Origin: Alphaproteobacteria bacterium
GTDB lineage: Bacteria; Pseudomonadota; Alphaproteobacteria; Rhodospirillales; Rhodospirillaceae
DNA: 32,884 nucleotides
Reading direction: 5' to 3'
Assembly (NCBI GenBank): GCA_012103295.1
Contig: WLXB01000026.1
Location: forward strand, 1 to 32,884
Shown here: positions 1 to 32,884 of the stretch, piece by piece
Position numbering within the stretch: position 1 is the first letter of the stretch
Layout: every line of letters starts with the position of its first letter
The notes under the pieces: model-generated
Told to the model about the DNA's origin: nothing
The model's database searches: none
Seen by the model: the letters and a program-made list of their open reading frames with translations, nothing else
Program-made: the position numbers and the translations under genes

Positions 1-622
1 CCGAGGCCAGCAAGGCGGTGAACGCATCGTCTGGCAGGTCATTGGACCACAGGCCAAAAATCCCTCCGGGGTGCAGATGCCGTGCGAGTTTGGCCAGTCC
101 GTCATGTTGGTAAAAAGCCGCGTTTTGCGGATCCAGTAAGAAGTCAGGCGAATGGTCAATATCGACCAGAATGGCATCGAATTTTCTGCCTGAGTCTTGT
201 GGATCGAAGCCTTCTTCCGACGCAGCTAGAGCAAAGAAATCCCCGTGCACAAACCGGCAACGGGGATCTTTCGATAATTCGGGACCAAGTGGCAGCAAAC
301 CAGAAGTGTGCCAATCGATGACAGCATCTAGTGTTTCAACGACGAGAAGAGACGATACAACGTCATGATTCAGAACCGCTTGCGCGGTGTAACCAAGTCC
401 CAGACCACCGACCACCAAGTCACAGTTGTCCTTTGAGAGTGCGGATAGACCCAGGTCGGCCAGTGCGATTTCAGACGCTGTGAACAGACTCGACATCAAG
501 AACTCGTCGCCAAGTTTAATTTCGAAAACATCTACGTCTAAGGAGTGTTCACGCCGTCGTCTCAGGCTCAAGTCGCCAATCGGCGTTTGCCGATAGTCAA
601 GTTCTTTGAAGTATGCGCTCAT
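1..622 (-). CDS. Spermidine-synthase-like SAM-fold protein (partial, C-terminus beyond left edge)
   Basis: Reading the minus strand from the ATG at 622-620 gives an open frame of 207 codons with no stop before the window edge. It starts MSAYFKELDYRQTPIGDLSL. The Rossmann-type nucleotide loop VVGGLGLGYTAQAV lies around residues 73-86, an acidic VVETLDAVIDW strand follows, and FDAILVDIDHSPDF sits around residues 145-158. This order matches the spermidine synthase / polyamine aminopropyltransferase-like fold. The family transfers aminopropyl groups from decarboxylated SAM, but many members with this compact layout have no known substrate, so the exact reaction is open. An AGGAC stretch upstream is a modest ribosome-binding site. 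The gene is cut by the window, so the C-terminal part cannot be judged. The next gene on the same strand begins about 60 bases upstream of this start. Confidence 0.8.
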   Translation of the reverse strand, partial: MSAYFKELDYRQTPIGDLSLRRRREHSLDVDVFEIKLGDEFLMSSLFTASEIALADLGLSALSKDNCDLVVGGLGLGYTAQAVLNHDVVSSLLVVETLDAVIDWHTSGLLPLGPELSKDPRCRFVHGDFFALAASEEGFDPQDSGRKFDAILVDIDHSPDFLLDPQNAAFYQHDGLAKLARHLHPGGIFGLWSNDLPDDAFTALLAS

Positions 623-682
623 CTTGCTTACGTCCTGCCACGAACGGCTCGGTCGGCACTCATGCTCAAGTGACTTAGCTAG

Positions 683-877
683 CTATTCCGGTGCTGTCTC
701 GTCGGAAGGAGGGGCGGCATCATCGACTGCAGGTGCATCATCGGATTGCGCCTCAGCGCCCCCGCTTCTTTTTTCTGCGGCTCTTGCTTGCTTGGCCGCT
801 AAGCGTTCGGCTTTTTTCGCCGCTTTTTGGCGATCACGCTCATGCCTGTCGAATTGGTAGTTTGGTTTTCTGGGCAT
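683..877 (-). CDS. Small basic, Lys/Ala-rich conserved hypothetical protein (64 aa)
   Basis: This short protein opens with MPRKPNYQFDRHERDRQ, continues into a Lys/Arg/Ala helix (KAAKKAERLAAKQARAAEK), and ends in an acidic, Ser/Ala/Asp-rich tail. The pattern of a positively charged amphipathic N-terminal helix and a variable acidic tail is one I recognise from short hypothetical proteins of Alphaproteobacteria whose start reads MPRKPNY; none has a function I can name. It could bind nucleic acid, but that is only inference from charge. It lies between the cold-shock gene and the spermidine-synthase-like gene, all on the minus strand, so co-transcription is possible. The opposite strand has overlapping open frames here, but they lack recognisable sequence. 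I see no membrane segment or signal peptide. Confidence 0.7.
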   Translation of the reverse strand: MPRKPNYQFDRHERDRQKAAKKAERLAAKQARAAEKRSGGAEAQSDDAPAVDDAAPPSDETAPE

Positions 878-979
878 TGGTCGATCTCCAGGCGCGATTA
901 TTGCAATGCGGACGAGAGTAGGGATTGCCCATAATCTACGCGTCAGGCTATCGGCGCAAGCGTATGAGGGGAACGAGGT

Positions 980-1005
980 CCGCCTCCATCGTGAAATGGA
1001 GGCGG
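980..1005 (-). terminator. Perfect 10-bp hairpin downstream of the cold-shock gene
   Basis: CCGCCTCCAT (980-989) and ATGGAGGCGG (996-1005) are perfect inverted copies separated by a six-base loop. The hairpin begins 12 bases after the stop of the cold-shock gene read on the minus strand. No clear U-run follows, so it may be an atypical terminator or an mRNA 3'-end stabiliser. Confidence 0.6.
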
Positions 1006-1017
1006 AGAAAGTCGTAT

Positions 1018-1227
1018 TTAGTCAGCGAGAGACAGATTCTCAGCTGAAGATTTGCCGTTTTGGCCGGCTTGAAGCTCGTAGTTGACCTTTTGGCCTTCGT
1101 TGAGACCTGAGAGCCCAGCGCGCTCAACAGCGGAAATGTGGACAAAGGCGTCCTTGGAGCCATCTTCTGGCTCAATGAAGCCAAAGCCCTTAGCGGCGTT
1201 GAAAAACTTAACGGTACCGATTGTCAT
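1018..1227 (-). CDS. cspA: Cold-shock domain protein (CspA family)
   Basis: This 69-residue protein is a single cold-shock domain, the OB-fold RNA/ssDNA chaperone that melts mRNA secondary structure at low temperature or during growth transitions. RNP1 is visible as KGFGFI at residues 13-18 and RNP2 as AFVHI at residues 27-31, with the usual [10 protein letters not shown] opening. An upstream in-frame start would add 25 residues unlike the family. The ATG at 1227 is preferred because GAGGATA precedes it at good spacing and the length then matches CspA. The bases upstream (about 1228-1345) could form the long structured leader typical of csp genes, but I cannot demonstrate thermoregulation. 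A perfect hairpin lies just after the stop codon. Several csp paralogs usually exist per genome, so the symbol is a family label. Confidence 0.93.
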
Positions 1228-1405
1228 TAATAGTATCCTCAAAACAGGAGTGTATGTTCCGCGCGTCACACCATGTGACAGCCCGGGTGGTCTAACGCTC
1301 ACACTGTTAGGGGATAAAAAAAGAACGCGGCGGACCGGCTAATCAACTAACACAAAACAAATGCAAAGACGTATGCGGGGATATGTAGGGGATATCCGGG
1401 GGAAG

Positions 1406-2809
1406 TCAATGACCAGTCCCGCGTTTGCGGAAGGATTCGCCGCCATTTTCCCAGGATTCGGCCTCTTTTGACATTGCGGCGTAGTGAGGCAGATTGTAGA
1501 TCAAGAACCCAGTGGCAAAGAGCCCAGCCAGTATAGAAACGCTGGCCACCGAGTATCGCAACAACGAGTCATCCTGAAATACGTAGTCCGTGAATAAGGC
1601 AATGCCTGTGGGTCCGATGGTCAGGCCAAGGATGTTGATGGTGAAAAAGTACATGGCTGAAGATTGTGCCCTAATCTGATTCGGCGTCACGATCATCAAG
1701 GCTGATAGACCTGCGGCTGTTGCGGCGCTGGTGCCCACCGATACTGGAAGTAACATAACAATGGACAGGGCGGGTGTCGGCATCAGCGGTGCCGCAATTG
1801 CGCTGACGATACCAACGAGGCTGCACCATAGAACCGTACGCATATGAGAATCACCATAGCCCTTCGCAGTGAATCTCTCAGCCATCCAGCTCGCTAGGAC
1901 GACGGCCAAGAGGCCAGATACAATGGTGACGACCCCATAGGCCAAACCAATATCTTCAATTGTCCAATTCCATGTTCGAATGAACATTGTTGGGATCCAG
2001 GCGTAGTATCCGTATGACAGAATGCCGACGACCGACAGGCCGAGGAAATGGCTGAGGTACATTTGCTTTCGCGTCCAAAGAAACAGCATTCCTTGTAAAA
2101 AGGGCACGGTGCCGGATTGTGTCCCGTCGGCTGCGGTATGTTGCATTTGTTCGCGGCGTGCCGGCTCGCGGACGGTTGCCATCAAAAGGGCAACTAATAA
2201 TCCGGGTAGTCCGACGACAAGAAACACGGTCTGCCAGGCGAAAAGGGTTCCGACGACGGGAAGGCTCACGGGTGGCGCGCTGAACACGTAGGCAACGACC
2301 TGGCCACCAATAATCATTGCCAATCCGACGCCGATAGAGATTCCGAGCGTATAGACGGCAACGGCCCGTGCCCGGGTTTCCTTTGGGAAGTAGTCGCTGA
2401 TCATTGATAGGGCGCTGGGGCTTAACGCCGCTTCGCCGATTCCGACGCCAATGCGGGCGGCGAACAGCTGAACATAGTTGCGGGCGAGACCGCAGGCCGC
2501 TGTCATCAGACACCACACAGTAACACCGATGACTATAATTTTCCGGCGGTTGTATTTGTCAGCTAGTCTTCCAAGGGGAATGCCAAGAACGGTATAAAAA
2601 ATCGCGAATGCGAGACCGAGTAACAAACTGATCTGTGTGTCAGAGATATCCAGGTCTCGGCGGATGGGTTCGACCATGAGCGCCATGATTTGCCTGTCGA
2701 TAAACGACACCACGTAGGCCAGAGTAAGAATGACGACGACATACCAAGCGTAGGCTGTCGGCGGATATGGTCCGGATTCTTGACTATCCTTCGGTAACGG
2801 CTCTTGCAT
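1406..2809 (-). CDS. Spinster-type major facilitator superfamily transporter
   Basis: This 467-residue polytopic membrane protein has about 12 hydrophobic segments. The first is YVVVILTLAYVVSFIDRQIM near residues 23-42. The MFS loop 2-3 signature GRLADKYNRRKIIVIG follows around residues 79-94, and ARIGVGIGEAALSPSALSMI around residues 118-137 corresponds to the conserved TM4 region of Spinster-like carriers. The family includes lipid and organic-anion transporters and many bacterial genes near catabolic enzymes; the substrate here cannot be read from sequence. The start codon lacks an obvious Shine-Dalgarno sequence, but no better start is evident. It is transcribed divergently from the 2903 gene across about 93 bases, so the two may share a regulatory region. 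The hydrophilic C-terminal tail is short. Confidence 0.9.
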   Translation of the reverse strand: MQEPLPKDSQESGPYPPTAYAWYVVVILTLAYVVSFIDRQIMALMVEPIRRDLDISDTQISLLLGLAFAIFYTVLGIPLGRLADKYNRRKIIVIGVTVWCLMTAACGLARNYVQLFAARIGVGIGEAALSPSALSMISDYFPKETRARAVAVYTLGISIGVGLAMIIGGQVVAYVFSAPPVSLPVVGTLFAWQTVFLVVGLPGLLVALLMATVREPARREQMQHTAADGTQSGTVPFLQGMLFLWTRKQMYLSHFLGLSVVGILSYGYYAWIPTMFIRTWNWTIEDIGLAYGVVTIVSGLLAVVLASWMAERFTAKGYGDSHMRTVLWCSLVGIVSAIAAPLMPTPALSIVMLLPVSVGTSAATAAGLSALMIVTPNQIRAQSSAMYFFTINILGLTIGPTGIALFTDYVFQDDSLLRYSVASVSILAGLFATGFLIYNLPHYAAMSKEAESWENGGESFRKRGTGH

Positions 2810-2902
2810 CGCTATTGGTCACCAGTTTTTGCATCAGTCGGGGATGATATAAGGTTGGGGAGGCATAGTGATAGGTGCCACGACCATTATGAGAAAACTA
2901 TT

Positions 2903-3211
2903 ATGACCCAAGAATCTAAATCGCCACGTGCGGAGCAGCAATTCTTTGATGATCCGGCAATTGATCGGATCATGGGGGCGTTTATGGCCCTTGCAACTGA
3001 GCACTATGTCCTGCTCGATCGCGTGCGGGCGATGGAGCGCGAGCTAGTAAGTGTGGGAACTCTCGATAGAGGTGCCCTAGCCCGTGAACCGAGCGAGTCA
3101 GAGCGAGCAGAAACGGCAATTGACCGAACTGCCTTCGTTGAAGCACTCATGCGTCCTCTGCTAGGCGAGCAAGATGCTGCGGGCGCGACCGGTAAGTTCA
3201 GCCTTAAGTAA
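2903..3211 (+). CDS. Small helical hypothetical protein preceding a methyltransferase
   Basis: I place the start at the ATG at 2903, preceded by GAGAA, giving 102 residues (MTQESKSPRAEQQFFDDPAI...). A longer frame from 2804 would overlap the divergent MFS start and adds residues that look non-coding. The protein is predicted to be mostly helical: DPAIDRIMGAFMALATEHYV followed by LLDRVRAMERELVS looks like a helical hairpin or short coiled coil. It has no signal peptide or membrane span. It lies 20 bases before the methyltransferase gene and so is likely its operon partner, perhaps a structural or accessory subunit; that role is inference. I do not recognise a named family. Confidence 0.7.
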   Translation: MTQESKSPRAEQQFFDDPAIDRIMGAFMALATEHYVLLDRVRAMERELVSVGTLDRGALAREPSESERAETAIDRTAFVEALMRPLLGEQDAAGATGKFSLK

Positions 3212-3231
3212 CTGCTGTCTGGAATTTGATA

Positions 3232-4311
3232 ATGGATGATCGCTCATTCGTCGCTGCCCAAGACTTCTTGCTGTCGGCCAAGACATACTGGTCAACGACT
3301 ATGTACCGGACGCTGCGCGACAAAAGTGCGGCGGCAAATAAGGATGTCGTTGATGAACAGGTAGAGACTGTTGCGAGCATTGCTCAATGTATTGAGGACG
3401 CACCGCTGTATCAGTTTTACGCCTGGTTGGAGCGTCACCTCCAGCGCATGAAATATGCCGGACGTTATGGCCTTGTGCCATATCACCATGAGCGAAGAGA
3501 TGACTTACTAAGCGCACTTAATCAAGCATTCGACGCCGAAAAGATTCTGGACATCGATACGTCGCTAGCGTTGCCAGCCTACTACACGGGGGTTGATATC
3601 CACCAGCATCCTGGAGGTGTGTGGTCAGACGCCATAGCGGGAATGGTTTACGAACGGGGTGCAAGGACGACGACACCATTAACAGGGGCTGCGGAAAAAG
3701 ACGTGCACGAGCGCTTTACCGACCTCGTGTTGGGTGAATGCAGTCCCACCACGGTATTGGATATGGGGTGTGGGTTTGGCAAAAGCACCCAGCCGTTTGT
3801 TCGAAGATTACCGGATAGCTCTATTGATGCTGTCGATCTATCGGCACCCTGTCTCCGCCTGGCCGCTGATACCGCGCTACAGTCACAAGCGGGCAATGTC
3901 CGGTTCCGCCAAATGAATGCCTGCGACACTGATTTTGATGCAGACTCTTTCGATCTTGTGACGTCGACAATGGTGCTGCATGAATTGCCGCCAAAGACGA
4001 TTGAAGAGTTGTTAGATGAGGCGTTTCGTGTGCTGTCGCCCGGCGGGCGTATGGTTCACCTGGATTTCTACTGCGTCCCAGATGCGTTTCGCCGGTTTGT
4101 TCACTACGGACATGCTCGGCGAAACAATGAGCCCTACATGCAGCCCCTCGCAGAATTGGATTTGTCGGTACTGGTTGAGTCAAAAGGCTTCGTCGACGTT
4201 GAGATTACACCGTTTCAGGAATCTGACCGTGTCGATTTGAATGCCGATGACGCATGGCGGTTTCCATGGACAGTCATATCCGCGACGAAGCCGGAAGGTG
4301 CGGCATCATGA
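3232..4311 (+). CDS. Class I SAM-dependent methyltransferase with N-terminal helical extension
   Basis: The protein has about 359 residues. The C-terminal half is a UbiE/Coq5-like Rossmann methyltransferase. Motif I is VLDMGCGFGKST (around residues 174-185), a VDLS acidic strand binds the SAM ribose, and motif IV/V appears as SFDLVTSTMVLHEL, followed by FRVLSPGGRMVHLDF. The first 150 residues are an extra domain that includes PAYYTGVDIHQHPGGVWSDA, a conserved-looking linker I associate with small-molecule or natural-product-type methyltransferases. The substrate is unknown. The ATG at 3232 is preferred over an in-frame TTG at 3226 because GGA sits at usable spacing. Its stop overlaps the next gene's start (ATGA), which implies translational coupling with a flavodoxin-like protein. 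Confidence 0.85.
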   Translation: MDDRSFVAAQDFLLSAKTYWSTTMYRTLRDKSAAANKDVVDEQVETVASIAQCIEDAPLYQFYAWLERHLQRMKYAGRYGLVPYHHERRDDLLSALNQAFDAEKILDIDTSLALPAYYTGVDIHQHPGGVWSDAIAGMVYERGARTTTPLTGAAEKDVHERFTDLVLGECSPTTVLDMGCGFGKSTQPFVRRLPDSSIDAVDLSAPCLRLAADTALQSQAGNVRFRQMNACDTDFDADSFDLVTSTMVLHELPPKTIEELLDEAFRVLSPGGRMVHLDFYCVPDAFRRFVHYGHARRNNEPYMQPLAELDLSVLVESKGFVDVEITPFQESDRVDLNADDAWRFPWTVISATKPEGAAS

Positions 4312-4955
4312 TCTGTATCGCCGTCGTCTATTTCAGTCAGTATCGGGGTCATACCAAAGTCCTGGCTGACGCAATTCAGAAAGGGGCTGAGACTGTTCCC
4401 GACGTTCAAGTTGTCTCCATACCGGTCGACAATGTTGAGCAGCATTGGGATGACCTCCATCAGGCAGATGCGATCATCTTTGGTACGCCAACCTATGTCG
4501 GCAGCATCGCGGCCAAGTTTAAAGAGTTCATCGAGAAACTAGCCGGTGAAGTTTGGCTGAAACGTGTATGGACCGGGAAAGTGGCCGGCGGTTTCACAGT
4601 GTCGGCGGGGCAGAGTGGAGATAAATTGAACTGTTTGCAGCAATTGGTCGTATTTGCCGCTCAGATGGGGATGATTTGGGTCTCGCTGCCGGTTCTCGGC
4701 GGTAAGTATTCGACCAAGGGCGGAGACGAGGACATTAACCGGCTCGGTGGTTATCTCGGGGTTATGGCGCAGGCCAATATTGATGAAGGACCAGAAACGG
4801 CTCCACCGTCTTCGGATCGGGCGACCGCTGAAATTTATGGCGCGCATATTGCTAATGTTGCGCGTGAACTCAAGGAAGGCCGCAGAGCACTGCAATCTGA
4901 TAGCCCAACCGATTTCGTGGGCCGCCCGAAAAATTTACCGGAGACGTTTGACTAA
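4308..4955 (+). CDS. Flavodoxin-fold NAD(P)H-dependent FMN reductase / WrbA-like protein
   Basis: This 215-residue flavodoxin-fold protein starts at the ATG that overlaps the methyltransferase stop. The FMN-phosphate loop is YFSQYRGHTKVLADAI near residues 7-22. The second flavin loop is IIFGTPTYVGSIAAKFKEFI near residues 56-75, and the third contains VSAGQSGDKLNCLQQL. These features match the WrbA/NADPH-dependent FMN reductase group, which carries out two-electron reduction of quinones or supplies reduced flavin. The ATGA overlap suggests stoichiometric production with the methyltransferase, so a joint role in modifying a redox-active small molecule is plausible but inferred. A longer in-frame start at 4254 would lie deep in the upstream gene and is rejected. 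The gene ends at a bidirectional terminator. Confidence 0.88.
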   Translation: MICIAVVYFSQYRGHTKVLADAIQKGAETVPDVQVVSIPVDNVEQHWDDLHQADAIIFGTPTYVGSIAAKFKEFIEKLAGEVWLKRVWTGKVAGGFTVSAGQSGDKLNCLQQLVVFAAQMGMIWVSLPVLGGKYSTKGGDEDINRLGGYLGVMAQANIDEGPETAPPSSDRATAEIYGAHIANVARELKEGRRALQSDSPTDFVGRPKNLPETFD

Positions 4956-4957
4956 TA

Positions 4958-4990
4958 AAAAAGCCCCCAGCTATAGGGCTGAGGGCTTTC
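4958..4990. terminator. Bidirectional rho-independent terminator between convergent genes
   Basis: AAAGCCC (4960-4966) pairs with GGGCTTT (4983-4989), with one mismatch and then four more pairs closing a short loop. A-rich sequence precedes it and T-rich sequence follows it. It sits between the convergent flavodoxin-like and DUF1838-like genes and could serve both strands. Confidence 0.85.
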
Positions 4991-5012
4991 AATTTAGCGT
5001 TAGTGCTATTGG

Positions 5013-5918
5013 CTAAAACGGAAATTCGCGTTTGAGCGGCTCTGGGCCGCCACGAGATTCCATTAGTTTCTTGTAGAAGGTCCAACTGGTTTCATTTTCA
5101 CGATCATCATCCAGCGGCGGAGGGTTGGTGTATTTAGGATAGTTTGCCGCTATTTCCTTCTTTATGCCGTCGGGCATGTCGTCCCAGCTCTTCAATTTTA
5201 GCCCGGCGGTGTGCATGTAGATGATGCCGTCTCGGCCGGCCATTTCCATCCACGGAAGCCAGTCGGAATGGCGCACCCAACCGATTTGAACGTTCGGCTT
5301 TGCTACGTCTTCATCCAATAGGCTTTCGGTGTCTCCCATGAAATTGAACATCTCCGTCGCTCGGTACTGTCCGCCAATGTACTTCTGGTAATCACCAGAT
5401 AGAACGTTCGTGTAATAAAGCGGAACAGCAGATGTCATCCACCAGCGACCATTGAGCATCTCGGCCGGGAATTTCATTGCTTTCCCGTCGCGTCCCATCC
5501 CGAACGAAGGGCCCGAGTTAACTGGGTCGTTGTCAACATGAACGACCTCAACTTCTTCGCCCGTGTACGGGTTTTCCCAAGTCTTCAGGACCTCACCCGT
5601 GCGCTTGTCCTTGTAGAGCAAAATTTCACGGGTGCGCAGGACATAGCCATAGTTGCCGTCTTCGTCGCGGACGGTGCCGCAATGACGAACGTTCATGCCT
5701 TCGACATCGAATAGATACTTGTCTGACATGCCCATTCGGCGACCGAAGGCGCGGCCCTTCCACCAATAGGTGACAGCTTCACCATCATTTAGAGAGCACT
5801 GAATCTTGCGCATGACTTTGGCCACGCCTTCAGCGGTATCTAAATCGTGTTGCCCAGCACTCGCTAGGCTTGGCAGAGCCAGCGCAAACGCGGCCGCCAT
5901 CAGTGTTTTTTTGAACAT
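5013..5918 (-). CDS. Secreted DUF1838-like protein
   Basis: This 301-residue protein begins with a clear Sec signal peptide (MFKKTLMAAAFALALPSLASAG), with cleavage likely after ASA near residue 21. The mature part contains YWWKGRAFGRRMG, VEGMNVRHC and a long aromatic-rich region, which I match to DUF1838, an uncharacterised family of periplasmic proteins of about this length. There is no catalytic motif I can name. CGGGAG precedes the ATG at suitable spacing. It is the last gene on the minus strand before the convergent flavodoxin-like gene and shares a terminator with it. It may be transcribed alone or downstream of the MDR gene, from which it is separated by about 80 bases. The family name comes from recall and is not certain. 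Confidence 0.75.
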   Translation of the reverse strand: MFKKTLMAAAFALALPSLASAGQHDLDTAEGVAKVMRKIQCSLNDGEAVTYWWKGRAFGRRMGMSDKYLFDVEGMNVRHCGTVRDEDGNYGYVLRTREILLYKDKRTGEVLKTWENPYTGEEVEVVHVDNDPVNSGPSFGMGRDGKAMKFPAEMLNGRWWMTSAVPLYYTNVLSGDYQKYIGGQYRATEMFNFMGDTESLLDEDVAKPNVQIGWVRHSDWLPWMEMAGRDGIIYMHTAGLKLKSWDDMPDGIKKEIAANYPKYTNPPPLDDDRENETSWTFYKKLMESRGGPEPLKREFPF

Positions 5919-5997
5919 GCGTTACTCCCGGGTTTCAAGGCCTTCGTTGCAAGGGCCTAAATTAGAACAGTGGTTTAAGAAATAGCCCTGAGGTAGT

Positions 5998-7011
5998 TCA
6001 GGTTTCTAATTTCACCACTACCTTCCCAAGATTCTTTCCACTGAGCAAGTGGTTAACAGCGGCGGGTACGTCTTCCAGGCCAACAAAAGGGACTGGGTCA
6101 ACGAAGACCTCTATTTCTCCGCTTTGATACCAGCCAATAAGCCTTTCAGCGGCATGCGGGTGGTATTCTTCAAAGTGAGGATTGATGAAGGCTCGGACCG
6201 ACGCCGACCGGAAGTATAGCTTTTGATATATGCGCGGGGCGGTGACCTGTTCCCAAGGTTTGCCAACCTCCGATGTATATCCAGATATGACCAATCGGCC
6301 TTTGATCGCCAAGTTGTTCACAAATGCATCGAAAATAGGGCCGCCTACGGAATCATAGGCGATATCGATCCCTTTGGGATATTCGGTCTTGAGCACGTCA
6401 TCCACGTTTTCGGTGCGGTAATTGATTATGCGGTCACAGCCGATATCACTCAGGCGTTGTGCTTTTTCATCAGAACCGCAGAGACCAATCACGTGATTGC
6501 CGGCTTTCTTGGCGACCTGGACAATAATGTGACCGAGGCCGCCAGCGGCGGCGGATATGGCGACGGTCTCGCCCGATTTGAGTTCTCCAACTTCTTCAAT
6601 CCCGACCATGCCTGAGATTCCGGTGGGCATAAGGCAGAGAATTTCAGGAGACGCAGCGGGAACTTTGTACAAACGTGATGTTTCCGCGACTTGGTAGTCT
6701 CTATACCCCGCGCCAACTTTCCACGTTGCGACAGAATCGCCGATTTCAAAGTCGCTCACGCCCGGCCCTAGTTTTTCAATTCTGCCGACAACTTCAATGC
6801 CAAGGTCGGTTGGTGGTTTGTAGCTAATATAGCTAACGGCATCACGCACCATATTGAGATCGTAGACACCGTTGACCCCGGCATAGACGTTCCGCACGAG
6901 AACTTCACCATGACCGGGCTCGCCAACTTTTGCGTCTACGATTTCAGTGCAGGCGGCAAAGTCTTCGCCGTACTGGGTCATGATCAGTTTGCGGGATCGG
7001 GTTGCAGACAT
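5998..7011 (-). CDS. Zinc-free medium-chain dehydrogenase/reductase (quinone oxidoreductase / ZADH2-like)
   Basis: This 337-residue enzyme has the MDR layout: a GroES-like N-terminal domain (residues about 1-130, with LGIEVVGRIEKLGPGV and FEIGDSVATW) and a Rossmann NADPH domain with VAISAAAGGLGHIIVQVAKK around residues 149-168. The zinc-binding Cys/His cluster is missing, so it should be an NADPH-dependent quinone or enone reductase of the QOR/prostaglandin-reductase-3-like group. The reaction is probably reduction of an alpha,beta-unsaturated carbonyl. Its ATG overlaps the stop of the upstream MFS gene by one base (TAATG), indicating translational coupling with an exporter. The substrate is unknown, but a detoxification role together with the exporter is a reasonable inference. 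Confidence 0.88.
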   Translation of the reverse strand: MSATRSRKLIMTQYGEDFAACTEIVDAKVGEPGHGEVLVRNVYAGVNGVYDLNMVRDAVSYISYKPPTDLGIEVVGRIEKLGPGVSDFEIGDSVATWKVGAGYRDYQVAETSRLYKVPAASPEILCLMPTGISGMVGIEEVGELKSGETVAISAAAGGLGHIIVQVAKKAGNHVIGLCGSDEKAQRLSDIGCDRIINYRTENVDDVLKTEYPKGIDIAYDSVGGPIFDAFVNNLAIKGRLVISGYTSEVGKPWEQVTAPRIYQKLYFRSASVRAFINPHFEEYHPHAAERLIGWYQSGEIEVFVDPVPFVGLEDVPAAVNHLLSGKNLGKVVVKLET

Positions 7012-8291
7012 TACGCGTCTTCCGTCTCGTTACTAGAAATGAGAAACCGCACAGTTGTTATCGTGCCGATGACCATTGCGACCGCGGCGATGTCAAAGGC
7101 GATTTCCATGCTGGTGAAATGCGCCACGGCACCCCACAGGATACCTCCGCCAACCATACCGGCGGTAAAGCTCATCATCGACATTGATAGTCCTCGCCCT
7201 CTTACCCAAGACGGGAGAACCATCTGGGCTGCCACCTGAAACGATAGCATGCAGATCATCCACGCCCCGCCATAGAAAAACAACACGCCAGCGAACAGGA
7301 TAGGGTCACGCACTGTACCGACACCGTAAAGGGAGGCGGCGATAATCAGGCTGGCCCAGAATACGATGCGATCCCGCGAGTATCGTGTGTTGAGGGCCGG
7401 TGCGATAAATAGAGCCGTTACAATCGCACCAACACCGATCGCGCCCATTAAAGTTCCGAATCCTTCAGGGCCGACGCCTAGTTCTTCCCGTGCCAGCAAC
7501 GGTAGCAGTGCCATTAAGGCGCTGGCGCAAAAGAAGTGGACCGAGCCACGGACCAGTACGGATTGAAAGCGCTTCGCCCGACGGACGTACATGATCCCAG
7601 CTGTCATATTCGACCAAAGACTTTGCTTTTGTTGCGGACGTAATGGCGGGCCTTCCCAACGGTAAACCACCAACATGAACGCGAGATAGCTCAGAGCATT
7701 AACAACGAACGCAGGCGCAACGCCAGCCCACCCGATCAATAAACCCGCGAGGGCTGGGCCAATCAACCTCGAAATATTCATCGACAGTGAGTTTAGAGTT
7801 ACTGCGTTGACCACTTCCCTGCGCGGCACAATGTCTTGCAGCGTGGCGGACATTGCCGGCATCAAGCACGCTCCACCAATGCCAAGTAATAGGGTGAGAA
7901 CGATCAACAAATTTGGCGTGACAAGTTCGAGTTGGGTGAGGCCGGCCATCCCCAGCGTCACTGCAATCATCCACCATGTAACGATTATCATGTAGCGGCG
8001 TCGATCAATCATGTCTGCCAACGATCCAGCGATGAAGGCCAGGAACAGGCTAGGTATCATTTGTGCGGATTGGACCAAGGCTACGAGCAAAGGTGAATCT
8101 GAGAGATCGGTCATCAGCCATGCTGAGCCGATGCCCTGCATCCAAGTGCCGATCAGAGAAAATAGACCTGCGATCCAAAAGGCACGAAAAGTGCCCAGGC
8201 GTAAGGTGCTCCAGACAGCAAATATAGATTGTCTCTGACTGGTCGGGCCGTCTGGCTTAGCTGCTCTACTATCGGAGTCTGATGGTGGCAT
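7011..8291 (-). CDS. MFS exporter, EntS/DUF894-like
   Basis: This 426-residue protein has about 12 membrane segments. It begins in the style FRAFWIAGLFSLIGTWMQGI and contains GSLADMIDRRRYMIIVTW, an MFS loop 2-3 variant, around residues 83-100. It resembles the EntS-type (MFS_3) exporters, which move siderophores or other hydrophilic metabolites out of the cell. The first 25 residues are hydrophilic and cytoplasmic. The start is at 8291; the sequence just before it (GCGGGG) is a weak ribosome-binding site. The gene is the first of a two-gene unit with the MDR oxidoreductase and is divergent from the GST-like gene across 128 bases. The substrate cannot be determined from sequence. Confidence 0.88.
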   Translation of the reverse strand: MPPSDSDSRAAKPDGPTSQRQSIFAVWSTLRLGTFRAFWIAGLFSLIGTWMQGIGSAWLMTDLSDSPLLVALVQSAQMIPSLFLAFIAGSLADMIDRRRYMIIVTWWMIAVTLGMAGLTQLELVTPNLLIVLTLLLGIGGACLMPAMSATLQDIVPRREVVNAVTLNSLSMNISRLIGPALAGLLIGWAGVAPAFVVNALSYLAFMLVVYRWEGPPLRPQQKQSLWSNMTAGIMYVRRAKRFQSVLVRGSVHFFCASALMALLPLLAREELGVGPEGFGTLMGAIGVGAIVTALFIAPALNTRYSRDRIVFWASLIIAASLYGVGTVRDPILFAGVLFFYGGAWMICMLSFQVAAQMVLPSWVRGRGLSMSMMSFTAGMVGGGILWGAVAHFTSMEIAFDIAAVAMVIGTITTVRFLISSNETEDA

Positions 8292-8419
8292 CCCCGCTCA
8301 TAGTCGGCGGTGGCTCACCCTGTCAATGAGACGACTCCGATTGATCCCAGATGACATCATGTTATCCATGTGTTTATGGTGCTCACCGACGCTCTACGTC
8401 TCACTAAGGAACCGCAAAG

Positions 8420-9058
8420 ATGAAACTCGTCTTCACGCCTAACCCAGAATATATCCATAAAGTCCTAGTCGTTGCTCACGAGGGTGGAATCGTCGACCAA
8501 TTGGAATTTCAGAGAACCAGGCCTTTTGATGGTGAAACGATCTGGGACTTTCATCCGATGGGTAAAGTTCCGGCTCTCGTCTTAGACAACGGTGATCCGT
8601 TATATGGCGGCCTAGTCATTTGCGAGTATCTGGACTCACTGTCAACGACGGGTAAGCATGTCTATCCAACCGGCGATGCTCGTTGGCCTGCGCTGCGGCA
8701 GATGGTCTTGGGTGATGGCATGTTCGACGCGACGACGCTTCTGCGGGTCGAAGGATGGCGGGATAAGCCCGACTGGAATATGGATTACATGCTTCGCGAG
8801 CGCCGAAAAATGATCGGCTGTCTTGACCGAATGGAACTAGAAACGCCCCAATTCAGGGATGAGGAATTCCATATAGGTCATATATGTATGGCCGGGGGGC
8901 TCAGCTACCTGGATTTACGCAATCCTATCCAAGAGTACGTGATCGTGGACGGAGATGATTCCTTTGATTGGCGTCAAGGTCGGCCAAATCTGTCCGCGTG
9001 GTACGACGAGATCATCAAACGCCCCTCTTTAGAGTGGCGGTTTACGATGGATGAGTAA
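8420..9058 (+). CDS. Glutathione S-transferase-fold protein, divergent active site
   Basis: This 212-residue protein has the GST layout. The thioredoxin-like N-terminal domain runs to about residue 75 (MKLVFTPNPEYIHKVLVVAHE, slightly shortened here: MKLVFTPNPEY) with a cis-proline motif GKVPAL at 49-53. A helical C-terminal domain includes GHICMAGGLSYLDLR and PNLSAWYDEIIKRPSL. The usual D/E-S pair that holds the glutathione gamma-glutamyl group before VICEYL is replaced by Gly-Gly at residues 63-64, and the catalytic Ser/Cys position reads PNPEY. Glutathione binding may therefore be altered. AAGGA lies 13 bases before the ATG. It is transcribed divergently from the MFS-MDR unit and convergently with the SapC-family gene. 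The enzymatic role is not clear. Confidence 0.83.
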   Translation: MKLVFTPNPEYIHKVLVVAHEGGIVDQLEFQRTRPFDGETIWDFHPMGKVPALVLDNGDPLYGGLVICEYLDSLSTTGKHVYPTGDARWPALRQMVLGDGMFDATTLLRVEGWRDKPDWNMDYMLRERRKMIGCLDRMELETPQFRDEEFHIGHICMAGGLSYLDLRNPIQEYVIVDGDDSFDWRQGRPNLSAWYDEIIKRPSLEWRFTMDE

Positions 9059-9099
9059 GGCAGGCAGCCCGCGGACATCAACCCAATGAAAGGTCGCCT

Positions 9100-9882
9100 T
9101 TAGGCAGTTTTGCCCTGAGCTTCTGGAAGGCGCCCCATAATCATTTCCCAGTTATTCAGAGACCCGATGTGAAAATACATGGCGGCGAGCCAGCCCTTTT
9201 GACGCCACTCCAGGAAAGTTTTATCGGATACGTCTCGTAGTTTCTGTTCGTTTATGGATGCAAAAGCACCGATGTCTAGTTTCTCGCCGTCGTGCAGGTC
9301 GACCTCAAGTGATCGCTCTTCAACGAGGTCGGAGTCTTTGAGCATCTGAGAAAATTCCGACGTCGCGCCGTAGGCGCCGTGGAACTGCTGACACAAATCC
9401 AATGCGTCGTTCACCACTTGGGTTTCTTTCTCATCGGCGAACAGTGCGCGAGCTTCGGCGCTAGAAGAATTTGAGGCATGGTCGATTCCGAGCTGCAGGC
9501 GCTCATCATCCTGCTTGCCTAATAGAATAAACGGATAGCGGCGTACGTAGGCAGGGATGTAACAAAACCGTTCCCAGTTGCCTTGATCATCAACGAATAC
9601 GTTCTGGTCGTTCCTGAGGCCAAGTGCGACGGTCGGTACAAGCTCTTCGCCAACGAAGACAATCGGGTAGTGACGGGCTGCAAGGACGAACTCTGGCAGT
9701 GTGATAGGTACGGCATTTGTCGAATTAGCAAAGGTGAAATCTTCAGCCTGCCGGATTTTGAAGTCGCCATGGCTCTCGGCAGTGACGGGGCGGGGATCGT
9801 GATAGAAAAGTGGGGGCGGCATGCGCTCCTCGTTATTTTCTTCCACGTCTGCGGCAGGAGAGTCGTCAGTCTTCTCGGTCAA
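9100..9882 (-). CDS. SapC-family protein
   Basis: The protein shows the SapC-family pattern: PPPLFYHDPRPVTAESHGDF, then NSTNAVPITLPEFVLAARHY and PIVFVGEELVPTVALGLRN in the first half, and WERFCYIPAYVRRYPFIL in the middle. The name comes from a Campylobacter S-layer locus, but most members are stand-alone proteobacterial proteins of unknown function. The C-terminal third (LEWRQKGWLAAMYFHIGSLN) is also typical. I prefer the TTG start at 9882 (260 aa) because AGGAAGG lies about 8 bases upstream. An internal ATG at 9822 (240 aa, preceded by GAGGAG at tight spacing) is a serious alternative, and the track's longest frame from 9969 is unlikely. No signal peptide is seen. The neighbour upstream is the divergent halohydrin-dehalogenase-like gene. 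Confidence 0.82.
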   Translation of the reverse strand: MTEKTDDSPAADVEENNEERMPPPLFYHDPRPVTAESHGDFKIRQAEDFTFANSTNAVPITLPEFVLAARHYPIVFVGEELVPTVALGLRNDQNVFVDDQGNWERFCYIPAYVRRYPFILLGKQDDERLQLGIDHASNSSSAEARALFADEKETQVVNDALDLCQQFHGAYGATSEFSQMLKDSDLVEERSLEVDLHDGEKLDIGAFASINEQKLRDVSDKTFLEWRQKGWLAAMYFHIGSLNNWEMIMGRLPEAQGKTA

Positions 9883-10058
9883 TGTCTTTTCCCTTCCTCG
9901 CCTCAGCTGCGATGCCGAGGTCGTTCCAGTATTCTGGCCGCAAAATATAGCCTTCTGCGGCTGGGTCAACGGTAGGCTACCCAGACCTGAGGTGTATCAA
10001 GCCGATGTCCCGTGTATGGTTGACGGAAATGATACAGCAGGGAACAGAACGAGGTGGA

Positions 10059-10793
10059 ATGATGCTTTCTGGGAAAGCCGTTGTCGTAACCAATGTCTGT
10101 CACTTTGTCGGCATCGCCGCTGCCAGGGTGCTGCAAGCCCATGGTGCCTCTGTGCGGTGCCATGATGTCAGTTTTGTGGACGCCGCAGCGCGAGCCTCGT
10201 TTATCGCCGACCATTCAGATCTAACAGTACTAGACGCTGAAACCACGACCGAAGCTGTTGATCAAACTGAGGCTGACCTGGGACGACTAGACATTGCCGT
10301 TATCAACGACTTCTATCCGGCCCTTAGGGCGCCAATGGGAGAGGCGACTGCCGATGACTTTCGGCAAGGCCTAGAGGCGCTGATGGTAGCCCCATTTGAA
10401 ACGGCTTCGGCAGCAGCCAGACATATGAAACTTAAAGGCCATGGGAAGATGATATTTGTCACGTCCGCGGCTCCGTTTCATGGACTACCTAATTACTGCA
10501 TGTACGCGGCTGGCCGAGGAGGGGCGAATGCCTTGGCATTGTCTGTGGCTAAGGAGCTGGCGCGGAATAATATCCAGGTGAATGCGGTCGCGCCGAATTA
10601 TGTTGAAAGTGAAAGCTACTTTCCGAAAGACCTTCTTGCCGACGAAAAGGCGATGACCAAAATGACGAGCAAGGTACCGCTTGGCCGTCTGGGCAAGCCC
10701 GAGGAAGTGGCCGAGATGATCGCGTTTTTGGCGTCTGATAAGTCTGATTTTATTACCGGGCAGATTATTCCGGTCGCTGGAGGTTGGGCCTGA
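10059..10793 (+). CDS. Halohydrin dehalogenase (SDR-related, HheC-type) candidate
   Basis: The 244-residue protein has an SDR fold, but it carries the two sequence hallmarks of halohydrin dehalogenases instead of SDR cofactor and catalytic motifs. In place of TGxxxGxG it has TNVCHFVG (T11, F16, G18: T-x4-F-x-G), which in known enzymes forms part of the halide pocket instead of binding NAD(P). In place of S-Y-K it has S136-x12-Y149-x3-R153. RCHDVSF (33-39), INDFYP (82-87) and APNYVESE near the halide/nucleophile region also recall HheC. Such enzymes convert vicinal halohydrins to epoxides, releasing halide, and can open epoxides with nucleophiles. GAGGTGG precedes the start; the second ATG at 10062 is equally possible. 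The native substrate is unknown. The GST-fold gene nearby fits electrophile metabolism only weakly. Confidence 0.85.
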   Translation: MMLSGKAVVVTNVCHFVGIAAARVLQAHGASVRCHDVSFVDAAARASFIADHSDLTVLDAETTTEAVDQTEADLGRLDIAVINDFYPALRAPMGEATADDFRQGLEALMVAPFETASAAARHMKLKGHGKMIFVTSAAPFHGLPNYCMYAAGRGGANALALSVAKELARNNIQVNAVAPNYVESESYFPKDLLADEKAMTKMTSKVPLGRLGKPEEVAEMIAFLASDKSDFITGQIIPVAGGWA

Positions 10794-10813
10794 ATGCGAA
10801 AAAAGAGGCAACC

Positions 10814-12382
10814 CTATTTGGATCCAATCTCCTGGGAATCAACCTTGCCTTTTGACGGAAGCGGTTCCCACATGACGGAATAGAGTACTTTTTCTGCGCT
10901 TAATCCCTTGAGTGCGAATTCGCCGCAATATTTGCAGTCGTCCGCAAACCTTGGTACTGCGCGCCAAATTTCATCACTGATCCAAATTTCAGCACTACCC
11001 GCTTCAGCGCATATGCGAGCAGCTGTTTGGACAGTGGTGCCAAAGTAGTCATTTTCTTCAACAACAGCTTCGCCAGAATGCAAGCCAATCCGTATGTCAA
11101 AGGAGAGTTCCGGTTTTTTCCGATTGAACATGTCGATCTCTTGTTGCATCTGAACGCAAGCCTCGATCGCGTTTCGGGGGTTTTGGTAGGTCGCCATAAT
11201 ACCGTCGCCGGTGTGTTTGACTTCTTTGCCAGTGAATTTTTTCAACGCGTCTCTTACAATTTTATTATGGGCCCGAATGACTTTCTGCATGGTCCGGTCA
11301 CCGAGTTCTTCGGTCAACGCCGTTGAGTCGACGATATCGGTAAACATAAAAGTCTGAACAGTTGGTAGCTCGATAGAGCTATCGGGATTGCACCATTTGT
11401 CGAGCAATTCGTTTAGACCTGGGTTATCGCCAGCATTTTCTTCAAGGTGATTTAACATCGCAGTATCACCGGCATCGATCATGTCTCGATACTGCTTGCG
11501 TTCACCGTACTCATTGACGTTATCCGCGAAAGCTTGAGCCATTTCCTTGTTGGCTCCGGTCAACTCCATGAGGCGCGCGAGAATAGATTGTCCCTCTTTG
11601 GCTGACAGTGAGAAATTTCTGCTGAGACGGGAGCATGCTCCAGCAAAATACAAATTGAGACCGAATTTCGTAAAACTATCGACCGCTTTTTCCCGCGTCT
11701 GAAGCGCTGTCGTCACCTCCGCGATAATAACCTTGAGGTGGACGAGAACCTTTGCCATCGCTTGATCGGCCAAAGCCTCGTCATCGACAGGCTCGTTTTT
11801 TGCTGCAGGTCCACCCATGTCTGAAGGGCCAGCGCCCGCGCCAGGGCCCTGTCCTTGATCAGGCGGTTGTCCTGGGCCTTGACCTTGGCTCTCCTCCTCC
11901 GGTGTAGAAGGGGCACCTTCGGGCGATTTATCAAACCCTTCTTGTTCATCCAAAGTTATTGGGGCTGCGGGCTCCATCATTGAGGCCGCATCGTCGAATA
12001 CCTTGTCGTATTTGGCTTGGATTGGTTGAAGAACACCGCCGAATTTCTCTTCAGCGGCCGGTTCTTCAAAGTCGAACATGGCACTAGACGGAACGTATTT
12101 TTTTATTCTGGTCAGCAACGTGGCCAAGAATAGAATGATAAACCCGAGCATCACGATCAGAGTCTGGAGTTCGGGGTTGACGTTTGCACCCATGGCAATG
12201 GCGATGCGAAAGAGCATGACGCTAGCGAATGTTCCAAACACCGCCATGCCAAGCGCTTGAATAATGATCAGAGTGAGGCCTGGCTTACCTTTACCCAACC
12301 CACCGGCAGCTTGACGCGTTTCGCGTCTTGCTCTGCGACGACCGTCATCTTTCTGCTCACGAATAGATTTCGTCTTTGCCAC
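10814..12382 (-). CDS. Membrane-anchored class III adenylate/guanylate cyclase
   Basis: The 522-residue protein has a basic N-terminus, two membrane spans (LIIIQALGMAVFGTFASVM and LQTLIVMLGFIILFLATLL), a Pro/Gln/Gly-rich low-complexity linker, a helical middle region and a C-terminal class III cyclase domain. FTDIVDST provides the two metal-binding Asp (about residues 348 and 352). VKHTGDGIMATY carries the substrate-site Lys and the GDG loop. In the later VQTAARI motif a Gln stands where many cyclases have the transition-state Asn. It probably makes cAMP, but the nucleotide choice is not certain. I choose the GTG at 12382; the GTG at 12400 lacks a ribosome site. It is convergent with the halohydrin-dehalogenase gene. 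Confidence 0.87.
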   Translation of the reverse strand: MAKTKSIREQKDDGRRRARRETRQAAGGLGKGKPGLTLIIIQALGMAVFGTFASVMLFRIAIAMGANVNPELQTLIVMLGFIILFLATLLTRIKKYVPSSAMFDFEEPAAEEKFGGVLQPIQAKYDKVFDDAASMMEPAAPITLDEQEGFDKSPEGAPSTPEEESQGQGPGQPPDQGQGPGAGAGPSDMGGPAAKNEPVDDEALADQAMAKVLVHLKVIIAEVTTALQTREKAVDSFTKFGLNLYFAGACSRLSRNFSLSAKEGQSILARLMELTGANKEMAQAFADNVNEYGERKQYRDMIDAGDTAMLNHLEENAGDNPGLNELLDKWCNPDSSIELPTVQTFMFTDIVDSTALTEELGDRTMQKVIRAHNKIVRDALKKFTGKEVKHTGDGIMATYQNPRNAIEACVQMQQEIDMFNRKKPELSFDIRIGLHSGEAVVEENDYFGTTVQTAARICAEAGSAEIWISDEIWRAVPRFADDCKYCGEFALKGLSAEKVLYSVMWEPLPSKGKVDSQEIGSK

Positions 12383-12586
12383 ACGTCCCCCGAAACGCAC
12401 CTAGAATGGCAAAACGGCTGCTATCTTGCAGCGATCCGTCCATCTACATCTTCGTCCGATTATTCGGATCTAGAGATGCTTTTCCCATCGACTCTATCTT
12501 TAATAATAGCGGGAAATTACAGGGGGAACACGCTTGTATTTGCACAACGAACACAAAAACGGTTTCGTCTCAAAACCTATAGCTAG

Positions 12587-13207
12587 CTAAGCCCGCGTCA
12601 CTGCCACGGCATGCCAGAGCAAGACGGCGGCTGCCGAGCGGTGGGGGCTCCAGTGCTCCGCTAGCGCCGCGAGGTCCTTGGCTTCGATTCTGCTTGCTGA
12701 TTCAGATATCGCCTGCCACCCGGTTCTTAAGGCGAGATCTCCGACTGGCCATACGTCGGGCCGTCCCATTCCGAACATGAGATAAATGTCAGCCGTCCAA
12801 TCGCCGATCCCCCATATGGCCGTGAGGTGGGTTTTAACTTCATCGTCCGTTTTGCGATTAAAGCCACGGAAATTGCAGGTGCCGGTTTCTGCCGCAGCTG
12901 CAATCGCCTTCAAGGTCTTTAGTTTGCTTGCGCTGAGGCCAGCAGCACGAAGGTCTGCATCCTTGGCCGCGCGTACGGCCTGGGCGTTGACCGTCCCCAA
13001 TGTTGATCGGCATCTATTCCATATGGCGTCGGCCGCTTTAGTTGATATCTGCTGCCCAACTATGATTTTGGCTAGGGTTGAAAACCCGGCTGGGCGTCGG
13101 CGTGCTTTGGGTATGCCAAATCGCTTGACGGCGTCACTAAGGGCCGGATCACGTTTAGCTAAAAAGCGGACGGCTCTTTCCAACTCACTTTGTGCGTCGG
13201 CGATCAT
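12587..13207 (-). CDS. DNA-3-methyladenine glycosylase II (HhH-GPD, AlkA-like)
   Basis: This 206-residue base-excision repair enzyme has the HhH-GPD fold. The conserved segment ILARV-like opening appears as FSTLAKIIVGQQISTKAAD (residues 42-60). The helix-hairpin-helix is LTAIWGIGDWTADIYL (128-143), and the catalytic Asp is in WPVGDLALR (D157). It removes alkylated purines such as 3-methyladenine by cleaving the N-glycosidic bond. It lacks the N-terminal domain of E. coli AlkA, as do many short alphaproteobacterial members. The start at 13207 is taken because no better one is visible and the length fits. It is divergent from the OppA-like gene. The cyclase gene lies downstream on the same strand after about 200 bases, in which I see no further gene. 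Confidence 0.9.
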   Translation of the reverse strand: MIADAQSELERAVRFLAKRDPALSDAVKRFGIPKARRRPAGFSTLAKIIVGQQISTKAADAIWNRCRSTLGTVNAQAVRAAKDADLRAAGLSASKLKTLKAIAAAAETGTCNFRGFNRKTDDEVKTHLTAIWGIGDWTADIYLMFGMGRPDVWPVGDLALRTGWQAISESASRIEAKDLAALAEHWSPHRSAAAVLLWHAVAVTRA

Positions 13208-13304
13208 TGCGATTTCCAGAGCCTTCTACAACAGGGTTTCCGCTCACACCGGGCGACGGTATGGTTGCGCCGCATTATGTCACCTCTAAAGGCCACCCTA
13301 AATC

Positions 13305-14903
13305 ATGAAATGTTCTGCTCGACTTAGACAGGTTTCGCACTACGTCGCGTTGCTTGCTTTATTGTTTGCTACGGCTCCGGTTGCGGCCGAGGCGGTATTT
13401 CATCGAGGCAATATCGGCGAACCTGATTCGCTTGATCCGCACTTAACAACCAGCGGCTACGCAACCAATATTATTTTCGACATGTTCATCGGCCTGACAA
13501 CTGTAGATGCGGAAGCCAACGTTGTTCCTGGAGCCGCAGAATCCTGGACAATTTCCGAAGATGGCAAAACATATGTGTTCACGCTGCGAGACGGCATGGT
13601 GTGGTCTGATGGAACGCCAGTGACTGCAAGTGATTTTGAGTACTCGTTCAAGCGGATGTTGGACCCTGCCACTGCTTCGCGCGGCGCACCAATGCTGTAC
13701 ATGATTGAGAACGGCCGTCCTGTAAATGCCGGCCATATGTCGTCAGATGAATTGTCGGTGACGGCCATTGATGACCGCACCCTTGAAATAAGGCTCGAGG
13801 CGCCAACACCCTTTTTTCTAGAGCTTATTGTGCACCGGTGTTTTCCGGTGCCGCGCTGGGCCATTGAGGCGCATGGCCGGGAGTGGACTCGCGCCGAGAA
13901 TATTATCGTCAATGGTGCCTTCACCCTCGAAGAATGGGTACCGCAAACCTCTGTCAAGATTGTCCGTAATCCATCTTTTTTCGATGCGGAAAGTGTCGAG
14001 CTTGATTCGGTTGTCTATTACACGACTGAAGATCTTTCAGCGGCTTTCAACCGGTATCGCGCCGGTGAGCTTGATATGGTGATTTCTTTTCCGCCATCTC
14101 AGTTCGATTGGATTAAGGAGAACCTGGCAGACGATCTGCGCATGACGCAGAATCTAGGCCTTGAGTATATTACATTTAATACGACAAAACCGCCGTTCGA
14201 TGATCCACGTGTTCGCCTGGCATTGAGTATGGCGTTGGATCGAGAAACGCTGACTGCTCGGGTGATGCGGGGTGGTGAGAAACCATCCTATAGCTTGATC
14301 CCAGAAGGATCGCGTGTTGGATACGAACCGGCGTTCGCGGACTATAGAGAGCTGTCCCAACCTGAACGGAACGCGCGTGCGAAAGCGCTATTGGCGGACG
14401 CGGGGTATGGGCCTGACAATCCGCTGTCTTTTAGTTTTCGTTACAATTCGCAAGAAGTGCTGCGCCGGGTTGCAGCCGCCGCCGCCGCGATGTGGCAACG
14501 TGGTTTGGATGTCGAAGTCAGTCTGTTGAATAGTGATCTCAACGTTCTCAACGCAGATTTGCGCAATGGCGATTATGAAGTGGCAAGATATCAATGGTTT
14601 GGCGAGCACCGCGATCCGTCGACGTTTCTTTATCTCCTGGAATCGGACGCCGTGGGTGACAATCATTCCAAGTACAGCAACCCTGAGTACGACCGCTTAA
14701 TGCAGCAGTCCTACGCCTCTGCCGATATACCTGAGCGTATGCGACTGATGCGTGATGCAGAACGAATTGCGATGGACGAAGCGCCAATTGCGCCTTTGAA
14801 CTACTACGTCAGCAAGCGATTGGTTAAGCCTTTTGTCATGGGGCTCGAGGACAACGTTCGAGGTATTAATCTAGGACGCTACGTCTCAATCGAGCGGCCC
14901 TGA
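13305..14903 (+). CDS. Peptide/oligopeptide ABC transporter substrate-binding protein (SBP_bac_5, OppA-like)
   Basis: This 532-residue periplasmic binding protein has a Sec signal peptide (residues about 1-28, hydrophobic VALLALLFATAPVAA, cleavage near AEA). The mature start reads FHRGNIGEPDSLDPHLTTSG, typical of cluster C binding proteins. It is followed by AESWTISEDGKTYVFTLRDG and WSDGTPVTASDFEYSFKRML, the core SBP_bac_5 signature, around residues 78-126. FNTTKPPFDDPRVRLALSMA (about 287-306) is the domain II motif. It should bind an oligopeptide and hand it to an Opp/Dpp-type permease. No permease or ATPase gene is adjacent, so it is an orphan that must share a transporter encoded elsewhere. 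It converges with yaaA, with only 3 bases between their stops. Confidence 0.93.
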   Translation: MKCSARLRQVSHYVALLALLFATAPVAAEAVFHRGNIGEPDSLDPHLTTSGYATNIIFDMFIGLTTVDAEANVVPGAAESWTISEDGKTYVFTLRDGMVWSDGTPVTASDFEYSFKRMLDPATASRGAPMLYMIENGRPVNAGHMSSDELSVTAIDDRTLEIRLEAPTPFFLELIVHRCFPVPRWAIEAHGREWTRAENIIVNGAFTLEEWVPQTSVKIVRNPSFFDAESVELDSVVYYTTEDLSAAFNRYRAGELDMVISFPPSQFDWIKENLADDLRMTQNLGLEYITFNTTKPPFDDPRVRLALSMALDRETLTARVMRGGEKPSYSLIPEGSRVGYEPAFADYRELSQPERNARAKALLADAGYGPDNPLSFSFRYNSQEVLRRVAAAAAAMWQRGLDVEVSLLNSDLNVLNADLRNGDYEVARYQWFGEHRDPSTFLYLLESDAVGDNHSKYSNPEYDRLMQQSYASADIPERMRLMRDAERIAMDEAPIAPLNYYVSKRLVKPFVMGLEDNVRGINLGRYVSIERP

Positions 14904-14906
14904 TCG

Positions 14907-15695
14907 CTATCGCTGTTCCGATACCGGGATAAATTTGCGGGTAAAAATCCACTGCGTATCAGTCGAAGCCTTGGCATCGAATTTATAGCGGTCCACGGCG
15001 AACGCCTTGAGATCGTCAGGCTCATTGAGTCGATTCTCGATAATGTGCCGGGCCATAAGGCCGCGCGCTTTTTTGGCGAGGAAGCTTATGACTTTGGCTT
15101 TGCCGTCTTTGATTTCTTTGAACACCGGTTGAATGACCGGCAGGTCTAGGGTTTTCGCCTGGACAGCTGAGAAATATTCGTTGGATGCAAGATTGATCAG
15201 AGTTTTAGTTTTCGATTTGGCAACCATTTTGGCAACAACTTCGTTCAGCTTTCCGTCCCAAAAGTCGTAGAGGTTTGCACCGCGTTTTGTATCAACCCGT
15301 GACCCCATTTCCAGTCGATAGGGTTGTATCGCGTCAAGCGGGCGTAAAAGACCGTATAGGCCGGACAGAATGCCGACATGACTCTGTGCGAACTTTAGGT
15401 CGTCTTTGTCTAAAGAAATAGCGTCCAAACCGATATAGACGTCACCGGCAAAGGCCAAAGCCGCTTGTTTGGTGTCTGCTTTTCCATCCGCGTCGAACGA
15501 TTTGAATCGCTCGGCGTTCAAATTGGCCAAATCTTCACTAATGCCCATCAAGCGTTTGAGGTCTTGGGGTGTGAACTTACGGGCTCGCTTCACCAGCTCA
15601 GCTGCATCGTCAGGGAATAAAGGTTTGGTCTTGGACAATCCTTTGGCCGGGGCCGAGAAGTCCAATTTCTTTGCGGGAGAGAGAACGGTATACAT
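14907..15695 (-). CDS. yaaA: Peroxide stress protein YaaA (DUF328)
   Basis: The 262-residue protein begins MYTVLSPAKKLDFSAPAKG, the invariant YaaA opening. It continues with the family's GDVYIGLDA, HVGILSGLYGLLRPLDAIQP (two motifs, about residues 118-137) and LINLASNEYFSAV. YaaA limits intracellular iron and so reduces Fenton damage to DNA and protein during hydrogen peroxide stress in E. coli; a DNA-binding fold has been described. The length fits the family (about 258 aa). The ATG at 15695 is chosen because a longer in-frame start at 15734 adds residues before the conserved opening. It is divergent from the ArsC/YffB-like gene; the shared 51-base region must hold both promoters. I see no OxyR site that I can defend. 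Confidence 0.95.
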   Translation of the reverse strand: MYTVLSPAKKLDFSAPAKGLSKTKPLFPDDAAELVKRARKFTPQDLKRLMGISEDLANLNAERFKSFDADGKADTKQAALAFAGDVYIGLDAISLDKDDLKFAQSHVGILSGLYGLLRPLDAIQPYRLEMGSRVDTKRGANLYDFWDGKLNEVVAKMVAKSKTKTLINLASNEYFSAVQAKTLDLPVIQPVFKEIKDGKAKVISFLAKKARGLMARHIIENRLNEPDDLKAFAVDRYKFDAKASTDTQWIFTRKFIPVSEQR

Positions 15696-15746
15696 GGAGC
15701 TATCTCTAGATTTGTTCAGCAGAAACGTTTTCAATAGGGGTATATC

Positions 15747-16091
15747 ATGATCACAGTTGTAGGCATCAAGTCTTGCGATACCTGCCGCAAGGCCCTGGCC
15801 TGGCTAACCGCACAGAACGTGGCCCATAATTTCCATGACCTTCGTGCCGATGGTCTGGGCCCTGAGCGCCTGTCTGCCTGGGTCAAGGCGTGTGGATGGG
15901 AGGCCGTTTTGAACCGCCGCAGCACGACCTGGCGTAGCCTGACGGAGGCCGAAAAGGCGGACGTCACGGCTGAGAAGGCCGAGACCCTTATGATAGCCAA
16001 TCCGACCCTCATTAAGAGACCGGTATTTGAGGCGGCTAATGCGGTTTACATCGGATTTACGGACGCCGTTAAAAAGGCTCTGGAGCCCTGA
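15747..16091 (+). CDS. ArsC/Spx/YffB-family thioredoxin-fold protein
   Basis: The 114-residue protein has the ArsC-like thioredoxin fold. It starts MITVVGIKSCDTCRKALAWL with a CxxC (C10, C13), unlike most ArsC reductases, which keep only the first Cys. It then has VLNRRSTTWRSLTEAEK and NPTLIKRPVFE (about residues 52-92), both family hallmarks. YffB, Spx-like and arsenate reductase members share this fold, so the reaction cannot be fixed: glutathione-dependent thiol reduction is likely, and arsenate reduction is not established, since no ars genes lie nearby. AGGGG precedes the ATG at good spacing. It is divergent from yaaA, a peroxide-stress gene, and a common redox role is an inference from position. 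Confidence 0.88.
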   Translation: MITVVGIKSCDTCRKALAWLTAQNVAHNFHDLRADGLGPERLSAWVKACGWEAVLNRRSTTWRSLTEAEKADVTAEKAETLMIANPTLIKRPVFEAANAVYIGFTDAVKKALEP

Positions 16092-16175
16092 ACACGTTGT
16101 TAACGTTGACATATTGCGGTGATTGCCGCACACCATAAGGACAGTTTTTCTACCCCCGGCACAAAGGATCGCATC

Positions 16176-16796
16176 ATGGCCGTGCCCGGCTATCTGCTCG
16201 TTCTAGGCCATTCTCTGGTCCCAGAGAAAATGGCTGCTTACTCTGCCGCTTTGCCGCCGATTTATGACAAGTATGGAGGGTTCTATCTTGGAATCGGTGG
16301 TCCTGGACGCGGTGTCGAGCATCTGGAAGGCCCATGGTTTGACCACTCTATCGTGCTAGGTCATTTCGAGCAGCCTGACGATGTCAGCAAATTCTGGTAC
16401 TCACCAGAATATGAGCAGGCCAAAAAACTCCGCAAGGATGGCGGGGAATTCAACGTTTTCAAGATTTCCGGCAATGAACATGAAGCACCTCACGGTGAAC
16501 CGGCTTTCTTGGTTTCCGTTTACCGTGTGCTGGATCCGGATGCCTACGCACCTATTGCTAAGGTGGAGGAAGAAAAACTCCTAAATAGAAGCGTGCCCCA
16601 TATTCTAAAAGCCACGGACAAAGAAGCTGAGCGCCTAGAGGGTGATTTAATAGACCACGATTTCTCGGTTGCAGCCTTTCCGACGCAGGCCTCTGCAACC
16701 AGCTATTGGAATGACCCTGGTCACAAAGAACTGCGCGAAGCGCGCTCTCAGGTGGCCGTTTTTAATAGTTTCTTGATACGTGGCGTCCGTCGGTAA
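16176..16796 (+). CDS. Tandem DUF1330-like (dimeric alpha-beta barrel) protein
   Basis: I start at the ATG at 16176 (AAGGA upstream), giving 206 residues. The protein consists of two halves of the same type. Half 1 (about residues 1-103) has GYLLVLGHSLVPEKMAAYSA, a RGVEHLEGPWFDHSIVLGHF stretch, and FWYSPEYEQAKKLRKDG. Half 2 has AFLVSVYRVLDPDAYAPIAK, then ERLEGDLIDHDFSVAAFPTQ and YWNDPGHKELREARS. Each matches DUF1330: a ferredoxin-like dimeric alpha-beta barrel domain with the W/F-Y-x-s-p-e-Y segment. Most DUF1330 proteins are single-domain homodimers of about 95 residues, so this looks like a fused pseudo-dimer. The function is unknown. The longer frame from 16119 is rejected. Confidence 0.82.
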   Translation: MAVPGYLLVLGHSLVPEKMAAYSAALPPIYDKYGGFYLGIGGPGRGVEHLEGPWFDHSIVLGHFEQPDDVSKFWYSPEYEQAKKLRKDGGEFNVFKISGNEHEAPHGEPAFLVSVYRVLDPDAYAPIAKVEEEKLLNRSVPHILKATDKEAERLEGDLIDHDFSVAAFPTQASATSYWNDPGHKELREARSQVAVFNSFLIRGVRR

Positions 16797-16841
16797 GAGC
16801 CGACCTTCGGCGCGTGCCGACTTTGCCTCATAGATTCACCT

Positions 16842-18620
16842 ATGACCGTTGACCAAATATCTGCATTCGCGATTCTCGCGGGCGTTCTTGTCTTTTTTAT
16901 TGGCGGTTGGCTGCGGTACGACTTTGTCGCTTTCGGGGCATTATTTGCTGGCGTTGTCGCTGGGATCGTGCCTTCTGATGGTGCATTTATAGGATTTGGT
17001 AATCCCGCCGTCGTAACAGTAGCTTTAGTGCTGATGATCAGTGAGGGATTGCGGCAATCAGGTGTGGTTGACCTCATTGCGGAATACGCAATTCCGGATA
17101 CGCGCAGTCCAACTCTTCTTATCGCTGTACTTGCTGGCCTTGCCGCCGCGCTGTCTGGTCTCATGAACAACGTTGGCGCCTTAGCGTTACTTATGCCAGT
17201 CGCTTTGCAAGCAGCCCGGCGGTCAGAGATGTCGCCAGCTCTCCTTCTGATGCCTTTGTCGTTCGGATCAATTTTGGGAGGCATGACCACCTTAATCGGT
17301 ACGCCGCCAAATATTCTTGTGTCGAATTTCCGTGCCGACCGGACGGGCGAGGCTTTCGGCATGTTTGACTATTCGTGGGTCGGTGTCCCTGTCGCTATGG
17401 CCGGTGTCGCGTTTATTGCGCTGATCGGATGGCGCCTGATTCCTGGCGGCCGGACGTCGCCATCGGGTGACGCGGAGTTCGATATCCAGCCTTACATGAC
17501 GGAAATTCGTGTCACGGAAGCGTCGTCGCTCGCTGGGGAATTTATGCTCGAAGTGATGAATCAATTAGCCGACAAGGACGTTACCGTCGCGGGGCTTATT
17601 CGGGGCGAACAATTGATTCCCTATCCAGGTATGACGGAACGGGTTAGCGATCAAGACATGCTTGTAGTGACCGGTGATGCAGAAGCGCTGGAAAAAGTGA
17701 TCGCAGATTTCAAACTTGAACTCGTCGGTGATGTGGAAATTGATCAAGGGGCAATCAAGTCTGACAGCGTTAGTCTTATCGAGGCCGTCGTGACGCCGGG
17801 CGCGAGGATTGCTGGGATGACACTGAAGGAAATAGGTCTTCGGTCGCGGTACCACCTCAACCTGCTGGCCGTGTCACGGCAAGGACAGCGTAAGACGATG
17901 CGGATGAATCAACATCGCTTTCGAGCCGGTGACGTACTCTTGTTGCAAGGAGAAAAAGAGCAGCTCAGTGATATGTTAGGGCGTTTAGGGTGTTTGCCTT
18001 TGGCCAAGCGCTCTCTTGGCGTGGGTCGCCATCGCCGTGCTCTTTTTGCGACGACGGTATTCGCGGCGGCCATCGCCGCGGCAGCGTTTAAAGTCGTGCC
18101 GATTACAATTGCGTTTGGTGTTGCAATCGCGGTGATGATTTTGGGCCGCATTGTTTCTCCCCGCCGTGCATACGCCAGTATCGAGTGGCCTATTTTAATT
18201 TTGTTGGGCTGCATGATTCCAGTCGGCGAGGCGCTGGACCGAACCGGTGCAGCTGGGCTGATTGCCCAGGGTATTGTCGCTGTCACGGATCAGTTTCCGG
18301 TCGTCGTCGCGCTTATTGTGGTGATGGTGGTCACGATGACGCTGTCAGACATCATGAACAACGCGGCCACTGCGGTGGTGATGGCACCAATTTCTGTGCA
18401 AATCGCCGAACGACTGAACTCAAATCCCGATACCTTCTTAATGGCGGTAGCTATCGGCGCGTCCTGCGCTTTTCTTACGCCTATCGGTCATCAGAATAAT
18501 ACGCTCGTTATGGGGCCGGGCGGTTACCGGTTCGGCGACTATTGGCGCATGGGCTTGCCTCTTGAAATTCTTGTCGTCGCAGTGTCTGTACCCGTCTTAC
18601 TTTACGCTTGGCCGCTGTGA
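16842..18620 (+). CDS. SLC13-type permease with two RCK_C (TrkA-C) domains
   Basis: This 592-residue integral membrane protein has two hydrophobic halves. The N-terminal half contains MNNVGALALLMPVALQAARR and FGSILGGMTTLIGTPPNILV (about residues 107-160), the SLC13/ArsB-type reentrant-loop signature. The C-terminal half has SDIMNNAATAVVMAPISVQI and LTPIGHQNNTLVMGPGGYRF. Between them (about residues 215-390) lie two soluble regulatory RCK_C-like domains, e.g. EGDVLLL-type RAGDVLLLQGEKEQL. Such permeases carry di/tricarboxylates, sulfate or other anions; the substrate here is unknown. Its stop overlaps the bioM start (TGATG), which ties it to biotin uptake. The ATG at 16842 has no strong ribosome-binding site. 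I find no convincing BioR-like operator upstream. Confidence 0.9.
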   Translation: MTVDQISAFAILAGVLVFFIGGWLRYDFVAFGALFAGVVAGIVPSDGAFIGFGNPAVVTVALVLMISEGLRQSGVVDLIAEYAIPDTRSPTLLIAVLAGLAAALSGLMNNVGALALLMPVALQAARRSEMSPALLLMPLSFGSILGGMTTLIGTPPNILVSNFRADRTGEAFGMFDYSWVGVPVAMAGVAFIALIGWRLIPGGRTSPSGDAEFDIQPYMTEIRVTEASSLAGEFMLEVMNQLADKDVTVAGLIRGEQLIPYPGMTERVSDQDMLVVTGDAEALEKVIADFKLELVGDVEIDQGAIKSDSVSLIEAVVTPGARIAGMTLKEIGLRSRYHLNLLAVSRQGQRKTMRMNQHRFRAGDVLLLQGEKEQLSDMLGRLGCLPLAKRSLGVGRHRRALFATTVFAAAIAAAAFKVVPITIAFGVAIAVMILGRIVSPRRAYASIEWPILILLGCMIPVGEALDRTGAAGLIAQGIVAVTDQFPVVVALIVVMVVTMTLSDIMNNAATAVVMAPISVQIAERLNSNPDTFLMAVAIGASCAFLTPIGHQNNTLVMGPGGYRFGDYWRMGLPLEILVVAVSVPVLLYAWPL

Positions 18621-19294
18621 TGATCGAGCTTGAACAGGTGTCTGTCCGGTTTCACGATCGGACAATACTCGACAACATCTCAGTTTCACTTACCGAGCAT
18701 CGTATCGGCGTTGTCGGAGACAATGGCTCGGGCAAAAGCACTTTTGCGCGCTTGCTCAATGGCCTCCTTTTGCCTGACCTGGGTACGGTAGAAGTCAATA
18801 ATTTGGACACCCGAGACGATGGCAAAGACGTCCGGTCCCAGGTTGGGTTTCTCTTTCAAAACCCAGACAATCAAATCGTTATGCCAACGGTCGCCGAAGA
18901 TTTAGCGTTGGGCCTGAAACCGCATAAACTTACTGGGGCTGAGCAATCACACCGCGTTAGTGTGACGCTGGACCGTTTCTCCCTGACTCATCTGGCCGAT
19001 CGCTCGGCCCATCTTTTGTCCGGCGGCGAAAAGCAACTTGTCGCGCTGGCCGGGGTGATGGTGACGCAGCCACAGATCCTTGTTTGTGATGAACCGACGA
19101 CGCTCCTTGATCGCCGCAATGCGGCTCATGTCATGAGATTGATCGGCGAACTGCCGTGCCAAGTGATTGTAATTACCCATCACGTCGAGCACTTGAATGA
19201 TTTTGATCGCGTCCTGGTTATCGCCGACGGTCGGATTTCCGACGATGGTCCACCTGGAGAGACCATCCCACGCTACTTGGAGACTTTGGCGTGA
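18620..19294 (+). CDS. bioM: Biotin ECF transporter ATPase BioM
   Basis: This 224-residue ABC ATPase energises the biotin ECF transporter. Walker A is GDNGSGKST (33-41), the Q-loop region reads FLFQNPDNQIVMPTVAEDLA as in ECF A-components, the signature is LSGGEKQLVALAG, Walker B is ILVCDEPTTLLD, and the H-loop is VITHHVEHL. The start at 18620 overlaps the permease stop by one base (TGATG); the frame is open further upstream to 18608, but MIELEQVSVRF is the natural family opening. It is followed by bioN (GTGA overlap) and bioY, so the identification as BioM and not another EcfA rests mainly on operon context. Confidence 0.93.
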   Translation: MIELEQVSVRFHDRTILDNISVSLTEHRIGVVGDNGSGKSTFARLLNGLLLPDLGTVEVNNLDTRDDGKDVRSQVGFLFQNPDNQIVMPTVAEDLALGLKPHKLTGAEQSHRVSVTLDRFSLTHLADRSAHLLSGGEKQLVALAGVMVTQPQILVCDEPTTLLDRRNAAHVMRLIGELPCQVIVITHHVEHLNDFDRVLVIADGRISDDGPPGETIPRYLETLA

Positions 19295-19905
19295 TCGTTG
19301 GTCTGTATGTCCCTGGTGACACTGCGCTACATAAGTTGAGCGCGGCGGTAAAACTCATGGCAATGTTTGGTGTCGGCGCAGTTCTTGTTCTCGTTGACAC
19401 TGTCGTGCCTCTCGCCATTTTAGTCATTGGTATTGGATTCATTTTTACAGTTGTCGCGGGATTGGGGCGTAACCGGCTGTGGGCGGCGACGCGACCGCTT
19501 CTGATTTGGCTCGCGATCATTGCTATTACTCAAGTTTGGGTCGCGGACAAAGAAGCGGCGTTCGAGGTTATTCTTAGGCTAATCGCTTTGGTCTGGACCG
19601 CAGCATTGGTGACCTACACCACGCGGTTAACAGATATGAGTGACGTTATTGCTCGGCTGTGTGGGACTCTTCGTCCGCTGGGTGTTTCGCCAGATCGCGT
19701 CGCGTTCCTCGTAGCCCTGACCATTCGCCTCATTCCAGCGGTTTTTGACACGGTACGCGAGGTGCGCGATGCGCAGCGTTCGCGTGGTCTCGAGCGTGCG
19801 TATCTCGCAGCTTTCGTTCCGGTTCTAACGCGGGTTTTGCGTCAGGCCGATGTCCTTTCAGAGGCTCTTATTGCGCGGGGTTTCGATCGATGGGATACAC
19901 AATGA
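19291..19905 (+). CDS. bioN: Biotin ECF transporter transmembrane T-component BioN
   Basis: This 204-residue membrane protein has about five hydrophobic segments in the N-terminal two thirds (KLMAMFGVGAVLVLVDTVVP, PLLIWLAIIAITQVWV, and others). The two coupling motifs of ECF T-components are present near the C-terminus: DAQRSRG (about residues 154-160) and ALIARGF (about residues 193-199). These insert into the ATPase and carry conformational change to the S-component. The start is GTG at 19291, overlapping the bioM stop in GTGA, and the stop overlaps the bioY start in ATGA, so all three subunits are translationally coupled. The sequence before the GTG contains TTGGAGACTTTG, with GGAG at workable spacing. 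Confidence 0.92.
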   Translation: MIVGLYVPGDTALHKLSAAVKLMAMFGVGAVLVLVDTVVPLAILVIGIGFIFTVVAGLGRNRLWAATRPLLIWLAIIAITQVWVADKEAAFEVILRLIALVWTAALVTYTTRLTDMSDVIARLCGTLRPLGVSPDRVAFLVALTIRLIPAVFDTVREVRDAQRSRGLERAYLAAFVPVLTRVLRQADVLSEALIARGFDRWDTQ

Positions 19906-20438
19906 CGGCACGGGACACCGTTTTGGTTGCTCTCTTTGCCGCATTGACTGCGGCTCTGGGTCTTCTTCCACCGATACCAGTTCCGTTGGTCCCCGTGCCG
20001 GTTACCGCTCAAACACTCGGGGTCATGCTGGCCGGATGTCTGATTGGTCCGCGTCGTGCTGGATTGGCGATGCTTCTGCTTCTCATGTTGATTGCCGTTG
20101 GCCTTCCGCTTCTTTCCGGCGGCCGAGGTGGCCTAGCCGTTTTCGTCGGACCCAGCGCGGGTTATCTAGCCGGTTGGGCCGTTGGGGCTTTCGTCATCGG
20201 CCTCGTAGTCGCACGTTTTAACTCAACATCCGTCTCGTTGTTTATCGCGAACTGTGTTGGCGGCATTGCCGTCGTCTACGTTTTCGGTATTCCGGTTATG
20301 GCAGCGGTACTTGATCTTCCGCTCTTAACGGCTGCGCTTGGGTCTGCCGCCTTTCTACCGGGTGACCTGATCAAAGCGGGTTTGGCGGCTGCGATTGCCG
20401 TCGCGGTTCGACGGGCTTACCCGATGGCGGGGCAATGA
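19902..20438 (+). CDS. bioY: Biotin transporter substrate-binding S-component BioY
   Basis: This 178-residue hydrophobic protein has six likely membrane segments. It opens TARDTVLVALFAALTAALGL, and PLVPVPVTAQTLGVMLAGCL (about residues 27-46) is the BioY signature around the biotin site. GGRGGLAVFVGPSAGYLAGW (about 69-88) and AFLPGDLIKAGLAAAIAVAV at the end are equally typical. BioY captures biotin in the membrane with high affinity and here works with BioM and BioN. I choose the ATG at 19902 because it forms an ATGA overlap with the bioN stop; an earlier ATG at 19890 is possible. An acyl-CoA-ligase-type gene follows after 7 bases. Confidence 0.95.
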   Translation: MTARDTVLVALFAALTAALGLLPPIPVPLVPVPVTAQTLGVMLAGCLIGPRRAGLAMLLLLMLIAVGLPLLSGGRGGLAVFVGPSAGYLAGWAVGAFVIGLVVARFNSTSVSLFIANCVGGIAVVYVFGIPVMAAVLDLPLLTAALGSAAFLPGDLIKAGLAAAIAVAVRRAYPMAGQ

Positions 20439-20445
20439 AGCAGCG

Positions 20446-21936
20446 ATGACTGATGCTGCTGAAGGCTTGGTTCATAGCGGATTTTTGCGCGCGGGAGATG
20501 TGACGCCAGACAAGATTGCCCTTATCGCAGACGACCGGACATTTACCTTTGCCGAGCTCACTAATCGTGCGCATCGGTTTGCCGCTCAGGTTGAGGACAA
20601 GCAGGCTCGTCGTGTGGCGTTGTGTCTGCAAAATAGCCCTGTGGTTATTGACACATTCTTCGGCACGCTGAAGGCCGGAGCTTGTGTTTGCTTGTTTGAC
20701 CCCGGCTGGCCGACGCCGTTGCTTAGACGTCTTAGCAATGATCACCGGCCCGATATCATCGTTGCATCCCAGAATGTGCGGACTCAGTTTTCAGATGAAG
20801 TTGCACAAGACGCTATTCTATCTTCACAAGATATTGAGGCTGCTGCGTCGGGTGCTGTTTCGTTAAAGAACCTGCAGTCCCGGCCTTTGCCTGACACACC
20901 GTTTCTGCTTGGGTTTACATCCGGTTCAAGTGGGCCACCCAAGGGTTTCATTAGACCTCATCGCACGTGGACAGAGAGCTTTCGCCATAGTGCTGCAGTG
21001 TTTGGCACAATAGCGGAAGAACGCGTCCTTGCCCCGGGGCCATTGAGCCACGGTCTATCCCTGTATGCGATTATAGAAGCGTTGTGCAACGGAGCGACGG
21101 CGCTCATTCAGTCACGGTTTGATCCAGCTGTGGTTCTGGCAATGATCAACAGACACGACGTGACAAGTCTTGTGCTCGTCCCGACGATGCTTGATGTGGT
21201 GTTGGAGCATGCGGCGAAAAGCACCTATGCCAGTGTTAAAAAAATTATTACTGCGGGCGCAAAGTTGCCCCCGTCGCTTCGGCAGCGCACGAAGAGTGTA
21301 TTTCCAAACGCTGATACAGTTGAATATTACGGTGCATCAGAGCTCAGTTTTATTACTGTCGCAAAGGGAACTGATAACTGTCCGCTGGATTCAGTAGGGC
21401 GGCCATTCTCTGGCGTTGAAATCGATATTCGTGATGATAACGGCGATGCTGTCGAACCCGGTTGTGTCGGTACGGTTTGGGTGAAGAGCGATATGTTGTG
21501 CACCGGCTACGTGGGCCCGACAGATGGAAGTGGTATGCGCACGGATGGCGCTTGGGCGACCGTTGGTGATTACGGTCACCTGGATCAAGATGGATATCTC
21601 TTTCTTGACGGCCGGGAAGGGTCGGCAATCACTTCGGCCGGCTATACGGTTTATCCTTCTTCTATTGAGGCCGTTCTCCACGGCCACCCAAGCGTTGCAG
21701 ATGTCGCGGTAGTAGGACTGCCGAATGATCGATGGGGAGAGGTCATCGCAGCCGCTGTTGTTCCAAAAGCCGGCGAAACATTGTCTGAGGATGACCTCGT
21801 CAAGCAGTGTCGGAATTCACTCGAGCCCTACGCTTGCCCACGGCAATGGCTGTTTACCAATGAGCTCGTCCGTACGCAAAGTGGGAAAATTGATAGGGTG
21901 GCGCTTGCAGAGCTTTTTAAGACGTCGGACGGCTAA
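20446..21936 (+). CDS. Acyl-CoA ligase / AMP-dependent synthetase (ANL superfamily) in the biotin operon
   Basis: This 496-residue adenylating enzyme has the ANL motifs in order: the phosphate loop LGFTSGSSGPPKGF (about residues 154-167), YYGASE (about 300), TVGDYGHLDQDGYLFLDGRE including the A7/A8 region (about 370-390), the hinge with SAGYTVYPSSIEAVL, and the catalytic Lys in RTQSGKIDRVAL near the C-terminus (about 478-489). It should make an acyl-adenylate and then an acyl-CoA. The start is 7 bases after the bioY stop, so it belongs to the biotin operon. Activation of pimelate or another biotin-precursor acid is a tempting but unproven role; fatty or aryl acids are also possible. The longer frame starting inside bioY is rejected. 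Confidence 0.9.
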   Translation: MTDAAEGLVHSGFLRAGDVTPDKIALIADDRTFTFAELTNRAHRFAAQVEDKQARRVALCLQNSPVVIDTFFGTLKAGACVCLFDPGWPTPLLRRLSNDHRPDIIVASQNVRTQFSDEVAQDAILSSQDIEAAASGAVSLKNLQSRPLPDTPFLLGFTSGSSGPPKGFIRPHRTWTESFRHSAAVFGTIAEERVLAPGPLSHGLSLYAIIEALCNGATALIQSRFDPAVVLAMINRHDVTSLVLVPTMLDVVLEHAAKSTYASVKKIITAGAKLPPSLRQRTKSVFPNADTVEYYGASELSFITVAKGTDNCPLDSVGRPFSGVEIDIRDDNGDAVEPGCVGTVWVKSDMLCTGYVGPTDGSGMRTDGAWATVGDYGHLDQDGYLFLDGREGSAITSAGYTVYPSSIEAVLHGHPSVADVAVVGLPNDRWGEVIAAAVVPKAGETLSEDDLVKQCRNSLEPYACPRQWLFTNELVRTQSGKIDRVALAELFKTSDG

Positions 21937-22742
21937 TAATTCGCACGTGCCCATTGTCCGTTGCCGCGCGCACAAGCGCTTCCAGTGGCTGTTTGGCTGA
22001 CCCCGTTGAGCGTGATGACCTGCTCGAAGTCGCGACATCGTAGGGTACCTAGTGTGTGCTCGGATAGCGCCTGAACTGATCCGTAGCCACCTTCGTAGGT
22101 CCATTCGATTATCTCGCCGATCTGCGCGTCCGTCGCTGCCGCTTGTGCGGCATTTTGTAATCCAATTTGATCTTTCGATAACTGCGCGAGCACAGTAGGT
22201 GGAAGAATCCCCAAGGCGGCTTCAGTAGTGGCGCGGCTTTCTTGGTACGCTTGCATCGCTTTGATTTGTTCTTTGGTGAGTTTGGCGGGCGCTTTTTGCG
22301 GCAACTGTTGTCGCTGCAAAGATTGCGGAGACGTATACGACGACCGCGGTGCGACAGACCGACTGGCTAGGCTGCGTGGCTGGTAGGTGTTGGTATTCGG
22401 GTAGCGGACCGCACCCCGCGGCCCATAAGAATATCGATTGACTGTGTTGAGGCTGCGATTGACCGATCTGTTGACCTGGTTCAGTCCCCTCGTTGCCTGG
22501 TTATTGAAATTGGTTAGGCCTCGCGAAACTTGATTGTTGAACACATTCAAACTGCGATTGATCGGTGCTGTAATTGGCGCCACCAAAGGGGCAGGATTAA
22601 CGCGAAATCCGATCTGTGCCTGAGCTGGTTCAGAAACGACGCCCAATAGGAGCACCAAGAACACAGGTAACCAAGAAACTGCGCCAAGAGCCAATACGGC
22701 CCTGGATTTACGCACGATCAGGTCGGGTGAATGTGAAGACAT
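21933..22742 (-). CDS. Secreted Asn/Arg/Val-rich protein with 17-kDa-antigen-like C-terminus
   Basis: The 269-residue protein starts at the ATG at 22742 (an earlier in-frame ATG at 22784 adds a non-signal extension). A long signal peptide ends near VVSEPAQAQ (about residue 44). The next stretch is a degenerate Asn-rich repeat (INRSLNVFNNQVSRGLTNF, then similar units), followed by a Ser/Gln/Pro-rich linker and a helical segment. The C-terminus LRCRDFEQVITLNGVSQTAT with GSACARGNGQW resembles the end domain of the rickettsial 17-kDa surface antigen family, with two Cys that may pair. Its stop overlaps that of the convergent acyl-CoA ligase by two bases. The function is unknown; an envelope protein is likely. 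Confidence 0.78.
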   Translation of the reverse strand: MSSHSPDLIVRKSRAVLALGAVSWLPVFLVLLLGVVSEPAQAQIGFRVNPAPLVAPITAPINRSLNVFNNQVSRGLTNFNNQATRGLNQVNRSVNRSLNTVNRYSYGPRGAVRYPNTNTYQPRSLASRSVAPRSSYTSPQSLQRQQLPQKAPAKLTKEQIKAMQAYQESRATTEAALGILPPTVLAQLSKDQIGLQNAAQAAATDAQIGEIIEWTYEGGYGSVQALSEHTLGTLRCRDFEQVITLNGVSQTATGSACARGNGQWARANY

Positions 22743-22823
22743 GGGTCCAGTATACGCGATTTGCAGGTTTGGATCGAAGCGCAAGTTATCCCCAATAAAA
22801 CAATATAAAACAATGACTTACGT

Positions 22824-23288
22824 TCATCCGTCCATAAATCCGGGGTCGACGTTGGATACGTAGGTCGCTTTCAAATATGGAAAAGCGCCCAGTGGTGATT
22901 CAACGTAATGACAGAAGCGCCAGCCATCTGTAGTTCGTTTTACGATCGCCGATACGCGAACATCAAGCCCCAGTGGAGCGTCCTCCATACCCTTTATCAA
23001 TCCATTCCAGTGCATGATGAAATTCATTACCGCGTGGGTATCGCTGATCTGCTTGCATTTAAGGTCCTGGGTGCGGATCGTAAATTTCAACAATAACTTT
23101 TCGGCGGCACGCCAATAGGGCTCGATCACGTCCCAACCATACATCGGGTCGGGAACTTCCTCGGCGATGTAGAACGGATTGGTTTCTTCTGGGTCCCAGA
23201 GATCTTTCAATTCGGTAGGTTTGAGACGGCACCAGCGGTCTCTAAAACCACTGAGTAAGTCTTCAAGCTCAGCATGTATGTCGCTCAT
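22824..23288 (-). CDS. NTF2/SnoaL-fold protein
   Basis: The 154-residue protein starts at the ATG at 23288, preceded by CGGAG at good spacing; the longer frame from 23345 is rejected. The pattern is a first helix pair (ELEDLLSGFRDRWCRLKPTE), then LWDPEETNPFYIAEEVPDPM, then beta strands ending WRFCHYVESPLGAFPYLKAT. This fits the NTF2-like / SnoaL-like cone fold used by ketosteroid isomerases, dehydratases and many proteins of unknown role. The WDxxE and YxAEE residues near the N-terminus are family-like but do not prove catalysis. No signal peptide is present. It is transcribed divergently from the two-component system genes across about 160 bases. Confidence 0.75.
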   Translation of the reverse strand: MSDIHAELEDLLSGFRDRWCRLKPTELKDLWDPEETNPFYIAEEVPDPMYGWDVIEPYWRAAEKLLLKFTIRTQDLKCKQISDTHAVMNFIMHWNGLIKGMEDAPLGLDVRVSAIVKRTTDGWRFCHYVESPLGAFPYLKATYVSNVDPGFMDG

Positions 23289-23353
23289 GGTATCTCCGGT
23301 GATGGGGTTCCGAGGTAGGTCATCAAATCCTCTAACCAGTAACATGAAAACTA

Positions 23354-23359
23354 TATAAT
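23354..23359 (+). promoter_or_regulatory. Possible -10 element (TATAAT) upstream of the two-component system
   Basis: A perfect TATAAT occurs about 90 bases before the response-regulator start, in the divergent region. No convincing -35 hexamer is seen 17 bases upstream, so the call is weak. Confidence 0.35.
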
Positions 23360-23366
23360 GTGCGGG

Positions 23367-23422
23367 CTGCGGACAGTGTGTTCTTATGCCGTACGCTAAC
23401 CGTCGTCCGCAGTGATCTGCGG
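23367..23422. promoter_or_regulatory. Inverted and direct CTGCGG repeats in the divergent regulator region
   Basis: CTGCGGAC (23367-23374) has an inverted copy GTCCGCAG (23405-23412), and a further direct CTGCGG lies at 23417-23422. They sit between the TATAAT and the response-regulator start and could be binding sites for that OmpR-type regulator or form mRNA structure. Confidence 0.4.
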
Positions 23423-23449
23423 CTATTTGAATAATAGGGAAGACCCACC

Positions 23450-24127
23450 ATGCGCGTTCTGGTCGTGGAAGACGATCTCAAAACAGCAAGTTTTGTCACG
23501 AAAGGTCTGCGTGAGGCCGGCTACGTGGTGGATCACGCTGCGGATGGCAATCAAGCGCTCGAGCGCGCTTTGTCGGATCCCTATGACGTCATGGTTATCG
23601 ATCGTATGCTGCCGGGTCCAAACGGCGTCAAAGTGGTCGAGACTATTCGCGAGGAGGGCATTGATTCTCCGGTCCTCTTTCTCAGCGCATTAGGAGACGT
23701 CGAAGACCGCGTCGAAGGACTAAAGGCTGGAGGGGATGACTATCTGGTCAAACCCTTCGCCCTTGCAGAGTTGTTGGCTCGATTAGAAGCCTTAACGCGT
23801 CGTGGCCGTGGGCAGGGTGAGATAACCCAACTTTCTGTCGGTGATCTGGAGATGGATATTCTCGCGCGCAAGGTCACCAGAGAAGGCAAGCGTGTCTATC
23901 TTCACCCACGCGAGTTCAAGTTGCTTGAATATTTGATGCGACACGCTGGGCAGGTCGTCACGCGCACGATGCTCTTGGAAAACGTTTGGGAGTATCATTT
24001 TGATCCTCAGACCAATGTGATTGACGTTCACATTAGCCGCCTCAGACAAAAGATCGACAAACCATTCGAGACCGCAATTTTACAGACTGTCCGCGGCGCC
24101 GGATATAAACTAGAGCCTACTGTCTAA
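23450..24127 (+). CDS. OmpR/PhoB-family two-component response regulator
   Basis: The 225-residue regulator has a receiver domain (acidic pocket E7, D8, D9; phospho-acceptor D51 in VMVIDRMLPG; conserved Lys in YLVKPFALAELLARL) and a winged-helix DNA-binding domain (about residues 128-225, with HPREFKLLEYLMRHAGQVVT, VWEYHFDPQTNVIDVHISRL and a terminal VRGAGYKL). Phosphorylation by the next gene's histidine kinase should control DNA binding. GGGAAG precedes the ATG. The kinase gene begins three bases after this stop, so the two form an operon. The target genes cannot be read; inverted repeats upstream may be autoregulatory sites. Confidence 0.95.
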   Translation: MRVLVVEDDLKTASFVTKGLREAGYVVDHAADGNQALERALSDPYDVMVIDRMLPGPNGVKVVETIREEGIDSPVLFLSALGDVEDRVEGLKAGGDDYLVKPFALAELLARLEALTRRGRGQGEITQLSVGDLEMDILARKVTREGKRVYLHPREFKLLEYLMRHAGQVVTRTMLLENVWEYHFDPQTNVIDVHISRLRQKIDKPFETAILQTVRGAGYKLEPTV

Positions 24128-24130
24128 GCC

Positions 24131-25522
24131 GTGGCCCGTTTCGGACGCCTGGTCAAAACGACGACCTTTCGATTAGCGTTGCTTTATACAGCCGTGTTCG
24201 CCGGATCAGTCGGCGCGCTTTTTGTTTTCGTCTTTATCAACACAAGTGTATTCGCCGAACAGCAGACCGAGGCGGCAATAGAGGCCGAAGTTAAAGGATT
24301 CCAGGATACATTTAGGCGTGAAGGCGTGGCGGGTTTAGTCAACGCTATCAATCGTCGGGTCGACCCAAACACACGAACCGACGGCATCTACATACTCACA
24401 AATCCAAATCAACAGAGAATAGCGGGCAACCTAACCGCGTGGCCCAACGATATCCGTGCCGACGATTTGTGGATCAATTTTTCGATTGTCGATCTTCAAA
24501 CGGCGGACCCCGGACTTGCAGATGTGCGCGGCCTGCAGTTTCTAATCCCAGGCGGTTATCGGCTCATGGTGGGGCGGGACATCCGCGAGGCGCGAGCCTT
24601 TCGGACTCAGCTTTTGCGCTCGTTGAATATCGGATTGGGCATAACGGTCGCTCTCGGGGTATTCGGAGGGTTTCTGTTTAGCCGGTCCATTATGGGGCGG
24701 GTTGAAAGTATCACTCAAACCTGTAGGCGCATTATGCGCGGTGATCTCAGTCAACGGATCGACAGCGCCGGGCAAAGTGATGAGCTTTCGCGTTTATCAG
24801 CGTCGGTCAATGAAATGCTCGACCAAATCGAGCGGTTGATGAATGGAATGCGAGAGGTTTCAGATAACGTTGCTCACGACTTACGTACGCCGCTCAACAG
24901 GTTGCGCGTGCGTTTGGAAATTGCGGCCAACAGTGCGACTGACGAAAAAGAAAAGGCAGAGCTAGAGGAAGCTATCGCGGACGCCGACGGTTTGCTGTCG
25001 ACGTTTGCATCACTGCTGAGAATTGCACGGGCAGAGGCATCGTTGAGACGATCTTTTGGTACGCTAGACCTCGGATCAATTGTTGAAGATGTCGTCGATC
25101 TCTACCAACCGCTCGCCGAGGACCGGGACGTGGAGTTTAGCTCTACGATTGATTTCTCAGCGACGGGGTGGGGAGACTCAAATCTGGTTGCTCAAGCTGT
25201 TGCGAACCTAGCGGATAACGCGGTTAAGTATACCCCGACGGGTGGGCGCGTTTCGATCTCGGTCAAAGCTGAAAACGGCTCTGCCGTACTGGAAATTACC
25301 GACTCGGGGCCAGGGATTCCGGCATCTTATCATGGCAAGGTATTCGAGAGGCTTTACCGATTGGATGACAGCCGTACCACGCCAGGGTCCGGGTTAGGGC
25401 TGAGTTTGGTCAGTGCGGTCGCCAAATCTCACGGTCTTTCGGTGTCCTTGGCCGACAATGACCCGGGTCTCGTCGTAACTGTCGCTTTTCCCAGACCGCC
25501 AGATACTGCGGGTGGGGCCTGA
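24131..25522 (+). CDS. Two-component sensor histidine kinase with HAMP domain
   Basis: The 463-residue membrane kinase starts at GTG 24131, three bases after the regulator stop. It has a first membrane span (FRLALLYTAVFAGSVGALFV, about 13-32), a periplasmic sensor of about 125 residues, a second span (about 169-188), a HAMP linker, HisKA with H249 in NVAHDLRTPLN, and HATPase with N363 in NLADNAVKY, the G1 box DSGPGIP and G2 box GSGLGLSL. The sensor region has no domain I recognise, so the signal is unknown. It should phosphorylate D51 of the neighbouring regulator. A 176-base gap follows before the giant adhesin locus, which this system could control, but no shared site is evident. Confidence 0.94.
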   Translation: MARFGRLVKTTTFRLALLYTAVFAGSVGALFVFVFINTSVFAEQQTEAAIEAEVKGFQDTFRREGVAGLVNAINRRVDPNTRTDGIYILTNPNQQRIAGNLTAWPNDIRADDLWINFSIVDLQTADPGLADVRGLQFLIPGGYRLMVGRDIREARAFRTQLLRSLNIGLGITVALGVFGGFLFSRSIMGRVESITQTCRRIMRGDLSQRIDSAGQSDELSRLSASVNEMLDQIERLMNGMREVSDNVAHDLRTPLNRLRVRLEIAANSATDEKEKAELEEAIADADGLLSTFASLLRIARAEASLRRSFGTLDLGSIVEDVVDLYQPLAEDRDVEFSSTIDFSATGWGDSNLVAQAVANLADNAVKYTPTGGRVSISVKAENGSAVLEITDSGPGIPASYHGKVFERLYRLDDSRTTPGSGLGLSLVSAVAKSHGLSVSLADNDPGLVVTVAFPRPPDTAGGA

Positions 25523-25698
25523 CCGGCTCTAATCCAGCCATAAAACGGTCTTTTGCAACTAAGTCCTCTGCTTGTGCGTTGCGTCTCTGGTCTACCTGAT
25601 CGGGCCAAGGGGAAGAGGGGCATAATTATGGTTGTGAGTACAAACTATTTAGCGTGCTTTTGCTTAGGTGAAAATACGCCTTGTGGTAGTTTTTCCCC

Positions 25699-26670
25699 AT
25701 GACCATCAATGAAAAACCCACGGACCTGATCCGTAGCGAAAATGCGTCTTCCGAGGCGTCCACACAACTCGTACTGGTAGAGAATGGCAGCGTCGTCATC
25801 CCGGATGCTCCGGCTCTTCTCACCGGCGACTTTTCGAAGCTTGGAGATGATCTGCTAATCATCAGTCCAAGCGGCGAACGATTTTTGGTCAAAGACTTCT
25901 TCACAACCGAGCCTCTCCCGTACTTAACAGATGGTGAGGGTATCGTTGTATCTGGGCAAGTGATCGCCCGCGTTGCGCAAAGACCGGATCCCACTGAGTA
26001 TGCCCAGGAAGGGCAGGCCGATGGCACCGGTGCGATCGGTATCGTCGAATCCATTGACGGCGAAGTCACGGTTGAACGCGCGGATGGGACCATCGTCATT
26101 CTGTCCGAAGGCGACGCCGTATACATGGGCGACCTTATTATAACGGCCGAAGGTGCGACGGTCGGCTTGAAATTTTTAGATGAGACGACCTTTGCCCTCG
26201 GTGAAGACGGCGAACTCATTCTTGATGAACTGATCTACGATCCCGCTAGCGATACGGGGTCCGCCACGTTTACGTTACTCGCAGGCGCGGCCTCCGTGAT
26301 CAGTGGCTCCATCGCCAAAACCGGCGCTGACGCCATGAAACTGGATACGCCGGTGGCCACCATCGGGATTCGTGGTACCAAAGTCATCGCCACTTATGAT
26401 CCGGCAACTGGTCAGATTTCCATCGTCAACCGACCGGAACTTGTGGCGGGTGGGCAGCAGCAGACTGGTGAAATCACCCTGACCCTGCCCAATGGCACAG
26501 TGATCGGAACCGTAAACAACACCAATGGCGGGTGGCAGTTCTCGGCCGGTGAGACACCGACGGCAACAACTTTCAGCGAAGCCGATGTTCAGGCCATCGG
26601 TGGCGCAGTTGATACCCTCGTACAGCAGATCACTACCTGCCGCGCCTGGCGGCGACCAGAACGGTGGTGA
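25699..26670 (+). CDS. FecR-domain N-terminal module of a giant adhesin (interrupted by frameshift)
   Basis: This 323-codon frame begins MTINEKPTDLIRSENASSEA and has no Sec signal. It contains LLIISPSGERFLVKDFFTTE, then a FecR-type domain (about residues 112-230) with GIVESIDGEVTVERADG, LSEGDAVYMGDLIITAEGAT, and VATIGIRGTKVIATYDP. This module is common at the N-terminus of type-I-secreted giant adhesins and is distinct from sigma-regulator FecR proteins. Residues beyond about 310 turn into an unlike Trp/Arg-rich end (TTCRAWRRPERW) before a TGA. In the other frame, AAPGGDQNGGDQ starts at the same place, so the gene seems to continue after a one-base shift. There is no convincing ribosome-binding site before the ATG. 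I treat this as the 5' part of one long gene. Confidence 0.85.
   Translation: MTINEKPTDLIRSENASSEASTQLVLVENGSVVIPDAPALLTGDFSKLGDDLLIISPSGERFLVKDFFTTEPLPYLTDGEGIVVSGQVIARVAQRPDPTEYAQEGQADGTGAIGIVESIDGEVTVERADGTIVILSEGDAVYMGDLIITAEGATVGLKFLDETTFALGEDGELILDELIYDPASDTGSATFTLLAGAASVISGSIAKTGADAMKLDTPVATIGIRGTKVIATYDPATGQISIVNRPELVAGGQQQTGEITLTLPNGTVIGTVNNTNGGWQFSAGETPTATTFSEADVQAIGGAVDTLVQQITTCRAWRRPERW
26625..26670 (+). other. Apparent +1 frameshift joining the FecR module to the adhesin frame
   Basis: Between about 26625 and 26645 the coding signal moves from the first frame (ending at TGA 26668-26670) to the second. Skipping one base, for example the T at 26638, gives ITTAAPGGDQ and restores a continuous frame. 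No homopolymer or classical slippery site is present, so mutation or an assembly error is as likely as recoding. Confidence 0.7.
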
Positions 26671-29600
26671 CCAACAAGGCGGTGATCAAACCAATACAGG
26701 CACGGCCGACGAAACCGTAACAACGGACGAGACGACCACAACCACCACTGACGAAGCCACCGGTGAGACAACCACGACCACGACCACGACCACGACGACA
26801 ACGGTGGGCACCGGAGATGCCGCCACAACTACAACTACGACCACCGCCACCACGGCGACGACCCAAGGGACCCAGCAAACAGTCCAAACGGTCACAACGG
26901 TAACGCCAGCGACGACCACCACGACAACTACCACCACCACCGACACCACGAACGATGTTGTTCCGCCAGCGCCGTCCAACATCAGTGTTGCATTGCTGTC
27001 ATCGGTCGTCAGCGATGATCCCACCAGCTCATTTGGTAACGCGGTGTTTCAGATCAGTCGGAGTAGTACCGATCTGACAACCACAGTAACGGTGAACTTT
27101 ACCACCGCGAGCAGCACGGCAGTCGCCGGGCAGGATTATACCGCGACGGCGGGGTCGGTGACGTTTGCGCCGGGCGAAACCACCAAGACTGTTTCCGTTC
27201 CCATCATTGCGGATACGGCGACGACGTTTGGCGAAGTGGCGGAAACCTTCTTCCTGCAAATCTCGTCGAATGCCCCCGCCACTGAAGTGATTATTAATAA
27301 CGCGGCGGCCGGTGCCACCATCGGCGAAGATGTTCTTCCGTCAATCTCATTGTCCGTGGACCAAACAACCGTCAACGATATGGGTGAGACGGTTATCACC
27401 TACACGGTGACGCGGTCAGGCTCATTATTGGGGAGCAACACGTTTAACCTCCAACTCGGAGGCGACGCGATTCCGGGAGTAGATTACAATATATCATCTG
27501 AGAGCGGCACATTTGCGCCCGGTGATACTCAAGTCACCGGCACGATAACAATCCTTCAAGATGCTAGTTTGTCGGTTCCAGAGCTCGCTGAAACAATTGA
27601 GTTGAGCCTTATCCTCGACGCGAATGCTAACTCTGCTGGTGGCGCCGATTTAGCCATAGTCACGATTGAGGCTGATCCCCCCGGGCCGACTATCTCCGTC
27701 ACGGCCGACGTGACGTCAGTGGATGAAGGCAGTGCCGTCGTTTTGACTTTCACTCGAGGCGGCGATACCTCGGTCGCCGCAGGTGGCTTATACACAATAT
27801 CGGGCGCTGACATCACGGCCGCAGATTTTACCGACGGCACATTGAGCGGTTCTGTTTCGTTTGCCGCCGGTGAGGTAACACAGACCGTAACCATCGGCAT
27901 CGCTAATGATGGCATTCTAGAAGCGGCCGAGACCTTCACGATCGATTTAATAGGTGAGACGGGGACTAACCTCGGGACGCCCAGCAGCGCAACAGTCACC
28001 ATTAATGAGTCTGTTACTCTCCCCGAACTTTCCATAAGCAGCACAACGATTACTGATTCCACCGGCGGGGCGGCTAGCTTTACAGTTTCTCTGACAGAAG
28101 TCTCCGCCACAGATGTTACGGTCAGCTTCACAACCGCTGATGGGACTGCTTTAGCAGGCAGCGACTACACGGCGACAAGTGGCACCCTGACCATCCCAGC
28201 CGGTCAGCTGAGCGGTACGATCAGCGTTCCTATCATTGGGGATGGCGCGGCGGCTGCACCGGAAGGAGAGGAAACGTTTTCTGTCGTTCTGTCGGGGCCG
28301 GTTGGTGCATTTCTAGGCACGTCGACGACTGGCACGGGTACGATCAGCGCCGACGCGGTTGTTGAACCAACGGCGAACCAAAACCCAGTTGCCACGGGCG
28401 TCACCTTCGGCAACCACTACATGCAGTTTGATGGTGTCGACGATCACATTTTGAGCGACAACGATGTAACGATTACCTCGCATTCGGTTGAAGCGTGGTT
28501 CCGTTCGGGCGAGGGCTCCGGCTCGGGTATTCATCCAATTGTTGCGGTCGGCAATGCTAGCGGGTTGGGCAGGGCATTTCTGAACAACGGTGTATTGACC
28601 ATTAACGTCATAGATTCGTCGGGTAATGGTCTGCAGTTGGTGTCTTCCGTCACGGTTAATGACGATGATTGGCATCACGTTGCCTACACCTTCGACGCAT
28701 CGACGGACACCTTGAAATTGTATGTCGACGGCGTCGAAGATACCGGCGCTACGCCCAGTATCGCAGGCAGTGGCGATCCATCTTTCTCGACCACCGGTCC
28801 TTTTGTGGTCGGCTCCGACGCCACCGATTTTTTCCGTGGCGGAATTGATGAGGCGCGGCTTTGGGACACGGTGCTCGATGCATCGACTATTTCATCCGGG
28901 TTCACAGGCACGCCCAGTGCAACTGCAACAAATCTGCTCATCGCTTACGACTTTGAGAATTTTGACGGCACCAACGCGCTTAATCTTGTGTCTGGCGGAA
29001 CCGCACTCAATGGAACAGGGTTTGGCGGTGCGAATACCATCCACTCAGCCAGTGCGCTGGGTTTGGTTGGCGGGAATTACGTCGATACCGGTGTCAATGA
29101 ACTCCCGACCAGCTTCACCGTCTCTGCCTGGTTCTTCATCTCCGATAGTGCAACCGGTGATCAAATCATTCTGGCCAAGCATCCAAGTGGTTCGGCCCCC
29201 GCAAATGGCGACTTCGCTCTCATCTACAATGCAGATTCAGACACCTTGTCTTTCGAAATGGGCAACGGCAGTAGTGTCGATGTAGCCTCGCATACAGGAT
29301 TAACATCCAATAATTGGATTCATGTCACGGCGACCTACGACAGCTCTGGCGGAGCCATGGAGTTATTCGTCAACGGCGCTTCGGTGGGTACCGCGACGTT
29401 GACAGGGAACGCGCGGCAGATCAGTGCCGATAACATTCTGATCGGTCGTGTGACCGATGACACAGGGACCGCCAGTTTTGATGGTGCCGTTCGCGACGTG
29501 GCGATTTTCGGCAACGTTCAGGGCGCCGGTGCCATCGCAACTCTAGCGGATCACGGCGCTACAATCACCGACGCTAACCTCGTGGCCTACTACCCCTTCA

Positions 29601-32600
29601 CCGATGGCGCTGGATCAACGGTAACGGATGCCACGGGCAGGGACGATGGCACCATCGTCGGCGCTATCGAATGGCTATTTGATTCTCCGCCGGTCGGCAA
29701 CGGCAATTCAATTTCTACCCTCGAAGACACACCCTATGAATTTTTTGTCTCAGGCTTTGATCCCGACGGCACCGTCAATAACATCACCGTCACCGCGGGC
29801 AATGGAGCCAACGGTACCACCGCTGTCGGCGCGGACGGTTTCGTTTACACGCCTAACGCCAATTTCAATGGCAATGATACGGTCACCGTTACGCTGACGG
29901 ATTCTGACGGCGGTACGACGACGCAGACCGTAAACATTACCGTTGGCGCGGTGGCGGATGCGCCCAAACTATCGGGCCCCGGAACGCTGGCCTCGATCGT
30001 TCAGGATGACACCAACCCGGCTGGGGATACGGTTTCTAATCTCTTTTCGTCACTCTATTCCGATGCGGAGAACGACACCTTTGTCGGCGTTGCCGTTGTC
30101 GCCAACACGGCTAATCCGGCAACCGAAGGAAAGTGGCAGTACAGCACTGATAGTGGAAGCAACTGGACTGATATTAGCCAGTCTTCGAATTTTGATTCTG
30201 CCTTCCTTTTGAGTGTCAGCACCGAGATTCGCTTTTTACCCGTATCCGGCTATAGCGGTTCACCACCGCCGCTACAGGTGTTAGCGGTCGATTCTAACTA
30301 TGGTGGATCGTTCTCGACAGGTGGCACCGAGCCCACGCCTATCATCGGTGACGCCACCTACCATGGCGGCACGTCCCACTTCGGCGAAGACGACGTTAGT
30401 CTAAACACCACCGTCACCGGCGCAGCAAACCAGCCGCCGGTGCCCTTTGCTGGGAACTCAATTAGTTTTGATGGCGCGGGCGACTACGTCGACATTGGAT
30501 CGAGTTCAGGTTTCAAGGGTGGCGCCAGCGGAACCTCTTTCACCATTTCGGCGTGGATTAAGCCGACCACTGTCAGTGGGACCCAAACCATCATTGCCCA
30601 CGGAGCTGGGAGTTCTGTAGATGGTGTCTCGTTCAGCTTGAGTGGCAGCGATCTTGAATTAGGTGTTCTCGGTGGCAGTACCGTTTCAACAAGTGGAGTC
30701 GGAATCGCAGCGGGTGTCTGGACTCATGTCGCAGTTACGGTCTCCGGCGCAACGGCAGCGTTCTATGTCAACGGTACGTTGGTCGGGAGTTCTACCATTA
30801 CTGTGTTTGGCGCAGACAATACCGATGACTCAGCTTGGATTGGTGCAACGACTTTAGATGGCACAACCCCAGTCGGTGAGTTTACCGGGCTCATTGATGA
30901 GGTCGTCTGGTGGGACGAGGCGAAGAGTGCCGGCGAAATCGCGACAGTCTTTGGTGGTCAACTTTCAGCCGGGACCAGTGACGTTAGAGGCAAATGGGGC
31001 TTTGATGACGGCGGCGGTTTGGTGGCCGTCGATTTCTTCGACACTTCTCAGAACGGCACTCTTAATGGTGACGCCGGATTCTCTAACGACTCTGCACCAG
31101 TTCAACCGAACAGCCCGTTCGAGCTTTACGGCTCCGAAGATCAACAAATGACCATCCAGCTGGGTGGCAATGATCCAGAGAGTGACTCCTTAACAATCAT
31201 CGTCACGACGGTTCCAACAACCGGCACGCTTTATCAGACGGTGGATGGGGCTACACCGACCACGCCCATCAGTAATGGCGAAACGGTATCCAACGCCAAC
31301 GGTTGGGTCATCTATGTCCCGGTTGCCAATGACAACAATGTCGATGTTGATATAATTTTGTTTACAGTTGATGACGGCACCAACTGTCCGATTGCCCAAG
31401 ACGCACATATCAGCCTGCAGCCCGTCGATGACGATGCGGTGATTAGCATTACCAACACGCCGCTCGGATACAACGATGCCGACGGTATGGTTATACTTGA
31501 TGCCGCAGCCACCCTAACGGATATCGATGATTTCGAACTGGATACCCTGAATCAGGGCGGCACGTTGACCATCACGATCACGGCGAATAACACCACCGAT
31601 GACCGCCTAACCATTAAGAACGTTGGTACCAGCGCCGGTCAGATCGGTGTTTCTGGTTCCAATGTCTCTTATGCTGGCACACTCATTGGAACCTTTACGG
31701 GCGGTACGGGTACAGCCGCGCTGGTGATTACGCTCAATGCTGACGCATCCTTAGCGGCGGTCCAAGAACTGGCTCAGAACATTGAATTCGAAAATGTCAC
31801 GACCGGCGAAACAACCACCAAAACCATACAGTTCACGCTCGAAGAAAGTGACGGCGATAGCAGCGTTACCACGGACACCATTTCCGTAAACATGAACCCG
31901 GTCGGTGCGGTTACCTTTGACGGTGGCCCGAGTGCGGAATCTGATTGGTTCACAGCGGCTAACTGGAATCCCGATACGATTCCAGGCAGTGGCGCCGATA
32001 CCGTCATTGATGGCGCCTCGTTCAACGTTGATTACAATACCGCTGGCAGCTCGACCATCAACTCGTTGACGCTGGCGAACTCATCGACCCTCGATTTGGA
32101 TCAAGGCACTCTTGTTGTTAACGGTGCTGTCACGACGGCAGCGGGTAATATGATCACCGTTGACGAAACTACAACCTTGACCGTCGGTGGGGCGTTCGCC
32201 AATGGCGGCACCCTTCGGGTTGGTGGCATTTCGACGACAGGAACGGTGAACGGAGCTGGCATCCTCGACAATACCGGCATCGTACAGGCGTTTCATGGGT
32301 CCATAGACATTGGGACATTTACCAATATGTCCGGTGGTGACATTACTGTCGCCAACACCACCGCCAGTGCTTTCGTTGTCAGTAGTACAAACTTCAACAA
32401 CCAATCCGGCGCAACCATCAACATCATTGGCGGCGCGGTTGACGGGAACCTTCAGGTCTCCAGTACAACGCTAATCAACGACGGCATGATCATTCTGACA
32501 GATTACGGAGGCGCGTTTGATTCACGCCTGACAAATAGCTCCGGTACCATCACCAATAACAACACCATTCAAACAATCGTCAGCAACGGCGGTGGCCGGT

Positions 32601-32884
32601 TCCTCGAAGCACCGATCACCAATAGTTCTGGCGGGCTGATCGACCTTGATACGACGACCAGTTTCACAGCAGCGGTGACCCATAACACAGGCGCGAGTTT
32701 CGAAGTCGCGGCTTCAACCGATGCCAACTTCACGGCCACGACCCTCAATGCCGACGGTGGCACGTTCACGTTTGGGGCCGGGGCCAATCTCTTCTTTACG
32801 GGTGGCGGTACATTAGATGTCGGTTCGGCGACAACGCTAGGATCAAACGGCACATTGAATCTCGGTGACTTCAGCAGTGCAATC
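26639..32884 (+). CDS. Giant Calx-beta/LamG repeat adhesin, continuation (partial, open at right edge)
   Basis: I followed this frame codon by codon from about 26639 to the end and found no stop in roughly 2,080 codons. Order: Gly/Gln/Asp linker, Thr-rich tract (about 26700-26950), four Calx-beta-like repeats (to about 28350), LamG-like domains at about 28415-28960 and 29040-29600 (DDWHHVAYTFDAS, LYVDGVEDTG, GGIDEARLWD), a cadherin-like/tandem-95 segment (LEDTPYEFFVSGFDPDG) at about 29700-29950, a third LamG at about 30460-30960 (ISFDGAGDYVDIGSS), cadherin- and VCBS-like segments to about 31900, and Gly/Asn/Thr beta-helix-like repeats. Only one Cys codon is seen (31385). Type I secretion to the surface is inferred. 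The first ATG in frame (26585) lacks a ribosome site; an independent start is unlikely. Confidence 0.85.
26771..26794 (+). repeat. Four perfect ACCACG hexamer repeats in the Thr-rich linker
   Basis: The 24 bases are four copies of ACCACG, encoding eight Thr residues, inside a longer tract of ACC/ACG/ACA codons. Because the unit is six bases, copy-number change would lengthen or shorten the linker in frame instead of switching the gene off. Confidence 0.75.
26972..28352 (+). repeat. Array of four Calx-beta-like protein repeats
   Basis: Four divergent units of about 110 residues begin near 26980 (ISVALLSSVV), 27350 (ISLSVDQTTV), 27700 (ISVTADVTSV) and 28030 (LSISSTTITD). Each has the Calx-beta features: an F-T/Y-T-V strand, a DYTATAG or similar turn (GQDYTATAG, GVDYNISSESG, AADFTDGT, GSDYTATSG), a TFAPGE/TIPAGQ-type strand, and an EAAETF-like acidic motif that in known domains coordinates calcium. 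Similar units occur in integrin beta4 and bacterial surface proteins. Confidence 0.8.

What the first reader, a model, noticed from the sequence alone, without database searches (positions are those of the whole stretch)
10059..10793. An SDR-like gene that carries both halohydrin dehalogenase signatures
Seen in sequence: the nucleotide loop of SDR enzymes is replaced by T11-x4-F16-x-G18 (TNVCHFVG), and the catalytic Lys is replaced, giving S136-x12-Y149-x3-R153. Established: these two patterns together define halohydrin dehalogenases and separate them from dehydrogenases. Local stretches (TNVxHF, CHDxSF, PNY) also match the HheC pattern as I remember it. Few families of this enzyme are known, and automatic annotation would likely call this a short-chain dehydrogenase. 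Substrate and subtype (A to G) are open.
Basis: partly seen in the sequence, partly recalled or inferred. Interest (0 to 1): 0.78.

Follow-up and report, generated by a model that had tools for sequence, protein, structure and literature searches.

The report
Halohydrin dehalogenase gene hidden among SDRs
A bacterial gene that automatic annotation would probably file as an ordinary dehydrogenase is, by sequence, family tree and predicted fold, a halohydrin dehalogenase, an enzyme that turns halogenated alcohols into epoxides without a cofactor; it is a new member of a known family, and its natural substrate is unknown.

Summary
Observation confirmed, interpretation supported. The ORF 10059-10793 (+, 244 aa) carries both published halohydrin dehalogenase (HHDH) motifs; 0 of 54 other adh_short_C2 matches in the genome carries either. 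The ten best PDB sequence matches are dehalogenases, led by 6a41; the predicted fold (pLDDT 84.8) also finds 6a41 first, TM 0.91, 45% identity. In a careful tree it lies with HheA2, HheB, HheC and HheD2, split from 9 hand-picked SDRs with 100/99 support.

It belongs with 6a41 to a broad, mostly alphaproteobacterial set. Subtypes B, C and D are not met; A in its wide published sense, E, F and G stay open for want of sequences. The gene stands alone, is present in 7 of 7 searched genomes of its genus, is under purifying selection, and sits in local synteny with a glutathione-transferase-type gene. No EHN-type epoxide hydrolase was found in the genome. Activity, substrate and natural role are untested.

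Verdict: new member of a known kind. A by-product may be stranger: relatives that keep the halide-pocket motif but have proline in place of the catalytic tyrosine.

The parts
10059..10793 (+). Halohydrin dehalogenase gene, 244 codons plus stop (start may be 10062)
10089..10112 (+). Motif 1, T11-x4-F16-x-G18 (TNVCHFVG), nucleophile-pocket loop in place of the SDR glycine-rich NAD loop
   Evidence: invariant in the 14 rows of alignment A2, window included; in 66 clade rows T 64, F/Y 62, G 66; motif definition in PMC4989007 and PMC11976700
10464..10517 (+). Motif 2, S136-x12-Y149-x3-R153, catalytic triad
   Evidence: invariant in the 14 rows of A2; S, Y, R in 66 of 66 clade rows
10593..10601 (+). 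P179-N180-Y181 where SDRs usually have P-G (second wall of the nucleophile pocket by analogy with HheC P175 to L178)
   Evidence: N180 in 66 of 66 clade rows; PG in 16 of 18 aligned own-genome SDRs
9100..9969 (-). SapC-domain protein, divergent neighbour, conserved in local synteny
8420..9058 (+). Glutathione S-transferase-type protein, conserved in local synteny; possible epoxide handler (inferred)
10814..12400 (-). Adenylate/guanylate cyclase-domain protein, convergent downstream neighbour (not found by tblastn beside L027 and L030)

Best explanation
The gene encodes a cofactor-free halohydrin dehalogenase of the SDR superfamily. Tyr149, its pKa lowered by Arg153, removes the proton from the hydroxyl of a vicinal haloalcohol held by Ser136. 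The oxygen closes on the neighbouring carbon to form an epoxide, and the halide leaves into a pocket lined by the T11-F16-G18 loop and the P179-N180-Y181 loop, where NAD(P) would sit in a dehydrogenase. The reverse reaction, epoxide opening by small anions, should also occur. Shown here: motifs, family membership by tree, predicted fold, conservation, lone gene in conserved local synteny. Inferred from published HHDH work: the chemistry. Inferred only: that the natural substrate is a naturally occurring haloalcohol, with the neighbouring glutathione transferase a possible route for the epoxide. The confidence given is for HHDH chemistry in the test tube, not for the natural role.
For: Both motifs. 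0 of 54 other adh_short_C2 matches of the genome carry either. The ten best PDB matches are all dehalogenases (6a41 215.7 bits, HheC and variants 140-147, HheA 119-124), before the first FabG at 113.1. Foldseek ranks 1-12 are all dehalogenases, first 6a41 TM 0.91, 45% identity (model pLDDT 84.8, pTM 0.87). Tree split from SDRs 100/99. S, Y, R and G18 in 66 of 66 clade rows. Present in own plus 6 of 6 other searched genomes of the genus; pN/pS 0.09-0.23. Mechanism from PMC4989007 section 4.
Against: No activity data. HheD2 (7b73) scores below several FabGs and other SDRs by sequence (92.4 bits) and is only Foldseek rank 49, and HheB and HheG are not in the best 60 or the best 50; so HHDHs are not simply ranked before SDRs. 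The model is least sure (pLDDT under 50) at residues 140-142, between the catalytic Ser and Tyr, and coordinates were not at hand to measure the pocket. No EHN-type epoxide hydrolase in the genome. The tree's outgroup was 9 or 18 of 54 SDRs, picked by hand from this one genome, and no HheG, HheE or HheF sequence was in it. A loose N-x-x-x-P-[G/N] regex over all 54 SDRs gave 18 G, 2 N and 34 no match, so the PN feature is not as clean on unaligned sequences.
Confidence: 0.85

Rival explanations
1. It has the HHDH active site and test-tube activity, but its natural reaction is different: for example opening of a natural epoxide by an anion, or elimination of another leaving group, with dehalogenation only a side activity. 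(This overlaps with the best explanation, which is about the chemistry.)
For: Present in 7 of 7 searched genomes of the genus, and a match at E <= 1e-50 in 39 of 385 sampled genomes of the class, wider than one expects for xenobiotic haloalcohols. No neighbour family is shared by more than 14 of the 80 loci, and the one shared by 14 looks spurious. No EHN epoxide hydrolase in the genome. PMC4989007 says that other physiological functions cannot be excluded (passage).
Against: Nothing here names another substrate; the catalytic and halide-pocket columns are among the most conserved.
Confidence: 0.35
2. It is an NAD(P)-dependent short-chain dehydrogenase whose motifs merely look like those of HHDHs.
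For: Pfam knows it only as an SDR and the NCBIfam models shown are SDR models; some FabG and other SDR structures score above HheD2.
Against: The glycine-rich loop and the catalytic Lys are both gone; 0 of 54 SDR matches of the genome share either HHDH motif; tree split 100/99.
Confidence: 0.03
3. It is a degenerate, inactive member of the HHDH clade.
For: Only by analogy: a group next to HheA/C has lost the catalytic Tyr.
Against: The full triad is intact, and purifying selection is seen against seven relatives.
Confidence: 0.04

Closest known systems
PDB 6a41, titled 'Dehalogenation enzyme' (released 2019)
   Same: 45% identical to the window protein; 39-55% to the 66 clade rows; 40-55% to 25 of 29 class loci and 69-98% to the other four; same motifs and length; best sequence and fold match.
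   Different: A full-text search for 6A41 with dehalogenase gave 0 papers, so its proven activity is not known to me.
HheC (1pwx) and HheA2 (1zmo)
   Same: Both motifs, fold, PN(Y/F) loop.
   Different: 34% and 33% identity; with each other 33.5%. In the careful tree they form their own branch, 97/87. The HheA-type gene on the Microbacterium J1-1 plasmid adjoins an epoxide hydrolase gene; this gene does not. The HheC C-terminal extension with Trp249 (PMC4989007 section 4) is absent here, the protein ending at GGWA.
HheD2 (7b73) and HheB (4zd6)
   Same: Both motifs and fold class.
   Different: 30% and 28% identity; a separate supported branch, 100/97, with 8xxb and the gammaproteobacterial relatives L112 and L115.
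FabG and other cofactor-type SDRs
   Same: Rossmann fold; Pfam adh_short_C2; 14-32% identity for 18 SDRs of the own genome, 31% for FabG 4nbu.
   Different: TGxxxGxG and YxxxK replaced; outside the HHDH branch.

Membership tests
Halohydrin dehalogenases | Motif 1, T-x4-F/Y-x-G | tested here: met
   T11, F16, G18; definition from PMC4989007 section 5 and PMC11976700 passages; 0 of 54 control SDRs
Halohydrin dehalogenases | Motif 2, S-x12-Y-x3-R | tested here: met
   S136, Y149, R153; 0 of 54 control SDRs
Halohydrin dehalogenases | Groups with characterised HHDHs and apart from SDRs in a tree | tested here: met
   100/99, 9 SDRs; SH-aLRT 100, 18 SDRs; references HheA2, HheB, HheC, HheD2; no E, F or G reference
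Halohydrin dehalogenases | Rossmann-fold monomer of HHDH type | tested here: met
   Foldseek ranks 1-12 are dehalogenases, TM (query) 0.87-0.91
Halohydrin dehalogenases | Anion pocket instead of NAD(P) cleft in three dimensions | not tested
   model coordinates were not among the files for scripts; the sequence of both pocket loops agrees
Halohydrin dehalogenases | Homotetramer | not tested
   monomer predicted only
Halohydrin dehalogenases | Cofactor-free halide release and epoxide opening | not testable with these tools
   needs an assay
HHDH subtypes B, C, D | Groups with HheB, HheC or HheD2 | tested here: not met
   28, 34 and 30% identity; HheB and HheD2 in a separate supported branch, HheC on a branch with HheA2
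HHDH subtype A | Groups with HheA enzymes | tested here: inconclusive
   Not on the branch of HheA2 and HheC, 33% to HheA2. But PMC4989007 section 5 describes A/C as a diverse branch with A members only 27-42% identical to verified HHDHs, and puts HheA3 and HheA5 in Parvibaculum lavamentivorans and Tistrella mobilis, both alphaproteobacteria; those sequences were not at hand and could lie in this clade
HHDH subtypes E, F | Groups with published HheE or HheF | not tested
   no sequence of either found in the tools; the 2014 and 2016 source papers are not held
HHDH subtype G | Groups with HheG | tested here: inconclusive
   HheG structures are not among the best 60 PDB matches; no HheG in the tree
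Cofactor-dependent SDRs | Glycine-rich loop and Tyr-x3-Lys | tested here: not met

The most novel reading that the evidence does not exclude
This lone, genus-conserved gene belongs to a broad alphaproteobacterial HHDH set whose job is not xenobiotic breakdown but routine handling of naturally formed haloalcohols or epoxides. Here the epoxide would be taken up by a neighbouring glutathione transferase rather than by an epoxide hydrolase.
Probability: 0.2. Interest if true: 0.55.

Novelty: new member of a known kind. Interest (0 to 1): 0.33.

Why it matters
HHDHs are called industrially relevant biocatalysts in the review (PMC4989007 abstract), and their natural role is an open question there: as of 2016 only two known genes sat in an operon with an epoxide hydrolase (passage). 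A study of marine Pseudomonas also suggests a role in marine environments (PMC6922532 section 8). A gene found in 7 of 7 searched genomes of one genus, in the same local synteny in the six relatives compared (five of the genus and one of the next) and without such a partner, is a good place to test the question. The 66 clade rows, median pairwise identity 52%, also offer enzymes to test, among them a natural Trp variant of motif 1.

Tried and rejected
Tried without success: naming 6a41 from papers (0 papers); finding HheE or HheF text (0 occurrences in the 7 papers listed; the 2014 and 2016 source papers not held); the pdb_via library (not on the machine); 16S rRNA in the own genome (none found); plasmid relatives (all 146 records under 60% identity, best listed 35%; 25 of 146 listed, one of them, H16, annotated haloalcohol dehalogenase and used as HheA-type comparator).

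Rejected or unsupported: a partner gene shared across the clade (first 45 families printed, flanks up to 6 kb, Tyr-less loci included). After HHDH itself the largest neighbour family (14 of 80 loci, representative frame 1769 aa) looks like long spurious frames of GC-rich DNA; the next is a zinc-type dehydrogenase in 9 of 80. Of eight neighbours scanned, purK, COQ9, flavoprotein, GGDEF, SIR2 and MobA-like genes follow small related sets of loci; an acyl-CoA dehydrogenase lies near 6 of 80 loci of mixed lineages, and I did not test it for excess. A tryptophan-halogenase source of substrate in the genome: none found. My earlier reading 'not A type' was withdrawn when I checked this report. The tally line (0 of 29) was an indexing slip in my script; one search gives the right counts. 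My notebook entry wrongly puts L095 in the Tyr-less group; L095 has the Tyr.

Full report
Observation. The published definition of the two HHDH motifs is T-x4-F/Y-x-G and S-x12-Y-x3-R, against T-G/A-x3-G/A-x-G and S-x10-14-Y-x3-K in SDRs (PMC4989007, section 5 read; PMC11976700, passages read). As a control I took all 54 other places of the genome that match Pfam adh_short_C2 at E <= 0.001 (DNA and loci L001-L008): 0 of 54 have motif 1, 0 of 54 motif 2, 44 of 54 have the SDR triad pattern.

Sequence and fold relatives. Of the PDB sequence matches, ranks 1-10 are all dehalogenases: 6a41 215.7 bits, HheC and its variants 140-147, HheA 119-124; the first reductase, a FabG, follows at 113.1, and HheD2 (7b73) comes only at 92.4. 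Of the best 25 NCBIfam models shown (of 206) none reaches its cut-off; generic SDR models match 14 of 14 members of alignment A2 (cut-offs shown for the window protein only). The AlphaFold2 model (14 sequences, pLDDT 84.8, pTM 0.87, weakest at 140-142 and the last three residues) finds dehalogenases at Foldseek ranks 1-12, first 6a41 with TM 0.91 and 45% identity; HheD2 is rank 49 with 28%. So D-type enzymes are not its nearest kin, although they are HHDHs.

Tree. With HheA2, HheB, HheC, HheD2, 6a41, 8xxb, two gammaproteobacterial relatives, the clade, Tyr-less relatives and SDRs of the own genome, HHDHs and SDRs are separated with SH-aLRT 100 in a quick tree of 77 rows and 100/99 in a careful tree of 39 rows. 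In the latter the window protein lies with L025, L027 and L030 (100/100) and then with L031 and L034 (97/97). HheB, HheD2, 8xxb and L112 and L115 form one branch (100/97); HheA2 and HheC another (97/87). The alphaproteobacterial set with 6a41 is not a supported single branch (2 changes; the same set without 6a41, 3), and the HheA/C branch lies among its parts. Limits: no HheE, HheF or HheG sequence; SDRs hand-picked from one genome.

Subtype. B, C and D are excluded by identity and tree. A is not settled. PMC4989007 section 5 calls A/C a diverse branch, with some A members only 27-42% identical to verified HHDHs, and names HheA3 and HheA5 from Parvibaculum lavamentivorans and Tistrella mobilis, both alphaproteobacteria. 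The window protein is 33% identical to HheA2 and 34% to HheC; the 66 clade rows range over 30-39% and 30-44%. The review's conclusion gives identities between subtypes as below 30% (passage), which the window protein exceeds for both A and C. E, F and G could not be compared.

Distribution. In 61 relatives searched (own included) 15 have a match at E <= 1e-30, among them 7 of 7 of the genus; one of the 15 (L023) lacks the Tyr. A scan of named genomes gave 80 loci, the cap (115 relatives confirmed). Of the 68 loci L025-L092, 60 have both strict motifs, 64 have motif 1 if Trp is allowed at the aromatic position, and 67 have motif 2; the misses are L035, L054, L055, L057, L060, L073, L074 (unread letters) and L076 (partial). 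In 385 genomes of the class, 39 (own included) have a match at E <= 1e-50; of 29 loci fetched besides the own one, 29 have motif 2, 25 both strict motifs, 28 with Trp allowed, and L186 misses motif 1. The two samples overlap in part. The closest named record is a Rhodospirillaceae MAG, 88% identical; isolate names point to marine and estuarine sources (inferred from names).

Surroundings. The gene stands alone: SapC-domain protein divergent upstream, cyclase-domain protein convergent downstream. L025-L029 (same genus) and L030 (another genus of the family) keep DUF1838, zinc-type alcohol dehydrogenase, MFS exporter, GST-type protein, SapC, HHDH and a solute-binding protein in order; L031 (61% identity) keeps DUF1838, ADH, GST and SapC; the cyclase gene was not found by tblastn beside L027 and L030. 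Across the wider set no neighbour stood out. No EHN-type epoxide hydrolase and no tryptophan halogenase was found in the genome, which is 96% complete. By contrast a plasmid-borne HheA-type gene in Microbacterium J1-1 adjoins an epoxide hydrolase gene and lies near a glycerol kinase gene, the catabolic setting that the literature describes.

Mechanism. From PMC4989007 section 4: Ser places the substrate hydroxyl, Tyr takes its proton, Arg lowers the Tyr pKa, the halide leaves into a pocket where SDRs hold the nicotinamide. The three catalytic residues and the motif-1 loop have counterparts here. N180 of the second pocket loop is kept in 66 of 66 clade rows, where 16 of 18 aligned SDRs have Pro-Gly. 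A loose regex over all 54 SDRs was less clear: 18 G, 2 N, 34 no match. The chemistry is therefore inferred with good confidence; the substrate is not known. The pairing with a glutathione transferase is suggestive only, since the seven loci that show it (L025-L031) share one piece of synteny.

Verdict. A sound, under-annotated new member of a known enzyme family; the natural role is the open question. The Tyr-less group next to HheA/C (noticed in passing) is the more unusual observation, and it lies outside the window.

Noticed in passing
L093, L094, L096-L104 and L023 (for example L099:6001-6726, Desulfosarcina widdelii): HHDH relatives next to HheA/HheC in the tree (five of them, 99/95; joint branch with HheA/C 95/80) keep the motif-1 Thr, aromatic and Gly, the Ser and Arg columns and the PNY loop, but have Pro where the catalytic Tyr should be (11 of 11 rows; 12 of 12 with L023), and an invariant extra Arg two residues after the Ser in 12 of 12. 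Best PDB match of L099 is HheA, 161.6 bits. The two-motif mining rule would miss them; function unknown.
   Followed up: partly
L054, L055, L057, L060 and L166-L168: Natural Trp at the central aromatic position of motif 1 (T[FS]A[ST]HWAG); the published motif names F or Y only. L060 and L168 look like the same contig.
   Followed up: partly
L034 (CANJPQ010000016.1) and L060 (CALQFM020000004.1): Labels probably wrong. L034 is labelled Candidatus Marinimicrobia, but a contig of the same length (114451) with the gene lies in G029, in the window's own family. L060 is labelled Kuenenia, but the gene at the same coordinates of contig 4 (4576-5307) lies in G718, in the window's class.
   Followed up: no
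By eye, a DsbA-like frame lies near four of the five and an acyl-CoA synthetase or CoA-transferase frame near the same four.
   Followed up: no
window 26525-32884 (+): Open frame of at least 2120 codons running off the window, with laminin-G-like, Calx-beta and bacterial Ig/cadherin-like domains: a probable giant surface protein. Weak matches of its lectin-like parts to other lectin-fold models in the same list are read as cross-matches.
   Followed up: no
window 18608-20438 (+): ABC ATPase, CbiQ-type and BioY genes in a row: probably a biotin-type ECF transporter.
   Followed up: no
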